Source: Phycisphaerales bacterium
Lineage (GTDB): Bacteria; Planctomycetota; Phycisphaerae; Phycisphaerales; UBA1924
Length of the DNA: 64,000 nucleotides
NCBI GenBank assembly: GCA_029260395.1
Contig: JAJDDJ010000001.1
Span: forward strand, 310,001-374,000
Reading direction: 5' to 3'
The translations under genes were made by a program, and so were the position numbers. Shown here one piece after another: positions 1 through 64,000 of the stretch (within the stretch, counting starts at the first letter, position 1; each line of letters begins with the position of its first letter). The notes beneath the pieces are model-generated. The model was not told the DNA's origin, made no database searches, and saw nothing but the letters and a program-made list of their open reading frames with translations.

Positions 1-2272
1 TGTATAGCTCGATGGCGTGGCGATGCAGCCCAGGCGTTGACTGGATCATCGGCGGGTTCAAACGGATCGACGATTGCAGCGTGACCAGATCCGCGTCCAC
101 GCCCTCGATAAAAACGGGCGAACCGGTGATCGGCACGACGTGCTGGACGTAGTGCGGCTCAGAGCCCGGCTCGGGCGCGACGCTCGTGCGATTACCGAAA
201 GTGTCGACGATGACAACCTCGCCCGCTGCGAGCAGGGCGCGGAGCGATTGCCCGGCGCCGTCCGGCCCATCGGCCCAGAGCGCAAGGGCGCCAGTCCTGC
301 CGCTTTCGGGGTCAGCCGGTGAGAGAATGAGGCAGCGGACACCCGGGCCGATGTCCCATTGGCCGGTGATGCGCCGGCCCGAGAGCTGGTCGGTGAGCGT
401 GCGCCACGCTGCCAAAGCGGGCGATGGCGTGAGCACACCGTCGTTTCGCTCGCGCCAAGGCGAGAGCAGCGCGACCGCGTCGGAGTCTTCTCCGAGCACG
501 GCCCACGCCTCGATGCCGCGTTCGAGCACGTTGTCGGCCACGGCCTGCGCACCGATGGTGTTGGTCTCGCCCTGCTCGATGACCATCGTGATCGCTGGCC
601 CGCTGGGCCGCTCGACCCCGCCCCACGCGCCGATGAGTTCGCCGAAGCTCCGGGGCGACATCCCGACCGGCGCGAGCACCTCGAAGCGCTGCATCAGGTC
701 TCGCTCGGCCCACTCTGGCGGGCTCTGGTCGGCGCGCCAACCGACCGCGGTCTGCGGACCCGGCGCTAGCGAGCGGATCATGTCCCTCGCCATCGTGAGC
801 CGATCGGCGAGCTCGGCATCGGTCCCCGGCTGGTAGTCGCCCGGCCTCGAGAGCCGCCAGCGATCGATGCGCTGCCCGAAGCGGTCCAGCCCGTCGAGCA
901 GGTAGCTTTCGAGCCGTTCATCGCCGCTTCCGATGCCCGCCACCACAGCGTTGCGGTCGAGCTGAAGGCCCGCGGCAAGCCCGGGCGGCAAGCGCGCGAA
1001 TGAGAGCGACACATCGACCCATGACCGGCGCAGCTCATCGATCAGCTCCGCCAAACGGTCGAGCCACGCGGGCAGGTCTTCGAGCCTGCCCTGCTCGGTC
1101 CACATAGGAAGCGACACGCTCGTCGCGCCCGTTGCGTGGACGGCGGCCGCGAGGCCACCGTTCAGTTCTTGAGCCAACTCATCAGGGAGTTCATCGAGCA
1201 GCAGCGCGAAGCGCCTGCGGTCGGTCAGCGTCACAGAAGCTGAAGCCGGGCCTCGGTCGTCGGTCTCGGGGTGAGGCGGCAGGTACGCGAAGTCGAGGTA
1301 GCTCGAGCCCACACGGCCCATCGGCGTGCGCACCTCCAGTCCCACGCGGTACCAGCCGTACCGCTCGATCGCGGGTTTCCACGTGCGCGGATCGCGTCCG
1401 CCGTGAACGGGATACGAATCGGTGGCGATCACGTTGCCCTGCGCGTCGTACAGCCAAAGGTCGGCCGAGAGCTGCTCGGCGGTGAGGTCCTGCACCAGCA
1501 CGCTGATCTGCGGGCTCCGTGGCCCCACGAACAGGTGCCCCGGCTGGCCCGTGGACAGCTCGATCCTGGGCAGCTGCACAACCTCGATGTCGTCGAACCA
1601 CGCGACGGCATCAAAGTCCTGCGCCATGACCCGCAGCTCGCTCTGCTCGCTCGTGCCGATGAACGCCTCGGGCTGAACGAGTTCGAGATCGATCTGCAAG
1701 AACGCGCTTCCCGTGATCTTGCTCGGTAGCCGGACCGCGATCTGCTGCCACTCGCCAGCGGTGCGCACAAGCCGGCTCGAAAGCATGGGCAGGTCAATCA
1801 CGTTCGACTGTGCATCGAGTACCCGCACGACCAATCGCGCGCGGGAATGCACGCACCGCTCTGTGCGCACCCAGCCGGTCACCATGTACTCGCCGTCGGC
1901 GAAGATCGGGAGAACACCCGGATTGAGCCGCAGCGACGCCGACCCGCCGGAAACAGGCACGCGGACCGTGCCCTCGCCCGAGTGCGCCGGCGCGAGGTAG
2001 TCGAGGCTGGTCTCGTTCCAGATCGGGAAGCCCGGCCGCTCGCGGACCTCGGGGTCGTGCTGGGCTCTGAGCCAGTTGAGCGGGATCGGCAGCGGGTTGG
2101 TGAGGCGCTCCTCGAAGGCGAAGCTCGCCGCGATACGGCCCGCGGACAGCGGACGGCTGCCGGGCCCGCCGTCCTCGTCCGCCTGCGCGCATGCGACACC
2201 GGCCGGCACGAGACCGAAAGCCAGACACGCGATGATGCGGGCCAAGCGAGAGGCCCGCGAGCAGATGCTCAT
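1..2272 (-). CDS. Large secreted protein with carbohydrate-binding-like N-terminal module (3' end outside window)
   Basis: An open minus-strand frame runs without a stop from an ATG at 2272 to the window edge, giving at least 757 residues; I checked every codon line between about 1 and 1320 and 1380 to 2272. The N-terminus is a signal peptide (MSICSRASRLARIIACLAFG, hydrophobic core, likely cleavage after ACAQA). Residues of about 60-230 look like a jelly-roll carbohydrate-binding module, ending in AWFDDIEVVQLPRIEL. The rest, with WRLSRPGDYQPG and GWRADQSPPEWAE, has the feel of a TIM-barrel glycoside-hydrolase-like region, but no catalytic motif is certain. It lies 27 bases downstream of the nitroreductase gene on the same strand. 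The function is unknown; a role in exported polysaccharide binding or degradation is inference. Confidence 0.8.
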   Translation of the reverse strand, partial: MSICSRASRLARIIACLAFGLVPAGVACAQADEDGGPGSRPLSAGRIAASFAFEERLTNPLPIPLNWLRAQHDPEVRERPGFPIWNETSLDYLAPAHSGEGTVRVPVSGGSASLRLNPGVLPIFADGEYMVTGWVRTERCVHSRARLVVRVLDAQSNVIDLPMLSSRLVRTAGEWQQIAVRLPSKITGSAFLQIDLELVQPEAFIGTSEQSELRVMAQDFDAVAWFDDIEVVQLPRIELSTGQPGHLFVGPRSPQISVLVQDLTAEQLSADLWLYDAQGNVIATDSYPVHGGRDPRTWKPAIERYGWYRVGLEVRTPMGRVGSSYLDFAYLPPHPETDDRGPASASVTLTDRRRFALLLDELPDELAQELNGGLAAAVHATGATSVSLPMWTEQGRLEDLPAWLDRLAELIDELRRSWVDVSLSFARLPPGLAAGLQLDRNAVVAGIGSGDERLESYLLDGLDRFGQRIDRWRLSRPGDYQPGTDAELADRLTMARDMIRSLAPGPQTAVGWRADQSPPEWAERDLMQRFEVLAPVGMSPRSFGELIGAWGGVERPSGPAITMVIEQGETNTIGAQAVADNVLERGIEAWAVLGEDSDAVALLSPWRERNDGVLTPSPALAAWRTLTDQLSGRRITGQWDIGPGVRCLILSPADPESGRTGALALWADGPDGAGQSLRALLAAGEVVIVDTFGNRTSVAPEPGSEPHYVQHVVPITGSPVFIEGVDADLVTLQSSIRLNPPMIQSTPGLHRHAIELY

Positions 2273-2299
2273 GGATTCTGTATCGGCCCTAGGCCAGCC

Positions 2300-2953
2300 C
2301 TAGCGCCAGACGAGGATGTCCCGGGCTGGCTTCTTGCTGATCTTGGGCACCACGCAGTTGTCCGCTGGGTACCCCACAGGCAAGAGCAGAAAGGGCCGCT
2401 CGTGGTCGGGCCGGCCCAGCACCTCGGTGAGGAACTTCATGGGGCTGGGTGTGTGGGTGAGCGTGGCCAGCCCGGCGCAGTGCAGGGCGGTGATCAGCAT
2501 GCCCGTCGCGATGCCGACGGACTCGTTGAGGTAGTAGACCTGCGAACCGTCGTCCGCCTTGGCGAGCTTGAACACCACGATCAGCCACGGCGCGATGTCC
2601 AAGAACTCCTTGTCGGGGTCCGTACCAAACGGGGCTAGGTCCGCCAGCCATTCAGGTGTAGCGCGGCGCTCGTAGAACTCGCGTTCTTCTTCCTCCGCGG
2701 CCAGGCGGACCTTGTGTTTGAGAACAGGGTCGCTCACGCACACGAACCGCCAGGGCTGCTTGTTGGCACCGCTCGGGGCCGAGCCAGCCGCCATCACGCA
2801 TGCCTCGATCGTCTCCCGGCTCACGGGCCGATCGCTGAACAGGCGCACGCTTCGCCGCTGACGCATCACGTCGCGGAACGAGCAAGCGGCCTGCTCGGTC
2901 GGGAGCTCTGGAACAAACGGCTTGAGAGGCTCGTGTTTGGGCGGCAGGGCCAT
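2300..2953 (-). CDS. Nitroreductase-family protein, iodotyrosine deiodinase-like
   Basis: A 217-residue flavoprotein of the nitroreductase superfamily. The FMN-binding region [13 protein letters not shown], the [13 protein letters not shown] stretch, the [19 protein letters not shown] lid-like helix, and the C-terminal [11 protein letters not shown] follow the order seen in iodotyrosine deiodinase rather than in NfsB-type nitroreductases. Deiodinase relatives use FMN for reductive dehalogenation of halotyrosines; the substrate here is not known. I chose the ATG at 2953 ([10 protein letters not shown]) because a longer frame needs a TTG start, and because a TATCTT box sits 6 nt upstream, consistent with a leaderless message. 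There is no Shine-Dalgarno sequence. Confidence 0.85.
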
Positions 2954-2959
2954 GCGGAC

Positions 2960-2965
2960 AAGATA
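2960..2965 (-). promoter_or_regulatory. -10-like TATCTT box, leaderless start of nitroreductase gene
   Basis: On the minus strand TATCTT is followed by 6 nt and then the ATG at 2953, so transcription would begin at or next to the start codon. A TTGCCT 15 nt further upstream is a possible -35. The same arrangement recurs before six other genes in this window. Confidence 0.45.
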
Positions 2966-3013
2966 GGCAGTGAGGCCGTGAGGCAACGCGATGGTCACAC
3001 CACCCAAAGACTA

Positions 3014-3048
3014 CAGCCTGCAAGGCTGTGCCACCAAGGGAGGCTTCG
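3014..3048. repeat. Palindromic intergenic element, copy A
   Basis: The core CAGCCTGCAAGGCTG is a hairpin-forming palindrome (CAGCC/GGCTG), followed by GCC-CCAAG and then GGCTTCG. A second copy with the same layout lies at 34651-34683 between ssb and rplI. Both are intergenic, which suggests a small dispersed REP-like element. Confidence 0.45.
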
Positions 3049-3086
3049 TGCGCGTTGCCACCTAACCAAGGAAACCCCCGCTGGGC

Positions 3087-4430
3087 TCAGGCCGATTCCT
3101 TAGACGCCATCCGCAGGTCCTTGAGCTTGAGGTTGCCGTCCATCACGCGCTCATCGACGATGTAGGTAACGCCGTTGTTGTCGAGCTCGGGCAGCTCGTA
3201 GAGCAGGCTGAGCATGACGCCCTCGATGACACTGCGAAGGGCGCGGGCACCGGTATCGCGTTCGGCGGCCTTCTCGGCGATGCGCTCGAGCGCCGTCTGG
3301 GTGAACTCAAGCTTGGCGTTTTCGAGCCCGAACAGGTGCTGGTACTGGCGAATGAGTGCGTTGCGGGGCTCGGTGAGGATCCGCATGAGTGCATCGGTGC
3401 TCAGGGGCTCAAGGGGCGTGACCACGGGCAAACGGCCAACGAGCTCGGGGATGAGCCCGAATTCGACGATGTCTTCGGTGGTGACCTGGCTGAGCACTTC
3501 TGCTGTGGACACGTCGTTGGCGATCCCGCCGCCGCTGGACGCGAAGCCGATTTTGGTCTGGCCGAGTCGGCGTCGGATGATGTTCTCCATCCCGACGAAC
3601 GTGCCGCCGCAGATAAACAAGATGTTGCGAGTGTCGATCTGGATGTACTGCTGCTCTGGGTGCTTTCGGCCGCCCTGCGGCGGCACGTTGGCGACGGTGC
3701 CTTCGAGCATCTTGAGCAGACTCTGCTGCACGCCCTCGCCCGAGACATCGCGTGTGATCGAGACGTTGTTGGAGGTCTTTCCGACCTTGTCGACCTCGTC
3801 GATGTAGATGATGCCGCGCTGAGCCGATTCGACGTCAAAGTCCGCGGCCTGCAGCAGCTTGAGCAGCAGGTTCTCGACATCTTCGCCGACGTAGCCCGCC
3901 TCGGTGAGCGTGGTAGCATCGCCGATCGCAATCGGGACCTTGAGCATGCGAGCCAGCGTACGGGCGAGCAACGTCTTGCCCGAGCCCGTCGGGCCGACCA
4001 TCAGAATGTTCGACTTATCCAGTTCGAGATCGTCGGCCTTCTCGCTCTCCAGATGCATCAGCCGCTTGTAGTGCACATGCACCGCAACCGAGAGCGTCTT
4101 CTTGGCCTGCTCCTGGCCGATGATGTACTGGTCAAGAAACGACGTGATCTCGCGTGGGCTGGGGATCTCGGTCAGCGCGGAGCTGACGCTCGACACACGC
4201 CGCCGTTCCTGGCGGAAGATGTTCTGGCAAAGATCGGTGCAATTGCTGCAGACGTAGACCTCATTGGGGCCTTCGACCATGGGGCCGACGTCGCGCGAGG
4301 TCTTGCCGCAGAACGAGCAGGTCGTGACCTTGCGGCCACGGAATCCCCCTCCTCCACCATCGCCGCCGCCGCCCGAGCCGATGCCCGAACCACCCTGGTC
4401 ATCCTTTGAGTCTGTGCGATCCTTGGCCAT
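3087..4430 (-). CDS. clpX: ATP-dependent Clp protease ATP-binding subunit ClpX
   Basis: A 447-residue AAA+ unfoldase that delivers substrates to ClpP in the cytoplasm. An N-terminal zinc-binding domain has C38, C41, C61 and C64. Walker A is GPTGSGKT at 146-153, the Walker B region reads [10 protein letters not shown], and the ClpP-docking IGF loop reads KIGFASSGG. An unusual glycine-rich segment (about residues 13-33) precedes the zinc domain. The start is supported by AAGGA six bases before the ATG. No clpP or tig gene is next to it, although clpP-clpX linkage is common in other bacteria. Confidence 0.97.
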
Positions 4431-4639
4431 GGATGGTCCTTACTCGGGGGGTGTACGTATATCCCACCCGGCGGTGCGGGCAGCATCTTCGATTGTATCG
4501 GTCAGCCCTACTCCAGTCTGCACTTGAGACTCGAACCAGCCCACTAGAACGCCAAACTTCTCGGCGCATCTGGCCCTGTGCGGCCGTGACGAGTCCGTGA
4601 TAACCCGGGGACTTGGCTTCAGTGCGACTTTCGTCCCGA

Positions 4640-5038
4640 CTAAAACCCCCGCGGGTCTCTAGGCCCACCCGATTTGCCATCGGCCACCCTCGAGGAAGCA
4701 CCTGCTGACGCACCAGAGCTTGGCATCGCATTCGGGTCCATGCTCGCCTTTGCCCGCTCGACCATCGTGGCCCTGATGGAACGGAACTCCTCTTCGCTGA
4801 TCTCGCCTCGGTCTCGCATGGAGCGGAGATCTTGAAGCAGCGTCGCGCCGCCGGGATTGGGGTCCTGCGGGTCCTGAAACAGCTCGCGTCGCAGCGCGCC
4901 GATCATCAGGCCCGCCGCCACCAGCAGCGCGACCACGAGGCCGATCCACATGAACAGCGGGACCAGATCGCGCGCACTGCCGCCCGACTGCGCACCAGCC
5001 GCTATCGAACCCAGTATCGGTGCGATCGCATGCGTCAC
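4640..5038 (-). CDS. Small membrane protein with SHOCT-like C-terminal motif
   Basis: A 132-residue protein with one transmembrane helix (about residues 24-48, LVPLFMWIGLVVALLVAAGL) followed by a short helical segment, LLQDLRSMRDRGEISEEEF, which matches the SHOCT (short C-terminal) pattern of a charged helix, Gly-Glu-Ile and a second helix. The C-terminal 40 residues are Ser/Gly/Ala-rich and probably disordered. It overlaps the upstream gene by 4 bp (ATGA), so the two are probably translationally coupled. The function is unknown. Confidence 0.75.
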   Translation of the reverse strand: MTHAIAPILGSIAAGAQSGGSARDLVPLFMWIGLVVALLVAAGLMIGALRRELFQDPQDPNPGGATLLQDLRSMRDRGEISEEEFRSIRATMVERAKASMDPNAMPSSGASAGASSRVADGKSGGPRDPRGF

Positions 5039-5790
5039 AGCCCGCTGCTCCCCATCGCGCCGTAGAGAGGCGCCAAGAGCGTCGGCACCACGCGCTCGTG
5101 GACCAGCCGCTCGCCCAGCATTCGTAGCGCATCGTGCGCCTCGGCCAGCTGTTCAAGCTCAGCGAACGGGCCGTGCCGACGGAGCATCAGATACACGCTC
5201 AACGGCTCGCGGTCGTTCTCGATGAACGACCGTACGGGCTGAGGCCTGGTCTTGACCTCGAAGAATGCCTCAACATCGGCACCTCTGTCGTAGCCCTTAA
5301 AACGCAGGCCGAACAGCGGCTGGCAGTCGGCGGGCTCGGCATCGGAGAGTTCGAGCAAACTTGCCAACGGCGAGCCATCGAACAGCGCCTCGGCGACCAC
5401 CGCGTCGTGGTTGCCGCTGGCCGTCAGATCAAACCCGTAAAGCAGTTCAAGGTACTCGACGTCGAGTGGGCTGATGCTCAGGTAGTACGGCGTGAGTTCC
5501 AGCAGCGTCCGATGCAAGCCGTAGCCCTGGCGGAGTTCCGGCGGGTTGACCACACCTGAGCGCACGGAGCTGGACCGGATGGACACCCACCGCTGGGGTG
5601 TGGTGCCAGCGGGGCTTTCGAGTTCGAGTTCTTCACCGACCCTGCGGAGCTGGGTCATCGCGGGGTACTCGCGCCGAAGCCGCTCGAAGAGGGACAGCAC
5701 GGTCTCGCGGCCACGGGGCAAGTCGAGCTTGAGGCTGAGCTTCTGGTTGACGTATGAATCCGAGCAAAAAGCTCGGTAGCTCTCGACCAT
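5035..5790 (-). CDS. Conserved-looking hypothetical protein, 251 aa
   Basis: A soluble protein of 251 residues with no signal peptide or transmembrane helix and no motif I recognise. It begins MVESYRAFCSDSYVNQKLSL and is rich in Leu, Glu and Arg, with a fold of probably mixed alpha/beta. AGAGGA lies 9 bases before the ATG. It sits directly upstream of, and overlapping, the SHOCT-like membrane protein gene. Amino-acid composition and regular codon use argue that it is real. Confidence 0.7.
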   Translation of the reverse strand: MVESYRAFCSDSYVNQKLSLKLDLPRGRETVLSLFERLRREYPAMTQLRRVGEELELESPAGTTPQRWVSIRSSSVRSGVVNPPELRQGYGLHRTLLELTPYYLSISPLDVEYLELLYGFDLTASGNHDAVVAEALFDGSPLASLLELSDAEPADCQPLFGLRFKGYDRGADVEAFFEVKTRPQPVRSFIENDREPLSVYLMLRRHGPFAELEQLAEAHDALRMLGERLVHERVVPTLLAPLYGAMGSSGL

Positions 5791-5837
5791 CGCGTGGGAT
5801 CCTCTCGCACCGGCTGGGTGCAGGTGAGTCTACCCCG

Positions 5838-6542
5838 TTAGCTGGCCATCCAGACCTCGAGCTGCCGAACCACGCGTCCGGTATCAACCAAGCTCTCGAC
5901 CACAAGATCGGCACCGGCCTTAGAGAGCGATGCAGAGGGGTAGTTGCCCGTAGAGACCCCCACCGCCCGGCAGCCGTGGGCGCGTGCGCACGCTACATCA
6001 TGAACGGTGTCCCCGATCACGACGACTTTCTCGCCCGGGATCGCCTCGCCCCGCACGGCCGAGCAACGCTCGATGGCGACGCCCGGGAGTTGATCACGGC
6101 TGTGGGGCCGGTTGGGCGACTCATCGCCCCAGACGCTGATCTCGAAGGCATCTTTGGGCCAGCCCGCCGCCGCGAGTTTGGCTCGGCCGGTCTCGGCGTA
6201 GTTGCCTGTAAGCACGCCCAGCGTCACGCCCGGAAGCTCGCCGACCGCTCGGACCAGCTCGTGCGCGCCGGGCAGCACGCTCACCCGGCCAGAGGTCGCG
6301 ATGGCGGCGGTCATGCGGTCGACGTAGTGCGTGCGCATGTCATGCAGGCTTTGCTCGGTGGCCTCGATGCCATTGAGTGTGAGCAAGTCAGTGAGGATCA
6401 ACGGGTCGAGCCTGCCCGCGAACTGGAGGGCCTCGATGGACACCTCGCGGCCGAGCATGGCCAGGCCGGCCTGCTGCATCACGCTGCGCCCGAGCCCGCC
6501 GGTGAGCAGCAGCGTGCCGTCGATATCAAAGAGCACCAGCAT
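5838..6542 (-). CDS. HAD-superfamily hydrolase, phosphoglycolate-phosphatase-like
   Basis: A 234-residue HAD phosphatase. Motif I is FDIDGT (nucleophile D6, acid/base D8), motif II is in GVLTGN, and the motif III/IV region is VVVIGDTVHDVACARAHG. The helical cap between motifs I and II (about residues 15-85) resembles the Gph/PGP group, which removes phosphate from small metabolites such as 2-phosphoglycolate. The ATG overlaps the stop codon of the acylphosphatase gene (TGATG), so the pair is probably one transcript. Substrate assignment is inference. Confidence 0.88.
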   Translation of the reverse strand: MLVLFDIDGTLLLTGGLGRSVMQQAGLAMLGREVSIEALQFAGRLDPLILTDLLTLNGIEATEQSLHDMRTHYVDRMTAAIATSGRVSVLPGAHELVRAVGELPGVTLGVLTGNYAETGRAKLAAAGWPKDAFEISVWGDESPNRPHSRDQLPGVAIERCSAVRGEAIPGEKVVVIGDTVHDVACARAHGCRAVGVSTGNYPSASLSKAGADLVVESLVDTGRVVRQLEVWMAS

Positions 6543-6853
6543 CAGCGCCCGTTCTCACTGGACCGCATCTCAAAGGTGCTTTCGCTTTCGATGGGCTCGG
6601 CTGGAGTCGGTGCAAGCCCGGTAATCCGACAGCCCTGGTGCTTTGCGATCTGCATCAGCAGTTCTTCGACCTGAGCCTGCGGGCCCTGGGCCTCAAGACA
6701 GACCGACCCGTCGGCCTCGTTGCGGACCCAGCCGGTGACGGCAAGCCGCTGAGCGATAGCCGCAGCTGTGGCGCGGAAGCCCACGCCCTGCACCCGGCCT
6801 TTGTAGACCACTTGCGTGCGCACGAGCGTGGATGTCTGTTTTGTTTGGGTCAC
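6542..6853 (-). CDS. acyP: Acylphosphatase
   Basis: A 103-residue acylphosphatase, hydrolysing acyl phosphates such as carbamoyl phosphate or 1,3-bisphosphoglycerate. The signature GRVQGVGFR gives catalytic R27, and GWVRNEADGSV gives catalytic N45. The start is a GTG at 6853. The stop overlaps the ATG of the downstream HAD phosphatase gene, which pairs two small-phosphate hydrolases. Confidence 0.93.
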   Translation of the reverse strand: MTQTKQTSTLVRTQVVYKGRVQGVGFRATAAAIAQRLAVTGWVRNEADGSVCLEAQGPQAQVEELLMQIAKHQGCRITGLAPTPAEPIESESTFEMRSSENGR

Positions 6854-7123
6854 GAGCCATGGTTGGAGGGCTGAGCATGCCGAGTTGGCTGGTGGTCCGA
6901 ATCTAGCCTGAGATTATCCGTACAAACTGCAAATAACCGCCCGCGAGAGCGTAACAAGGTGGCACAGGGCCGGTCGCGTGGTAGCTTTCTGGGTTGAGCC
7001 CCGCTGGAGCTACTCAAGAGGAGGGATAGGCCGCGCGCGAGAGCCGCTAGGCCGGTGCCAAGGGCAAGCGCCCAAAGCATCGGACTTGGCGGGCGTAGCC
7101 TGTCGTTGCACGGAACCGCGACG

Positions 7124-9004
7124 ATGAACACGCCTACGACACGATTGGGATCGCCCGCTGGCCGATTCGGCCAGGACGACGACGTCGCGCGCGTGCGCGA
7201 GGCCACGGACATCGTGGAGTTGATCGCTGAGCACGTGGCGCTTCGGCCTAAAGGCCGAGAGTTCGTGGCGCTGTGCCCGTTCCACGACGACAAGAACCCG
7301 TCGATGTACGTCGTGCCCAACAAGCAGATTTTCCACTGCTTTGTGTGCGGCGCGGGGGGCGACGCGTTCACATTCATCCGCCGGCACCTGGGCCTCGAGT
7401 TTCGCGAGACACTCGAGCTGCTGGCCCAGCGGGCGGGAGTCGAGCTGACGCGGCGAGCGCAGGAGCCCGGCGCGCGCACGGGGCCGAGCCGGGGCGAACT
7501 CTGCGAAGCGAATCTGCTGGCCCAACGGTTGTACGCGGCCTTGCTCGAGCACCCCGAGCACGGCGAGCTCGGCAGAAGCACCATCGATGCACGCGGCATC
7601 AGCGCCGAGATGGTCGAACGGTTCGGGATGGGCGTTTCGCCGGACCGGTGGGATGGGCTGATCCGCAAGGCCGAGCAGGTGGGGTTTGATGCGAACGTGC
7701 TCCAAGCGGCGGGGCTGACCAAGCCGCGCGAGGACGGCTCGGGTTACGACACGTTCCGCAACCGGCTGATGTTCCCGATCTACGACGCCTCGGGCCGAGT
7801 GATCGCGTTTGGCGCGCGCAAGCTGCGGGACGAAGACGAGCCCAAGTACCTCAACAGTCCGGAGTCGGCGGTGTTCGATAAGTCGGCGTCGCTCTTTGGG
7901 CTCCGCCAGGCTTCGACCGGTATTCGCAGGGAAAAGACGGCGTTGGTCGTCGAGGGCTACACGGACGTGATCGCGTGCCACCAGGCGGGGCTGGACAACG
8001 CGGTGGCGAGCTTGGGCACCGCGCTGACGAGCGGGCACGCGCGGCTGCTACGCAGGCTTTGCGAGCGGATCGTGCTGGTGTTTGATGGCGACGAGGCGGG
8101 CCAGCGGGCAGCGGACCGCGCGGTCGAGGTGCTGTTTGCCGAGGCGATCGATGTCGGCGTGGTGACGCTCGACCGCGTGAGCGACGCCAAGGACCCCGAC
8201 GAGCTGCTCAAGCGAGAGGGCGGACCGGAGCTGCTACGCGAAGCGGTGGCTGGCGCACGCGACCTGCTGGCGTACCGGTACGACCGGCTGGCCAAGCAGC
8301 TCGAAGGCAGCGGGCCGGCGGCGATGGACAAAGCGGTGCGCGAAGAACTCGCCACGCTCGCGAGGCTCGGGCTTTCGAGGGTGCCCAGAACTCGGCGGGA
8401 GCTAATCGTGCGCCGGCTGCGGGAGATCACGGGTCTGAGCGAAGGTGCGCTGGCGGAGGCGCTGCCCGTTGGCCGAGCGCCTTCGGGCGAGCGAGCAGAA
8501 GCCGTGGCGAAGCCGATGGAAGCTCCCATCAATGACAGCTCGGCTGCGGCGATTGCACTGGGCTGCGTGCTGATGGAACCGAAATTGCTCGCGCAAGTAG
8601 GTGCAAGCGAGCGGGCCATGCTTGGGCCTGAGGCCTACGCTGAGCCCGAGTTCGGGGAGATCGCGCGCGCGGTGTTCGAGCTTGGCGCTCGCCAACAACC
8701 TTGGGCTCTCGACAGTGTGCTCGAAGCGCTGAAAGAGACCACGCTGGCGGGACGCGTGGTGTCGCTGCACGAGAAAGTGCGTGCTCAGACTTCTGGCGAT
8801 ATGGAGCGGGTCGAGGGACTGCTGCGTGACTGTCTGGTTCGGCTACGCCGGCGCGCGATCCAGCCTGCTGCTGGCGGCGACACCGGTACTGAAGCGGGCG
8901 ACGCGACGACGCGCGCCTTGGCGGCGCTGGCGGACGCGAAGCGGCAGCGGGAAGCCTTCGGCGAAGATATGACGAGGATGCCCCGGCCAAGGAGCCGGGC
9001 GTAG
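7124..9004 (+). CDS. dnaG: DNA primase DnaG
   Basis: A 626-residue primase that makes RNA primers at the replication fork. The N-terminal CHC2 zinc domain has C51, H54, C72 and C75 (CPFHDDKNPSM, HCFVCGAGGD). The TOPRIM core shows VVEGYTDVIACHQAG and VFDGDEAGQRAADRAVE. The C-terminal third, poorly conserved, should bind DnaB helicase. I chose the ATG at 7124 (MNTPTTRLG); the open frame continues upstream to 7055 but without family similarity. It is 31 bp upstream of rpoD, the usual macromolecular-synthesis pairing; rpsU is absent here. Confidence 0.96.
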   Translation: MNTPTTRLGSPAGRFGQDDDVARVREATDIVELIAEHVALRPKGREFVALCPFHDDKNPSMYVVPNKQIFHCFVCGAGGDAFTFIRRHLGLEFRETLELLAQRAGVELTRRAQEPGARTGPSRGELCEANLLAQRLYAALLEHPEHGELGRSTIDARGISAEMVERFGMGVSPDRWDGLIRKAEQVGFDANVLQAAGLTKPREDGSGYDTFRNRLMFPIYDASGRVIAFGARKLRDEDEPKYLNSPESAVFDKSASLFGLRQASTGIRREKTALVVEGYTDVIACHQAGLDNAVASLGTALTSGHARLLRRLCERIVLVFDGDEAGQRAADRAVEVLFAEAIDVGVVTLDRVSDAKDPDELLKREGGPELLREAVAGARDLLAYRYDRLAKQLEGSGPAAMDKAVREELATLARLGLSRVPRTRRELIVRRLREITGLSEGALAEALPVGRAPSGERAEAVAKPMEAPINDSSAAAIALGCVLMEPKLLAQVGASERAMLGPEAYAEPEFGEIARAVFELGARQQPWALDSVLEALKETTLAGRVVSLHEKVRAQTSGDMERVEGLLRDCLVRLRRRAIQPAAGGDTGTEAGDATTRALAALADAKRQREAFGEDMTRMPRPRSRA

Positions 9005-9035
9005 GGTGATTCGTCTGAAGGACGTGTTTTGAGGG

Positions 9036-11078
9036 ATGTGGTTTGAGGGACAGTCGGGGCCTGCCGTGCTCGGCGGGCGAATACGGGAGTCGGACGTGAT
9101 CGAAGACCTGCACCCAGCCGTACGCGAGCTGCTCAGCCTCGGCCAGAAGCGAGGTTGGCTCAGCTACGAGGAGATCAACAACACGATCCCCGATTCGATG
9201 GTCGAGCCTGACAAGCTCGACGAGTTGCTGGTGGTGATTGACCGCATGGGTCTCGAACTGGTCGACGAGCTCGAGCTGAGGGCGCGGCTGCACCGCGAAT
9301 CGCTTAGGCAGGGCAAAGAAGCCGGCCCGAACCCGCTGGCGGGCACACCGCTTGGCGGCATGGGCCCGGGTCTTCCGGGCGGCTCAAGGGCGATGAGTGT
9401 TTCGGGCGGCGAGCGTGGGCATGTTGACGCAAACCTGCGCCGAGAGATGGCCGACGTTCAGGACGCGGACGCCGAGAAGGATGTTGCGGAAGCAGCGTCG
9501 CTCGATCCCGAAGCGTTGCAACGCGAGCTGGTCGAGGACGGCAGCGGCGACTCAAGCAAGCGGATCGACGACCCGGTGCGGATGTACCTCTCGCAGATGG
9601 GTTCGATCCCGCTGCTCACGAGGCCGGAAGAAATCCGGCTGGCCAAGAAGGTCGAGACGACGCGGATGATCTTCCGCAGGCGGTGCTTGGAGAGCAACTA
9701 CATCGCGGCGCGGGCCGCCGAGACGCTTCGACAAGTGTCAGCGGGCGAGTTGCCTTTCGATCGGACGATGCGGGTCTCGACCGCGGAGCCGGACCACAAA
9801 GACAAACTAACCAAGCGGATCCCGGCGAATCTGCCGACGATCGAGCGGCTGGGCGAGCTCAACCGCGAGGATTGGGCGGCGCTTGCGAGCACGAGCGGCA
9901 AGAAGGCGGCGGCGCTGCGCGAGCAGATGGCCACCCGCCAGCGGCGGGCAGCGGCGCTGGTCGAGGAGCTGTGTCTGCGGACTGGCAAGATCGTGCCCCT
10001 CATGCGCAAGCTGCGATCGATCAGCCAGAAGATGTCCGAGCTATCGTCAACGTTGGAGACCGCGGGCAAGCACCCCAAACAGCACGAGCCCGAGGACATC
10101 GAGGTGATGCGAGAGGAACTCGCGGGGCTCGAAGCGCTGGTGCTCGAAACCCCGGCGGAGTTGGAGCATCGGCTCAGGAACATCTCAACGGTGTTCTGGG
10201 AGTACGAGCAGGCCAAGCGGGACCTATCGGGCGGCAACCTGCGGCTCGTGGTGTCGATTGCCAAGAAGTACCGCAACCGAGGGCTGAGCTTTCTGGACAT
10301 CATCCAGGAGGGCAACACGGGCTTGATGCGCGCCGTTGACAAGTACGAGTACCGGCGAGGGTTCAAGTTCTCGACATACGCGACATGGTGGATCCGTCAA
10401 GCGATCACGCGGGCGATCGCCGACCACGCGCGGACGATCCGCATCCCGGTACACATGATCGAGACAATGACCCGGCTGCGGGCGATGGAGAAGGACATTC
10501 AGCAGAAGACGGGCGTGGAACCCACGCTCGAAGAGCTTGCCGAGGTGGCGGACATGAATCCGGAGGAGGTCCGCCGGGTGATGAAAATTTCCAAGCACCC
10601 TGCGAGCCTGGACAGGCCGGTGGGCGAGAGCGAGGACAGCCACTTCGGTGACTTCATCGAGGACCGGAACCAGTCGGCACCGGGCGAGGCCGCCTCACAG
10701 GCAATGCTCAAGCAGCGAATAGAGGCCGTGCTCAAGACGCTGACGTACCGCGAGCGGGAGATCATCAAGCTCCGGTACGGCATCGGCGATGGGTATACCT
10801 ACACGCTGGAAGAGGTCGGACGGATTTTCAAGGTCACGCGCGAGCGTGTGCGTCAGGTCGAGGCCAAAGCGATCCGCAAGCTCCAGCACCCGGTGCGGAG
10901 CCGCAAGCTGCGGGGGTTCGTGGACGCGGACGAGGTCGTGGTGGTGAGATCTGAAGCGAAGGGGTCGAGTAGCTCCTCGACCAAGCCCGGCGCGAAGGCC
11001 CTCGCGCCGGACAGTGCCCCGGTTGCAGCGGAGGCTGCGCCTACCCAGGCGCAGAATCCAACGCCGAACCGGGATTGA
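9036..11078 (+). CDS. rpoD: RNA polymerase primary sigma factor RpoD (sigma-70)
   Basis: A 680-residue housekeeping sigma factor. Region 1.1 is [20 protein letters not shown], region 1.2 is [12 protein letters not shown], and region 2 contains [36 protein letters not shown] and [17 protein letters not shown]. Region 4.2 ends [21 protein letters not shown] long non-conserved region of about 200 residues separates 1.2 from 2. The ATG at 9036 has GAAGGA 13 bases upstream; a GTG at about 9096 is an alternative start. It follows dnaG and is probably co-transcribed with it. Confidence 0.96.
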
Positions 11079-11117
11079 GGGCCTCGATCGGTTGGGCTCG
11101 GATTCTGGATTCGCTGA

Positions 11118-11597
11118 TTAGAGCTGGCTGGCGCGTTCGAGCCAATCGAGCAGGGCATCGGCGGACATGACCCCTGAGGTGCGCGCGGTTTCTTTGCCGG
11201 CGTTGAAGTAGACGAGCGTCGGAACCGAACTGATGCCGAGCCGCTGGGCATCGTCGTTGGCGCCGGTCGCGTCGACGTAGGCGGTGGTCACGCGCTCTTG
11301 ATTGATCCAGTCGGCGAACCGGGTATCGGCGAGCGCGCCCCGCTTGAGCGACTGGCACGGGCCGCACCAATCGGCGGTGGCAAACGCGAGCACGGGACCC
11401 CCATCGGCTGCGTCGAAGGCGGCATCGAGGGTGGTATGGGACGCGAACACCGCGGGCGTCTGAGCAGTGCCGCCAGACCCGAAGAGCATGGTCCGCAAGA
11501 ACATTCCCCCGAGGAAGACGGCCGCGACGAGGCCGATGATCTTGGAGGTGCTCGCGAGCATGGACGGATTCTGATAGGATTGGGCGTTGGTACTCAT
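11118..11597 (-). CDS. Membrane-anchored thioredoxin-like protein
   Basis: A 159-residue protein with an N-terminal transmembrane anchor (about residues 19-39, KIIGLVAAVFLGGMFLRTML) and a thioredoxin domain facing the periplasm. The active site is WCGPC with C78 and C81, and the cis-proline is in SSVPTLVYF. The WCGPC site suggests a thiol-disulfide reductase. It ends convergently with rpoD, 39 bp apart. The partner protein is not evident. Confidence 0.88.
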   Translation of the reverse strand: MSTNAQSYQNPSMLASTSKIIGLVAAVFLGGMFLRTMLFGSGGTAQTPAVFASHTTLDAAFDAADGGPVLAFATADWCGPCQSLKRGALADTRFADWINQERVTTAYVDATGANDDAQRLGISSVPTLVYFNAGKETARTSGVMSADALLDWLERASQL

Positions 11598-11756
11598 GTT
11601 CGGTGCGTATTGGCTCTAGGCCGCGAATGTTCCCTGATCGGTGCGGCGGCGTGTTGACGCGGCAGGGATCATCGCGGACCATGCAGCCGAATCGGACCAC
11701 CTCGGGCCGGCTATCGGAGTTAGGCGCTTGAGAACGAAGTTGGAGCGAGTCTCGAA

Positions 11757-12470
11757 GTGATCTCCCACATCGGCATTGTTGGCGTGAGCCCCGAGGGCGC
11801 GGCCCTGTTCTATCAGGAGATCACCCGCGAGCTGTCTCGCCGGCTCGGCCAAGGCGACGGCTCGGCGACCCACCCGAGGCTGACGCTGCACAACAAGCCG
11901 ATCGGGCTGTACCTCGATGCGCTTCGGCGAAACGACTGGGAAGCGGTCGCGGGGCTGCTGACCCGGTCGGCTGAACTGCTCGCCAACGCGGGGGCGGATT
12001 TTTGCCTAACCCCCGACCACGCGGTGCAACACGGGGTCCACTCGGCAGCGGACGCGAGCCCGATCCCGTGGATCTCGATGCCCGAGCTGGTAGCGGCGTC
12101 GCTGGCAGAGCGGGGCGTATCGACCGTGGGAATCTTGGGCACGAGCTGGGTGGCTCGGGGCTCCACGTATCAGACGCTGTTGGGCCTCAAAGGGATCAAG
12201 GTCATCGCTCCTCCTGAAGAGGAGAGCGATCGGCTGGATGCGATCGTGTTTGAGGAACTCCTTTATGGCAAGGTGAAGACCGAATCGATCAAGTTTGTTC
12301 ATAGTTTGATTGGTGCATTCAAAGAACGAGACTGCCAAGGAGTGGTTGTCGCGAGTTCAGAGATCCCGCTGGTGCTCGATGAGGCATCGAGCCCGCTGCC
12401 GTTGTACGACGCCTCTGAGATTCTGGCAGTGGGCGCTGTGGACCGGGCACTGGCCAGCGATCCGGACTGA
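11757..12470 (+). CDS. Asp/Glu-racemase-superfamily protein lacking the usual catalytic cysteines
   Basis: A 237-residue protein starting at a GTG. The fold is recognisable from HIGIVGVSPEGAALFYQEIT, the central GADFCLTPDHAVQHG and SSEIPLVLDE near the C-terminus. In cofactor-independent Asp/Glu racemases the two catalytic cysteines sit in PCNTAH and GCTEIPLL. Here the aligned residues are Asp (TPDHAV) and Ser (ASSEIPLV). A nearby Cys in ADFC does not align. The protein may therefore catalyse another reaction or act as a binding protein. No operon partner; the surface-protein gene follows 370 bp later. Confidence 0.8.
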   Translation: MISHIGIVGVSPEGAALFYQEITRELSRRLGQGDGSATHPRLTLHNKPIGLYLDALRRNDWEAVAGLLTRSAELLANAGADFCLTPDHAVQHGVHSAADASPIPWISMPELVAASLAERGVSTVGILGTSWVARGSTYQTLLGLKGIKVIAPPEEESDRLDAIVFEELLYGKVKTESIKFVHSLIGAFKERDCQGVVVASSEIPLVLDEASSPLPLYDASEILAVGAVDRALASDPD

Positions 12471-12838
12471 TCTCCGGGCTCATGACGCGGCGCGAACGGC
12501 AAGGGGAACCCGCCGATCGCGGTTTGGGTGGAACCTGGTGGGCTCTGGGGCGGATGAAAAACTGCTGGCGAAGTCGAACGCATCTGGACGCGAGCGGCCA
12601 GAATCGTGTAGACTCGGACCCGGCGTTCTGATTCATGCTTCCGTGGAGCGGGATCAGGACTGAAGGAAGGCACCGTCCCACGCCCCGCCCTTACGGTGCC
12701 TTGGCCGGACCCCACCCCCTGCTGTCGGCCGATGCCGGGTTGCCGGAGGGACAAAGGGTTGACCGGTCGAATTCAAAGTGTCGGTCAAAGGTTGATCGAC
12801 CAAGGAATCCTCCGACGCAAGTCGCTTGGGAGTTTGCC
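12471..12838 (+). other. Intergenic leader of the giant surface-protein gene
   Basis: No gene is seen in these 368 bases. A TAGACT at 12610-12615 fits the TANNNT -10 pattern but has no convincing -35. Beyond it lie a hairpin at 12669-12700 and a second inverted repeat (TTGACCG at 12759-12765, CGGTCAA at 12782-12788), followed by the near-palindrome GGTTGATCGACC at 12790-12801. If transcription starts near 12622, the message has a structured leader of about 215 nt. Confidence 0.4.
12669..12700 (+). promoter_or_regulatory. Hairpin in leader of surface-protein gene
   Basis: GGCACCGT (12669-12676) pairs perfectly with ACGGTGCC (12693-12700) around a 16-nt loop. No T tract follows, so it is not a standard terminator. 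It could stabilise the leader or act as an attenuator. Confidence 0.4.
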
Positions 12839-15800
12839 ATGAGCACAGTGGCCCGTTTCGATCAGATGCTCCGTCGCCGCACCGTCAACCGTTTGCGCGA
12901 ATCGGTGGGCCAGTCGATCGGACTCGACCAGCTCGAGCAGCGGATCGTGCTCGACGCGGTGCCTGGCCTCGCCGATGGCTTCAACAACGCCCAACTGATC
13001 GCGCTGAACGGCGCGGGCGTGGGCACGTTCGCGGAGCCCATCGACACCATCGGCGACGACGACCTGTACCGCATCGACGTGACGTCGATCGACTTCGTTC
13101 GGATCCTGGCGGATGCCGACAAGGGCGCGGGCCAGACAGCTCAGCAGTTCGCCGACCGAGTGGACACGAGGCTTGAACTCTACGACGCCGACGGCGTGCT
13201 GATGCAGAGCTCGATGAACTCGGGCAACCTGACGCCTGCGGTCGACCCGACGGAGGCGTTCATCGGGTTCGTGCCGGACTCGGACGACTTCGTGGCGGGC
13301 ACCGCGACCTACTACATCCGTGTGCTGAGCGACCAGATGGCCGGTGCCACCGCGACGGGCCCGCTGACGCTTCGCGTCAACGCCCAGAGCGACGGGAACT
13401 TCCCCGCGGTAAACCCGGCTGCACCGGCGTCCAGCACGGTCGCGGGCAACTTCACACGTCAGCTCCAGGACCGGGTCTTCAGGCTCATCAACGGGACCAA
13501 CGCCGCGTTCGACAGCCTGGCGACACTCAGTGCGTTCGATGGCGGCGGCACGTTTGATACGCGGCTGGATGTGTACAACTCGGCCGGCAACCTGATCAAG
13601 GGCGACAGCCAGTCGGGTGCTCTGACCAACGCCTTCATGACTTTCAAGGGCGAACCGGGCGAGACGTACTTTGTGCGTCTCCGCAGCGATGAGTTCGGCC
13701 CGACGACCGCGTTTGCTCAGAACGGCGTGTCTGTTGTGGCTAGGCCGATCGGGACCACGCTTGGGTTTGATGTGGTCCGGCGACTCCACCAGTCCACGTT
13801 CCGGGGCGTTGACGGCGGCGGCACCGAACTTCTGACCTTCGTTCCCCAGGGCACAGGGCGCACGATTCTGTCGGGCCAGTTGCTGCCCCCGATTGTTGGC
13901 GGAATACTCGATCCCACGTTCTCGCTCTACAACAGCCAGGGCCAAATCCTCGCTGTGAGCACGGACTTCTTCGGCAACAACCCGCAGATCGACATCGCGC
14001 TGACAGCGGGCGAGACGTACCACCTTGTGGTGGACAACTTTAGTTCGGGCGGCGGGGTCTACAACCTCATCGTTGAGGCCAATGCGACTGCGGACGAGTT
14101 CGGCGGTGTCGATGACCATGCCGATGCAGGCGAGTACACACTCGCTACGCCGATTGTTTGGCAATGGCAGGGCCCGAGCGGACAACTCAACGGCACTACC
14201 GCTCAAGTTACGTCCGACCCCGGTACCGATGTCCCCACGATGCCGCCCGGCCCGGTCTATTCGCCAGCGGTTGATAAGCCCAACGTGCTCATCGGGCAGG
14301 CGAGCGGGCGCATCACGCTGGGTGGGGATAGCGACCTGTTCTTGTTTGTCCCACCCGTGGACATGCTCGGCGATTTCGAGGGCCGGGACGACGACATGCA
14401 GGGCGATCGCCTCTGGTACCCCGGCTTCAGGCCATCCAGCCGTGTAGAGATTCAGGTCCGGCCGTATGCACCCGACATCGTTGATCCGCAAGAACCGATC
14501 TTTGATTTCCTCAACGCGCCCAACGTGCGCGTGTTCGATTCACGCGCCAACCTCGTCTACGAACGCAACACCCCGCTGCTTGTCGGTGCGCCGTACGCAC
14601 GCACGCCTGGCGCACTCGATCCGTCAAGGTACCCTGCCGAGTTCAACTTCCCGGACTTCATGGACCCGTCGTCATTCGTTGACGGCGCGGAATCGAGCTT
14701 CGCTCTCAGCTTTGAGGTTTGGGGCGGCGAGCCGTACTACATCGAAGTCACGGACGGAGGCTCGGGCCGCTACACGGTTGAGGTGATTGTTGATGCAGCA
14801 CCTGATCCGTCGGATCCGCTGGTCACGGTGATGTCACCGGGCGGCGCCCCAGCGAGCACGGATGGCACAACCGGCAATCCCGAGGCAGGCTTCTTTGGCG
14901 GACAAGGGTCTCCGACATCGCTGATCAAGGAATCCTACGACGGCCAGCCAACCTTCCCGATTCCAGGCGCAGTGTTCGCCAACGCTCCTGAGCTTTCGTT
15001 GCCTGCCCAATCAGGTGATCTGAGAGCGGGTGAGGGTGCCTCCAACGGCTACTTCGATGGCAGCACGCCGTTCGAGCGTGCGTTTAGCATGCGTGGTGCC
15101 GCGATCCCCGAGGGCCCGCCGCCCCCGTCCATGATCGCCCTTCCGGACACCATTGGTGCTGGCATCGGAGTGCTACACGAATCGGCTGGCCTCGGCATCG
15201 AGCACCCGCTGGACACGGACATGTTCCGGTTCCGCGCCTCGCGCACCGGGTTCGTCGAGATCCGTATCAACACGAGCAACATCACCGACACGTTCACGTA
15301 CGTCGAGGCGGACTTCCTCGATGCAGAAGTGAACGAGATGCCACCGATGATGGCCGAGGGCACGGTTGAGACCAAGACGAAGACTTACGACAGCCTGCTA
15401 CGCTCGGGGCTGCGCGTGTTCAACAACGACCTTGAGCAGGTCGGGTACGCGGACGGCAACGACGCCTTGCGGGGCATCGTGAGCAACGAGTTCTTCGGCA
15501 CGCTCGATGGCGACGACGACACCATGAACGGCATCCAGCCGTTCACGTTCACCGACCGCGATGCACGGCTGGTCATCCCGATTGTGCAGGGCGAGCAGTA
15601 CTACATCCAGGTCGAGAGCGGCGAGCTTGCGAACTACCAGGCGCACATCGCCGGGGCGGGGGACGGGCTGGTCAACTGGGCGAACATCATCGGCTCGTAC
15701 GAGCTGCTGGTGCACGCGGTGTTCGACCCCAACGGCATCGCGACCGATGAGGGTGACGATGCGGCCGCGTTCGTGAACGCCTCCGCGCAGGTCAACTCCC

Positions 15801-18800
15801 GTCTTACGACCGTTGGGTTTGAGGACAACGGCACGTCCTCCTTTACGGGTGTAATCGCGGCGAGCGTGAACAACCCCGACGACTTCGACGGGTTCAGTTT
15901 CATCGCCCCCGCTTCATCGAACCAAGTGACGGTCACGGTCAGCCGTCAGGGTGCCTCGACGGTGCTTCCTGAGCTCTCCATCCTGAAGGTCAATTCGTTC
16001 GGCAACATCGACCTCGTGACCAATGGCGCAGCGGGCTCGAATGGCACCGTGTCGCTGGACTTCGCGGCGACCAAAGGCGAGCGGTTCTTCCTGAGCATCA
16101 GCGCCGGCGGCGGCAGCCAGGGTGCGTACAGCGTGGACATCTCCGGCCTCAGCACTGCTGACGACCACCCGGACCAGTACCAGATTCCGACCAACGCCAC
16201 ACCGATCGATCTGATCGATTTCCTGGGCAGCGGCACCGATACCGGCCGGATCGAGAGCAACGGCGACACCGACGTGTTCTCGCTCACCGCGGACAAGTTC
16301 ACGGACGTTCAGGTCGTGGTGACTTCGGCGAACAGCAACCTGTTCCCACAGATCGAGATCTACGAGGTCTCGGTCGATCCGTTCGGCTCGCCGATTCTGC
16401 TGCGGATCGGCAGCACCGACGCGACCAACGGCGGGCTCAGCGAGAACCTTCGATTCACGATCACGCCCAACCGCGTGAGCAGCGCGACGATGCTGACCTA
16501 CCCGCTGTATTACGTCGTGGTTTCGGGCGAGGACCGCCAGAACGACGAGGGCAACTACACGATAAACGTGAACTTCACAGCCACGGACGACCACGCCGAC
16601 GCGGGCGAGTTCACCAGCGCTACCGGCGTGCTGATCAACGCGACGACGGGCATCGGCAACTCCGCGGGCATCATCGAGATCCCGGGCGATTCCGATCTGT
16701 TCACGTTCACCTCGCCCGCTACGGGCCAAGCGCAGGTCACGGTGACCATCCCGATGGGCAGCGGACTGATCCCGCGGCTGACAATCATGGATTCGACGGG
16801 CGCGCAAGTAGTCCCACCGGCAGACGGCGTGTTCCCGACCTCGCTCGTGTTCACGGCGGCCCGAAACACGACGTACTTCGTGCTGGTCGATGCGGGCAGC
16901 TTTGCTGGACCGACGAACATGGCGGGCGGGTATTCCCTGTCGATCGCGGCTCCGCCGATCGACGACCACCCCAACATCTCGGAGTTCTCGCTCGCGACAC
17001 CGATCAACTTGGATTCGCAGGGTGACGCCACGCTCGGCAACACCACGCAGGGCGCTGCGGGCAACCCAGAGCTCGCGCCGTTTGTCGATACCGACCTGTT
17101 CACCTTCGTGGCGGTTGGCGACGGCTCGGTCGTCGTTACGATCAACCCCGCCAACGGCACACTTCCGATCCGGCCACGCATCGAGCTGTTCGATGGCAGC
17201 CAGACCTCGATCGGCACGGCGACAGCAGGCGCGTTCGGCGCCTCGATCAGCTTCACGATCACCAACGCCGCGATCGGCGAGCGGTTCTACCTGCTGGTGC
17301 GTGACAACGCGGGCACCCGCGTGGGCGATTACCAGATCATGATCGACGGCGCTCCCGCGCCGGGCGGTGGTGGTGGCGGCGGCGGTGGAGGCGGTGGCGG
17401 CATCGACTTCGGTTCCGCCGTCGACATCGGTCTCGACACCATCCGCGCCGACGGCAACCGAAGCGGCGTGATCGCCTCTTCCTCCGAGCAGGACGTGTAC
17501 CGCTTCGTCTCGCCGGGCGTCGGCACCGTGTTCGTTCAGATCGTCACGCCCACGGGCTCGCTGCTTGATGCCAACGCGGCGGTGTATCTCAACGGCGCAA
17601 CGAGCCCGCTCATCAGTGACGCGCTGGGTATCCCGGGCGCTTCCGCTGATCTGCGGTTCGAGTCCGTCGCGCCCAACACCGAGTTCTTCGTGGTCGTCAC
17701 ATCCGTCGGCGGCTCGCTAGGCTCGTACACGGTCAACGTGGACGCCCCGCCGGCGGTGTTCAAGCTGTTCTACCCCGAGGGCTTCACGGGCTCCACCATC
17801 CGTGAGTTCGTCTCGATCTCCAACCCCAACGACTTCGCGGTGACGTACACCGTCAAGCTCCGCTACGAGGTGGGCGATCGCGACCAGACCGTGCTGCTCA
17901 ACACGGTCATCGGACCGGGCCGGCGCGGCGGTGTCACGCTCAGTAACGGCGAGCTTGGTTCGCCGGTCGGTGTCCGCGAGGGCACGCCCTACTCGGTGAT
18001 CATCGAGTCGTCAGGGCCGCTGGCGGCGACGATGGCCCGCTACGACTTCAACAGCGCGATCGGTGACGCGTTCACCGACCGCACGGACGATGTCTGGACC
18101 ATCGGCCGCATCGAGCGTGACCCGGGGTCGGTGTTCGACTTTGTGGTGTTCTACAACCCGAACAACTTCGCGGTCGATGTCACGCTCAAGGCTTACGACG
18201 CAAGCGGCAACCCGGTGACTTCCACGTTCCGTGCCGAGGCCCAGCGCCGAGGCGGCTGGAACCTGAGTGCCCTCTCCCAGTTCCCGACGGGCGTGTTCGG
18301 CGCCACGATAACCGCTGCACCCGTCGATTCGGCGAACGCTTCGGCGTTCGAGGGCATCGTCACGGGCCTGAGCCACTTCGATCAGGCCGACGCCAATGGC
18401 TTCGGTCTGCTCGGCGACACCGACTTCGGTGGCACCGCTGGAGCGGTGACCTCGCTCACGCAGGGCGGCGGCTCCGATGCCGAGTTTGTTCTCTTCAACC
18501 CCAACAACGCTCCCGCGACGGTCAACCTGCGTGGCACCTACGTCAACCAGGCCCTGCCCGACCTCGTCCGAACGCTCGCACTCCAGCCTCGGCAGACGCT
18601 GCGGCTCACCGGCGCTTCGCTCGGCCTGGTCAACGCTCAAGCGGTCGGCCTGACGTACACCTCCAACGTGCCCGTCAGCGTCGTGGCCAGCGAACGCCAA
18701 CTCGGCGAGTCCAACGCCAGCAGCGGCGCGGTCAACGCGGCCACCGGCCTGTTCTTCGGCGATGCGTTCATCAACACCGCCCTCGCTGGCCAGTCGTACT

Positions 18801-19159
18801 TCGAGACCATCTCGTTCTATAACCCGGCCGAAGTCGCCACCGAGGTCACCGTCAAGCTGCTGTTCTCTGATGCGACCGAGGACAGCCTCGTGGTCAACCT
18901 CGGTGCCAGCGGGTTCACGTCGCTCGATCTGCACACGCTGATCGGCTCGTCGTTCCTGGCCAACACCGATCGCCCCGAGTCGTTCGACGCCTCGGCTGTG
19001 CTCGGCCGGCCCGGTGTGAACTTCTTCTCGGTCTCAATCACCAGCCCGACACCGATCGTCGCGAGCATGACCCACTACGACCTGTTCCTCCGCGGCGGGT
19101 GGGGCAACGCGGGCGGACCGTTCGGCCTGACCAACCTCATCAGCTCCGTCCGCGCCTGA
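12839..19159 (+). CDS. Giant cell-surface protein with repeated pre-peptidase C-terminal-like (PPC) modules
   Basis: A 2106-residue extracellular protein. The ATG at 12839 is preceded by GGGAG. Instead of a classic signal peptide the N-terminus carries GLDQLEQRIVLDAVPG near residue 35, like the Leu-Glu-x-Arg motifs of planctomycete and RTX-type surface proteins. The body consists of beta-rich modules recurring with DDH-A/P-D-x-x-E-F/Y linkers (near 14.1, 16.2, 16.6 and 17.0 kb) and D-T/S-D-L-F-T-F strands, typical of PPC domains. A 13-glycine linker (about residue 1510) precedes a further module and then four C-terminal repeats around F-Y-N-P-N/A. There is no C-terminal transmembrane or sorting signal. 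It is monocistronic, with a terminator at 19195. Confidence 0.9.
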   Translation: MSTVARFDQMLRRRTVNRLRESVGQSIGLDQLEQRIVLDAVPGLADGFNNAQLIALNGAGVGTFAEPIDTIGDDDLYRIDVTSIDFVRILADADKGAGQTAQQFADRVDTRLELYDADGVLMQSSMNSGNLTPAVDPTEAFIGFVPDSDDFVAGTATYYIRVLSDQMAGATATGPLTLRVNAQSDGNFPAVNPAAPASSTVAGNFTRQLQDRVFRLINGTNAAFDSLATLSAFDGGGTFDTRLDVYNSAGNLIKGDSQSGALTNAFMTFKGEPGETYFVRLRSDEFGPTTAFAQNGVSVVARPIGTTLGFDVVRRLHQSTFRGVDGGGTELLTFVPQGTGRTILSGQLLPPIVGGILDPTFSLYNSQGQILAVSTDFFGNNPQIDIALTAGETYHLVVDNFSSGGGVYNLIVEANATADEFGGVDDHADAGEYTLATPIVWQWQGPSGQLNGTTAQVTSDPGTDVPTMPPGPVYSPAVDKPNVLIGQASGRITLGGDSDLFLFVPPVDMLGDFEGRDDDMQGDRLWYPGFRPSSRVEIQVRPYAPDIVDPQEPIFDFLNAPNVRVFDSRANLVYERNTPLLVGAPYARTPGALDPSRYPAEFNFPDFMDPSSFVDGAESSFALSFEVWGGEPYYIEVTDGGSGRYTVEVIVDAAPDPSDPLVTVMSPGGAPASTDGTTGNPEAGFFGGQGSPTSLIKESYDGQPTFPIPGAVFANAPELSLPAQSGDLRAGEGASNGYFDGSTPFERAFSMRGAAIPEGPPPPSMIALPDTIGAGIGVLHESAGLGIEHPLDTDMFRFRASRTGFVEIRINTSNITDTFTYVEADFLDAEVNEMPPMMAEGTVETKTKTYDSLLRSGLRVFNNDLEQVGYADGNDALRGIVSNEFFGTLDGDDDTMNGIQPFTFTDRDARLVIPIVQGEQYYIQVESGELANYQAHIAGAGDGLVNWANIIGSYELLVHAVFDPNGIATDEGDDAAAFVNASAQVNSRLTTVGFEDNGTSSFTGVIAASVNNPDDFDGFSFIAPASSNQVTVTVSRQGASTVLPELSILKVNSFGNIDLVTNGAAGSNGTVSLDFAATKGERFFLSISAGGGSQGAYSVDISGLSTADDHPDQYQIPTNATPIDLIDFLGSGTDTGRIESNGDTDVFSLTADKFTDVQVVVTSANSNLFPQIEIYEVSVDPFGSPILLRIGSTDATNGGLSENLRFTITPNRVSSATMLTYPLYYVVVSGEDRQNDEGNYTINVNFTATDDHADAGEFTSATGVLINATTGIGNSAGIIEIPGDSDLFTFTSPATGQAQVTVTIPMGSGLIPRLTIMDSTGAQVVPPADGVFPTSLVFTAARNTTYFVLVDAGSFAGPTNMAGGYSLSIAAPPIDDHPNISEFSLATPINLDSQGDATLGNTTQGAAGNPELAPFVDTDLFTFVAVGDGSVVVTINPANGTLPIRPRIELFDGSQTSIGTATAGAFGASISFTITNAAIGERFYLLVRDNAGTRVGDYQIMIDGAPAPGGGGGGGGGGGGGIDFGSAVDIGLDTIRADGNRSGVIASSSEQDVYRFVSPGVGTVFVQIVTPTGSLLDANAAVYLNGATSPLISDALGIPGASADLRFESVAPNTEFFVVVTSVGGSLGSYTVNVDAPPAVFKLFYPEGFTGSTIREFVSISNPNDFAVTYTVKLRYEVGDRDQTVLLNTVIGPGRRGGVTLSNGELGSPVGVREGTPYSVIIESSGPLAATMARYDFNSAIGDAFTDRTDDVWTIGRIERDPGSVFDFVVFYNPNNFAVDVTLKAYDASGNPVTSTFRAEAQRRGGWNLSALSQFPTGVFGATITAAPVDSANASAFEGIVTGLSHFDQADANGFGLLGDTDFGGTAGAVTSLTQGGGSDAEFVLFNPNNAPATVNLRGTYVNQALPDLVRTLALQPRQTLRLTGASLGLVNAQAVGLTYTSNVPVSVVASERQLGESNASSGAVNAATGLFFGDAFINTALAGQSYFETISFYNPAEVATEVTVKLLFSDATEDSLVVNLGASGFTSLDLHTLIGSSFLANTDRPESFDASAVLGRPGVNFFSVSITSPTPIVASMTHYDLFLRGGWGNAGGPFGLTNLISSVRA

Positions 19160-19194
19160 TAAAGGCACGCGGCGACAGCACCATGACCCCTTCG

Positions 19195-19226
19195 GCGGGC
19201 CGGTCCTTCGGGATCGGCCCGCTTTT
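19195..19226 (+). terminator. Rho-independent terminator of surface-protein gene
   Basis: GCGGGCCG (19195-19202) pairs with CGGCCCGC (19215-19222), with a 12-nt loop holding TTCGGG, and is followed by TTTTCGTTT. It lies 36 bp after the stop codon. Confidence 0.85.
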
Positions 19227-19321
19227 CGTTTGACGCCAGCGATGACGAGGCCGAGGCGTGCGCACAGGCACCGCCCCACTCCGCGCACGGGTGCTCCGCT
19301 CATGCAGTCTGGTTCGGTCGT

Positions 19322-20647
19322 TCAAGCCAGCGGGTTGATGCAAAGCCCGGTCGCGAGCTTCGGGTAGAAGAACGTCGACTTCTGCGGCATCAGCTCGCCG
19401 GCGAGACAGATGTCGCGGACCGCATCGAGCGGGGTGGGCCTCAAGATCGCGGCGATCTGCGCAAAGCCGCTGCCGCCGCCGGCGCCGGTCTCAACGCCGC
19501 TACCGATCTCGAGTACCTCGTCGATCGTGTGCGGGAAAGCCCACTTGACCGCCTCGCCGCCGTTGAGTGCGGGCTTGCAGATGCGCTCGACCAGCACCTC
19601 TTGCACGAAAGTCACATCCAGTGTTCGCCACTCGCGGCTCTTGGAGCCGAACGCACCGGCGAGCGGGTCGGCGGTCTTGGGCGTGGCGATGAACGTACGG
19701 CCAGATGCAAAGTCTAATAGGCCGATCGCGGTGGCCTTGCCCTCGAGCTGGGCCTCGATCGCGTGGGCATCGCCGCTCAGTTCGCGGAGGTCCATGTGCT
19801 CGCTGGCGGCCTTGGCGAAGGCGTCCCAGGAGTACCCCTTCATTCCGCCGAGCACTCGGTGCGTCGGGCCGATGACCATGCCCGGATCGCTCATGCCCAC
19901 GATGACCATCATGCACTTTCGAGCGAGATGGTCTGCGGACACATCGCCCACTGCCGACAGCTCATTCAGGTAGTTCACCGCTGTGTTGTAGCGGTGGTGC
20001 CCGTCGGCGATAAAGATGTCCTCGCCTTCGAGGGCTTTCTGGTAGGCAGCGATGGTGGCCTTGTCGTCGACGGCCCACAGCTCGTGCAGCACGCCGTCGT
20101 CGGTACGGGCGGTCGCGTCGGGGGCTGCCTGCATTGCGCCGCGCACGACCTTGGTACCGTCACCCGACTGGTCGGCGTGTAGGCCGAAGATCGGGCTGAG
20201 CTGGTGCTGGGTGGCCCGCATGAGCGCGAGGCGGTCTTCCTTAGGCCCGCTGAAGGTCTCCTCGTGCGGCAGGATGCCGCCGCCAGCGCGAGGGCCGAGC
20301 TCTGCAGTCTCGACGACCGCGAACATGCCGCACCGTCGATGCGACTGCCCAAGAAATTCAAAGGTCTGGCGATAGGCGAACATAGCGGGCGTTTTACGCC
20401 GGGCGAGCGTGCCGCCTGCGAGCCATGCTTCGAGCAGCTTGGCGGCGTTGGCATAAGCCTCGGGCGGGCCGAGCTGCTTGGGCGGCACGTGGGGCAGGTC
20501 GATCGAGACCACGTTGTGCGCATCACCGGCGACCAGCGCCGCCTTGTCGTCGGCGTCCAGCACGTCGTAGGGCGGAGCGACCACTGCGCTGAGGTCTCCG
20601 CGTCCGCCGCCATACTGCACCGCCTCGAACGGCTCGACCTTGGGCAT
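19322..20647 (-). CDS. DUF1015 family protein
   Basis: A 441-residue soluble protein of the DUF1015 (COG4198) family. Diagnostic stretches are VVAPPYDVLDADDKAAL near the N-terminus and IFIADGHHRYNTAVNYLNEL in the middle. Family members in archaea include ATP- or ADP-dependent L-serine kinases, so a kinase role is possible; the function here is unproven. I chose the ATG at 20647 (MPKVEPFEAV) because AAGGA stands 8 bases upstream and family similarity begins there. It is divergent from purQ. Confidence 0.88.
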   Translation of the reverse strand: MPKVEPFEAVQYGGGRGDLSAVVAPPYDVLDADDKAALVAGDAHNVVSIDLPHVPPKQLGPPEAYANAAKLLEAWLAGGTLARRKTPAMFAYRQTFEFLGQSHRRCGMFAVVETAELGPRAGGGILPHEETFSGPKEDRLALMRATQHQLSPIFGLHADQSGDGTKVVRGAMQAAPDATARTDDGVLHELWAVDDKATIAAYQKALEGEDIFIADGHHRYNTAVNYLNELSAVGDVSADHLARKCMMVIVGMSDPGMVIGPTHRVLGGMKGYSWDAFAKAASEHMDLRELSGDAHAIEAQLEGKATAIGLLDFASGRTFIATPKTADPLAGAFGSKSREWRTLDVTFVQEVLVERICKPALNGGEAVKWAFPHTIDEVLEIGSGVETGAGGGSGFAQIAAILRPTPLDAVRDICLAGELMPQKSTFFYPKLATGLCINPLA

Positions 20648-20722
20648 CGACTGGTCCTTTCTGGCGGGGATTTGTCCGCCGATAGAAGCGACTCTAGCCC
20701 CGCGACGATGGTCCAAACCGGC

Positions 20723-20728
20723 TACGCT
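20723..20728 (+). promoter_or_regulatory. -10-like TACGCT box, leaderless start of purQ
   Basis: TACGCT is followed by 6 nt and the purQ ATG at 20735, with no Shine-Dalgarno sequence. The same TACGCT plus 6 nt arrangement precedes the cyclophilin gene at 51639. Confidence 0.5.
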
Positions 20729-20734
20729 GGGTTC

Positions 20735-21538
20735 ATGGCCACAGCGCTTGTGATCCGAGCCGCGGGCACCAACTGCGACACCGAACTGGTGCGTGCCTTC
20801 GCGTTGGCTGGGGCCAAGCCCGAACTGGTCCATGTGGATTCCCTGATCGCCGATCCATCGAGGCTCGACCGCGCCGATCTGATTGCGCTGCCTGGCGGGT
20901 TCTCTTACGGCGACGACATCGCCTCGGGCCGGGTCTTCGCGGCCAAGCTCCGCGCGCACCTGCAAGGACCGCTGCTTGCGGCGGTCGAACGCGGGGCGTG
21001 CGTAATCGGCGTGTGCAACGGGTTCCAGATTCTTGTACAGCTCGGCCTGCTGCCGGGGCTCAATGCCAAGAGCGGCGAGTTTCCCAAGCCGATGGTGTCG
21101 CTCGTGGAGAACGCCTCGGGCCGATTCACCGACGAATGGGTCGGCGTACGCGCGGAGCCCGACTCGCCCTGTGTGTGGACGCGCTCGTGGGCGGCGCTCA
21201 GTGCGAGCGGTTCAGCGAGCGACCTGATGCAGCTTCCCATCGCCCACGGCGAGGGACGGCTCGTGTGCGCAAGCGACGAAGCGCTCGAGCGCCTGATCGG
21301 CGCGGGGTGCGCCCCGCTGCGGTACACGCGCAATCCCAACGGCTCAGCGGGCGACATCGCGGGCATGTGTGACCCGTCGGGCCGAGTCTTTGGGCTGATG
21401 CCCCACCCAGAACGGTACCTCGACTGGAACCGCCATCCTTACTTCACGCGGCTGGGCGCTGACGTGCAGCGGAACGATCCGCCTGGACTGTTGTGCTTCA
21501 AGGACGCGGTCGCTGCGGTGGCGGCGCACGCGGTGTGA
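20735..21538 (+). CDS. purQ: Phosphoribosylformylglycinamidine synthase, glutaminase subunit PurQ
   Basis: A 267-residue class I glutamine amidotransferase supplying ammonia for the fourth step of purine synthesis. The oxyanion/nucleophile elbow is GVCNGFQIL with C94, and the catalytic His is in LMPHPERYLDW. The N-terminus ALVIRAAGTNCDTE matches PurQ. Another ATG at 20708 is in frame but gives a non-conserved extension. Neither purL nor purS is next to it. The next gene starts inside its last codon (GTGTGA overlap), so the downstream zinc-ribbon genes are coupled to it. Confidence 0.94.
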   Translation: MATALVIRAAGTNCDTELVRAFALAGAKPELVHVDSLIADPSRLDRADLIALPGGFSYGDDIASGRVFAAKLRAHLQGPLLAAVERGACVIGVCNGFQILVQLGLLPGLNAKSGEFPKPMVSLVENASGRFTDEWVGVRAEPDSPCVWTRSWAALSASGSASDLMQLPIAHGEGRLVCASDEALERLIGAGCAPLRYTRNPNGSAGDIAGMCDPSGRVFGLMPHPERYLDWNRHPYFTRLGADVQRNDPPGLLCFKDAVAAVAAHAV

Positions 21539-22452
21539 CCGCGCCGACCCAGCCCACTCCCAAATGCGAGCAGTGCGGGTACGACGTCCAAGGTCTCTCG
21601 CAGGATTCTCGCTGCCCCGAGTGCGGCTGGGAGATCGGTGAGCTGCGCCGGCTCAACCGCATCAATCGCCTTGGACTTGCCAAAGGCCAGGTCATCCGCT
21701 GGCACGCGGCGTGCACCGAATGCGGGTACGACCTGCAAGGTTTGATGCTCGACCAGCAGTGCCCTGAGTGCGGCACGCCGCTATTGCACAGCTTCGGCGC
21801 TAGGCTCTTAAGGTACGCGCCGGTGGAGTCCGTGAGCTCGCTCTACAAGTCCTCGTCACAGCTGCCGCTGGGGTACCTGCTGACCGCTCCGCTGGTCCTG
21901 GGATGCGCGCCCAACTGGGGCTTGCTCGGCCTGTTGTACTGGACCGCGGGCGTGCTCTGGCTCTCGAAGACACGCCAGCCGGGCATGCCGGGAAGAGCCA
22001 CGGCGATGCTCGGTTGCGCTGTGACGCTCATCGCGATCGCGATCGTCGCACCGGCGCTGCTTAGCCAGCAGCCGCCAGTGATATGGGCATGGGCCGTGCT
22101 CGGCTCGACTTTCATGGTGAGCAACGCTGGGCTTCTGACCCTAATGAGCCACGTCGCCAAGCGGCTGAACGATCGACCGCTGCGGCTCGCGCAGCGATGG
22201 CTGCTCTGGCTGATCCCGGTTCCGCTTGCCGCGATCGTGCTGGCCGTGCTGCGAGACAAGAACTTGCTCGGACCAGTGCCCGAAGGCTGGGTGCTCGCTG
22301 CATTGCTCGGCAGCGGCACCTGGTACCTCGGGTGCGGACTCGCGACGTTTGGCTTCGCCTCAGCAGTGGGCGCCGAGCTGACCTACGCGCGACAGGTGAC
22401 CGAGGCTGGTGCGGGCGAGCCAGCAACCCCCGCCGATTCGCCGGTAGACTAG
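21535..22452 (+). CDS. Membrane protein with two N-terminal zinc ribbons
   Basis: A 305-residue protein starting at the GTG that overlaps the purQ stop. Two tandem ribbons are visible: CEQCGYDVQGLSQDSRCPEC and CTECGYDLQGLMLDQQCPEC, each C-x2-C-x12-C-x2-C. Between and after them lie about five to six hydrophobic segments (from LGYLLTAPLVLG to LATFGFASAVGAEL). CGYDLxGLxxxxCPECG ribbons are frequent in planctomycete membrane proteins of unknown role. It is a paralogue of the next gene. The function is unknown. Confidence 0.85.
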   Translation: MTAPTQPTPKCEQCGYDVQGLSQDSRCPECGWEIGELRRLNRINRLGLAKGQVIRWHAACTECGYDLQGLMLDQQCPECGTPLLHSFGARLLRYAPVESVSSLYKSSSQLPLGYLLTAPLVLGCAPNWGLLGLLYWTAGVLWLSKTRQPGMPGRATAMLGCAVTLIAIAIVAPALLSQQPPVIWAWAVLGSTFMVSNAGLLTLMSHVAKRLNDRPLRLAQRWLLWLIPVPLAAIVLAVLRDKNLLGPVPEGWVLAALLGSGTWYLGCGLATFGFASAVGAELTYARQVTEAGAGEPATPADSPVD

Positions 22453-22459
22453 AGCAGCC

Positions 22460-23671
22460 ATGCCCATTGACGAAACCATGCTCGATTCGCACCGGGGACT
22501 CGATGTGCCCACGCGCAAGGGCCGGCTGTGCGGGGGGTGCGGGTACGCGCTCGATGGGCTCATGGTGGGCACGCCCTGCCCCGAGTGCGGCAAGAAGATC
22601 GGGCCCAACAAAGCGCTCAACACACGCGGCGACACGCTGACCGCCGCCGGTAGTGATTACCTCGCCAGGCTCAGGCCCACGGCTCTTGGTCTGGCGATGA
22701 GCGCGATCATGCTGGTGCTGGGCTTGCTGCTTGCCACTTTCTACACGCTGATCGGTTCGGTGCTCACGCTGGGCGGGGCGGGGCTTTGGTTGCTGAGCGT
22801 CTGGAGCATCACCCGGCCCAAGCCGATGCGCGACGGGCTCGCCGAGCCGCCGCACATGGAGATGCAGAACGTGCGCCACGCAGCGCGTTGGAGCCAACTG
22901 GGCTGGGTCATCGGTACAGCGTTGTTCTTTGTCGCGCTGCCCATGCCGGGCATCGTCAGCAGTGCGCTGCTGATCCTCGGGCAGGCCGCGCTGCTGGCGG
23001 CGGTCATCGGCATGGTGCCGCTGAGCATCTGGCTTGGCGAACTGGCCGACTGGGGGCGCGACGAAAGCCTGGGTCAGCGGTTCCGCGTCGCGGCATGGCT
23101 CATTGCGCTGATCGGCTTCAGCTTCATCGTGCAGGTGCTCACGCTGCTCGGTCTCACCACCGGGCCGATGTACCTGCTGAGGATCATCGGCGGGTGGATG
23201 TCGTTCGGCGCGTTCGTGGGCGGCTTAGTTCTTTTCGTGTGTTTGCTTCAACTTGCGGGGCTCGTGCAGAACGCACTGAGCAGCGCGGTCGTTGCTGAAG
23301 GCCGCGAGGACCGCATCCGGCTCAAGAAGCTCGAGGCCGAGCAGCGAAGCGCCGTGGCCCCGCCCGGCGAGATCAGGAGGCCAGAGGGCCGAAAGCTCCC
23401 GTGCTCCAAGTGCGGCTACGACCTCACGGGTTTGCCCAGCGAGTTCCCGTGCCCCGAATGCGGCACCAAGAACCTGATCGGCTCGGTTGGCAAGCGGCCG
23501 CCGAGGTACGCCCCGCCGCCCAAGATCGACCAGACCCCGATTCCGATGGATGACCAGCCCGAGCCGCCCGCCGCACCCCCCGGACCTTCTCCATCCGCTC
23601 CCAAACCGCCCCGCAAGGACGGCGTCGACCGGCCCGACGACGTATCGCCCTACGACCTCGCGGACGATTGA
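22460..23671 (+). CDS. Membrane protein with N- and C-terminal zinc ribbons
   Basis: A 403-residue paralogue of the preceding protein. It has one ribbon at residues of about 24-44 (CGGCGYALDGLMVGTPCPEC) and one near 315-335 (CSKCGYDLTGLPSEFPCPEC), with about six transmembrane helices between them. The last 60 residues are Pro-rich and probably disordered. It starts 7 bp after the previous gene; a TAGACT 9 nt before the ATG overlaps that gene's stop codon and may be a weak promoter. Zinc binding is inferred from the cysteines; the role is unknown. Confidence 0.85.
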   Translation: MPIDETMLDSHRGLDVPTRKGRLCGGCGYALDGLMVGTPCPECGKKIGPNKALNTRGDTLTAAGSDYLARLRPTALGLAMSAIMLVLGLLLATFYTLIGSVLTLGGAGLWLLSVWSITRPKPMRDGLAEPPHMEMQNVRHAARWSQLGWVIGTALFFVALPMPGIVSSALLILGQAALLAAVIGMVPLSIWLGELADWGRDESLGQRFRVAAWLIALIGFSFIVQVLTLLGLTTGPMYLLRIIGGWMSFGAFVGGLVLFVCLLQLAGLVQNALSSAVVAEGREDRIRLKKLEAEQRSAVAPPGEIRRPEGRKLPCSKCGYDLTGLPSEFPCPECGTKNLIGSVGKRPPRYAPPPKIDQTPIPMDDQPEPPAAPPGPSPSAPKPPRKDGVDRPDDVSPYDLADD

Positions 23672-23678
23672 CCGCCCG

Positions 23679-23684
23679 TACAGT
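23679..23684 (+). promoter_or_regulatory. -10-like TACAGT box, leaderless start of mnmA
   Basis: TACAGT is followed by 5 nt and the ATG at 23690, without a Shine-Dalgarno sequence, even though the preceding gene ends only 18 bp upstream. It suggests mnmA has its own start. Confidence 0.45.
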
Positions 23685-23689
23685 GGTTC

Positions 23690-24910
23690 ATGTCTTCTGG
23701 TCGCAAGATCCTCGTGGCGATGTCCGGCGGGGTGGACTCGTCGGTCGCCGCAGCGGAACTGCGGCGCGAGGGCCACGAGGTCGTCGGCGTGTTCATGCGC
23801 CTCGGCTCGCCGGGCGAGACGCTCGAAGTGCCCGTGCCCGCCGAGGCTTGTGATCTACCCAAGAACAAGAAGCAACCCAAGATCGGCCATCAGGGCTGCT
23901 GCTCGATCAATGACGCAGCGGACGCGCGCATGGTCGCGGCCGAGCTCGGCATCCCGCTGTACGTGTGCAACTTCAAGAAGGACTTCGGGCGGATCATCGA
24001 CTACTTCGTCGATGAATACGCCCAAGGGCGGACACCCAATCCGTGCGTGCGGTGCAACGACTGGCTGAAGTTCGGCAAGCTGCACGACTACGCGCACCAG
24101 CTCGGGTGCGATGCGGTCGCCAGCGGGCACCACGCGAGGATTGTTGAGCACAACGGATCACCCTCCCTAGCGCGCGCGCGCCACTACGACAAGGACCAGT
24201 CGTACGTGCTGTTCGGCATTCCGCGCGCGCAGCTATCGCAAACCCTGCTGCCCGTCGGCGATTACGAGCACAAGCAGCAGCTACGCGACAAGGCCGAGGC
24301 GCTAGGCCTGCCCACGTTCGACAAGCCTGACAGCCAAGAGATCTGCTTTGTGCCGGATCAGGACTACGCGGGGCTGGTCGAGCGTCAGCGGCCAGAACTC
24401 GCGAGCACCGGCAAGGTCATCGATACCGACGGCCACACCGTCGGCGAGCACGCCGGCCAGCACCGGTTCACCGTCGGTCAGCGGCGCGGCGTCGGCGTGG
24501 CGCTGGGCTACCCGATCTACGTTGTCAGCAAAGACGCTGCGAACAACACCGTGACCGTCGGCTCGGGCGATGACCTGCTCAGCGACGTCGCCGAGATCGG
24601 CGAGATGAACTGGCTTGACACGGCTCCCATCGAGCCGGGCATGAGAGCCCGCGTGCAGTGCCGATCGCACGGCCAGACCGCCACCGCAACCCTGCGGCCG
24701 CTCGCTCAGCGCGATGAGCCGACCCCTTCGGGCAGACCCGGCAGGTTCGAGATTATCTTCGATGAGCCCCAGCGAGCCATCGCCCCCGGACAGGCGGCGG
24801 TGATTTATGACTTCGAAACAGACCAGCGGGTGCTGGGTGGCGGGTGGATCGAGAGCCGATCGCGGCTGAGTTCCCGGGCGTTATCCCCCGAAACGATGCC
24901 CTCGGAATGA
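23690..24910 (+). CDS. mnmA: tRNA-specific 2-thiouridylase MnmA
   Basis: A 406-residue enzyme that thiolates U34 of tRNA-Lys, -Glu and -Gln. The PP-loop SGGVDSS is at 12-18. The catalytic cysteines are in TPNPCVRCNDWLKF and SQEICFVPDQDY. Compared with the usual 360-370 residues it has an insertion after residue 40 (LEVPVPAEACDLPKNKKQPK) and a C-terminal tail. This window also encodes the tRNA-Lys(TTT) and tRNA-Gln(TTG) that are its expected substrates. Confidence 0.95.
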   Translation: MSSGRKILVAMSGGVDSSVAAAELRREGHEVVGVFMRLGSPGETLEVPVPAEACDLPKNKKQPKIGHQGCCSINDAADARMVAAELGIPLYVCNFKKDFGRIIDYFVDEYAQGRTPNPCVRCNDWLKFGKLHDYAHQLGCDAVASGHHARIVEHNGSPSLARARHYDKDQSYVLFGIPRAQLSQTLLPVGDYEHKQQLRDKAEALGLPTFDKPDSQEICFVPDQDYAGLVERQRPELASTGKVIDTDGHTVGEHAGQHRFTVGQRRGVGVALGYPIYVVSKDAANNTVTVGSGDDLLSDVAEIGEMNWLDTAPIEPGMRARVQCRSHGQTATATLRPLAQRDEPTPSGRPGRFEIIFDEPQRAIAPGQAAVIYDFETDQRVLGGGWIESRSRLSSRALSPETMPSE

Positions 24911-24992
24911 ACTGGACCACCAGCCCGTATGGATCATCTGAACCGCCCCCCGAGCCGACCAATTCACTAAGCCCTTCCGAAAGGACCCCGGC

Positions 24993-25631
24993 ATGACCAT
25001 CGCACGACTGCTCACCGCTGGCACCATCGCTTCGAGCCTGACCTTTGCCGCTGCGGGCACCGACGACCCGGTGACGTTCCCCGCTTCGCTGCACTACCCG
25101 CAGGTCGAGAGCCCGCGCGTACAGAAAGACCTCTCGCAGCTCATCGGCAAGCCCGCGCCCAACCTCGCCATCGGCGACTGGCACGAGCAGAAGGCCACCG
25201 ACGGCTCGATCGCCGATCAAGGCAAGACCATCGAGGACATGAAGGGATCGATCGTCGTGATCGATTTCTGGGGCACTTGGTGCCCGCCTTGCCGGCGCGC
25301 CATACCGCACACCGCCGAAGTCAGCCGAGAACTCGCCAGCAAGGGCGTCGAATTCATCGGCGTCTCCAACACGCGCGGCAGCGAGAAGATGGCCACGCTC
25401 GCCGACGACCTGGGCATGAGCTTCCCCACCGCAGCCGACGACGACGACAAGACCGCCAGCGCGTACAAGGTGCAGTGGTGGCCGTTCTACGTGCTGATCG
25501 ACCGCGAGGGCATCGTACGCGCAGCGGGCCTGCGTCCCGACAAGATCGACGACGCTGTCGAGCTGCTGCTCACAGAACAGCCGTTCGTGCCCGACACGAA
25601 CGCCGAAAGCGAGACCGCGTCGGCGGGCTAA
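24993..25631 (+). CDS. Secreted TlpA-like thioredoxin-fold protein
   Basis: A 212-residue protein with a signal peptide (MTIARLLTAGTIASSLTFAA) and a thioredoxin domain in the TlpA/ResA group. The active site WCPPC spans 96-100, in VIDFWGTWCPPCRRAIPHT, and the YKVQWWPFYVLIDREG stretch carries the cis-Pro loop. Such proteins reduce disulfides in the periplasm, for example in cytochrome c maturation. AAGGA precedes the ATG by 8 nt. It converges with the methyltransferase gene and overlaps it by 4 bp at the 3' ends. Confidence 0.9.
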   Translation: MTIARLLTAGTIASSLTFAAAGTDDPVTFPASLHYPQVESPRVQKDLSQLIGKPAPNLAIGDWHEQKATDGSIADQGKTIEDMKGSIVVIDFWGTWCPPCRRAIPHTAEVSRELASKGVEFIGVSNTRGSEKMATLADDLGMSFPTAADDDDKTASAYKVQWWPFYVLIDREGIVRAAGLRPDKIDDAVELLLTEQPFVPDTNAESETASAG

Positions 25632-26467
25632 CGCCGCTCCACGAGCAACAACCAGTTGAACCCACGCGCGAGCGGGCTCCCACTGCGGGCCCGCTCGTTT
25701 CGTTTCGGCTCTCTTAGCTTGGCGTTTCGGCGGACCACGCTGACGATGTCGATCGGCTCGCACCCGAGGTCCTCGGTCAGCATCGACCAGAGCGTAAATC
25801 CGATCGGCACGAACGCGCCCGAAGGGCTGACCGAGTCGCTCACGTACACCGCGATGACCCCGCCCGTGCGCACGATCCGCGTCAGCTCGCTGAGCGACTC
25901 GAACATCGCCTGGAAGTATGCATCGCTCGCGCCCGCATCGAGCCTGCCGATGCAATCAGGGTGATCGCTGTAGTCGATGTGCGTCGAATACGGCGGATCG
26001 ACGAAGGCCAAGTGGGCCGAGGCAGCTTTGAGCGGAAGGGCGCGCGCATCCGCCTGGCGGATGTCGTCACGGCGTGGCACGAGGTCGAAGCCTCTGCCCG
26101 CTCGACGCAAGTCTCTGCAGACATCAAGCGTGGTGCCCGAGCCGCACATGGGGTCGACGACGGTATCGCCCGGCTTGGTGTACCGGCTGAGCACCTGCCA
26201 CACGACCCAACCCGGCGTGGCGCCGATGTAGCTCGGGTCGCCCTGCGTGTGGCCCTGGCCCGCGTCGTAGTTCTGGCTTGGGTACTGCCACAGGCTGGTG
26301 GCCGCGGGAACAAGCTCGGGCTTGCGAAAGGTGGTCCCGCGCGGCGTGTTGGGCACCACCTTGGGCCCGTGCGGAGAACGCTGGGCCGGGTTGCGGTAGT
26401 CCCGGTTGGACGGCCGCTCGCCGCCCCGTCCGGCTCGATCATCGGATGGGCCCTGGCCGCGCGGCAT
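25628..26467 (-). CDS. Adenine/cytosine-N-type methyltransferase (DNA or RNA)
   Basis: A 279-residue SAM-dependent methyltransferase. Motif I is DPMCGSGTT (105-113) and motif IV is DPPY (157-160); this order, SAM motif before the catalytic motif, fits alpha/gamma-type N4/N6 DNA methylases or UPF0020/Trm11-like RNA methylases. No specificity domain is evident. No restriction gene is nearby, so if it acts on DNA it is an orphan methylase. Its ATG overlaps the stop of the DHH gene (TGATG), placing it at the end of a ribF-DHH-methylase operon. Confidence 0.85.
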   Translation of the reverse strand: MPRGQGPSDDRAGRGGERPSNRDYRNPAQRSPHGPKVVPNTPRGTTFRKPELVPAATSLWQYPSQNYDAGQGHTQGDPSYIGATPGWVVWQVLSRYTKPGDTVVDPMCGSGTTLDVCRDLRRAGRGFDLVPRRDDIRQADARALPLKAASAHLAFVDPPYSTHIDYSDHPDCIGRLDAGASDAYFQAMFESLSELTRIVRTGGVIAVYVSDSVSPSGAFVPIGFTLWSMLTEDLGCEPIDIVSVVRRNAKLREPKRNERARSGSPLARGFNWLLLVERR

Positions 26468-27519
26468 CAGTTGAGCAGCTCGGTGAGCGCCTGCTTGAGC
26501 AGCTCTGCGGTCTCAGCGATCGTGCCCTCGTGGCGTGCGCCCGCTGCCCTTGCATGGCCCCCACCACCGAAGCGCTGGGCGAGCTGGTTGACATCGATCG
26601 ATGCCTCGCCGCGTTCTTTGCTGCGGAGGCTCATCTTGGTCAGCGGACCCTGGGCGTGCGCGCCGTCATGGACCTCGGTGAGCAGCGCGCCGACGCGGAT
26701 GGACTCGATGCTCATGGCCTGATCCACGATGCCCCCGGTTTCAGAGGCGGTGCCGCCCGAGGCGTTCAACTCGGCGAGGGTGAGGGCCAGGATGACGGCC
26801 CGGTCGTTCGCTATGAACTCCGCGCTGCTGAGCGCCGAAGCCATGAGCTTGAGCCGGCTTGGGCGGTCGCGCTGCTCGCTGAGCGTGTACAGCTTGATGT
26901 GTTCGACGCCCGCGCGGAGCAACGCTGCCGCGTCTTCGAGCACTTGGGCAGAGACGTTGGAGTGCCTGAACCAGCCGGTATCGGTCCCGATGCCGAAGTA
27001 CGCGGGCGACGCGATTTCGACCGGCAGATCAGCCTTGCTCGCGATGCCCAGCAGGTGCGCGCACAACTCGGCGACGGGCTGGCAGACCGCTGCGGACTCG
27101 GTCGAGAGCCAACGTCGCTCGGCGATCTCGGCGTCGCCGTGAAGATGGTGGTCGATGATCGCCAGCCGATCGGACCGGCCCACGAGCCAGTCCTTGGCCG
27201 GCGCGAGCTGCGACCACGAGCCGGTGTCGCAGATGATCCCGATGTCGGACTCGCCGGGCAGGCCGTCGGTATCGATGTGCTTGATTGGTGTATCGCCCGC
27301 CAGCGCGGCAAGCCAGAGCGGCAGCGACCCCGCGTACCAGCACGTGGCCTCGATGCCGAGCGAACGGAGCGCTCGCGCAAGGGCGAGCGTTGAGCCCGCA
27401 GCGTCGCCATCGGGCTTGGAATGGGTGAGCAGCGTGGCGGTTTCTGCTGAGCGCATCCACTCCGCGAGTTCCTTCACGCTGGCGGTCGTGGTCCACTCGG
27501 CCTTGTCGAGCTCGGTCAT
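26467..27519 (-). CDS. DHH-family phosphoesterase, NrnA-like
   Basis: A 350-residue DHH/DHHA1 protein. Metal-binding motifs are HSKPDGDA (33-40), IICDTGS and IIDHH; the DHHA1 domain ends in GGGGHARAAG. It resembles NrnA, which degrades nanoRNA and 3'-phosphoadenosine 5'-phosphate. In other bacteria nrnA-like genes often lie in the rbfA-truB-ribF region; here the link to ribF is kept, with a 4-bp overlap of start and stop. Confidence 0.92.
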   Translation of the reverse strand: MTELDKAEWTTTASVKELAEWMRSAETATLLTHSKPDGDAAGSTLALARALRSLGIEATCWYAGSLPLWLAALAGDTPIKHIDTDGLPGESDIGIICDTGSWSQLAPAKDWLVGRSDRLAIIDHHLHGDAEIAERRWLSTESAAVCQPVAELCAHLLGIASKADLPVEIASPAYFGIGTDTGWFRHSNVSAQVLEDAAALLRAGVEHIKLYTLSEQRDRPSRLKLMASALSSAEFIANDRAVILALTLAELNASGGTASETGGIVDQAMSIESIRVGALLTEVHDGAHAQGPLTKMSLRSKERGEASIDVNQLAQRFGGGGHARAAGARHEGTIAETAELLKQALTELLN

Positions 27520-28457
27520 GCTGCCTCCGTTCGCCTGCGGACGACGGCCCGCGCTTTGTCGATGTCTCGCTTGATCTGCTCGACGAGCGAACCGACGCTC
27601 GCGAACCGCACCTGATCGCGGATCCAGCCCACGAGTTTGAGCCGAAGGTCCCAGCCGTACTCGGGCAGGCCCTCGATCGGGGCCCAGGGCTCAGCAGTAG
27701 CGCCGATGAGGTGCGCCTCGACCCGGCGATCGATGCCCGCGACCGTGGGCCGGCTACCGATGTTGACCGCCGCGGGCCAATGCCGACCATCGGGCAGATC
27801 AGCCATCGCAGCGTAGACGCCGTCGGCGGGAAGCATGGTGCTGCACCGGGTGTTGGCGGTGGGCACACCCACCGTTCTGCCTCGCTGATCGCCCCGCTCA
27901 ACGGTGCCCGCGAGTTCGTACGGCCTGCCGAGCACGGCCCACGCGTCGACGACTCGGCCTGCTTCGATCAAGTGCCGAGCGATGCTGCTCGATGCGGGGA
28001 CGATCTGCTGATTACTCAGCGCCGCCGAAACCGGAGGGACGGATTCGACCTCGAACCCCAGGTCCTTGCCCATCTCTCGCAGCAACGCAACGTTGCCCGT
28101 CCGGCCTCTGCCGAAGTGAAAGTCCGGGCCCTCGACTATCGCGACGGGGTGGTGGTCGGCGGTGAGGTGCTCGATGAACGACCGAGCGCTCTGGCCGAGC
28201 AGTTCAGGCGTAGGTTCGAGCCGGCGAACTTCATCGGCGCCGCCTGCGAGCAGCAGCTCGCGCCGGCGGGCGAATGTAGTCAGGCGCGCCGGCGCGGCAT
28301 CGGGCCTCAGCACCGAAGCGGGGTGCGGGTCGAAGCTCATGGCGACGACCCGGGCCGAGTGGGCATCTGCCCACCTGCGGGCAGCGGCGAGCAGAGCAGC
28401 ATGGCCCGCGTGGACGCCGTCAAAGTTGCCGATGGTGATGACCGTTCGCTGGGGCAT
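27516..28457 (-). CDS. ribF: Bifunctional riboflavin kinase/FMN adenylyltransferase RibF
   Basis: A 313-residue enzyme converting riboflavin to FMN and then FAD. The adenylyltransferase half has GNFDGVHAGH at 10-19 and FDPHPASVLRPD. The kinase half has GTVERGDQRGRTVGVPTANT. The start codon is ATG at 28457 with no clear Shine-Dalgarno sequence. First gene of the operon with the DHH phosphoesterase and methyltransferase. Confidence 0.96.
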   Translation of the reverse strand: MPQRTVITIGNFDGVHAGHAALLAAARRWADAHSARVVAMSFDPHPASVLRPDAAPARLTTFARRRELLLAGGADEVRRLEPTPELLGQSARSFIEHLTADHHPVAIVEGPDFHFGRGRTGNVALLREMGKDLGFEVESVPPVSAALSNQQIVPASSSIARHLIEAGRVVDAWAVLGRPYELAGTVERGDQRGRTVGVPTANTRCSTMLPADGVYAAMADLPDGRHWPAAVNIGSRPTVAGIDRRVEAHLIGATAEPWAPIEGLPEYGWDLRLKLVGWIRDQVRFASVGSLVEQIKRDIDKARAVVRRRTEAA

Positions 28458-28620
28458 GGTGGCTCGGAGAGAGGCTAGCCCCCCGCCGCGTGCCGGGGCC
28501 TCGCAGAGCCTGGTTTTGCGGGCGCGTGCAAGAGGCCTTTGCGGCTATTCGGGCCGCCGGAGGGCCGTACCATTGGCCACGTCCGCAGCCGATCGCACCC
28601 GTCTGAGTGGGGTTCTTTCC

Positions 28621-31600
28621 ATGGCATTGTTCACCAAATCCGGCAAGAAGCGAGAGCGCCGGGGCGACCCCATCGAACGTCCGGTGCCCGCGCTCAGCAG
28701 CGAGCACGAAGCGGCCGTGCTGCGGGTAGGCGGGGAGCTTCTGGCGGCCGCCCGCAAGCACAAGTCGGGGCTGCTGTCGGCGAAGTTCTACAAGGACAAG
28801 CTGATGGACTGGTCCATGAAGGACCATGACTTCAAGGTGCAGTTGTTTAGGTTTGTGGACACCTTCCCGGTGCTGCACACGCCCGAGCAGGTGCACGAAC
28901 ACCTGATGGACTACCTGACCCAGCCGGGCGTGAAGCTGCCCGCGGGCATGGACCTCGGGCTGAAGGCCGGCGGCGTAGCCAAGGGCATGATGACGCGCAC
29001 CATCGCGGGGCAGATCGAGTCGATGGCCAAGACGTTCATCGCGGGCACCGACGCCGCGGGCGCGCTCAAGGGCCTGCGCTCGATGTGGGACGACGGGATC
29101 GCGTTCAGCGTGGACCTCTTGGGCGAGGCGTGCCTGTCGGATGAAGAAGCCGACGAGTACCAGGCCAAGTACCTCGACCTTGTCGAGAACCTGCCAGCAT
29201 CCGTGGCGAACTGGCCGAGCCAAACCGACCTCGAGAGCGACCACCTCGGCGGCATCCCGCGCACGAATGTGTCCATCAAGATCTCGAGCCTGTCTGCGCG
29301 CGCGAATCCGATCGATCCCGAAGGCTCGATCCGCGACCTCATGCGGCGCATCGTCCCGATTCTTGAGATTGCGCGCGATCGCGGCGTGCTCATCAACTTC
29401 GACATGGAGCAGTTCGAGCTCAAGGACCTCACCATCGAGCTGTTCAAGCGCTGCTGCGAAAAGGTCGATTTCCAGGCGGGCATCGCGATTCAGTCGTATC
29501 TCAAGAGCGGCGAGAACGACGCGATCAACCTGTCCACTTGGGCGAAAGAGACAGGCCGAATCGTTACGGTTCGGCTCATCAAGGGCGCGTACTGGGATTA
29601 CGAAACCATCCACGCCGAGGAAATGGGTTGGCCTTGTCCGGTGTGGAACGTCAAGTGGCAGACGGACGCGTGCTTTGAGCGCATGGCCCAGGTGTTTCTC
29701 GATGCCACGCCGCGCGCTGATGGCGCCCCCGATGCTTCCAAGCTCGGTCCGACCAAGCGGTCAGCGGGCCAGGGCGGCATCAAGCTGGCACTCGGCTCGC
29801 ACAACGCGCGGTCGATCGCTTCGGCGCTGGCCGGCCTTGAAGCGCGGGGGCTGCCGAAGAACGCGATCGAACTGCAGATGCTCCACGGCATGGCCGACCA
29901 GCTCAAGCACGCTGCAGCGGACGACAAGCACGGGCTCGGGCTCCGCGTGCGCGAGTACGTGCCCGTGGGCGAGATGATCCCGGGCATGGCGTACCTCGTG
30001 CGGAGGCTCCTCGAGAACACCTCGAACGAGTCCTGGCTGCGGGCAGGCTTTCTGGATGATGCGAACGAAGCGGTGCTGCTCGCGCCTCCCGGACCCAAAA
30101 TGCCATTTGCGCGCGAGGAGCCAGTGCGGGGCGATGCGGACCACCCCAGGGTGGACCCCCACCTCGTCAGCGGGGACGACTTGAAAGACGTCGCGCCCGA
30201 GCGGCACCAGCTCAGCCCCGCGCCCAAGGGCGTGGGCGACGGCAGGCCGTTCTTCAACGAGTCTTTCCGCGACTTCTCCAACCCGTCGCAGCGGGAAGCG
30301 TTCGCCAAGGCAGTCGAGGGCGCATCAGTGCAAGCGGTCACGATCAGAGACGACGATGGTGCCTACGAGAGCGCTGTCGCGGGCGCGCACGCGTTCTTCC
30401 CGAAGTGGCGCGACACGGACCCGCGTGAGCGTGCAGCGGTGCTGACCAAGGTCGCGGGCCTGATGCGCGCGCGCCGCGATGAACTCAGCGGCATTGTCAT
30501 CAAGGAGTCCGGCAAGACCTGGGCCGAGGCCGACGCGGACGTGTGCGAAGCGATCGACTTCTGCGAGTACTACGCCCGGTGCGCCGTGCCGCTGTTCGAG
30601 CGAGAGCGCTTGGGTCGATTCCTGGGTGAACTGGACGAGACGTGGTACCAGCCTCGAGGCGTCGCGGCGGTCATCAGCCCTTGGAACTTCCCGCTGGCGA
30701 TCTCGGTGGGCATGAGCGCTGCAGCCCTCGTCACGGGCAATCCGGTCGTGCTCAAGCCCGCTGAACAGACCTCGGCGATCGCGCTCGAGTACGCCAATCT
30801 GCTCAAGCAGGCGGGCAGCCCGGACGGCGCGTTCCACCTGCTCACCGCGACCGGCGAGGTCACGGGCGCGAAACTCGTGCGCGACCCGCGCGTCGCGCTC
30901 ATCGCGTTTACGGGCTCCAAGGCGGTCGGGCTGGACATCATCAAAGCGGCGGCGACCGTAGAGGCTGAGCAGGGCTTTGTGAAGAAGGTCGTCTGCGAGA
31001 TGGGCGGCAAGAACGCGGTGATCGTCGATACCTCGGCGGACCTCGATGAGGCCGTCAAGCATCTGCGGCACGCGGCGTTCGCGTTCCAGGGTCAGAAGTG
31101 CTCGGCGTGCAGCCGGATCATCGTCGTTGATCCCAAGGGCGCGAGCGGCGAGCACGCGCAGGCCTTCGTTCGTCGCTACACCAACGCCACGCGCTCGCTG
31201 GTTGTGGCCGATCAGACCAAGCCGGGCACCGATGTCGGCCCCGTGATCGACCAAGAAGCACAGGCCAAGATCATGGGCTTCATCGAACGCGGCAAGGCAC
31301 GCGGCCTCGACTGCGTTCAACTCGACATCCCGGATGGCCTCGGAGCGCAGACCGGCCGGCACTATGTCCCGCCGACCGTGTTCACGAACGTGAGCGAGGA
31401 CGACGAACTCGCGCGCGATGAGATCTTCGGCCCGGTCGTGGCGATCCTGTACGCCAAGGACTTCGGTGATGCGCTGCGGATCGCCAACGACTCGAACTAC
31501 AAGCTCACCGGCGGTGCGTTCACCCGCATGCCGGCGCACATCGAACGCACCAAGCGCGAGTTCCGCGTGGGCAACCTGTACATCAACCGCTCGAACACGG

Positions 31601-31749
31601 GCGCTCTGGTCGCCCGCCACCCGTTCGGCGGGTTCGGCATGAGCGGCGTGGGCTCGAAGGCCGGCGGCAAGGACTACCTGTTGCAGTTCGTCGAGCCGAG
31701 AGCGTGCGCGGAGAACACCATGCGGCGGGGCTTTGCGCCAGAGCTGTGA
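28621..31749 (+). CDS. putA: Bifunctional proline dehydrogenase / glutamate-semialdehyde dehydrogenase PutA
   Basis: A 1042-residue enzyme that oxidises proline to glutamate. The N-terminal half is the FAD-dependent PRODH barrel, with VRLIKGAYWDYE and REYVPVGEMIPGMAYLVRRL. The C-terminal half is an aldehyde dehydrogenase with VISPWNFPLA, CEMGGKNAVIVD and the nucleophile C827 in FQGQKCSACSR. The ribbon-helix-helix repressor domain of enteric PutA is absent, so this is a minimal type without DNA-binding activity. I chose the ATG at 28621; the open frame extends upstream but without similarity. Confidence 0.96.
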   Translation: MALFTKSGKKRERRGDPIERPVPALSSEHEAAVLRVGGELLAAARKHKSGLLSAKFYKDKLMDWSMKDHDFKVQLFRFVDTFPVLHTPEQVHEHLMDYLTQPGVKLPAGMDLGLKAGGVAKGMMTRTIAGQIESMAKTFIAGTDAAGALKGLRSMWDDGIAFSVDLLGEACLSDEEADEYQAKYLDLVENLPASVANWPSQTDLESDHLGGIPRTNVSIKISSLSARANPIDPEGSIRDLMRRIVPILEIARDRGVLINFDMEQFELKDLTIELFKRCCEKVDFQAGIAIQSYLKSGENDAINLSTWAKETGRIVTVRLIKGAYWDYETIHAEEMGWPCPVWNVKWQTDACFERMAQVFLDATPRADGAPDASKLGPTKRSAGQGGIKLALGSHNARSIASALAGLEARGLPKNAIELQMLHGMADQLKHAAADDKHGLGLRVREYVPVGEMIPGMAYLVRRLLENTSNESWLRAGFLDDANEAVLLAPPGPKMPFAREEPVRGDADHPRVDPHLVSGDDLKDVAPERHQLSPAPKGVGDGRPFFNESFRDFSNPSQREAFAKAVEGASVQAVTIRDDDGAYESAVAGAHAFFPKWRDTDPRERAAVLTKVAGLMRARRDELSGIVIKESGKTWAEADADVCEAIDFCEYYARCAVPLFERERLGRFLGELDETWYQPRGVAAVISPWNFPLAISVGMSAAALVTGNPVVLKPAEQTSAIALEYANLLKQAGSPDGAFHLLTATGEVTGAKLVRDPRVALIAFTGSKAVGLDIIKAAATVEAEQGFVKKVVCEMGGKNAVIVDTSADLDEAVKHLRHAAFAFQGQKCSACSRIIVVDPKGASGEHAQAFVRRYTNATRSLVVADQTKPGTDVGPVIDQEAQAKIMGFIERGKARGLDCVQLDIPDGLGAQTGRHYVPPTVFTNVSEDDELARDEIFGPVVAILYAKDFGDALRIANDSNYKLTGGAFTRMPAHIERTKREFRVGNLYINRSNTGALVARHPFGGFGMSGVGSKAGGKDYLLQFVEPRACAENTMRRGFAPEL

Positions 31750-31755
31750 CCGGGC

Positions 31756-33126
31756 TTACGGGCAGGGCCCAACGAGCCCGAGCAGCGCGAGAAAGTCGCC
31801 GAAGCTCACCATGCCGTCTGCGTCCAGAATGCCGAAGTCGTCGGCGATGTCGCCGTCGCAGCCGGGCGTGCCGCCGGGGCACGGCCCGACCAAGCCGAGT
31901 AACGCGAGGAAGTCACCGAAGCTCACCATCCCGTCACCGCCCAGCGTGCCGAAGTCGTCCGCGATGTCGCCGGGGCAAAGGTTGGAAAGGTCGAACACGT
32001 ACGCTAGCCCGGAGTTTTCGCCCGCGTTGTCGTCGCGATACGCCCCAACAAGGGCTGTGCTGCCATCAATCGCCACGGAGATCCCGAAGTTGTCGCCCTC
32101 CGCGGCATCTGACGCGGCGAGCTTGAAGAGCTGCTGGCCCGTGCTTGTGTCAAAAAGATACGCAGAGCCCCCGCCGTCGTCACCAGACACACCGATGATA
32201 GCTGTAGTGCCTGAAACGGACACGGAACTGCCAAACTCGTCACGAGCCTCGCCATCTGACGCAGTGAGCTTGAAGAGCTGCTGGCCTTTGGTCGCATCGA
32301 AAACGTAGGCAGAGCCTGAGGCGTTGCCCAGATCATCGTCCCACGATGCCCCGACGATGGCCGTGCTGCCGGATATGGCCACGGAGGAGCCAAACAGGTC
32401 ATCCCATGTGGCATCGGATGCGGTGAGCTTGAACAACTGCTGGCCCGTCGTCACATCGAAGATATAAGCAGATCCCACAATATCGTTGCCAATAGCTCCG
32501 ACGATGGCCGTGCTGCCGGATATGGCGACGGAGTAGCCGAACATGTTGAGCTCCGCGGCGTCTGACGCGGTGAGCTTGAAGAGTTGCTGGCCCGTCGTCG
32601 TGTCGAAAATGTAGGCAGAGCCGGTGCCGAGGCCCGCGTGACCGTCCCACCATGCCCCGACGATGGCGATGGTTCCGGAGGTGGCCACGGAAAAGCCAAA
32701 CTGGTCACCCGAGGTGGCATCGGACGCGGTGATCTTGAAGAGCTGCTGGCCGGTCGTCGTATCGAACACGTACGCCGAGCCCTCGTTGGTGCCCGCGTGG
32801 TCGTCGAGCCGTGCCCCGACGATGGCTGTGGTTTGAGAGATGGCCACCGAGCAGCCAAAGAAGTCATCAGCCGCGGCATCGCCGGCGGTGAGCTTGAAGA
32901 GCTGCTGGCCGGTCGTCGTATCGAACACATACGCCGAGCCCTCATTGGTACTCGCAAGGTCGTCTCGCCATGCCCCGACAATGGAGATGTTGCCGAAAAT
33001 GCTCACCGATACGCCAAACTCATCCCGCATATCTCCGTCGTTTGGTAGTAGCTTGATGTGTTCGGTCAGTTGTCCGCTGGCAGCGGTGGCCAAGCACAGA
33101 GCGATAGTCGTACAGACTTTCGTCAT
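31756..33126 (-). CDS. Secreted seven-bladed FG-GAP-like propeller with two dockerin-like C-terminal repeats
   Basis: A 456-residue protein with a signal peptide (MTKVCTTIALCLATAASGQ). Seven repeats of about 49-53 residues follow, each with AIVGA...GSAYVFD and TTGQQLFKLTASDA...FGSSVAIS, predicting a seven-bladed beta-propeller. The C-terminus holds two almost identical 32-34 residue segments, each with DGMVSFGDFLALLG and ending VGPCP, like the dockerin/EF-hand-like tails of Phycisphaerae secreted proteins. AGAGGAG precedes the ATG. It probably acts at the cell surface or outside. It converges with putA, only 6 bp apart. Confidence 0.9.
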   Translation of the reverse strand: MTKVCTTIALCLATAASGQLTEHIKLLPNDGDMRDEFGVSVSIFGNISIVGAWRDDLASTNEGSAYVFDTTTGQQLFKLTAGDAAADDFFGCSVAISQTTAIVGARLDDHAGTNEGSAYVFDTTTGQQLFKITASDATSGDQFGFSVATSGTIAIVGAWWDGHAGLGTGSAYIFDTTTGQQLFKLTASDAAELNMFGYSVAISGSTAIVGAIGNDIVGSAYIFDVTTGQQLFKLTASDATWDDLFGSSVAISGSTAIVGASWDDDLGNASGSAYVFDATKGQQLFKLTASDGEARDEFGSSVSVSGTTAIIGVSGDDGGGSAYLFDTSTGQQLFKLAASDAAEGDNFGISVAIDGSTALVGAYRDDNAGENSGLAYVFDLSNLCPGDIADDFGTLGGDGMVSFGDFLALLGLVGPCPGGTPGCDGDIADDFGILDADGMVSFGDFLALLGLVGPCP

Positions 33127-33206
33127 CGCGGGCTCCTCTGGGGCTTGGTTCTCCAGCTTACCCGAGGCGGCAGGCCCGGCTCAAGGGTTGTTTGGTCGCT
33201 TTGATG

Positions 33207-33416
33207 GGGCATCCGGGCTGCCTGTTGCCCCATGAGGCCCCCCGGATGGAGGAGTTGGTGCCCCTTTCGGAGCATCAGGGCCACCGGATAGAGCATCAGG
33301 CCAGCCGGATGGAACATCAGGTCCACCGGACAGAGCATCAGGCCAGCCAGATGGAACATCAGGTCCACCGGATGGAGCATCAGGCCAGCCCGATGGAGCA
33401 TCGGGTCAGCCGACCA
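33207..33416. repeat. 21-bp tandem repeat upstream of the propeller gene
   Basis: Seven well-kept 21-bp units occupy 33270-33416, each beginning GAGCATCAGG or GAACATCAGG and ending near CCGGATG. Two sub-types alternate, giving a 42-bp higher-order period. Decayed units continue to about 33207. Twenty-one bp is two helical turns and seven codons, so both strands read as 7-residue repeats in one frame. The block ends about 80 bp upstream of the propeller start codon. Confidence 0.85.
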
Positions 33417-33500
33417 CGGGCGTGGGTGGATTGGATTGACTTGTTCTGGGAGCGATCGGCAGGATTCGCCTAACCAACCGAGCGAGCGGGCCGATCTGTG

Positions 33501-33716
33501 TCAGCTTGCTTTGGTCATCTCGCGGGCGGCTTCTTTGGTGCCGGCGTTCATGAGCCGTTCGCCCTGCTCGGGGGTCATCGAGCCCTCGGCGATGTAGGCC
33601 GCGATCTCGCGCCGGCTGCGCTCGCGCTGCTTGTTCTTGTCCGCCCAGCCGATCAGGCCCAGGAATACAGCGACCAGCGCGATGCCCCCGAACACCATGT
33701 AGACAAAGTTCTCCAT
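33501..33716 (-). CDS. Small membrane protein, 71 aa, SHOCT-like tail
   Basis: A 71-residue protein starting MENFVYMVFGGIALVAVFLG, with one transmembrane helix, then a charged segment and EIAAYIAEGSMTPEQGERLM, a helix-Gly-helix resembling SHOCT or PspB-like cytoplasmic tails. The open frame extends upstream to 33824, but the hydrophobic start favours the internal ATG at 33716. TACAGC lies 6 nt before this ATG, close to the leaderless pattern. The function is unknown. Confidence 0.65.
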   Translation of the reverse strand: MENFVYMVFGGIALVAVFLGLIGWADKNKQRERSRREIAAYIAEGSMTPEQGERLMNAGTKEAAREMTKAS

Positions 33717-33884
33717 GAGAAAGCTGTAAGCGTTAGGTTCTTGCACGAGGTCTCTCCAGTCTGGTCGGATTGGTTCAGGGATCGGCCCGAGATAGTTGCA
33801 GCATGCCCGAATTCGGGCGGCCACGCAAGTATTGGGGACCTGGCATGCAGGATTTCATATCGCAGGAGGCCTTGCGAAGCCTGT

Positions 33885-33923
33885 GAAAAAAGAAAAGAGC
33901 CGCGTGCTCAGGCACTCGGCTCT
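33885..33923 (-). terminator. Rho-independent terminator of the ribosomal-protein operon
   Basis: On the minus strand AGAGCCG (from 33923) pairs with CGGCTCT (to 33896) and is followed by TTTTCTTTTTTC. It lies just after rplI and ends the minus-strand operon. Confidence 0.88.
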
Positions 33924-33951
33924 GAAGGAGACTGGCTCGTAAAGCGCTGCT

Positions 33952-34512
33952 TTAGCCTTCGGCGGCAGCGGGCTCGGCTGCGGGCTTCTTCTTCTTGACG
34001 ACCATGTTGCCCTCGTTGTCGATCTCCATCTCTTCGCGCTCGTCCTCGACCTTGCGGTCGGCGACCACGTAGACCTTGACAGCGGTTTCGAGATCTGAAT
34101 CGAGCTTGACGGTGACATCGAACTCGCCGAGGTGCTTGATGCCGTGGGGCAGGCGGACCTCGCGGGGCTTGACCGCAAAGCCGAGCGTGTTGAGCGCACG
34201 GCTGAGGTCCTGCTGGGTGACCGAGCCGTAGAGGATGCCCTGGTCGTTGACGGCCCGCTCGAGGGTCATCTCAAGGTCGACCATGCGGGCCATAAGCGCC
34301 TCGCGCTTGCTGCGGAGGGCGGCCATGTCCTTCTCGGCTTGTGCGCGTTTGGTGGCGAGATCGGCGAGCTTGTCGTCGCTGGGTGTGGTCGCAAAGCCCA
34401 TCGGCAGCAAGAAGTTGCGGGCGTAGCCGGTGCGAACGCGGACGACATCGCCCACGATACCCAGGTTGTCGACGTTTTCGGTGAGGAGAAGCTGAACGTG
34501 CTTGGAGGCCAT
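33952..34512 (-). CDS. rplI: 50S ribosomal protein L9
   Basis: A 186-residue L9. The N-terminal domain is intact (LLTENVDNLGIVGDVVRVRTGYARNFLLP), followed by the long helix and the C-terminal domain (REVRLPHGIKHLGEFDVTVKL). A 30-residue extension ends in EG after a KKKK stretch. I chose the ATG at 34512, with AAAGGA 10 nt upstream. It is the last gene of the operon before the terminator. Confidence 0.96.
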   Translation of the reverse strand: MASKHVQLLLTENVDNLGIVGDVVRVRTGYARNFLLPMGFATTPSDDKLADLATKRAQAEKDMAALRSKREALMARMVDLEMTLERAVNDQGILYGSVTQQDLSRALNTLGFAVKPREVRLPHGIKHLGEFDVTVKLDSDLETAVKVYVVADRKVEDEREEMEIDNEGNMVVKKKKPAAEPAAAEG

Positions 34513-34609
34513 GATTGGCACTTCCTTTCGCTGTCCTGGCCTGAGCGGATGGCTCAGACGAGTTGAGGAGCGGTGACCGGTTTGACAGATCGGCCGCCCC
34601 AACGATGAG

Positions 34610-34630
34610 GCCCGCTCACAGCGAGCGGGC
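34610..34630 (-). promoter_or_regulatory. Hairpin between ssb and rplI
   Basis: GCCCGCTC (34610-34617) pairs with GAGCGGGC (34623-34630) around a 5-nt loop. Without a T tract it is not a full terminator. It may stabilise message ends or tune rplI expression relative to ssb. Confidence 0.45.
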
Positions 34631-34650
34631 TGAGATGTTAGGCCCGGACT

Positions 34651-34683
34651 CAGCCTGCAAGGCTGAGCCTCCAAGAAGCTTCG
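34651..34683. repeat. Palindromic intergenic element, copy B
   Basis: It has the same CAGCCTGCAAGGCTG core as the copy at 3014-3048, then GCC-CCAAG and AGCTTCG. Here the palindrome is extended by one pair (TCAGCC/GGCTGA). Confidence 0.45.
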
Positions 34684-34692
34684 CGGCGGGCA

Positions 34693-35175
34693 CTAGAACG
34701 GGATGTCGTCGTCGGGCGGCGGGGAGTCGTAGTCCTCACCCCCACCATTTCCACCACCCCCACCACCGGATCGACCGCCCGAGCCGTAGCCGCCGCCACC
34801 ACCACCTCCGCCGCCATTGCCACCACCACCGCCACCGCTCTCGCGGCTATCGATGAACTGGAAGTTGTCGATGACGACCTTGAGCTTGGAGCGGTTGTTG
34901 CCCTCTTTGTCCTGCCACTGGTCGAGCTTGAGTCGGCCCTCGACGAAGACAGGCCGGCCCTTCTTGAGGTACTGGGCCATGGTCTCGGCGGTGCGGCCCC
35001 ATGCCTCGCAGTCCACGAAGGTGGTCTCTTCGCGGTTCTGGCCGTCCTGGGTGCGGAATCGTCGGTTGACGGCCAGACCGATATTGGCCACGGCGTTGTT
35101 GCCGGTGGTGTGTCGGACCTCGGGGTCGCGGGTCAGGTTGCCCATCAAGAACACTTTGTTGAAGCTGCCAGCCAT
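34693..35175 (-). CDS. ssb: Single-stranded DNA-binding protein
   Basis: A 160-residue SSB. The OB fold covers residues 1-110 (FNKVFLMGNLTRDPEVRHT, FVDCEAWGRTAE, KKGRPVFVEGRLKLDQW). A glycine-rich linker follows, and the acidic tip DDDIPF recruits repair and replication partners. The start at 35175 is supported by GGAGG about 9 nt upstream. Located between rpsF and rplI, as in many bacteria. Confidence 0.96.
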   Translation of the reverse strand: MAGSFNKVFLMGNLTRDPEVRHTTGNNAVANIGLAVNRRFRTQDGQNREETTFVDCEAWGRTAETMAQYLKKGRPVFVEGRLKLDQWQDKEGNNRSKLKVVIDNFQFIDSRESGGGGGGNGGGGGGGGGYGSGGRSGGGGGGNGGGEDYDSPPPDDDIPF

Positions 35176-35264
35176 ATCGTGGGCCTCCTGCGAAAAATGA
35201 AGCGAACGAACCCAGTCTAACCGCTGGCCGATGGCCACACTCAGAACCCGGCCCGGACCTCGGT

Positions 35265-35804
35265 TCAGGCCTCGGGAGCAGCCTCGGCGTTGGCTTCCTC
35301 AGCGGGAGCTTCGACCTTGGCTTCGGCATCGCCTTCGGGGGCTGCATCGGCGGTATCGGCTTCAGTGGCAGCCTCGGGCTCTTCCTTGCGGCCGAGGGTG
35401 ACCGAGCCGTCACGGCTTGCGGCTTCTGCTGCACGCTCGGCGCGGAGCTTGGCCTCGACGGCGAGTTCCTCGCGGGCGTCGATGGCCTTCATTTGGTCTT
35501 CGGAGAGGTGGTCGGCGCGGATGAACATGTGCCGCATCACGCGCTCCGAGAGGTTGAGGTCGCGCTCGATGGCGGTGACCTCGGTGCCGTCGCAGGAGAA
35601 GTACGCGAGCAGGTACACGCCGCGACGCTGCTTGTCGATCTCGTAGGCGAGCCGGCGTTCGTCCCATTTCTTCATGGAGATCAGCTCACCGCCATGGCGG
35701 GTGAGGCAGTCTGTGATGTGCTGGATGACGCCGGCGAAGTCGACGGCCTCGCTCTGGCTGATGAGGAACATGGCCTCGTACGCGGTCTTGGTGGCGGTGG
35801 TCAT
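35265..35804 (-). CDS. rpsF: 30S ribosomal protein S6
   Basis: A 179-residue S6 with the usual fold in residues 1-100 (YEAMFLISQSEAVD, LAYEIDKQRRGVYLLAYF, ERVMRHMFIRAD) and an 80-residue Glu/Ala-rich acidic extension, long for the family. GGAGA precedes the start codon. rpsR (S18), which normally follows in this operon, is absent between rpsF, ssb and rplI. Confidence 0.95.
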   Translation of the reverse strand: MTTATKTAYEAMFLISQSEAVDFAGVIQHITDCLTRHGGELISMKKWDERRLAYEIDKQRRGVYLLAYFSCDGTEVTAIERDLNLSERVMRHMFIRADHLSEDQMKAIDAREELAVEAKLRAERAAEAASRDGSVTLGRKEEPEAATEADTADAAPEGDAEAKVEAPAEEANAEAAPEA

Positions 35805-35885
35805 GGGTCGTTTCTCCGGTCTGCGGCACGCGCGTTTCGCGGGCCTGTCTGTGTGTTCACTTTTGTATCTGTCAAGAAGTGTTGC

Positions 35886-36566
35886 TTACCCGGCGAGCCA
35901 GCCGGGATCGATGGTGTCAGAGGAACCGTCTTGCTTCGCCTGCTCGGGCTTTGGAGGTGCAGGCTTGGCTGGCTCAGCCTTGTTCGTCTGCTCAGAGATG
36001 CGGGTGTTGAAGGTGTTCATGGCCGCGTCGATGCCCTTGGCGTTCCATGCCTCGCACGCATCGGCGGCTTTGTTGATTGCTGCGTCGATCGCGAGCCGTT
36101 CGTCCTCGCGGAACCTGCCGAGCACGTAGCTCGATTTGTTCTCGCCCGGGTGGGGCGAGCCGACACCCACGCGGAGCCTTGGGTAGATGTCCGAGCCGAT
36201 GCGGGCTCGGATGTCCTTGAGCCCGTTGTGCCCGTTCTCCCCGCCGCTGGCGCGCAGGCGGAGTTCGCCCACGGCCAGCGCCGTCTCATCGACGACCACC
36301 AGCATGTCCATCGCGGGATCGAGCTTGAAGAAGCCCACGGCTTCTGACACACTGAGCCCGGAACGATTCATGAAGGTCGTGGGCTTGATGAGCAGCGCCC
36401 GGTGGCCGGCAACCTGGCAGTCCAGCGTGTCGGCGTGAAACCGTGCGCGCACTCGCTCGGAGCCGGCATGGCGCCGGGCGAGGCGATCGATGACCATCCA
36501 CCCGGCGTTGTGCCGAGTGTTCTGGTAGTCGCTGCCCGGGTTGCCAAGTCCGACGATGAGCTTCAT
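35886..36566 (-). CDS. pth: Peptidyl-tRNA hydrolase
   Basis: A 226-residue enzyme releasing tRNA from stalled peptidyl-tRNA. Signatures are LIVGLGNPGSDYQNTRHNAG with catalytic His in RHNAG, KPTTFMNRSG, and the GGENGHNGLK block. A 40-residue Pro/Lys-rich tail exceeds the usual length. AGGA lies 10 nt before the ATG. It follows rplY, a common pairing. Confidence 0.96.
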   Translation of the reverse strand: MKLIVGLGNPGSDYQNTRHNAGWMVIDRLARRHAGSERVRARFHADTLDCQVAGHRALLIKPTTFMNRSGLSVSEAVGFFKLDPAMDMLVVVDETALAVGELRLRASGGENGHNGLKDIRARIGSDIYPRLRVGVGSPHPGENKSSYVLGRFREDERLAIDAAINKAADACEAWNAKGIDAAMNTFNTRISEQTNKAEPAKPAPPKPEQAKQDGSSDTIDPGWLAG

Positions 36567-36607
36567 GCGGTTCAGGTCCTGCTAAGAGATCGAACGGTTC
36601 AGAACGA

Positions 36608-37258
36608 TCAGTCCTTGTCTTCGTCGTCGCCCTTGCGCTCGGTGAGCACCTCGGGCGCAGCGGCGGCTTCGGCGGTCGAAGCCTCGTCCGGCTCTTCCTC
36701 GGCGACGGTTGTGATCTGCGCGATGATCGAGTCAGGGTCGGTCATCAGCTTCATCGTGGAGACGGGGAGCTGGACATCGCTCGCGTGGAGGGACTCACCG
36801 ACGTCGAGGTCGGTGATGTCTACATCGATGTGGTCGACGATGTTCGAGACCTGCACGTCGAGTTCGACCTCGGTCATTGACTTGATGAACACCGAGCCGG
36901 CGCGCTTGAGGCCCTTGGCCTCGCCCACGAAGTTGAGGTGGACGCGGGTGTGGACGCGCTCGGTGAGATCGACTCGCGCGAAGTCGGCGTGGATGATGTT
37001 GTCGCCGAGGTAGCCGAACTGGAGTTCTTTCAGCAGCACGGTTTCGGGCTTGGCGTCGCCAAGTTTGATCTGGAAAACCTTCTCGCCAAGGGCGATGTGC
37101 TTGAGGGTGTCGATCTCGTTGAGGGAGATGGCGACGGGGTCGATCTTGTGCCCGTAGATCACACCGGGCAGCTGGCCCTGCTCACGGGATCGGCGTGCGT
37201 AGCGCGACCCCAGGCGGTCGCGCTTGGTCGCTTCGAGGATCGGGGATTCTTTATTCAT
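36608..37258 (-). CDS. rplY: 50S ribosomal protein L25/TL5/CTC
   Basis: A 216-residue CTC-type L25, which binds 5S rRNA. The N-terminal L25 domain has RDRLGSRYARRSREQGQLPG and YG; the C-terminal TL5 beta domain has LDVQVSNIVDHIDVDITDLD. The acidic tail ends KGDDEDKD. AGGAG precedes the ATG. It sits between prs and pth. Confidence 0.95.
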   Translation of the reverse strand: MNKESPILEATKRDRLGSRYARRSREQGQLPGVIYGHKIDPVAISLNEIDTLKHIALGEKVFQIKLGDAKPETVLLKELQFGYLGDNIIHADFARVDLTERVHTRVHLNFVGEAKGLKRAGSVFIKSMTEVELDVQVSNIVDHIDVDITDLDVGESLHASDVQLPVSTMKLMTDPDSIIAQITTVAEEEPDEASTAEAAAAPEVLTERKGDDEDKD

Positions 37259-37329
37259 GGGTCTGCTCCTTGGTCTGTGACGGGCGGCTGAATGGCCCGA
37301 GGGTGGTGTGCGATACTGGTACTTCGCGG

Positions 37330-38316
37330 CTAGCGCTTAGGGCCAGCGTTGATCTTGAACATGGCGCTGACAGATTCGTTGCAGTGGATGCGTTTCATGG
37401 CCTCGCCGAGCACGGGGCCGATATCAAGCTGCACCACCCTGTCGCGGATGGGCGCGATGTCGGCGGGCAGCGGGACGGTGTTGGTCACGACGATCTTGCT
37501 GATGGGGCTGTCCTTGATGCGTTTGACGGCCTCGCCGCTGAACAAACCGTGGGTCGCGGCGGCGATCACGCCCGTCGCGCCCTGCTCCATCACAAACTTG
37601 GCGGCCTGACAGATCGTCCCCGCGGTCGAGATCATGTCGTCGACCATCAGCACCTGCTTGCCCTTGACCGATCCGATAAGGTGACCCGTCGTAACTTCTG
37701 AGCCGCTCACGCGCCGCTTGTTGATGAACGCAAGATCACCCGACAAGAAATTCGCAAAGCCCTCAGCGACCTTGACGTTGCCCACGTCGGGGCTCACGAG
37801 GCACAGATCGCCCAGTTCTTCGCGCATGCCCTTGAAGTGGTCCACGAGCACCGGCGTCGCCGACAGGTGGTCCATCGGAAGATCGAAGAAGCCCTGAATC
37901 TGAGCGGCGTGAAGGTCGATCGCGAGCACACGGTGCGCGCCCGCTGCAGCGATGAGGTTGGCGACCAGTTTGGCGGTGATGGGCACCCGGCCCTGGTCCT
38001 TACGGTCCTGGCGTGCGTAGCCGAAGTAGGGCGTGACGATGGTCACGCGGCTGGCGCTGGCGCGGAGCAGGCAGTCGCAGAACACGAGCAGCTCGGTGAG
38101 GTTGTCGTTGACGGGCTTGCAGGTGGAGATGACGACAAAGCAATCCTTGCCTCGCACGTCTTCATCGATGCGCACGAGCACTTCACCGTCGGGAAAGACC
38201 ATCGTCCGGGCTTCGCCGAGTTCGTGGCCGATCGCGTTGCACGCGGACTGGGCCAGATCGCGGGTGTTCCGGCCCGAAAAAATACGCAGGCCGTTGGTCG
38301 CTTGCGGGGCCTTCAT
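37330..38316 (-). CDS. prs: Ribose-phosphate pyrophosphokinase
   Basis: A 328-residue PRPP synthase, feeding nucleotide, His and Trp synthesis. Signatures are FPDGEVLVRIDEDVRG, PYFGYARQDRKDQGR and the PRPP-binding loop VDDMISTAGT. Length is typical. GGAGG precedes the ATG, which overlaps the glmU-like stop by 4 bp. Confidence 0.96.
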   Translation of the reverse strand: MKAPQATNGLRIFSGRNTRDLAQSACNAIGHELGEARTMVFPDGEVLVRIDEDVRGKDCFVVISTCKPVNDNLTELLVFCDCLLRASASRVTIVTPYFGYARQDRKDQGRVPITAKLVANLIAAAGAHRVLAIDLHAAQIQGFFDLPMDHLSATPVLVDHFKGMREELGDLCLVSPDVGNVKVAEGFANFLSGDLAFINKRRVSGSEVTTGHLIGSVKGKQVLMVDDMISTAGTICQAAKFVMEQGATGVIAAATHGLFSGEAVKRIKDSPISKIVVTNTVPLPADIAPIRDRVVQLDIGPVLGEAMKRIHCNESVSAMFKINAGPKR

Positions 38317-39095
38317 GATCCGGCCTCCGCTGTTGACCGCGAGCGGTAAATCTTGTCGACGACCGCCAGATGCTCGGGGGTGTTGATACTAAGTACGTCC
38401 TCGGGCGGGACCGCATCGAGAACTTCCACTTTGCCCCCGTCGGCGATCATCATCGCGGGAACGTCCGTTATGTAGTACTCGCCCGAGACGGCGTCCTTGC
38501 CGAGTTTATCGAGGGAATCGAACAGCGGGCCGTGTGCGAAGCAGTAGTAGCTCGGGTTGATCTCGCGGATCTTGAGTTGCTCGGGCGAAGCGTTCTTCTG
38601 CTCGACGATCGCGGCGAACCTGCCGTCGAGGCCGCGAACCACCCGTCCGTAGCCGGCAGGGTCATCGACCACGCTCGTAGCGAGCGTCGCGCTGGCTCCG
38701 GTCGAGGCATGGCGATGGAGTACGGCATTCAAGGTCGAGGCGCGGATCAGCGGGCCGTCGCCCGCGAGCACGAACACCGGGGCTGTGACGCCAACGCCTT
38801 CGAGCGCCTCTCGCGCGCACAGCACGGCGTGGCCCGTTCCGAGCTGCTCGGCTTGCAGCGCGAAGCGAACCGTCTCGTAGCCGGCTAGTGCCGATTCGAC
38901 GTGCTCTCGGCCGTGGCCCACTACGACGACAATGCGCTCGCAGCCGGCCTCGATGCAGGCGTCGACGACGGCGCAGACCATCGCCCGGCCCCCCACATGG
39001 TGGGCGACCTTGGGCAGGTCCGACTTCATGCGCGTGCCCTTGCCGGCGGCCATGATGACGGCAGCGGGGGCTTGGCTAGAGGGCGTGCTCGTCAT
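38313..39095 (-). CDS. GlmU-like UDP-GlcNAc pyrophosphorylase, uridylyltransferase domain only
   Basis: A 260-residue nucleotidyltransferase matching the N-terminal half of GlmU: AAGKGTRMKSDLPK (16-29), LQAEQLGTGHAV, and EINPSYYCFAHGPLF. The left-handed beta-helix acetyltransferase half is missing, so it can make UDP-GlcNAc from GlcNAc-1-P and UTP but cannot acetylate. A separate acetyltransferase would have to exist elsewhere. glmU next to prs is a widespread order. It overlaps prs by 4 bp. Confidence 0.9.
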   Translation of the reverse strand: MTSTPSSQAPAAVIMAAGKGTRMKSDLPKVAHHVGGRAMVCAVVDACIEAGCERIVVVVGHGREHVESALAGYETVRFALQAEQLGTGHAVLCAREALEGVGVTAPVFVLAGDGPLIRASTLNAVLHRHASTGASATLATSVVDDPAGYGRVVRGLDGRFAAIVEQKNASPEQLKIREINPSYYCFAHGPLFDSLDKLGKDAVSGEYYITDVPAMMIADGGKVEVLDAVPPEDVLSINTPEHLAVVDKIYRSRSTAEAGS

Positions 39096-39145
39096 GGCGT
39101 GTGCATGGGCCCACGCTGCAATTCAGCTACGCGACGATCAAACAT

Positions 39146-39215
39146 TACCCCGCCTGGATTCGAACCAGGACAAGCAGTACCAAAAACTGCGGTGCTACCA
39201 TTACACTACGGGGCA
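39146..39215 (-). tRNA. tRNA-Gln (anticodon TTG)
   Basis: Minus strand, 70 nt. Acceptor TGCCCCG pairs with CGGGGTA (one G-T), the anticodon stem GCAGT/ACTGC encloses loop TTTTGGT with anticodon TTG, and the T arm is CCTGG-TTCGAAT-CCAGG. CCA is not encoded. Confidence 0.95.
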
Positions 39216-39233
39216 ATCAAGAATCCAGTGCGA

Positions 39234-39548
39234 TCATGTTGCGGATCGCGATCGTCGCGAGGATAACACCAAAGGCTGTGCGTTGAGCGCACCAGCCGTG
39301 ATGAATCCATTTGCTTGCAGCGTTCGCCGCGCCTCCTGCTCTTGCGCGATGCTCAAAGACGAGCCCGCTAGGACTACGAACCACTCAGCGCGGTTCGCTG
39401 CCCTCAAGAGCAACGCCCGCGGCACAGTCGCCCAACCGAACACCAACGCCGGAGCGCGGTCCCGGTAGGGCTTGGAGCTTGGACCCGGCCTGGCCGCTCG
39501 AACGGTGCGCTCCTTGTGGGAACACGCCGCCGGATGGGCCGGACCCAT
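39234..39548 (-). CDS. Doubtful small ORF in a 445-bp gap
   Basis: The stretch 39216-39660 has no clear gene. A minus-strand frame could begin at the ATG at 39548 (GAGG 7 nt upstream) and encode 104 residues. The N-terminal third looks like random high-GC coding. The C-terminal part (WFVVLAGSSLSIAQEQEARR) loosely resembles an SPOR-type fold. It could be a real small gene, a decayed gene or chance. Confidence 0.25.
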   Translation of the reverse strand: MGPAHPAACSHKERTVRAARPGPSSKPYRDRAPALVFGWATVPRALLLRAANRAEWFVVLAGSSLSIAQEQEARRTLQANGFITAGALNAQPLVLSSRRSRSAT

Positions 39549-39660
39549 GACCGCGCCTCGGCTTTGGCTCGCAGGTGCGAGCCGGGCCTTGTCACGATCG
39601 GCTCCGCTATCAGGTGATGCTAGGCCCGCCGATGGCTGGCTACCGGCGAGCCTTGCACGA

Positions 39661-40848
39661 TCAATCGTCCTTCTTGACGGCTTTGGCCTTGCCCAGCTTG
39701 AGGCTCTTTCGGCCAGGCAGGGGCCTCGAAGCCGACTCGACGGGGGCGGCCTCGGCCCGTTCCAGATCCTCGGCGGCATCGGGATCGCTCAAGAGAGCGG
39801 CCCGCGAGATCACGTCGTAGCAAGTCGCCAGAAGCCCAACGAAGGGAAACTTGCTGGCCTCGAAGGGACTCGGCCCGAGCCGGCGCAGGAGCGGGTGGCT
39901 CACCTCGGGCGGGGCGATAGGGGCATCGACCTCATCAAGCTCATCGCCCGCGTTCCAGAACTGGGCCAGGTCCGAATCCAGCGGGCGGGCTTCGGCGCCG
40001 AGGTGCGGGGTGTAGACCGCTGCGGCCTGGCCGACCATCGAGCCGCTGGTGGCTTGGCGGTGCTGACGCAGACGCTCGATCAGGTCATCGCCCGGCATGC
40101 CACGCAGCGTGAAGATCAGGAACGGCTCCGTCGCCAACTGGTCCGCGATGAGCAGGCCCAGACAGACTGTGTGCTTGCACCAAGGCGTGTCGTGCCCGCA
40201 GGTGCAGCTCGCGCGCAGTTGGTCCAGCTCGGTCGGGAACAGGTGCAGGCCGAATGGCGCGAACAGGTCTTCGACGTTCTGGGGCAGCTCGCCGCTCAGC
40301 ATCTTGGCGGTGTAGATCGACTGGTCGGCCATCGCCTCGACTACGGCGGTCCACTGATCGGCAGTGAAGGCATCAAGCCCGATCGAAGTGGTGTAACTCG
40401 CACGACGCCGGCCCTGCACCGGGCCCTCGAACACGCCCGAAGCGATATCGAGCCGTCGGGTCTGGCCGATCTTGGCGTACTCCTTGGCCTCGGTCATCAC
40501 CGGTCCGCTCGCGCCCTGTTCGAGCAGCCTCAGCCATCGCTGGGTAGCCCAGTGCTGGGGCAGCTCACCGCTGCGGTCGGCAAGCTTGACGCCGTAGCGC
40601 ACCTTGCGGGGGTGCATGGTCATCTCGTCGCGTTTGCGATCGGGGTACGGCTGGGCTCGGTCGCGGCGCTCGCGGCTCTCGACCGAGGGCGGCGCCGGGG
40701 CGCTGGCCACGCGCGAAGGCATCACGGGCGGCTTGGGCGATGACGACACCGCCGGCTTGCTCGCGGGCGGTTTGCTCACGAGTTGCTCGCTCGCCTTAGC
40801 GGCAGGCTTCTTGGTCGTCTTGCTGGTTGGCTTGTCGGGCTTGGGCAC
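39661..40848 (-). CDS. SWIM zinc-finger protein, partner of the SNF2 helicase
   Basis: A 395-residue protein starting at GTG. After a 60-residue Pro/Ser/Lys-rich N-terminal tail, the SWIM zinc finger near residues 214-226 has the form C-x-C-x-n-C-x-H (SCTCGHDTPWCKHTVCLGL). It resembles YwqB of Bacillus, which is encoded beside the SNF2 helicase YwqA. The gene lies just downstream of the SNF2 gene on the same strand, 66 bp apart. A DNA-binding or substrate-targeting role for the helicase is inference. Confidence 0.88.
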   Translation of the reverse strand: MPKPDKPTSKTTKKPAAKASEQLVSKPPASKPAVSSSPKPPVMPSRVASAPAPPSVESRERRDRAQPYPDRKRDEMTMHPRKVRYGVKLADRSGELPQHWATQRWLRLLEQGASGPVMTEAKEYAKIGQTRRLDIASGVFEGPVQGRRRASYTTSIGLDAFTADQWTAVVEAMADQSIYTAKMLSGELPQNVEDLFAPFGLHLFPTELDQLRASCTCGHDTPWCKHTVCLGLLIADQLATEPFLIFTLRGMPGDDLIERLRQHRQATSGSMVGQAAAVYTPHLGAEARPLDSDLAQFWNAGDELDEVDAPIAPPEVSHPLLRRLGPSPFEASKFPFVGLLATCYDVISRAALLSDPDAAEDLERAEAAPVESASRPLPGRKSLKLGKAKAVKKDD

Positions 40849-40914
40849 TCGGTACGAACTCGCCTTTCAGTCGGTTGGCACAGGCCCAAACGGGCACGGG
40901 GCCGAGTCTGGACG

Positions 40915-43900
40915 CTACGCATCATCCGCGACGGCGTCCTGCCGAAGCGTGAGAATCCGCTTGAGATCATCGCTGGAGAGATCGGTGAGCCAGCGTTCGC
41001 CCGAGCCAACAATCGACTCGGCTAGCTCGGTTTTCTGCTCGATCATCTCGTCGATGCGTTCTTCAAGCGTGCCACGCACGACGAATTTGTGCACGTGGAC
41101 GGTCCGCGTCTGGCCGATTCTAAACGCCCGGTCGGTGGCTTGGTTCTCGACGGCGGGGTTCCACCAGCGGTCGAAGTGGAATACGTGGTTGGCGGCGGTG
41201 AGGTTGAGGCCCACGCCGCCGGCCTTGAGGCTGAGGAGCATGATTGGGATTCGGCTGGTCTCGGCCTGGAACTGGTCGATCATGGCGACGCGCTGCTTCT
41301 GCGTGGTGCCGCCGTGGAGGAACAGGACTTCCTTGCCAAGCTCGTGGCGGAGCATCACACTGAGGATCTGGCCCATCTGGCGGAACTGCGTGAAGATCAG
41401 CGCGCGATCGCCCGCGGCGATGACCTCGTCGAGCATCTCAAGCAAGCGGACACACTTGCCCGAGCGCGACGGATCGGGCGGCGTGCCGGTGACGCCGTCG
41501 CGGAGCGCCTGAGCGGGGTGGTTGCAGATCTGCTTGAGCCGAATGAGCGCGCTCAGCACCATGCCCCGGCGGTGCATGCCCTGCGTCTGCTCGACCTCCG
41601 CGAGCACACGCTTGACCGTGTTCTCGTAGAGCTCGGCCTGCTCGCGGGTGAGGTGGCTGTACTCGCGGGTCTCGATCTTCTCGGGCAGGTCGGCGATGAT
41701 CGTCGGGTCGGTCTTGACGCGGCGCAGCACGAACGGCCCGATGAGTGAACGAAGCTGCTCGCCGCGCGGCTTGTCGCGGTAACGCTCGATGGGCACCGAG
41801 AACCGCCGCTGAAAGTTTCCCGCGGTCCCCAGGTAGCCCGGGTTAAGAAAGTCCATGATCGACCACAGCTCGCTGAGACGGTTCTCGACGGGGGTACCCG
41901 TCAGCGCGATGCGCCGCTCTGCGACGAGTGAACGCACCGCCTGCGACTGCTTGGCCTGTGGATTCTTGATGAACTGCGCTTCATCGAGCACGATTCTCCG
42001 CCACTTGACGCGCTCGATCGTGTCCTTGTCACGGTTGGCCAGCGCGTAGGTCGTGACGACCACGTCCGAGGCTTCACACTGAGCGACTAGGGCGTCGCCG
42101 CCGAGGCGTTCGGGGCCGTGGTGCACGACGACCTTGAGCGACGGACAGAACCGCTCGGCTTCTCGCAGCCAGTTGCCGACGACCGACATCGGCACGACCA
42201 GCAGCGTCGGGAGCACCAGCTCGTGCTCCGCGTCGACCGGTTCAAGTACCTGGTTATCGGGCACTTCGTCTGCGTGCTCGGCGGTCTGCTTGGCGATGGC
42301 TCGCTCGTAGGCGAGCAGCGCGAGCAGCTGCACGGTCTTGCCAAGACCCATGTCGTCGGCGAGGCACGCCCCGAAGCCGAAGCGTTCGAGGAACGCGAGC
42401 CACGAGACGCCCCGCAACTGGTAGGGGCGAAGCGTGCCGTGGAAGGTCGCGGGCAGCTCGACATCCGGGAGCTTCTGGCCCATGCCCGATTGTTCGAGCA
42501 GCGCCGACAGCCAGCCCCCGATCTCGAGGCCCAGCACCGGCACGCCTGTCTTGCGGGTGTCGGTGGCGTACGCCAGGCGCATCGCCTCGCCGAAGGCCAT
42601 CTGCCCGCCCGGGTTCTCACGGATGAATTCGAGCGCCGCGTTGACGTCTTCAGGACGGATCTCGACCCACTTGCCGCCGAACAAAACCAGCGGCGTGTTG
42701 CGGTTGGCGAGCTGCTCGAACTCGTGCAGCGAGAGGGTCTTGTCCCCCACCGCGATCTCCCAGTGGTAGTTGACGAGCGTGCCCAGGCCGAGTTTGGCGC
42801 TGCTCGCGCCGTCGCCGGTGCCGCCCATCTCGTCCTCGCCCGGCGGGCCAGAGTCGATGCGTAGACGGGTACCCAGCCGCATCGCGGACGACTCCCACCA
42901 CTCGGGCACCTGCACGCTCACACCCTGCTCCTCGAGCAGCGGGCGGTGCTCGCGCAGAAACTCGTACGCCTTGAGCGTTGGCATAAACAGCATCGAGGGC
43001 TCGGCCTCGGCCAGCGCTTCCTCGAACGCGGGGCAGATTCGGCTCGCTCGGCCAAGCTCGGCAAGCAGCAATTCGTGCGGGTTGTCGAGGCGTTTGCCCT
43101 CGATGGTCGTGCCCTCGGCGGGCAGCAGCCACAGGTCCCCGGCCTCGATGCTGATCTTCGGGTCTTCCGCCGATCGCAGCTGGAACCGCAGCAGCCAGTT
43201 CATCTCGTTCTCGGTCGGGTCGTCCGCGTCGCCGCCAAGGCCGATATCGATCGGTTCCTCGACGCGCACGCCCAGCCGCCACGCGGATGTCTGCCCGCGA
43301 AGGTCGAGCGCACCGATCCAGCCGCGCACGGACTTGATCATCTCGCTCTGGAGCATGGTTGTGGCGCTGAGCGAGCTCTCTTCCCCGAGCAGCCCGCCAA
43401 GCCAGAGCAGGTGCGGATCGTCGGCGCCCGCGCGGTCCTTGCCCGCTTCGAGCGCTTCCATCATGGACTCGGCGCGAAGCACGCTGCGAGCGGTCGAATC
43501 GATGATCGAACCGAGGAACGCCTCGACCACAGCCATCGCGTCTTGCTCGGACTCCCTGGCCGAGGCCCTCGCAGAGGCGGGCAGCGATCGAGCGAGTTTG
43601 AGCACGCGCTCGGCCTGCTGCTCGTCGCTGAGCCAGGGCCGCCAGCCGGCGCTCATCGCTCCGCCCGGCTCGTGCATGATCATCGGCACAAACCGCTGCT
43701 GAGCGAGCAGGTGCCTCGCGACGCGCGACACCACGGCAAACCCACGAACCGATGAACCTACCAGAACATGGGCCGCGGTCGCCACGCCGCCAGCTGCGTG
43801 GTCGTCGGCGCTGTCGTCGTGCTCGGCTTCATCAAGCAGACGCTCGAGCAGCGCGCTGATGTCCTCGGCCCGAGGCGAAACGCTCAGCACCGAGTAGCGT

Positions 43901-44184
43901 TCAAGAAACGGCGGCTCGTTGCCCGCATCGGGGTCGGCGGCTCGGCCCGCAGCGTGTGCCAGCTCGGGGCTCGGCAGCGGCCTGCTATCGCGCGAGGGCA
44001 GCAGCACCTCGATGGGCTTGGCGCTGCCAAGCTCTATCCCAAGATAACCCAGCGCCGAAGCGGGATCGCGCGCAAACGGGTGCTCATCGTCTTGGCTCGC
44101 GGCCTCGTCATCGACGAACCGCGTAAACGACTCGACCCACAGCCGGAGCCGGCCCTCCACCCAGGTCGCATGCACCGCGTCCAT
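40915..44184 (-). CDS. SNF2-family DNA helicase/translocase, YwqA-like
   Basis: A 1089-residue protein. An N-terminal region of about 550 residues includes a DUF3670-like part (LFGGKWVEIRPEDVNAALEF). The SNF2 motor follows: Walker A DMGLGKT near residue 610, DEAQ box in RIVLDEAQFIKNP, LTGTPVENRLSELWS, and the helicase C domain with TQFRQMGQIL and DRAFRIGQTRTVHVHKF. The ATG at 44184 has GAGG 6 nt upstream; a longer frame would reach the tRNA-Lys gene. Such proteins act on double-stranded DNA; the precise role is not known. Confidence 0.92.
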   Translation of the reverse strand: MDAVHATWVEGRLRLWVESFTRFVDDEAASQDDEHPFARDPASALGYLGIELGSAKPIEVLLPSRDSRPLPSPELAHAAGRAADPDAGNEPPFLERYSVLSVSPRAEDISALLERLLDEAEHDDSADDHAAGGVATAAHVLVGSSVRGFAVVSRVARHLLAQQRFVPMIMHEPGGAMSAGWRPWLSDEQQAERVLKLARSLPASARASARESEQDAMAVVEAFLGSIIDSTARSVLRAESMMEALEAGKDRAGADDPHLLWLGGLLGEESSLSATTMLQSEMIKSVRGWIGALDLRGQTSAWRLGVRVEEPIDIGLGGDADDPTENEMNWLLRFQLRSAEDPKISIEAGDLWLLPAEGTTIEGKRLDNPHELLLAELGRASRICPAFEEALAEAEPSMLFMPTLKAYEFLREHRPLLEEQGVSVQVPEWWESSAMRLGTRLRIDSGPPGEDEMGGTGDGASSAKLGLGTLVNYHWEIAVGDKTLSLHEFEQLANRNTPLVLFGGKWVEIRPEDVNAALEFIRENPGGQMAFGEAMRLAYATDTRKTGVPVLGLEIGGWLSALLEQSGMGQKLPDVELPATFHGTLRPYQLRGVSWLAFLERFGFGACLADDMGLGKTVQLLALLAYERAIAKQTAEHADEVPDNQVLEPVDAEHELVLPTLLVVPMSVVGNWLREAERFCPSLKVVVHHGPERLGGDALVAQCEASDVVVTTYALANRDKDTIERVKWRRIVLDEAQFIKNPQAKQSQAVRSLVAERRIALTGTPVENRLSELWSIMDFLNPGYLGTAGNFQRRFSVPIERYRDKPRGEQLRSLIGPFVLRRVKTDPTIIADLPEKIETREYSHLTREQAELYENTVKRVLAEVEQTQGMHRRGMVLSALIRLKQICNHPAQALRDGVTGTPPDPSRSGKCVRLLEMLDEVIAAGDRALIFTQFRQMGQILSVMLRHELGKEVLFLHGGTTQKQRVAMIDQFQAETSRIPIMLLSLKAGGVGLNLTAANHVFHFDRWWNPAVENQATDRAFRIGQTRTVHVHKFVVRGTLEERIDEMIEQKTELAESIVGSGERWLTDLSSDDLKRILTLRQDAVADDA

Positions 44185-44236
44185 CCGCACCTCGCTCCCA
44201 ACTTGGCCGCCGGGTCTCGTCTCAAACCTGCTCAAT

Positions 44237-44308
44237 AAGGGCGCAGGGACTCGAACCCTGGACCCGCGGATTAAAAGTCCGCTGCTCTGCCAACTGAGCT
44301 ACGCCCTC
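44237..44308 (-). tRNA. tRNA-Lys (anticodon TTT)
   Basis: Minus strand, 72 nt. Acceptor GAGGGCG pairs with CGCCCTT, D arm GCTCAGTTGGCAGAGC, anticodon stem GCGGA/TCCGC around CTTTTAA (anticodon TTT), T arm CAGGG-TTCGAGT-CCCTG. It lies 52 bp upstream of the SNF2 start codon on the same strand. Confidence 0.96.
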
Positions 44309-44477
44309 GCTGCCCGATCGCCAAACGAACGGGACCAACACCATACGCGCTGCGCCGCCCGAGGGCACGCATCCAGCACGCAGAAACCACCGAACTCGCC
44401 GCTCCAGCCCACTGGGATCGTTCTCCACCGCGCCCCGTTAGCCCGCGTTACACTCCCGCTCATCAAGGAGACCCCAC

Positions 44478-45446
44478 GTGCCCGATTCTCGATCGCTCGC
44501 CCTTCGCCCATCCCGCCACCCTCGGTCCCTCTGGATTGCTGGGCTGGCCATCGCCGCGGTTTCGACGGGGGCTTACGCGCAGGACCGGGCCGCCAACGTT
44601 GAAGAAGCCGTCGATTTCAAGAATCAAGCACCTGACGACCGCGTGAGCTTCTCCCTCCACGGCGGGGCCACCTTCGACCTCTCAAGCGATCTCGACACCG
44701 GCGATGTCTCGGTCAACCGAGTCAACACCGGCATCGACATCGCCTTCTCGCTGCCCGAGGACGCCAAGTTCATCCTGTCAGCCAACTCCGAGTACTCGTG
44801 GTACGACTTCGACGGCGCGACCGGGCTCATCGCTGGCACGGGCGACCCCCTCGATCAGGCCACTAGCTTCGGCTTCGGCGGCCAACTCTTTGTGCCGATG
44901 GGCGAACGCTGGACCGCCTTTGGCGGCGCGAGCGTGAACTGGTCCTACGAGGAAGATGCCGATGTGGGCGAGGGGTTCACCGTCAGCGGATACGGCGGAG
45001 CCAGCTACGACTTCAACAACGGGTTCAAGCTCGGTCTGGCCATCGCGGGCGGCTCGCGGCTCGAAGACGATGCCCGCATCTTCGCCTTCCCCACCATCGA
45101 CTGGCAGATCAACGAGAAGTGGCGCCTCAACAACACCGGTCCCCGCCTGCGCCTGGGCTACAAGCACTCCGACCCGCTCACGCTCTTTGTCGAGGGCGGC
45201 TGGGAATCACGCGAGTACCGCCTGAGCGATTCGAGCCTCGCGCCCGACGGCGTGCTCCGCGACGACCGCGTCGCCATCGAGGCCGGAGCGCAGTGGGCCC
45301 CCCACGAGCAGTTCATCATCACCGGCTCGGTCGGCGTGGTCGCGTACAACGAGTACGAGGTGCTCAACTCCGTGGGCGACGAGATCAGCGAAGAAGACGC
45401 CGACGCGGCCCTGCGGCTTCGCCTGGGTGCGACGTTCAGGTTCTAA
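44478..45446 (+). CDS. Predicted outer-membrane beta-barrel protein
   Basis: A 322-residue protein starting at GTG with AAGGAG 7 nt upstream. A signal peptide ends AVSTGAYAQ. The rest is a run of alternating strands rich in Gly and aromatic residues (SFGFGGQLFVPMGERW, LGYKHSDPLTLFVEGGWESR), and it ends RLRLGATFRF with the C-terminal Phe typical of Bam-assembled barrels. A TACACT at 44449-44454 may be the -10. Specific function unknown. It resembles small porin-like or DUF6268-type barrels only in general form. Confidence 0.82.
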   Translation: MPDSRSLALRPSRHPRSLWIAGLAIAAVSTGAYAQDRAANVEEAVDFKNQAPDDRVSFSLHGGATFDLSSDLDTGDVSVNRVNTGIDIAFSLPEDAKFILSANSEYSWYDFDGATGLIAGTGDPLDQATSFGFGGQLFVPMGERWTAFGGASVNWSYEEDADVGEGFTVSGYGGASYDFNNGFKLGLAIAGGSRLEDDARIFAFPTIDWQINEKWRLNNTGPRLRLGYKHSDPLTLFVEGGWESREYRLSDSSLAPDGVLRDDRVAIEAGAQWAPHEQFIITGSVGVVAYNEYEVLNSVGDEISEEDADAALRLRLGATFRF

Positions 45447-45550
45447 GAACCGAGCGTTGCCTGCTTCTTCCGGCTAGGTAAAGCCCGCACGTCGCTGCGA
45501 ACGCGACCCGTCCGAGGGCTTGCGCTCTCGGCTCGCAGGAGGGTGCTCTA

Positions 45551-45612
45551 CCCTCTGTTCCCCTTCTCATTCTTCTTTGAGCTCTCCGTGCCCGCTGTCC
45601 CTCGGTGGTGAA
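45551..45612 (-). repeat. Remnant of the purine-rich HRGTEGTE-type dispersed repeat
   Basis: Between 45447 and 45692 no gene is evident. On the minus strand there is a purine-rich stretch beginning CACCACCGAGGGACAG and continuing GGGCACGGAGAG, then AAAGAAGAATGAGAAG. Conceptual translation gives HHRGTAGTESSKKNEKG, like the H-R-G-T-E-G-T-E-K small spurious proteins annotated in many planctomycetes and other bacteria. It is degenerate and probably non-coding. Confidence 0.5.
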
Positions 45613-45692
45613 ACTGATTTCTCTTCCACCGAGTCCGCACCCGTGCCTTTGCGTGCGCTTCGGGCTTGTTTCGAGGCTCCGCACCGCGGTGC

Positions 45693-46121
45693 TTACCCCA
45701 CGCCCGCCATCTCGCGAAGCAGTTTGTCAAGCGCAGCGGGCACGGGCATCACGCTCAGCCGTGACTGACGGATGAGCCCCAGTTCATCGAACCGGCCGTC
45801 GGCCTTGAGGGCCTTGAGCGTGATCGGTTCCTCAAGCTCGGCCACCGGCGCGATGTCGACCAGCACGCCCTTGGGGTCGCCCTTGGCTGTGGTCCCCGGC
45901 TGATCGGGGTCCGGGTACGGCCCCTTGACGACTTTGGCGATGCCGACGATGGCCTTGTCGGTCTGGCTGTGGTAGATCCAGGCGGTGTCGCCCTTTTTCA
46001 TCGCGCGCATGTTCTGTTGAGCGGTCGCGTTTCGCACGCCGTCCCAGTGCGTGCGCTTGTCGGCCGCGAGGTCGGCGTAGCTGTACACAGCGGGCTCTGA
46101 TTTGAGGATGTAACTGGCCAT
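45693..46121 (-). CDS. EVE-domain protein
   Basis: A 142-residue protein of the EVE family (PUA-like fold), related to thymocyte nuclear protein 1. Signatures are SYILKSEPAVYSYADL, THWDGVRNATAQQNMRAMKK and GDTAWIYHSQTDKAIVG. EVE domains bind modified bases in DNA or RNA. The ATG at 46121 is set by family similarity and by a TATCGT box 6 nt upstream. No restriction or methylase partner is adjacent. Confidence 0.92.
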   Translation of the reverse strand: MASYILKSEPAVYSYADLAADKRTHWDGVRNATAQQNMRAMKKGDTAWIYHSQTDKAIVGIAKVVKGPYPDPDQPGTTAKGDPKGVLVDIAPVAELEEPITLKALKADGRFDELGLIRQSRLSVMPVPAALDKLLREMAGVG

Positions 46122-46127
46122 GCCATC

Positions 46128-46133
46128 ACGATA
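46128..46133 (-). promoter_or_regulatory. -10-like TATCGT box, leaderless start of EVE gene
   Basis: TATCGT, 6 nt, then ATG at 46121; no Shine-Dalgarno sequence. Confidence 0.45.
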
Positions 46134-46163
46134 GCGTGCGCGCATAAGTGGTACGCGCACAAC

Positions 46164-46193
46164 AAGGCCCCGCTCAGAGATGAACGGGGCCTT
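46164..46193 (-). terminator. Hairpin after the Cys-rich gene, probable terminator
   Basis: AAGGCCCCG (46164-46172) pairs perfectly with CGGGGCCTT (46185-46193), loop 12 nt. The minus strand continues GTTGTG, a weak U-rich tail. It separates the Cys-rich gene from the EVE gene. Confidence 0.6.
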
Positions 46194-46221
46194 GCAGAGT
46201 TTGGTCGCTTAGCGATCGGGC

Positions 46222-46761
46222 TTAGCCGTTGCCGCTGGGCTTGTCGTTGGTGACGAGCTGCTGGGCGGGGGCGTCGGTCTTCTCGGAGCAGTCGGATTTC
46301 TCAGAGCAATCCGAGGCCTTCTTGTCGCTGCACGCGCCCTCGGTGGGGTTGGCAACGAGCTGAGCCGCGGCGGCTTCACCTTCGCAGGGAGCCTTGTCGG
46401 CGCACTCGGTCTTGGCTTCGCTGCACGCGCCTTCCGTGGTGTTGGCGACGAGCTGAGCGGCGGCGGCTTCGCCTTCGCAGTCGGTCTTGGTCTCGCACTC
46501 GGCCTTGGACTCGCAGCAGGCATCGCCGTCGCTGCATGCCTCGGCCTTGTCGGCGACGAGAGCGGTGGTCAGGTCACAGCAGCTGTCGGTGGTCTCACCG
46601 GTAGTCGTCGAAACCAGCGCGGTCGTCGCGGTGGTGTCGGACTCGCACGTGGTGCCGAGCGGGCAGCCGGTGCTCATCAGGTTGAAGCCAGCAAAGCCAG
46701 CGGCGCCGAGGACGGCCACGGATGAAACAAGCTTGCCGATGCTGATTGCGGTGAGGCTCAT
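46222..46761 (-). CDS. Cysteine-rich, acidic repeat protein
   Basis: A 179-residue exported protein with an N-terminal hydrophobic segment (LVSSVAVLGAAGFAGFNLM) ending at STGC, which could be a weak lipobox. It has 15 cysteines, many Glu/Asp/Thr/Ala and almost no aromatic residues. A 20-residue unit EGEAAAAQLVAN-T/P-TEGACS is duplicated, and AQLVAN/QLVTN recurs. AAAGGAG precedes the ATG. Cysteine pairs could bind metal or form disulfides; no family is recognised. Confidence 0.8.
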   Translation of the reverse strand: MSLTAISIGKLVSSVAVLGAAGFAGFNLMSTGCPLGTTCESDTTATTALVSTTTGETTDSCCDLTTALVADKAEACSDGDACCESKAECETKTDCEGEAAAAQLVANTTEGACSEAKTECADKAPCEGEAAAAQLVANPTEGACSDKKASDCSEKSDCSEKTDAPAQQLVTNDKPSGNG

Positions 46762-47162
46762 AGTCGATCACTCCTTTGGGATGGTCCTGGCCGGGCTATT
46801 GCCGGCCTGTTGGTTCGATTCCACGCTCACGAAACTTGTGGCCCATTGGGTAGACACCCGATGGCCGATGATCTGGCGACAGACGCAGCCCACGGGCGTG
46901 GGATGCACCCGACATTCTACCGGTTTATGGCTGCGAGTGTTCCAGTAAGTCACTATCGGCCTCAGAATCCAAGGAGTTCACCTAGAGACCGGCTCCTTTC
47001 TCGGACGGGGTTCAGATGCCCGCATCGCCGGTCGATAGTGCCTGCGTGCGGGCCTGCGCAGCGGCTGGCCGAACGCGCCATCGGCGATTCCGCTGCACCA
47101 CTGGCCTTGCGCAGGGCATCCGCCCGAACACAATCCGATCGAACTCAGGGAGAGTGCGTACC
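46762..47162. other. Divergent intergenic region
   Basis: No gene supported in 401 bp. On the minus strand a TAGAAT at 46914-46919, with GGAAC about 20 nt upstream of it, is a possible promoter for the Cys-rich gene, giving a leader of roughly 150 nt. On the plus side GGGAGA at about 47147-47152 serves the coiled-coil gene. Confidence 0.4.
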
Positions 47163-48947
47163 GTGAACCCGCAGCCAGGCCAAGATCCAACGCCCCCTGC
47201 GAGCTCAAGCGCCGAGCAGGACGTGACGCGGATCATCGCCGACGTTGAGAACCAGCTGCTCAGGCTCAAAGAAGCCGACGCCCAGCGGAAGGTCCTCGCA
47301 GCCGAACTTGAGAAGCGGGAACTGGAACTGGTCAGCCGACAGGCGCAGCTCGCCGAGGCCGAGTCGGCCTTGCAAGCCGAACGGGAGACCGCCAGCGAGC
47401 TTCAGCACCAGAGCCAGGCGGCGCGCGAAGAGCTTGAGCAACGCAAGCACGAACTCGCCGCGACCGAGCTGAGGCTTACCGAGGCGACCGAAGCCCTGAA
47501 GGCCGAGCGCGATCGCGCCGACCAGCTCGAGCAGCAGAGGCAAGCCCTCCAGAACCAGAGCGGCGAGAGCCAGAGCCAGGTAGGCGAGCTGCGAGCCGAG
47601 CTTGAATCGCACCGCGAGCGGGCCGAGTCGCTCACCTCCGAAACGCAGAAGCTCCGCCAGCAACTTGAGAGCCAGCGTTCCGAGCTGAGCGCATCGGTTC
47701 AACAGACCACCGAGCAGCGAGACCGGGCGATACGCGAACTGACCGAGGCGAGCGACAAAGCCGAGCGGTTCTCGGCGGAGCGGGACGTGGCGGTCCGCAA
47801 TCTCGCCGAGGTGCAGACCAAGGCCGATCGGCTCGCGGGCGAGCTGAGGGCAGCGCAGAGCGATCAGGGCGCGGACGTGAGGGAGCTTTCGGCGCGAGTC
47901 GAACAGGCCGCCCAGGAACGCGACCGAGCCCGCGTTGAGCTTGAGCTGCTGGGTGAACGGCTTGATGAGCTGACCACCGAACGCGATGAGCTGCGCAAGC
48001 AGTTGCGTGACCAAACCAACGGCCGAAAGGCTCGCTCCGCTGCCGGCACACCGATGGCGCCGGTGCGTGTCGAGTCGCGGATGCGGCGACTCCGAGGCAT
48101 GCGCGACGCGATCGGCGCACGCGCACGCAAGATCCGCAGAGCAGGCGAGGCATTGCAACAGCGGGTCGAGCAGTGCGATCTGCTTCTGGCGCAGCGCCGC
48201 GAGTTGGCAGCGGCCAAGCGCGCGATCGACGTGCTGCACCAACGGCTTGAAATCTCCAAGGCCAAGGCCTCGAGCATCGTGCAACTCACCGCGTGGGTGG
48301 TGACGCTCACCATCTTGGCCGGGCTCTCGTGGCTGATCGCAGGCAGGCTCGCGCCGGCCAACTTCGCAGCCACCGCTGTGCTCGCATCCGAAAAGATCGG
48401 ATCAACCGAGGGCGATCAAACCGCTTGGACCGAGTTCCACATCCAGCTGCTCGAATCCCCCCGGCTCATCGAGCGGGTCGCCGCCCGGCTGCAACGCCGG
48501 GGCATGATCGAAGACGCGAGCATCGATGCGGTGCGAGAGGTGCTCGACACACGGCTCGTACACCGCGAACCCGCGCCGGGACGGCTTGAGATCGAGATCG
48601 TCAGCCAGGGCAAGGGCCGGGCCGAGCGGTGGATGGAGACCTATGTCACCGCGCTCGTCGCCGAGGCCAACGAGTCAAGGCCGCGCAGGCGCGACGGGCT
48701 TTCGACAGTTCTTCAGCAGCCAGCAACTGTCGACAGCGAACCAGTCTCCGACCCGAGGCCCAAGTACGCGGGCATCGGCCTCGCGGGGGCAGCGTCCTTC
48801 GCTGCGATCCTTTGGTTCGGTATCTGGCGCGCGATGGCACGCGTCCGCAAGAAGTACGAGGCATCCAACCGGCTCGATGAAATCCTCAACGAGGCCCGCT
48901 GGGTCGACCCGGTGCCTGATGTGGCTCGCCGCCCAGCGCGCGGCTAA
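47163..48947 (+). CDS. Coiled-coil membrane protein with Wzz-like C-terminal part
   Basis: A 594-residue protein. I chose GTG at 47163 (VNPQPGQD) because GGGAGA sits 10 nt upstream. Residues of about 20-335 form one long charged coiled coil (QLEQQRQALQNQSGESQSQ and similar). Two transmembrane helices follow, near 425 (LTAWVVTLTILAGLSWLIAG) and near 555 (IGLAGAASFAAILWFGIW), with a 110-residue periplasmic loop (TEFHIQLLESPRLIERVAAR) that resembles polysaccharide co-polymerase loops. Unlike Wzz, the coiled coil lies in front of the first helix, presumably in the cytoplasm. The role is unknown; a part in envelope polysaccharide assembly is inference. Confidence 0.8.
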   Translation: MNPQPGQDPTPPASSSAEQDVTRIIADVENQLLRLKEADAQRKVLAAELEKRELELVSRQAQLAEAESALQAERETASELQHQSQAAREELEQRKHELAATELRLTEATEALKAERDRADQLEQQRQALQNQSGESQSQVGELRAELESHRERAESLTSETQKLRQQLESQRSELSASVQQTTEQRDRAIRELTEASDKAERFSAERDVAVRNLAEVQTKADRLAGELRAAQSDQGADVRELSARVEQAAQERDRARVELELLGERLDELTTERDELRKQLRDQTNGRKARSAAGTPMAPVRVESRMRRLRGMRDAIGARARKIRRAGEALQQRVEQCDLLLAQRRELAAAKRAIDVLHQRLEISKAKASSIVQLTAWVVTLTILAGLSWLIAGRLAPANFAATAVLASEKIGSTEGDQTAWTEFHIQLLESPRLIERVAARLQRRGMIEDASIDAVREVLDTRLVHREPAPGRLEIEIVSQGKGRAERWMETYVTALVAEANESRPRRRDGLSTVLQQPATVDSEPVSDPRPKYAGIGLAGAASFAAILWFGIWRAMARVRKKYEASNRLDEILNEARWVDPVPDVARRPARG

Positions 48948-48956
48948 CACGAAGGT

Positions 48957-48981
48957 GGTCAGCGCGAAGAAAGCGCTGGCC
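48957..48981 (+). terminator. Terminator-like hairpin after the coiled-coil gene
   Basis: GGTCAGCGC (48957-48965) pairs with GCGCTGGCC (48973-48981, one G-T) around GAAGAAA. No T tract. It lies between two convergent genes. Confidence 0.5.
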
Positions 48982-49041
48982 ATGTGCCAGCTTGATCAGA
49001 TCCATTAATCGAACACGATCGCCCGCAACCGGGCTGAGGGC

Positions 49042-49899
49042 TCAGGCCCGGGGCTTGGTGCCGGACGTGATGAGTATGACCTCATCCTCGCCCGAATCAT
49101 TGCTGCCAACGATGCCTAGCACCGGGTTCTCGATGGTCATGTCGAGCTGCACTTCGCGGTTGACGAGTTGGCCCGCGAACTCGAAGCGGAGCACGTCTTG
49201 GATGGGCGTGCCGTTCTCATCGAGCACCGCGAGGCGGTAGGTCGTGCCGGGCTTGGTCGCGGGCAGGCTGACCGCGAAGAACCGTGCTGAGCTCCACTGC
49301 GGGTTGACCCAGACCGCGGCCTCGGCCTTGACCGGCCGCTCGGGTCCGGCGACCTGTCGCAGGAAATGACGCTGGGTATCGGGGTCGACGAGCGCATCGA
49401 CTACGAACTGCCTGCCGAACTCGGACGCGAGCGATTCAAACAGCGCATCGTCGGCCTGGGCCTGGGCGAGCGAGTCGTACTCGGCGCGCAGCTGGAACGT
49501 GCTCCAGCCGAACACCACTGAAGCTGCTGCGAATCCGAGCGCCGCAGCACGCCACACCGCAACCGACTTCAGTCGGCGGCGGGCCACGCGGATATCCATG
49601 GGGCTCTCCGCGTCGTGCGCGACAGCCTGCGCCGACAGCTGGCGGGCTCCGCCCAGCCGGGCGGCCCTGACAGCTTCGAGCACTCGGAAACGCAGCGCCT
49701 CGGTGGGCTCCTCCGAGACCGACTGGGACACATCCGCAAGCTCGGTGCGCATGATGCGGTCCTGCTCGGCTCGAACCTGCGCGCGAACGCCCGTTGATGC
49801 CGAGGCAAGGTCACGCTCGAAGTCGAGGCACTCCTGCTCTTCGAGGAGGCCGAACGCATCGAGCAACGCGAGTTCAAGAAGTTCACGTGTAGTCATCAT
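49042..49899 (-). CDS. Anti-sigma factor, RskA-like
   Basis: A 285-residue membrane protein. The cytoplasmic N-terminal part (ELALLDAFGLLEEQECLDFE) fits the anti-sigma zinc-less domain that grips region 2/4 of ECF sigma factors. One transmembrane helix lies near 118-138 (WRAAALGFAAASVVFGWSTF). The periplasmic part matches the RskA C-terminal domain (AAVWVNPQWSSARFFAVSLP and TYRLAVLDENGTPIQ). The start codon overlaps the ECF stop (TGATG), so the pair is coupled. The signal sensed is unknown. Confidence 0.88.
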   Translation of the reverse strand: MMTTRELLELALLDAFGLLEEQECLDFERDLASASTGVRAQVRAEQDRIMRTELADVSQSVSEEPTEALRFRVLEAVRAARLGGARQLSAQAVAHDAESPMDIRVARRRLKSVAVWRAAALGFAAASVVFGWSTFQLRAEYDSLAQAQADDALFESLASEFGRQFVVDALVDPDTQRHFLRQVAGPERPVKAEAAVWVNPQWSSARFFAVSLPATKPGTTYRLAVLDENGTPIQDVLRFEFAGQLVNREVQLDMTIENPVLGIVGSNDSGEDEVILITSGTKPRA

Positions 49900-50471
49900 C
49901 AGCTCAGGCCCTCACCCATTCGCTCTCGTAGCCGGACCAAGGCCCGGCTCAGTGCGGATTTGACCGTGCCGAGTGGAACTCCAAGTTCCTCGCCGACCTG
50001 CCGAAGGGTCTGACCCCCGAGATAGGTCCGCGTTACAACGGTTCGCTGCAATTCGGGCAGCGAGTCGATCCGCTTGAGGAGGGCATCGTACCGCTCCCTG
50101 TCTTCCATACGGGCCCCGATGGGGGCGGATGCATCGGCGTCGGCCTGCCCTGCTGATTCATTGAGAGTGGTGCTCTTTATTCGGGCCCTCTTGCGACGGA
50201 GGCGGTCTACGAGGTGCCTGCGGGCGATGAGCATCACCCATGTGACCAATGCCGCACGAGATGGGTCAAACCTGTCGGCGGTTTTCCAGAGCCTAACAAA
50301 GACCTCTTGAACTGCGTCCTCGGCCTCCGCCCGCGTCGGCATGGTCTGGACCGCCATGCGGAAAACCAGCGATCCAAAGCGGTCGTAGAGTTCGCTGACG
50401 GCGGCCTCATCGCCCCCAGCGATGCGCTGCATCAACGCAAGGTCCGCGTTCTCCTCCCCCGGCTGGGTCAT
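49899..50471 (-). CDS. ECF-type RNA polymerase sigma factor
   Basis: A 190-residue ECF sigma factor. Region 2 is YDRFGSLVFRMAVQTM and AEDAVQEVFVRLWKTADRFD; region 4 is LPELQRTVVTRTYLGGQTLR and the helix-turn-helix GVPLGTVKSALSRALVRLRE. The ATG at 50471 is preferred to a longer frame; TACCGT stands 6 nt before it. It is followed by its anti-sigma gene and is divergent from a pseudopilin gene. Confidence 0.93.
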   Translation of the reverse strand: MTQPGEENADLALMQRIAGGDEAAVSELYDRFGSLVFRMAVQTMPTRAEAEDAVQEVFVRLWKTADRFDPSRAALVTWVMLIARRHLVDRLRRKRARIKSTTLNESAGQADADASAPIGARMEDRERYDALLKRIDSLPELQRTVVTRTYLGGQTLRQVGEELGVPLGTVKSALSRALVRLRERMGEGLS

Positions 50472-50477
50472 GCGGAC

Positions 50478-50483
50478 ACGGTA
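50478..50483 (-). promoter_or_regulatory. -10-like TACCGT box, leaderless start of ECF sigma gene
   Basis: TACCGT, 6 nt, then ATG at 50471; no Shine-Dalgarno sequence. About 100 bp upstream an AT-rich TATATAAT (50580-50587) with the palindrome GAACTGTTC beside it may hold the divergent pseudopilin promoter. Confidence 0.45.
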
Positions 50484-50707
50484 TCGCCCGCGACTCACCC
50501 GTGCGAGCGTAAACCGATGGCGATCACAGCCAGTTCGATCTTGGGACAAGAGCCCGAGCGACGCTAAGGAACTGTTCGGTATATAATTGGGTTACAGAAC
50601 AAAACTGTGTCCGAATCTGTACGAATCCCGGATTGTGGTCCGGCCGATGGCCCGTTACAGTGTTCCTTGTCGCAGGTACAGGAGGACACGATCGTTGTGT
50701 CTTCGGG

Positions 50708-51589
50708 ATGGGAGTTCTGATCGTGGTGCATACTGGCGCTAAAGCCATCGGGCAGATACCCCAGCGGGGTAGAGCGTTCACGCTCACCGACGTTCTGGTG
50801 TCGCTCGGCGTCATGGCGCTGATGATCGGAATCTTGCTTCCCGCGATGGGCTCGGTGCGCTCCGCTGCTGAGCAAGTTGTGTGTGGCTCCAATCTCCGTC
50901 AGATCGGCATGGGCGTGGTTATTTATGCGGACTCCAACCGCGACCAACTCCCACCGAGCATTATGGCGGGCTCCATCGATCTCGCTGACGTGCTTCCCCC
51001 CCAAAACTCCACCGCGCTCCACATGAGCATGGGCAATTCGATCGCTCTTCGATTTGATATCGGTGTCGGTGACAACGGCTGGTGGGACGGGCTTGGAGCT
51101 CTCTACGACTCTGGCGTACTCGAAACCCCAGAACTGTTCTATTGCCCATCGCACGACGGCCCCCATACCTATCGCGACAACGCCGAGGCCTGGAAGTCAG
51201 AGCACAACCTCATCGTCGGCAACTACCAGTACCGAGGGGCTTCTGCCGAGGGCGTGACCAAGTTCAGTCTCGTCCAGCCTAGCCGAACGGCACTCATCTC
51301 GGACAGCTTTCGCTCTCGCGGCGAACTCAACCACGAGAACGGGTTCTACCTGCTGCGCGCAGACCTCTCTATCAACTGGCTCAGCGATTCTGCTCGCCTA
51401 CTGGCCAGGTCGGTTCCGGACCAACTGGACCCGATCAGCGAGTCGACCATCGGCGATATCTTGGCCTCGTCGCACGTGGATGAATCGTTCTACAGCGACT
51501 ATTGGGAAACGCTCCAGACGTGGGACGACTCCAACCGGTTCAACAAACCCCGCGGCAACCCCGAGCCCGGCGGCAACGCCAAGCCGTGA
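50708..51589 (+). CDS. Type II secretion-like pseudopilin with atypical processing site
   Basis: About 293 residues from the ATG at 50708; GTG at 50723 is another possible start, with GGGAG just upstream. The prepilin segment is GRAFTLTDVLVSLGVMALMI, followed by CGSNLRQIGMGVVIYADSNR, which is typical of planctomycete pseudopilins. The usual processing signal is G|FTLIELLV; here Ala precedes the Phe and Asp replaces the conserved Glu at position 5. The globular remainder is not recognised. It may be an exported minor pilin or a surface structure protein. Confidence 0.75.
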   Translation: MGVLIVVHTGAKAIGQIPQRGRAFTLTDVLVSLGVMALMIGILLPAMGSVRSAAEQVVCGSNLRQIGMGVVIYADSNRDQLPPSIMAGSIDLADVLPPQNSTALHMSMGNSIALRFDIGVGDNGWWDGLGALYDSGVLETPELFYCPSHDGPHTYRDNAEAWKSEHNLIVGNYQYRGASAEGVTKFSLVQPSRTALISDSFRSRGELNHENGFYLLRADLSINWLSDSARLLARSVPDQLDPISESTIGDILASSHVDESFYSDYWETLQTWDDSNRFNKPRGNPEPGGNAKP

Positions 51590-51626
51590 TGCGTCCGGTT
51601 CACTTCCGCAATCATCCCTAGCTGGC

Positions 51627-51632
51627 TACGCT
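51627..51632 (+). promoter_or_regulatory. -10-like TACGCT box, leaderless start of cyclophilin gene
   Basis: TACGCT, 6 nt, then ATG at 51639. A TTCCGC 18 nt upstream of the box is a possible -35. No Shine-Dalgarno sequence. Confidence 0.5.
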
Positions 51633-51638
51633 GGGGGC

Positions 51639-52616
51639 ATGACCAACCGAACCTCAACGCTCTGGACCGCCCTGCTCGCGCTGGGCTCGATCTGTGCTGC
51701 CTCATCTGCCCAACTCACACCCGACCGCCTCTATGTGGGGGTTGACCGCGTGATCCCCGCGAGCGCTGCGGTACCCGGTGGCCTTGAAGGCGATGTCTCA
51801 GTCTCGCTGCTCGAAGCGGGCACGGGCAAGGAACTCGCACGCGCCGCCGCCGCCGAGGGTGCGCTAGACCTTGCAGGGCTGTTCCCAAGCCTTTGGAAGT
51901 CCGGCGAGCCCAAGAAGGTCGTCTACGCCCAGCTCAACGTGGGCGACCAGCCCATCGGACCTGCCGTGGTGATTCAGCCGCTGCTTACACCCGCCACGGC
52001 ATCTCCGCCCACCAGCCGAACCGGGGCACCCAAGTTCGATCAGGCACCGGTCGTCTTCAGCGGGTTCCGCACGTACGTAGACAAGTACGTCCGTTGGGAG
52101 ACCAGCGACGGCGAGATCATCTTCCGTCTCCGCCCCGACATCGCGCCCAACACCGCGTTCAACTACCGCCATCTGGTCGAGGGCGGTTTCTACACGGACA
52201 TCATCTTCCACCGCGTGGTCGCGGCCAACTCGTTCGTGATCCAGGTTGGCGATCCCACGGGTCAAGGCTCGGGAGGGCCGGGCTACGTCATCGACCTCGA
52301 GCAGTCGTCCTTGCCGCACGATTTTGGTGTGCTCTCGATGGCTCGCACAGGCGATCCCAACTCCAATGGCTCGCAGGTGTTCGTCTGTCTGAGCCGCGCG
52401 GGTACTTCGTTCCTTGACGGTCGGTACACGGGCTTTGGCGAGGCCGTCGCGGGCGCGAACGCGATTAACGCCATCGCAGCCACTCCAGTTGGCGACGGCG
52501 ACCGCCCGACCAACCCGCCGAAGATCTTGAGCGCCCAGCTCATCGATGCCGACCCCTATGGCACGGGCCCCGAAGCACTTAGCACGCAGGCGCACGAGGA
52601 ATTGCAAGTCCGCTAG
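51639..52616 (+). CDS. Secreted cyclophilin-type peptidyl-prolyl isomerase
   Basis: A 325-residue protein with a signal peptide (MTNRTSTLWTALLALGSICA, cleavage near SSA). A 110-residue N-terminal part is unassigned. The cyclophilin domain runs from about 145 to 310: NTAFNYRHLVEGGFYTDIIF, FHRVVAANSFVIQVGDPTGQ and the SNGSQVFVCLS core. It probably assists periplasmic protein folding. The active-site Arg in FHRV is present. Confidence 0.92.
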   Translation: MTNRTSTLWTALLALGSICAASSAQLTPDRLYVGVDRVIPASAAVPGGLEGDVSVSLLEAGTGKELARAAAAEGALDLAGLFPSLWKSGEPKKVVYAQLNVGDQPIGPAVVIQPLLTPATASPPTSRTGAPKFDQAPVVFSGFRTYVDKYVRWETSDGEIIFRLRPDIAPNTAFNYRHLVEGGFYTDIIFHRVVAANSFVIQVGDPTGQGSGGPGYVIDLEQSSLPHDFGVLSMARTGDPNSNGSQVFVCLSRAGTSFLDGRYTGFGEAVAGANAINAIAATPVGDGDRPTNPPKILSAQLIDADPYGTGPEALSTQAHEELQVR

Positions 52617-52630
52617 GCTACAAACACCTC

Positions 52631-53263
52631 TCAGAGTGTTGGGGCCACAGCCTGGGCCGCGTAGAAGGCTGAGGTTCCGCCGAGCAGGAACTCCATGCCC
52701 ATCGCCATCAGCACCAGCCCCATGAACCGGGTGAAGATCCGCTGGGCATCCACCGAGAAGTACTTGCCCACCGCAAGAATCGTGAACAGGCACGCGCCCG
52801 TCACCAGCACCCCCACCGCGATCGCCGCGAGCGCTGTCCACGGCACGCCGTAGGTGGTATGCGAGACCGCGAGCGTGATGACGGTGGTGATCGTGCCCGG
52901 ACCTGCGACCAGAGGCATCGCGAACGGGACGAGCAGGTTCTCGCGGATCGCCTTCTCGTCAGCCATCGCCTCGTGCTCGGCGGACCTGGCTCCGCGGAGC
53001 ATCTGGTAGCCCATGATCCCGATCACCACGCCGCCCGCTGCACGAAACGCGTCGATCGATATCCCGAACAGGTCGAGCACCATCCGCCCGGCAAACGCAG
53101 TGGCCACGAGCATGACCGCGATGAACAGGCACGCATGAATGGCCGCGGCCCGCTGGCGTTTGGGCGCGAGCGGCGAGACCATGTTCTGAAATATCGGTGC
53201 CGTCCCGATCGGGTTCATGATCGCGACGATCGCGACGGCTGCCTGAAGAAAGTCTGAACGCAT
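52631..53263 (-). CDS. MarC-family (UPF0056) integral membrane protein
   Basis: A 210-residue protein with six transmembrane helices. Signatures are AIVAIMNPIGTAPIFQNMV, AFRAAGGVVIGIMGYQML and PLVAGPGTITTVITLA, which define the MarC family. The function of the family is not established. It converges with the cyclophilin gene. Confidence 0.92.
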   Translation of the reverse strand: MRSDFLQAAVAIVAIMNPIGTAPIFQNMVSPLAPKRQRAAAIHACLFIAVMLVATAFAGRMVLDLFGISIDAFRAAGGVVIGIMGYQMLRGARSAEHEAMADEKAIRENLLVPFAMPLVAGPGTITTVITLAVSHTTYGVPWTALAAIAVGVLVTGACLFTILAVGKYFSVDAQRIFTRFMGLVLMAMGMEFLLGGTSAFYAAQAVAPTL

Positions 53264-53327
53264 AGCCGAGTCCCGTGAGTCGCTTGGTGCCCACTGATCT
53301 GGTCTGCGGAGGAAACCTCGCAGCAGA

Positions 53328-54410
53328 TCAGCGGCTGCCGATTCTCGCCTCGATAATGTCCGTCAGCACATCCGCCTGGTGGTCGGCGTGGTAGCTCGAA
53401 CGCACCAGCGGGCCGCTCTCAACGACCTTAAAGCCCCGCGCCAGGCCCTCATCGCGGAACACATCGAACTGTTCGGGCGTGACCCAGCGGTCGATGGGCA
53501 GGTGGTTGCGGGTGGGCTGGAGGTACTGGCCGATGGTCAGCACATCGCAGGTGTCGGGCTTGCCGTCGGGGGCGGTCACGCGCGAGCCGGCCTGCACCTC
53601 GTCGAGCAGATCAAGAACTTCGTCGTCCTTCTCGCCGATGCCGACCATGATCCCGGTCTTGGCGACGCCGCCCTGCTCTTTGACCCGGCGGAGAAGCTCG
53701 ACCGAGCGGTCGTACTTGGCGCTGGGCCGAACGGCTGGGTACATGCGGCGAACGCACTCGATGTTGTGATTAATGATGTGCGGTTTGGCATCGATCACCA
53801 TCTGCAGAGCGTCCCAGTTGCCCTCAAAGTCCGGGATCAGCACCTCGACGGACATCTCCGGGCAGGCCTCGCGGGCGCGGATGATGGTCTCGGCCCAGAT
53901 GCCAGCACCGCCATCGGGCAGCTCGTCGCGATCGACACTGGTGATAACGACGTGCTTGAGCCCCATCAGGGCGAGGCTCTCGGCGACCCGGCGGGGCTCG
54001 TCCTTGTCGACGGGCTGAGGCCGGCCAGTCTTGACGTTGCAGAAGCCGCAGGCCCGGGTGCAGGTGTCGCCCAGAATCATGATGGTGGCCACGCCACGGG
54101 CCCAGCACTCGCCCATGTTGGGGCAGCCAGCCTCTTGGCAGACGGTGTGAAGTCGGTGCTCGTCCATGATGCCCCGAAGCCGCTGGTAGCCAGGCCCGCC
54201 TGGGGCCTTGGCCCTAAGCCAGTGGGGTTTTTTCTTTGGAGCGATGTGATCGACGCTGGAATCCGCGTTGTTGAGGACCATGCCCGACAGATTGAGCACG
54301 CCGGCCTCAATTCGGCGCATAGGGTCGCCGCCCGCGGGGCGGGGGTGGCGGGCGATCGTCCGTTCGATGGCTCGCTCGGAAGCTCGACGAGCCGGCTCGG
54401 GCGTGGTCAT
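53328..54410 (-). CDS. lipA: Lipoyl synthase
   Basis: A 360-residue radical-SAM enzyme inserting sulfur into octanoyl groups of lipoate-dependent dehydrogenases. The two iron-sulfur clusters are ligated by C91, C96, C102 (CQEAGCPNMGEC) and C117, C121, C124 (CTRACGFC). The C-terminal GPLVRSSYHA keeps the cluster-binding RSS motif. The N-terminus is about 40 residues longer than usual; the ATG at 54410 is supported by a TACGAT box 5 nt upstream. No lipB is adjacent. Confidence 0.95.
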   Translation of the reverse strand: MTTPEPARRASERAIERTIARHPRPAGGDPMRRIEAGVLNLSGMVLNNADSSVDHIAPKKKPHWLRAKAPGGPGYQRLRGIMDEHRLHTVCQEAGCPNMGECWARGVATIMILGDTCTRACGFCNVKTGRPQPVDKDEPRRVAESLALMGLKHVVITSVDRDELPDGGAGIWAETIIRAREACPEMSVEVLIPDFEGNWDALQMVIDAKPHIINHNIECVRRMYPAVRPSAKYDRSVELLRRVKEQGGVAKTGIMVGIGEKDDEVLDLLDEVQAGSRVTAPDGKPDTCDVLTIGQYLQPTRNHLPIDRWVTPEQFDVFRDEGLARGFKVVESGPLVRSSYHADHQADVLTDIIEARIGSR

Positions 54411-54415
54411 GGGGG

Positions 54416-54421
54416 ATCGTA
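54416..54421 (-). promoter_or_regulatory. -10-like TACGAT box, leaderless start of lipA
   Basis: TACGAT, 5 nt, then ATG at 54410; no Shine-Dalgarno sequence. Confidence 0.45.
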
Positions 54422-54576
54422 GCCCGAATCTGCTGGCTGCTCGTTTGAACAGCAGTCGCTCGATCCGGCCGTTCTTGCGCTTGGCCCCGTTCTGGGTCAG
54501 AGGCCGCAGAATCCCTCAACCCGCGCGCGTTCTCGGTCGATCCTCACGGCGCGAACCTTTGATGGGCGAGAGACGT

Positions 54577-54604
54577 TTGACACGAGGTTGTCCGGTGCTA
54601 ACTT
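54577..54604 (+). promoter_or_regulatory. Sigma-70-type promoter of the exopolysaccharide/exosortase operon
   Basis: TTGACA (54577-54582), 16-nt spacer, TAACTT (54599-54604). This is the best -35/-10 pair seen in the window and gives a leader of about 110 nt for the Wza-like gene. Confidence 0.55.
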
Positions 54605-54670
54605 TCATTCATACCGGTCTCGACGAGCCTGCGCGTTTGTCGTGCGCCCGGACCATTGAGCAGTAACCCT

Positions 54671-54688
54671 CGGACCGCACTCGGTCCG
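54671..54688 (+). promoter_or_regulatory. Hairpin in leader of the exopolysaccharide operon
   Basis: CGGACCG (54671-54677) pairs with CGGTCCG (54682-54688), loop CACT, about 20 nt before the AAGGAG ribosome-binding site. It could affect translation start. Confidence 0.4.
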
Positions 54689-54719
54689 AACCTGAAGAGC
54701 CACGCCAAGGAGTCCCCCG

Positions 54720-56246
54720 GTGACATCAGCCAAGACGCGACGGCTCGGACCTGCGAGCGCCCCTTCCCGGATCTGCAGGCTCACAATGTGCTTCGGCGCG
54801 CTCGCAGCGGTCTTGGCGACCACCGGCTGCGAGGTCGACAGCTACTTCGACCCCTCTGTCGTTGGCCGATGGGAGCACACGCCGACGGTGACGCCAATCC
54901 TGGAACGGCTCAGCGCCATCGAGGACGTGGGCGACGGATTCGTCGAATTCTCCGATGTGTCCGCCGAGGATCTGATCCCCGAGGCCGCGGCCTATCGCAT
55001 CGGTTCGGGCGACCTGCTCGAGGTGACGATCGAAGGCTTTATCAACCAAGGCGTGCGCGAGGGGTACGCCGCCCGTGTGGATGCACAGGGCGGTATCGAG
55101 ATCACACAGCTTCCGAAGATCCAGGTCAACGGGCTCACATCGGCGCAGGCTAGCGAGCGGATCACGCTGGCCATCGATCAGGCGGGAATCGCGCGAGACG
55201 CGCTCGTGCAGGTCCGCGTCGCCGAGCAGCGGCAACTCGCTTACAACGTATTCGGGTCCGTGGTGGCCGCCGGGCCGTACCTGCTGCCTCAACCGGACTT
55301 CCGACTGCTCGAAGCGCTCACCACCGCGGGCGGATTCAACGAATCTTCCAAGTACATCTACGTGATCCGGCAGGTTCCTCTGAGCACGCCCCGCCAGTGG
55401 TCACCCGACGATGCAACTCAGACCCCGGTCACCCCGACAAGTCCCGATGGCCAGCAGCCTGCTGACGACAGCTTTCTCGATCTGATTGACGATCTCACCG
55501 GCACCGAGGTGCCTTCGCCCTCGGCGATGTCAAGAACCATGTCCTCCTCGCGGCGCGCGCCCATTGGGCTCATGCCTCAGGATTCGCCCGACCCGATCGT
55601 CGACCTCATCGATTCTCGCGCTAGGCCATCAAATCAGGCCTCCATCCCGAGCAACGACCCAATGCGGTGGGTGTTCATCGACGGCCAGTGGGTGCAGGTC
55701 GCCAACGCGACCGCCGACGGGCCCGACGATGCCCTCGGCGCCGAGGCGCTCGTGACACAGCGTGTTATCCGCGTGCCGGTCGAGCCGCTGGTTAGCGGCG
55801 ATGCCCGCTACAACGTGGTGATTCGTCCGGGCGACCTGATCCGTGTGCCGGTGCCGCCCGCAGGAAACGTCTACATGGCGGGCCAGATCAACCGCCCCGG
55901 CGTGTACGCCCTTCCCGCGCAGGGCTCGTTCACGCTTACTCGGGCCATTACCGCCGCGGGCGGGTACGGACCTATCGCGATTCCCGAGCGGGTCGACCTG
56001 ACACGTATGGTCGGAACCGAACGTCAAGCAACGATTCGTGTGAACCTGCGGGCGATTACCGAAGGCACCCAGCCGGACATCCTGCTCAAGCCCGACGACC
56101 ACATCAACGTGGGCACGAACTTCTGGGCCTTGCCGCTAGCAGTGTTCCGCAACGGGCTGCGTATGTCCTACGGCTTCGGGTTCCTGATCGATCGTAACTT
56201 CGGCAACGACATCTTCGGGCCCCCTCCCTCGAACAACAACAACTGA
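54720..56246 (+). CDS. Wza-like polysaccharide export lipoprotein (SLBB domains)
   Basis: A 508-residue protein starting at GTG with AAGGAG 6 nt upstream. The lipobox LATTGC marks a lipoprotein. A Poly_export domain (AAAYRIGSGDLLEVTIEGF) is followed by SLBB-like parts (VFGSVVAAGPYLLP and MAGQINRPGVYALPAQGSFT) separated by about 130 residues rich in Pro, Ser and Asp, unusually long. It ends with an amphipathic stretch (GLRMSYGFGFLIDRNFG) that could be the outer-membrane helix. It forms the channel for the exopolysaccharide. First gene of the operon. Confidence 0.92.
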   Translation: MTSAKTRRLGPASAPSRICRLTMCFGALAAVLATTGCEVDSYFDPSVVGRWEHTPTVTPILERLSAIEDVGDGFVEFSDVSAEDLIPEAAAYRIGSGDLLEVTIEGFINQGVREGYAARVDAQGGIEITQLPKIQVNGLTSAQASERITLAIDQAGIARDALVQVRVAEQRQLAYNVFGSVVAAGPYLLPQPDFRLLEALTTAGGFNESSKYIYVIRQVPLSTPRQWSPDDATQTPVTPTSPDGQQPADDSFLDLIDDLTGTEVPSPSAMSRTMSSSRRAPIGLMPQDSPDPIVDLIDSRARPSNQASIPSNDPMRWVFIDGQWVQVANATADGPDDALGAEALVTQRVIRVPVEPLVSGDARYNVVIRPGDLIRVPVPPAGNVYMAGQINRPGVYALPAQGSFTLTRAITAAGGYGPIAIPERVDLTRMVGTERQATIRVNLRAITEGTQPDILLKPDDHINVGTNFWALPLAVFRNGLRMSYGFGFLIDRNFGNDIFGPPPSNNNN

Positions 56247-56411
56247 CCGTTCAACGGGACGGCCCGATAGCGGAGTCGCCCGCGCGAGGCTGGGCGTGAA
56301 CAAAGGGGAGGATCCCCGGACGAACATCACCGGGGGCCGGACGTAGGACGTGTCAGGCTTTCCACTCGATCCGGCCCCGCCGATCACAAGACGCCCCACC
56401 GACCGGACGCC

Positions 56412-57419
56412 ATGACCTCCCAAGCCCAGACCAGCACGATGCCCGCTGATGCCGCGCCAAGGGTTCGGCCCGTGGCTCAGGCGCTTGGCAGCCCGCTGGG
56501 CATGGTCGCAGCCGCCATGGGAGCGCTGGGGTTTGTGCTTTATTTCTGGCCCTGGTTTTACCGCCAGCACCAGTTCAGCTGGGACCTTCCCGAGGATTGG
56601 GGCCACGCCTACGTCATCCCGTTGATCTCGGGCTACATGCTGTGGTCGCAGCGAGAACGGCTGGTAGCCATCCCGATCAAGCCATTCGTGGCGGGGCTGC
56701 CGGCGGTGGCGCTGGGCATGGTCGGGTTTCTGTTCTTTACGCTGAACATCTCGAACCACATGCTGCAGGGCGCGTGCATGGTGCTCTCGCTGTACGGCAT
56801 GGTGCTGACGGCATTCGGCCCTGAGATGGCACGCGCGACGTTCTTGCCGGTGAGTTTCTTGTCGTTCGGAGTGACGATCAGCCAGCGGATCATGCAGGCG
56901 ATGACCCTGCCGCTGCAAATCCTGGCATCCAAGGGCGCGTGGGTGCTGCTCGGGCTGACGCTTACGCCCTTCGGGTACTCGATCGAGATCGCGGGCAACA
57001 CGCTGGAAATCTTCGACAAGACGGGGGTGATGGTCGCGCCGCTCAACGTCGCCGAGGCTTGCAGCGGGATGCGCATGCTCATCGCGTTCTACGCGCTCGC
57101 GGGCGCGGTTTCGCTCTTGAGCATGCAGCTCTGGTGGCAGCGAGTGCTGCTGATGATGCTCGCGGCCCCGGTGGCGCTGCTGATGAACATCGTCCGCGTC
57201 GCGGTGCTGGGCATCCTGACGCTCATCGACCCGGCGCTGGCTGCGGGCGATGCGCACACGCTGATCGGGACGATCCTGCTCGTGCCGTCGCTCGGTTTGT
57301 TCCTCGCGGTGCGGTGGGCTCTCTTGAAGATGGTCGCCGACAAGCCGAAAGCCAAGACCAAAGCCAAGACGCAAGCGACGGCCAAATCCAAAGCCTCGGG
57401 TAAGGGGAGTTCGGCATGA
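56412..57419 (+). CDS. Exosortase
   Basis: A 335-residue polytopic transpeptidase with about eight transmembrane helices. Catalytic Cys C217 is in AEACSGMRML, Arg R262 in NIVRVAVLG and His H282 in AGDAHTLIG, the full exosortase triad. Exosortases cut C-terminal sorting signals and join proteins to extracellular polysaccharide or other carriers. A Lys/Ala-rich C-terminal tail follows. The EpsI-like gene overlaps it by 4 bp. No protein in this window has a clear C-terminal sorting signal. Confidence 0.94.
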   Translation: MTSQAQTSTMPADAAPRVRPVAQALGSPLGMVAAAMGALGFVLYFWPWFYRQHQFSWDLPEDWGHAYVIPLISGYMLWSQRERLVAIPIKPFVAGLPAVALGMVGFLFFTLNISNHMLQGACMVLSLYGMVLTAFGPEMARATFLPVSFLSFGVTISQRIMQAMTLPLQILASKGAWVLLGLTLTPFGYSIEIAGNTLEIFDKTGVMVAPLNVAEACSGMRMLIAFYALAGAVSLLSMQLWWQRVLLMMLAAPVALLMNIVRVAVLGILTLIDPALAAGDAHTLIGTILLVPSLGLFLAVRWALLKMVADKPKAKTKAKTQATAKSKASGKGSSA

Positions 57420-58312
57420 CGATCAAATCCCGACTCAGCGCAACTCGCCATGGCGGAGCTTCTGCGAGCGTTGCCATCACCTTGGCAATTCTGGGTATCG
57501 GCCTCGCTGGCTCCGCGGTCGCGTTCCAGGGCGTGCTCATCTCGCAGGGCCTTCGGCTTCAGAAGAAGGCTATCCATCCCTACCCCGAACGGACGCTCGG
57601 CTCGATCCCGCTGCAGACACGCAACTGGGAGCGAATCGGAACCGACCGCATCGAGAGCAAAGAGATCGAGGAAGTGCTCGGCACTTCCAACTACGTCTCT
57701 CGCTTGTACGTCGAAAAGAACCCGGCTCAGGGCGCAGAACCCAAGGCGATCGACCTGCACGCGGCGTACTACACGGGCATGATCGACACTGTGCCGCACG
57801 TGCCCGAGGTGTGCATCGTGGGCGCTGGCATGCAGATGTCGGATGTCTCCGAGACCGTGCCGCTGCCCGTGGATACAACACGCTGGACGCGGGACGTGGA
57901 CGTCCCCGAGGAACTCGGCGAGTGGTACCGCACGCGCACGGCCGACGGCTCGGGGCGCGTCAGACTACCCCGCAAGCCGCAGGGCCTCGAGATGCGGGTC
58001 AGCCAGTTTGATCTGGGCAACGACCGGACGCTCAGGGCGGGCTATTTCTTTGTCGCCAACGGCGACTGGGTAGCCCACGCGCACGGGGTTCGGCTCTTAT
58101 CCTTCCGACTGCAAGAAGAGTACGCGTACTACATGAAGGTGCAGTTCTCGTCGACCGCGTACGACAGCAACGAGGCGTTCGCAGTGGGCGCTGCTTCGCT
58201 GCTGGACGACCTGTTCGGCGACCTAATGCTGTGCACACCCGACTGGGTGGATGTGAAGACCGGGGTACACCCCACGGTGCGCGAGGACCGCGCATCGAAC
58301 GATGACTCGTGA
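57416..58312 (+). CDS. Exosortase-associated EpsI-like protein (DUF3485)
   Basis: A 298-residue protein with one N-terminal transmembrane helix (TLAILGIGLAGSAVAFQGVL) and a periplasmic EpsI/DUF3485 domain. Diagnostic stretches are AAYYTGMIDTVPHVPEVC and YFFVANGDWVAHAHGVR. EpsI is either separate, as here, or fused to exosortases in other bacteria. The start overlaps the exosortase stop (ATGA). Confidence 0.92.
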   Translation: MTIKSRLSATRHGGASASVAITLAILGIGLAGSAVAFQGVLISQGLRLQKKAIHPYPERTLGSIPLQTRNWERIGTDRIESKEIEEVLGTSNYVSRLYVEKNPAQGAEPKAIDLHAAYYTGMIDTVPHVPEVCIVGAGMQMSDVSETVPLPVDTTRWTRDVDVPEELGEWYRTRTADGSGRVRLPRKPQGLEMRVSQFDLGNDRTLRAGYFFVANGDWVAHAHGVRLLSFRLQEEYAYYMKVQFSSTAYDSNEAFAVGAASLLDDLFGDLMLCTPDWVDVKTGVHPTVREDRASNDDS

Positions 58313-58345
58313 TCGGGACGCAGACGTTCCCGCAAGGATCGGCAG

Positions 58346-61300
58346 ATGGCCAACCGCGTAAACATCAAGTTCGTCGTCATTCTCTCGGCTGTGCTGATCG
58401 TCATCAGCGCTGGCGTGGCCTTCCTGGCGGTCAAGGTGGTGTCGAAATCCGCCGAGGACCACATCCGCCTAGGCGACACCGCATCGGCAGCAGGCGACTA
58501 CCGCGTGGCGGCGAGCCACTACTCCAAGGCGGTGGCCGAGGATCAGCTCAACAAGGTCTACCTGCACAAGTGGGTGGACGCGCTGAAGCTGAACGTTCCG
58601 GCCAACGAACAGCTCCTCAACGAGAAGTTCTACAACGACCTGATGCCTGCGTACGAGAACCTCGCCAAGGCCGATCCCAACGATCCGATCGACCAGCTCG
58701 TGTTCCTCAACCTGCGGCTGGCCATCTTCGAGTACAGCGGCGGCTACAGGGTCGAATGGTACTCGCAGTTGACGGACATGGCCCAGCGGTTCATCGAGCA
58801 CCACGAGCGCACACACCCCGACGACAAAGCATGGTGGCCGCTTCGCCGCTTCAACGCGATCGCCACGGCGCTGGCGGCATCCTCCAACACGGGTCCCAAG
58901 CTCGCCAGCATCGAGGCCGCAATGGATGATGCTCGCGCCGCACTCGAAGCCAATCCCGACGACATCCACGTTGCCATGGCCATGTACAGCCTTCTTGACT
59001 ACCGCGCTGGCGAGCTCAAACGCCAGCAGTTGCCGGGTGCGATCGAGGCCGCCGAGGCCGTCGAGGCCTTCGTTGCTTCGGCCATCGACAAGACCACACC
59101 GGGCTCGATTGCCCGCATGTCCGCCGAAACAACTCGGCTGTCCAACAAGATGCGGGGCATGCTCGAAGAGCTCAAGGAAACCCTGACCTCCGAACGCGCT
59201 GCGATCGCCATGGGCCAGAGGGTCGGCGAGCTCCGTCCGGCGCTGGACGCGCTGTTCGAACGCATCGGCGAGGCCGATGAGGTGCCGGACTACCGGCTTA
59301 TTCGCCGACTGATGGACGTGGAACGCAGCATCGCACCAACCGACGGCCTCCCCCGCTCGCTCGAGGTAATCGATCGCGCCGTCGAAAAGCGTCCCGAGGA
59401 TGTGGAGCTGCTGAAGCTACGGGCGACGCTCGAAACGATGATCGGAGATGCCGAAGCTGCAATTGTTACTTACAAGAAAATTGGGACTTTCGAACCCAAG
59501 GCGATCGATCTTGAGAGCATTCTCCGTAGGCACCTGCGTACCGATGCGCTGTACCAGCTTGCCGAGCTCAACTACATGCTTGCCGACCAGACCAGCGACG
59601 AGGCTGAGCACCTCGCTCACCTCAACGAGGTTAAGAGCGTGCGCGATAAGCTCGCCGAGCGCGTCGCAAGCGATTCGCCCGAGCTGCAGCTGATCGATGC
59701 CCGAATCGCACTGACCGAGGGCCATACGGTCGAGGCGCAGGCCATGCTCGATCGGCTCAACCGCCAGACGCAGTTCACGAACCCGGATGCCCTCTGGCTC
59801 GCCGGTGCCAGCGCCGCCAAGAACCGCCAGCCCGGCCTCGCCCGTCAACGATTCCGCCAACTCGTCGAGATGCATCCCAGAACGGTCAAGTATCGCTTGG
59901 CGCTCGCCGAGATGGAGATCGAGGTCGGTAACGGGGCAGAGGCGCTCGCCCAGATGCGGGTCGCACTCGAACTCGACCCGACCAGCCCGGACATTCTGGC
60001 CAACGTGCAGCAGTTGGAAACCGTCCAGGGCCTGCGCACGGCCGACGACCCCGTAGAAGCAGCTCTCATCGATGCCAAACGCATTTCTGATGGCACGGGC
60101 AATCTGATCGGCAACCCTAAGGCCGCGATCGAAAGGCTCGAACGCGCTGTCGAGGAGATCGGGCCCGATCGCCGGCTGATCTCGAACCTCGCTCGTCAGT
60201 ATGTGCTTGGCGGCAGCATTGAAGAGGCCCGTGCCATCGTGAAAGCCGGCCTCGATGCCAGCCCGAACGACGAAGACATGGGCCTGCTGTCGGACGCCGT
60301 GCAGTCGGGCAGCCGGGTGCAGGTCATCGAGTACTTCCTCAACCAGCTCGAAGGCAAACCCGGCGAAATCGCCGTCGCTAAGTGGCTCACGCTCCAGCGG
60401 CTCAACGAGCCAGAGGCCGCCGAGAAGTGGCTGGATACTGCGATCGAGCTTGCCCCGGATAACGCTTCCGTGCTCGAAGCGCGGATGGCGCGTGCGATGA
60501 ATGCCGAGGACTTCGCATTGGCGGACACCGTAGCGGAGCGGGCTGCTGAAGCGGACGCCGACGGAGCAGGCGGCGCGACGTTTTTTGCCCGAGTGCAGCG
60601 CGGCAAAGGAAATACGGACGGAGCCATCGCGACACTCCGCGAGGCGACTGACCGCTACCCCAACAACGCTGGGCTCTGGCGTCTGCTGGGGCTCATGCAC
60701 TCAGCCGTTAGTCAGCAGACCGATGCGCTAGCGGCGTACAACCGCGCGCTCGACATTCTCCCGAACCTAACGCCGGTCATCAACGCCAAGATCAGAACCC
60801 TGCTCGCGCTCGGCCAGACGCGAGAAGCTTTGCAGTTCAAGCGAAACCAGGAGCAAATCGCCCGCAACGATGATGAGTTCGTGGATCTGCACCTGATGCT
60901 CGAAGGCGAGTACGGCGATGCGGGCCTGGCCCGCTCACAGCGCGAGCAAAGGGCCACTCTCAATCCCTCCGACCTCGGCAACCGCGCGCAGCTCGCCGGG
61001 TTGCTCATACGCGATAGTCAGTTCGCCCGTGCGGCGGCTATCGTGGACGACCTTGAAGACGAGGTCGACGACCCTCGCTCGTTGACCACGCTGCGGGCCA
61101 CACTTCAGGCCGAGCAGGGCAACTTCGAGGCTGCCCGATCGATCTTCGCGCGTGAGATCGCCGCCCAAAGGCCGGACGAACGGGCCAACTCTTATCTCCG
61201 GCTTTACTCGTTCCTCAATGATCGAGGCCGAGCGACCGAGGCCCTCAACACCCTCGTCCAGGCTCTGCCCTGGCAGCTACCCGAGCGCATGCTCGTTGAC

Positions 61301-62926
61301 AAGACACTGGGCGATGTGCTCATGAGTATGGGCAACTTTGAGGGTGCTAACGAGTCCTACACGCGCATACGCAACGCGGGCAGCGATGGCGGCGGTGGCA
61401 TCTGGGAACAGCGCCGCATCGAGACGCTCATACGCCTCAACAAGCTTGACGAGGCGGTGCAAGCGCTCGCGGCCCTACCCGCCAGCGAGCGGAGCCTCCA
61501 CACTCGGCTCCTCGAAGCCGATCTGACCATTCGTCAGGGTGACTTCCCCAAGGCGCGGGCTCTGCTCGACACGATCGTAGCTGAGAACCCTGATAGTGCA
61601 CTCGTATACGTCAAGCGGGCCGAGGCGATGAGTGACAGCCCAGAGCTCGAACGTGAACAATTGCTCGATCTCAACAAGGCCATCGAGCTTCAGCCCAACT
61701 TCTGGCAGGCCTACCGCGCCCGCGCTGGCGTGCTCGCCCCGATGCAACGTACCGATGAGGCGATCGCAGATCTGCGCAAAGCAGTCGAGCTAAACCCGTC
61801 ACTCGATACGGTCAGGCTGAACCTTGTCGAGTACCTCGTGACGCAGGGTCGAACTGATGATGCGCTCGAGATCGCACGAGAGGCGCTCGCGCTCAAGCCC
61901 AAAGACACGGACCTGCGCGACCGGCTCGGCTTGGTGTTCGCACAGGGCGACCGCCGCCGTGAAGCCACACAGATGTACCGCTCAGCGCTCGAGCTCACTC
62001 CGACGCCCGCGCGAGCGGTCCGGGTGCTCGACCTGCTGCTGACCGAGAAACCGCCGCGAACCGTTGAAGCAGAGAACCTGCTCGCCCTGCCGATCATGAC
62101 CTCGCTCATTGCGGAAGACGGCGGGCTTCGACTCATGCGGGCCCGCGTCTACTACCTGCAGGGCCGATCGGACGCGGCTCTCAGGGAGTCGGTCGAGGCA
62201 TACCGCGCCATGAGACCCATCGCTCGCGACATGCTGGTGTGGTTCAATTTTGTCGAAACGATGATCGAGGACCGGGCCGGCACGCTTGTGTTCCTCGATC
62301 GATTCGAGGCCGAGCCGGGCACCCAGCAGTGGGCCAAGCTGTTCAGAGGAATCCTGCTGATGGGCAGCGAGGACACACGCCCCGACGGTATCAGACTGCT
62401 CGAGCAGCACGCTGCCTCGACCGCTGACTCCGAGGTCGCCTTCACCGCATGGCGCTCTCTGGGCGCCCGCAGCTACGAGGCTGAGGACTACGCCAAGGCC
62501 ATCGAGTACTGGCAGCAGGCGATCGACAAGCGGCCCAACGACACCACCGTGCTCAATAACATCGCGTACACCTACAGCGCCCGGCTGGACGACCCCGCTC
62601 GAGCAGTGCCGATGGCATCCAGGGCGGCAGAACTTGCGCCCAACGACTCCGACGTTCTGCATACGCTGGGCGTCAGCCTTCTCCGAAGTGACCGGGCGCA
62701 AGAGGCCCTGGGACCGCTGAACCGGGCCAGAATGGCGGCCCAGACGCCCACGAGTTGGGTAACCGCCTCAGTCCACTACGCCGAGGCGCTCCACACCGTT
62801 GGGCAGGTTGAGCCCGCCAAGGAAGTTATCGAAGCGATCCAAAGCAGGATGAATGACCCGAGCGTATTGAACGATGTACTGCGTGAGGACTACATCCGTC
62901 TGCGGGCCGCTCTGGGGATGAACTGA
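58346..62926 (+). CDS. Giant TPR-repeat protein of the exosortase/EPS locus (PrsT-like)
   Basis: A 1526-residue protein. An N-terminal transmembrane helix (FVVILSAVLIVISAGVAFLA) anchors a very long array of tetratricopeptide repeats, for example AIADLRKAVELNPSLDTVRL and NNIAYTYSARLDDPARAVPM. AAGGA lies 7 nt before the ATG. Large TPR lipoproteins or membrane proteins (PrsT) accompany PEP-CTERM/exosortase loci and are thought to scaffold the polymer-export machinery. This one has a transmembrane anchor rather than a lipobox. Confidence 0.93.
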   Translation: MANRVNIKFVVILSAVLIVISAGVAFLAVKVVSKSAEDHIRLGDTASAAGDYRVAASHYSKAVAEDQLNKVYLHKWVDALKLNVPANEQLLNEKFYNDLMPAYENLAKADPNDPIDQLVFLNLRLAIFEYSGGYRVEWYSQLTDMAQRFIEHHERTHPDDKAWWPLRRFNAIATALAASSNTGPKLASIEAAMDDARAALEANPDDIHVAMAMYSLLDYRAGELKRQQLPGAIEAAEAVEAFVASAIDKTTPGSIARMSAETTRLSNKMRGMLEELKETLTSERAAIAMGQRVGELRPALDALFERIGEADEVPDYRLIRRLMDVERSIAPTDGLPRSLEVIDRAVEKRPEDVELLKLRATLETMIGDAEAAIVTYKKIGTFEPKAIDLESILRRHLRTDALYQLAELNYMLADQTSDEAEHLAHLNEVKSVRDKLAERVASDSPELQLIDARIALTEGHTVEAQAMLDRLNRQTQFTNPDALWLAGASAAKNRQPGLARQRFRQLVEMHPRTVKYRLALAEMEIEVGNGAEALAQMRVALELDPTSPDILANVQQLETVQGLRTADDPVEAALIDAKRISDGTGNLIGNPKAAIERLERAVEEIGPDRRLISNLARQYVLGGSIEEARAIVKAGLDASPNDEDMGLLSDAVQSGSRVQVIEYFLNQLEGKPGEIAVAKWLTLQRLNEPEAAEKWLDTAIELAPDNASVLEARMARAMNAEDFALADTVAERAAEADADGAGGATFFARVQRGKGNTDGAIATLREATDRYPNNAGLWRLLGLMHSAVSQQTDALAAYNRALDILPNLTPVINAKIRTLLALGQTREALQFKRNQEQIARNDDEFVDLHLMLEGEYGDAGLARSQREQRATLNPSDLGNRAQLAGLLIRDSQFARAAAIVDDLEDEVDDPRSLTTLRATLQAEQGNFEAARSIFAREIAAQRPDERANSYLRLYSFLNDRGRATEALNTLVQALPWQLPERMLVDKTLGDVLMSMGNFEGANESYTRIRNAGSDGGGGIWEQRRIETLIRLNKLDEAVQALAALPASERSLHTRLLEADLTIRQGDFPKARALLDTIVAENPDSALVYVKRAEAMSDSPELEREQLLDLNKAIELQPNFWQAYRARAGVLAPMQRTDEAIADLRKAVELNPSLDTVRLNLVEYLVTQGRTDDALEIAREALALKPKDTDLRDRLGLVFAQGDRRREATQMYRSALELTPTPARAVRVLDLLLTEKPPRTVEAENLLALPIMTSLIAEDGGLRLMRARVYYLQGRSDAALRESVEAYRAMRPIARDMLVWFNFVETMIEDRAGTLVFLDRFEAEPGTQQWAKLFRGILLMGSEDTRPDGIRLLEQHAASTADSEVAFTAWRSLGARSYEAEDYAKAIEYWQQAIDKRPNDTTVLNNIAYTYSARLDDPARAVPMASRAAELAPNDSDVLHTLGVSLLRSDRAQEALGPLNRARMAAQTPTSWVTASVHYAEALHTVGQVEPAKEVIEAIQSRMNDPSVLNDVLREDYIRLRAALGMN

Positions 62927-62981
62927 ACCACTATTCTCGGGCCCAGGCGAACATGCTGGGCACCCACCGATCGAGCACACC

Positions 62982-64000
62982 ATGACGACCACCAACCCAC
63001 CCCGCCCCCAGCCCGCTCCCGCAGCAGCAGCTCGCGCTGCCCAGCCCTCGGGCCCATCCATCGCTTCGCCCGGCCTGCCGCCCATCGATCCCGTCAAGAT
63101 TGTTCTGAAGTACATGCCGCTGCTTATCGCCGTGGGTGTTATTAGCGTTGCCCTCGGCGTCGGCGTGTTCCTTGTATGGCGGAAGGCCGAGCCGGTGTAC
63201 CGGTCTTCGGTCACTTTTGAAGCGCAAGGCGTGCGTACGTCTACCACCGAAACCTCCGCCCGCGAGGACGATAAGGAACTTGATCGTTTCATGAACTCGC
63301 AGGCTGCGGACATGGCATCGCGGCTTGTTATCGATGCCGTCCTTAATAATCCCCGAACCCGGATCGATGCGCCCGACTGGGCAAGCCGGTTCTCCGATGG
63401 CGGCACCTTCGATGTGCGTGCGGCCCGCAAGGACCTTTCGAGCCGTGTATCCGCCGGTGCTCTCTCCCGCACCAAGTACATCCAACTGAACGTCGATTAC
63501 AGTAAGCCTACGGATGCATACGTGCTCGCGGGGCTCCTGCGTGAAGAGTACCTGAAGAGTCTCAAAGGGCGGACCGATCGCTCGGCTTACAACCAGCGCG
63601 ACGACCTGTCGCAGCGACTCACCGAGCTCACCCAGCAGGAAGAGAACCTCAAGCGCCGCCGCAACGACCTGCTCACATCGGGCGACATCGACGATCTACA
63701 GACCAACACCAGCGCCGCCCAGCGCGAGATCGAGGCCTCTCAGAACCAGCTCACACGCATCAAGCTCATGATTGAGGATTCGCAGAGCAGGCTCGGACAG
63801 TACCGCGCCCAGCTTGAGGCATCGCCAGGCGGCATCGCCTACCCAGACTCGCTCAGAAGTGATGTCGAGAACGACCCCGAACTTCGCAATATCCGCCAGA
63901 CCATTACCGGTCTCGAAGCCGAGATGGGCGCTCTGCGCCAGGCCGGGCTCGGCCCCAACCACCGGACGTTCAAGGCCATTCAGGCTCGCATCGATTCCTG
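62982..64000 (+). CDS. Wzz/GumC-like polysaccharide chain-length protein (3' end outside window)
   Basis: At least 339 residues, cut by the window edge. A 35-residue Pro/Ala-rich N-terminus leads into the first transmembrane helix (YMPLLIAVGVISVALGVGVF) and a Wzz-type domain (AEPVYRSSVTFEAQGVRTST). A long periplasmic coiled coil follows (DDLSQRLTELTQQEENLKRR and onwards). It would control polymer length in the same export system as the upstream genes. Whether a tyrosine-kinase domain follows cannot be seen. Confidence 0.88.
   Translation, partial: MTTTNPPRPQPAPAAAARAAQPSGPSIASPGLPPIDPVKIVLKYMPLLIAVGVISVALGVGVFLVWRKAEPVYRSSVTFEAQGVRTSTTETSAREDDKELDRFMNSQAADMASRLVIDAVLNNPRTRIDAPDWASRFSDGGTFDVRAARKDLSSRVSAGALSRTKYIQLNVDYSKPTDAYVLAGLLREEYLKSLKGRTDRSAYNQRDDLSQRLTELTQQEENLKRRRNDLLTSGDIDDLQTNTSAAQREIEASQNQLTRIKLMIEDSQSRLGQYRAQLEASPGGIAYPDSLRSDVENDPELRNIRQTITGLEAEMGALRQAGLGPNHRTFKAIQARIDS

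Follow-up and report, generated by a model that had tools for sequence, protein, structure and literature searches.

The published literature has left open why some bacteria retain non-coding tandem repeats of fixed length and of any sequence. In the parts of their article cited here, Subirana and Messeguer (2021; PMC8161180) describe bacterial tandem repeats of constant size and variable sequence, 20-21 or 52 nt long, which are generally non-coding, have no explained function and occur in Bacillus and many other bacteria. The two DNA turns of the 20-21 nt class are noted there, and a polymerising protein or small RNAs are proposed for the constant-size repeats. An earlier survey by the same authors (2019; PMC6749651) and a further article (PMC8625621) are also cited. 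Here, we analysed an array of 21-bp units found in a window (the whole stretch of DNA analysed) of 64,000 nucleotides from a Phycisphaerales bacterium. Array-bearing and array-free copies of one promoter block within this genome give a handle on constant-length repeats.

The array and its copies in the genome

The features around the array, all on the minus strand, are as follows.

31756-33126, minus strand: gene for an FG-GAP repeat protein of the beta-propeller type (FG-GAP_2, PF14312, E 1.1e-117), whose N-terminus resembles a signal peptide by eye
33133-33137, minus strand: AGGAG, read directly, which we take to be the likely ribosome-binding site of the FG-GAP gene
33153-33185, minus strand: promoter-like block CTTGAGCC...GGGTAAGCTGG
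33186-33206, minus strand: promoter-proximal element CATCAAAGCGACCAAACAACC, in the register of the array and immediately before the -35, common to other promoters of the genome
33206-33268, minus strand: three decayed units with the register kept, on the promoter-nearer side (from rows of 21)
33269-33415, minus strand: seven well-kept 21-bp units of alternating sub-types with a 42-bp period (from Tandem Repeats Finder, rows of 21 and unit identities)

Laid out in rows of 21, the array occupies 33206-33415 as ten 21-bp units, one base off the range given by the first-pass annotation, with decayed units starting at 33206, 33227 and 33248 and the first good unit at 33269. Tandem Repeats Finder returned 33269-33412 at period 21 (6.9 copies, 79% matches) and 33269-33407 at period 42 (3.3 copies, 90% matches). 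The good units are 0.73 identical to their neighbour and 0.87 to the next but one, indicating that the two sub-types are real, and their alternation explains why the 42-bp period outscores 21. Lags 21 and 42 gave identities of 0.61 and 0.69 over 33186-33420, compared with only 0.26-0.29 at lags 20, 22, 41 and 43; the consensus unit had 4 sites in the window at up to three mismatches against 0.00 expected. The earlier description of seven good and several decayed units in two alternating sub-types agrees with both analyses, and its placing of a two-helical-turn unit upstream of a surface-protein-like gene is borne out by the FG-GAP_2 match of the neighbour. The units are contiguous and no CRISPR-type unique spacers lie between them, and a CRISPR array was rejected on these grounds. 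Read on the minus strand, towards the gene, the A unit consists of CATCMGG, 4 nt, CCKGATG and 3 nt, an imperfect inverted repeat of 7+4+7+3 = 21.

We then searched the genome itself (G000; 3.22 Mb, 23 contigs, 93% complete) with the window array and found five further places at the DNA level, among which L004/L068a holds a second unit type, B (TCGTGCG CTGC TTTACGR GAG/TCG). The B unit as query added two places and L071 added none. The search for other 21-bp arrays that the first-pass annotation had asked for thus yielded eight related array loci, the window's included, although units too unlike A and B could escape such searches.

Window array, C1:343.2k: A units
L062, C2:195.8k: B then A units
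L067, C1:91.7k: A units
L068a, C13:364.4k: B then A units
L068b, C13:367.7k: B units
L069, C13:107.7k: decayed
L070, C17:28.3k: A units
L071, C13:446.7k: B units and a third type, C

In L062 and L068a, B passes into A without a register shift. The palindrome CATCMGGNNNNCCKGATG has seven exact plus-strand sites in the genome, all seven within arrays, and 88 sites at up to two mismatches compared with 36 for a control. The B units at L071 9808-9885 are 98% alike in 3.7 copies, a recent expansion, and the L9 gene has at its 3′ end (33936-33955) a lone CTCGTAAAGCGCTGCTTTAG that resembles the B unit. A 400-kb sample of the same genome (C9/C18) held one non-21-bp repeat outside called ORFs (lags 10 and 19) and no array of 21-bp period judged non-coding; array density in another set, of 307 kb, is meaningless, as that set was picked around arrays and paralogs.

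Unit length, palindromy and coding capacity

A match to the array sequence was found in only one of the 60 relatives searched, none of which is of the same genus: 29 bp in G025, with no array there. In three of six other genera of the family, the sampled DNA contained arrays of the same period and unrelated letters, namely three unlike arrays in G024 (400 kb; L097 5864-6108, L097 9110-9267 with 42 bp only, and L113 13801-14021) and one each in G010 (80 kb; L165 11173-11548) and G023 (80 kb; L167 2189-2430). No 21-bp array was found in the samples of G015 (80 kb), G012 (80 kb) and G051 (40 kb), and the lag-21 signal of G012 is a 7-bp repeat (CATTGGG in tandem, L160 17603-17665). The lag-21 signals of G036 (four in 400 kb) and G056 (four in 40 kb) are not classable by the ORF filter, because it miscounts open-framed arrays, including those of the window, L067, L068a, G024 L113 and G010, as coding. 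Several same-length families thus stand side by side in one genome (A, B and C in G000, the three unlike arrays in G024), and since the relatives keep the period with other letters, spacing is testable apart from sequence. The array at G024 L097 9110-9267 lies between divergent open frames and alternates hairpin units (GCCGSTT GGA AASCGGC CCCA) with 21-bp units unrelated to them, and the array at G010 L165 11174-11602 is open in one frame with ALNALLH heptads.

In 15 regions hand-picked as arrays of 21/42 period, identity was 0.44-0.79 at lag 21 and/or 42 (G024 L097b peaks at 42 only) and at most 0.38 at lags 20, 22, 41 and 43; at the 139 unit junctions of 17 arrays, with borders set by hand, there were 1078 mismatches. 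Unpicked lag scans also turned up other periods, and repeats outside called ORFs in other genera include 7-, 8-, 12-, 81-bp and other periods, which speaks against a claim of 21 bp only.

Searches further afield gave less. A one-pattern scan of a collection of 84,980 species returned four stretches, two of which are long palindromic 21-bp arrays of 10.2 and 19.9 copies in one Treponema MAG (L054 2680-2893 and L055 5486-5925), one of them in the spacer before an argD-like frame; the other two, L052 and L053, are isolated sites with no array at the match. Because the search pattern fixes arms and layout, this likeness is selected and may quite possibly have arisen by chance, and common descent was dropped as a claim. 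The same kind of one-pattern search of viral contigs gave no matches. A conserved 71-aa neighbour protein is present in 29 of 41 genomes, our own included. No array beside it was established in relatives among the 30 loci retrieved; lag-21 signals outside our own locus occurred at two, L176 and L177, and looked coding-like by eye. An FG-GAP-like gene lies near this protein in L177 and in a second locus of our own genome, L204.

The units are also palindromic, a feature that the first-pass annotation did not mention: in 300 column permutations per period, the score of the window array was reached twice at P=21 and once at P=42. Scores above permutations (at most 5/300 at P=21) were obtained for all five A arrays, L068a B, G023 and both Treponema arrays, and for G024 L097b at P=42 only. 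Palindromy was weaker in L071 C (6/300 permutations reaching the score), L071 B (10/300), L062 B (23/300) and L068b B (34/300), weak in G024 L113, where it was not seen at P=21, and not above permutations in G024 L097a or G010.

Such palindromic units would suit an RNA element, in which a transcript of the array would fold into successive hairpins with 7-bp stems and 3- or 4-nt loops. The minus strand of the array indeed folds better than shuffles (z -2.65, 1/200 as good), and L067 alone has an excess of 3-nt-loop pairs (71/84 with G-U, reached by 4/2000 shuffles). However, the plus strand is unremarkable (z -1.41, 22/200 as good), and the best minus-strand fold pairs distant units instead of forming one hairpin per unit. 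Arm-pair covariation over the five A arrays showed no excess with either a 3-nt loop (171/252 pairs vs 169.7 in shuffles) or a 4-nt loop (187/287 vs 190.6), and a pair excess over all arrays is confounded because A and B units are mixed. Moreover, the promoter-like block is downstream of the array, and Rfam matched two tRNAs only in the window, with no match at the array. We consider an RNA element unlikely.

A further suggestion of the first-pass annotation was that the array could be what is left of a gene encoding a repeat peptide. In five pooled A arrays (6 window, 6 L062, 10 L067, 9 L068a and 8 L070 units, with two decayed L070 units excluded from the column count), the columns at 1 mod 3 varied most (0.49 vs 0.25 and 0.28; max-class p 0.009), as third codon positions would in a gene encoding a heptad-repeat peptide. 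The matching frame is free of stops in L067, L068a, L068b and L071, and two window frames have their most variable positions third: a minus frame open over 33405-33184 (74 codons) without a start codon, and a plus frame open over 33236-33436, whose first start, at 33422, is outside the array. One repeated unit yields an open frame anyway, and the open frame is therefore not independent evidence. Against such a gene, the matching frame carries three stops in L062 and one each in L070 and at the distal edge of the window array, and the codon-like pattern is absent from the B arrays (p 0.94). When 17 arrays were tested singly, only L062 A fell below 0.05 (p 0.008), and the pattern is lacking in the two other window frames, of 92 and 93 aa, which contain starts. 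The repeat-peptide gene was rejected as highly improbable on the lack of a start in the relevant window frames, the L062 stops and the patternless B arrays. Judged from its sequence, the window array is probably non-coding, because the frames with the most variable third positions have no start codon within it. A 92-aa minus-strand frame (33123-33401) runs through the array and overlaps the FG-GAP start codon as ATGA, probably by chance.

Register with a promoter-like block

The block preceding the FG-GAP gene, CTTGRGCC...GGGTARGCTGG, was matched 12 times across the genome when up to three mismatches were allowed, and a reversed control pattern 0 times. We inspected the promoters at these 12 copies and two more, L069 and L057. 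A sigma-70 and terminator consensus scan of 33000-33900 gave no matches. The 21 bp before the block start with CATCAAA in five promoters (window, L062, L058, L061 and L093), with CCTCAAA in L068b and with CATCACA in L057; in L069, CATCAAA is displaced by one base and the block is poor, with 11 mismatches.

In the window, A-sites (up to three mismatches) lie 42, 63, 105, 126, 147, 168, 189 and 210 bp from the -35, all eight at 0 mod 21. The same phase holds for 6/6 A-sites of L062, 42 to 147 bp from the -35; L058 has one A-site at 42 bp and L056 a weak one (3 mismatches) at 105 bp. B-sites lie at 13 mod 21 from the -35 in both L062 (4/4) and L068b (9/9). Out of phase are the single A-site of L093 (20 mod 21), a lone B-like site of L059a (18 mod 21) and the sites of L069 (20, 20 and 19 mod 21), where the shifts of one or two bases are partly alignment offset. 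Neither A- nor B-sites were found at promoters L057, L059b, L061, L065, L087 and L094. Since site counts vary in this way, unit number differs between promoters of one genome, the block-bearing ones carrying none to about ten units.

By pattern, three of the eight arrays abut the block (window, L062 and L068b), and a fourth, L069, does so by eye; no block was found by pattern search beside L067, L068a, L070 and L071. The earlier suggestion of a regulatory array is plausible given the exact register between the window array and the promoter-like block, and does not extend by pattern to most of the other arrays. The shared phase of promoter and array may itself reflect common descent and is thus not independent proof of function. 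The genes after L068b (DUF7453), L067 (Chlam_PMP repeats) and L069 (no Pfam family above the cut-off) have secreted-like starts by eye. In the array-free FG-GAP paralogs L057, L059, L061 and L065, the same promoter-like block is preceded by CACAGAGACACAGAGGGCACAGAG-type repeats.

Possible origins and known repeat classes

We favour, with a probability of about one half, a non-coding satellite of constant period (21/42 bp) that would act as a platform aligning a protein on one face of the DNA and tuning the promoter. We infer that the array would have grown outward by tandem duplication from the promoter-proximal 21-bp element, and that unit length would be held because two helical turns put each unit on the same DNA face. 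A protein recognising an inverted-repeat or shape feature might line up along that face beside RNA polymerase, and might perhaps tune FG-GAP expression, more strongly with more units. The one layout of the eight arrays, the B-to-A change in register and the 21-bp promoter register are consistent with such a platform, as are the unit length kept amid many mismatches, the 12 block copies, the shared period of unlike units in G024, G010 and G023 and the evidence against coding. On the other side, the phase was possibly copied along with the promoter, the window and L062 arrays being 83% alike over 119 bp; four arrays (L067, L068a, L070 and L071) are without the block, and the sites of L069, L093 and L059a are out of phase. 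Palindromy does not exceed permutations in some arrays, the A arrays show no covariation, and arm sequences differ between arrays, so that no single sequence-specific binder fits all.

The main rival, which we regard as a serious possibility short of an even chance, is a neutral, self-perpetuating satellite spread by unequal exchange and slippage from one ancestor per genome, with no effect on genes; unit length would then stay because only in-register copies recombine. The freely drifting unit sequences, the recent expansion of one B array, the absence of the array sequence from 59 of 60 relatives, the varying unit number among block-bearing promoters and the four of eight arrays where no promoter block was found all agree with neutrality. 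The same 21/42 period in unrelated arrays of other genera argues against it, as descent from one array fails unless a mutational mechanism prefers 21 bp. The platform reading could also be widened, more doubtfully, to a cis-regulatory architecture in which a lineage-wide protein would read spacing and inverted-repeat shape over letters, and promoters of surface-protein paralogs would set their output through units gained or lost outward from the -35. If true, this would account for a period that is kept while the sequence is free.

From its letters, the window array fits the class of constant-size 20-21 nt non-coding tandem repeats. We found constant length, several families per genome, species-specific sequence (no same-genus genome being among the 60) and non-coding character, the last judged on the window array and the L062 stops, with a weak codon-like pattern in the A units. 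In the parts of PMC8161180 cited here, the repeats likewise have a period of 20-21 nt, are generally non-coding and species-specific, and form same-length families unlike in sequence within one genome. In contrast, ours have periods of 21 and 42, mostly palindromic units, an in-register change of family and a register with a promoter block, and the main text of PMC8161180 does not contain palindrom-, promoter, hairpin or planctomycet-. We found no report of such arrays in this group, or of a promoter register, in the open-licence library searched.

Variable-number tandem repeats near genes are short tandem units upstream of a gene, whereas here many unit sequences share one length. REP elements have a RAYT transposase as a further feature. 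As described in the part of PMC3733652 cited here, they resemble our units in being short extragenic palindromes and differ in that ours occupy few loci, head to tail without other spacers. With regard to REP-type end tags (GTAG or CGTC), no GTAG was seen by eye in the A units, and the B units have CGTC, though not as a clear end tag. What is clearly added beyond the known class is the promoter register, together with the differences in unit number among promoters sharing one block. Elsewhere in the genome, at many loci, about 75 C-terminal residues (GDIADDFG...DGMVSFGDFLALLG, twice) end many different proteins as a shared C-terminal module.
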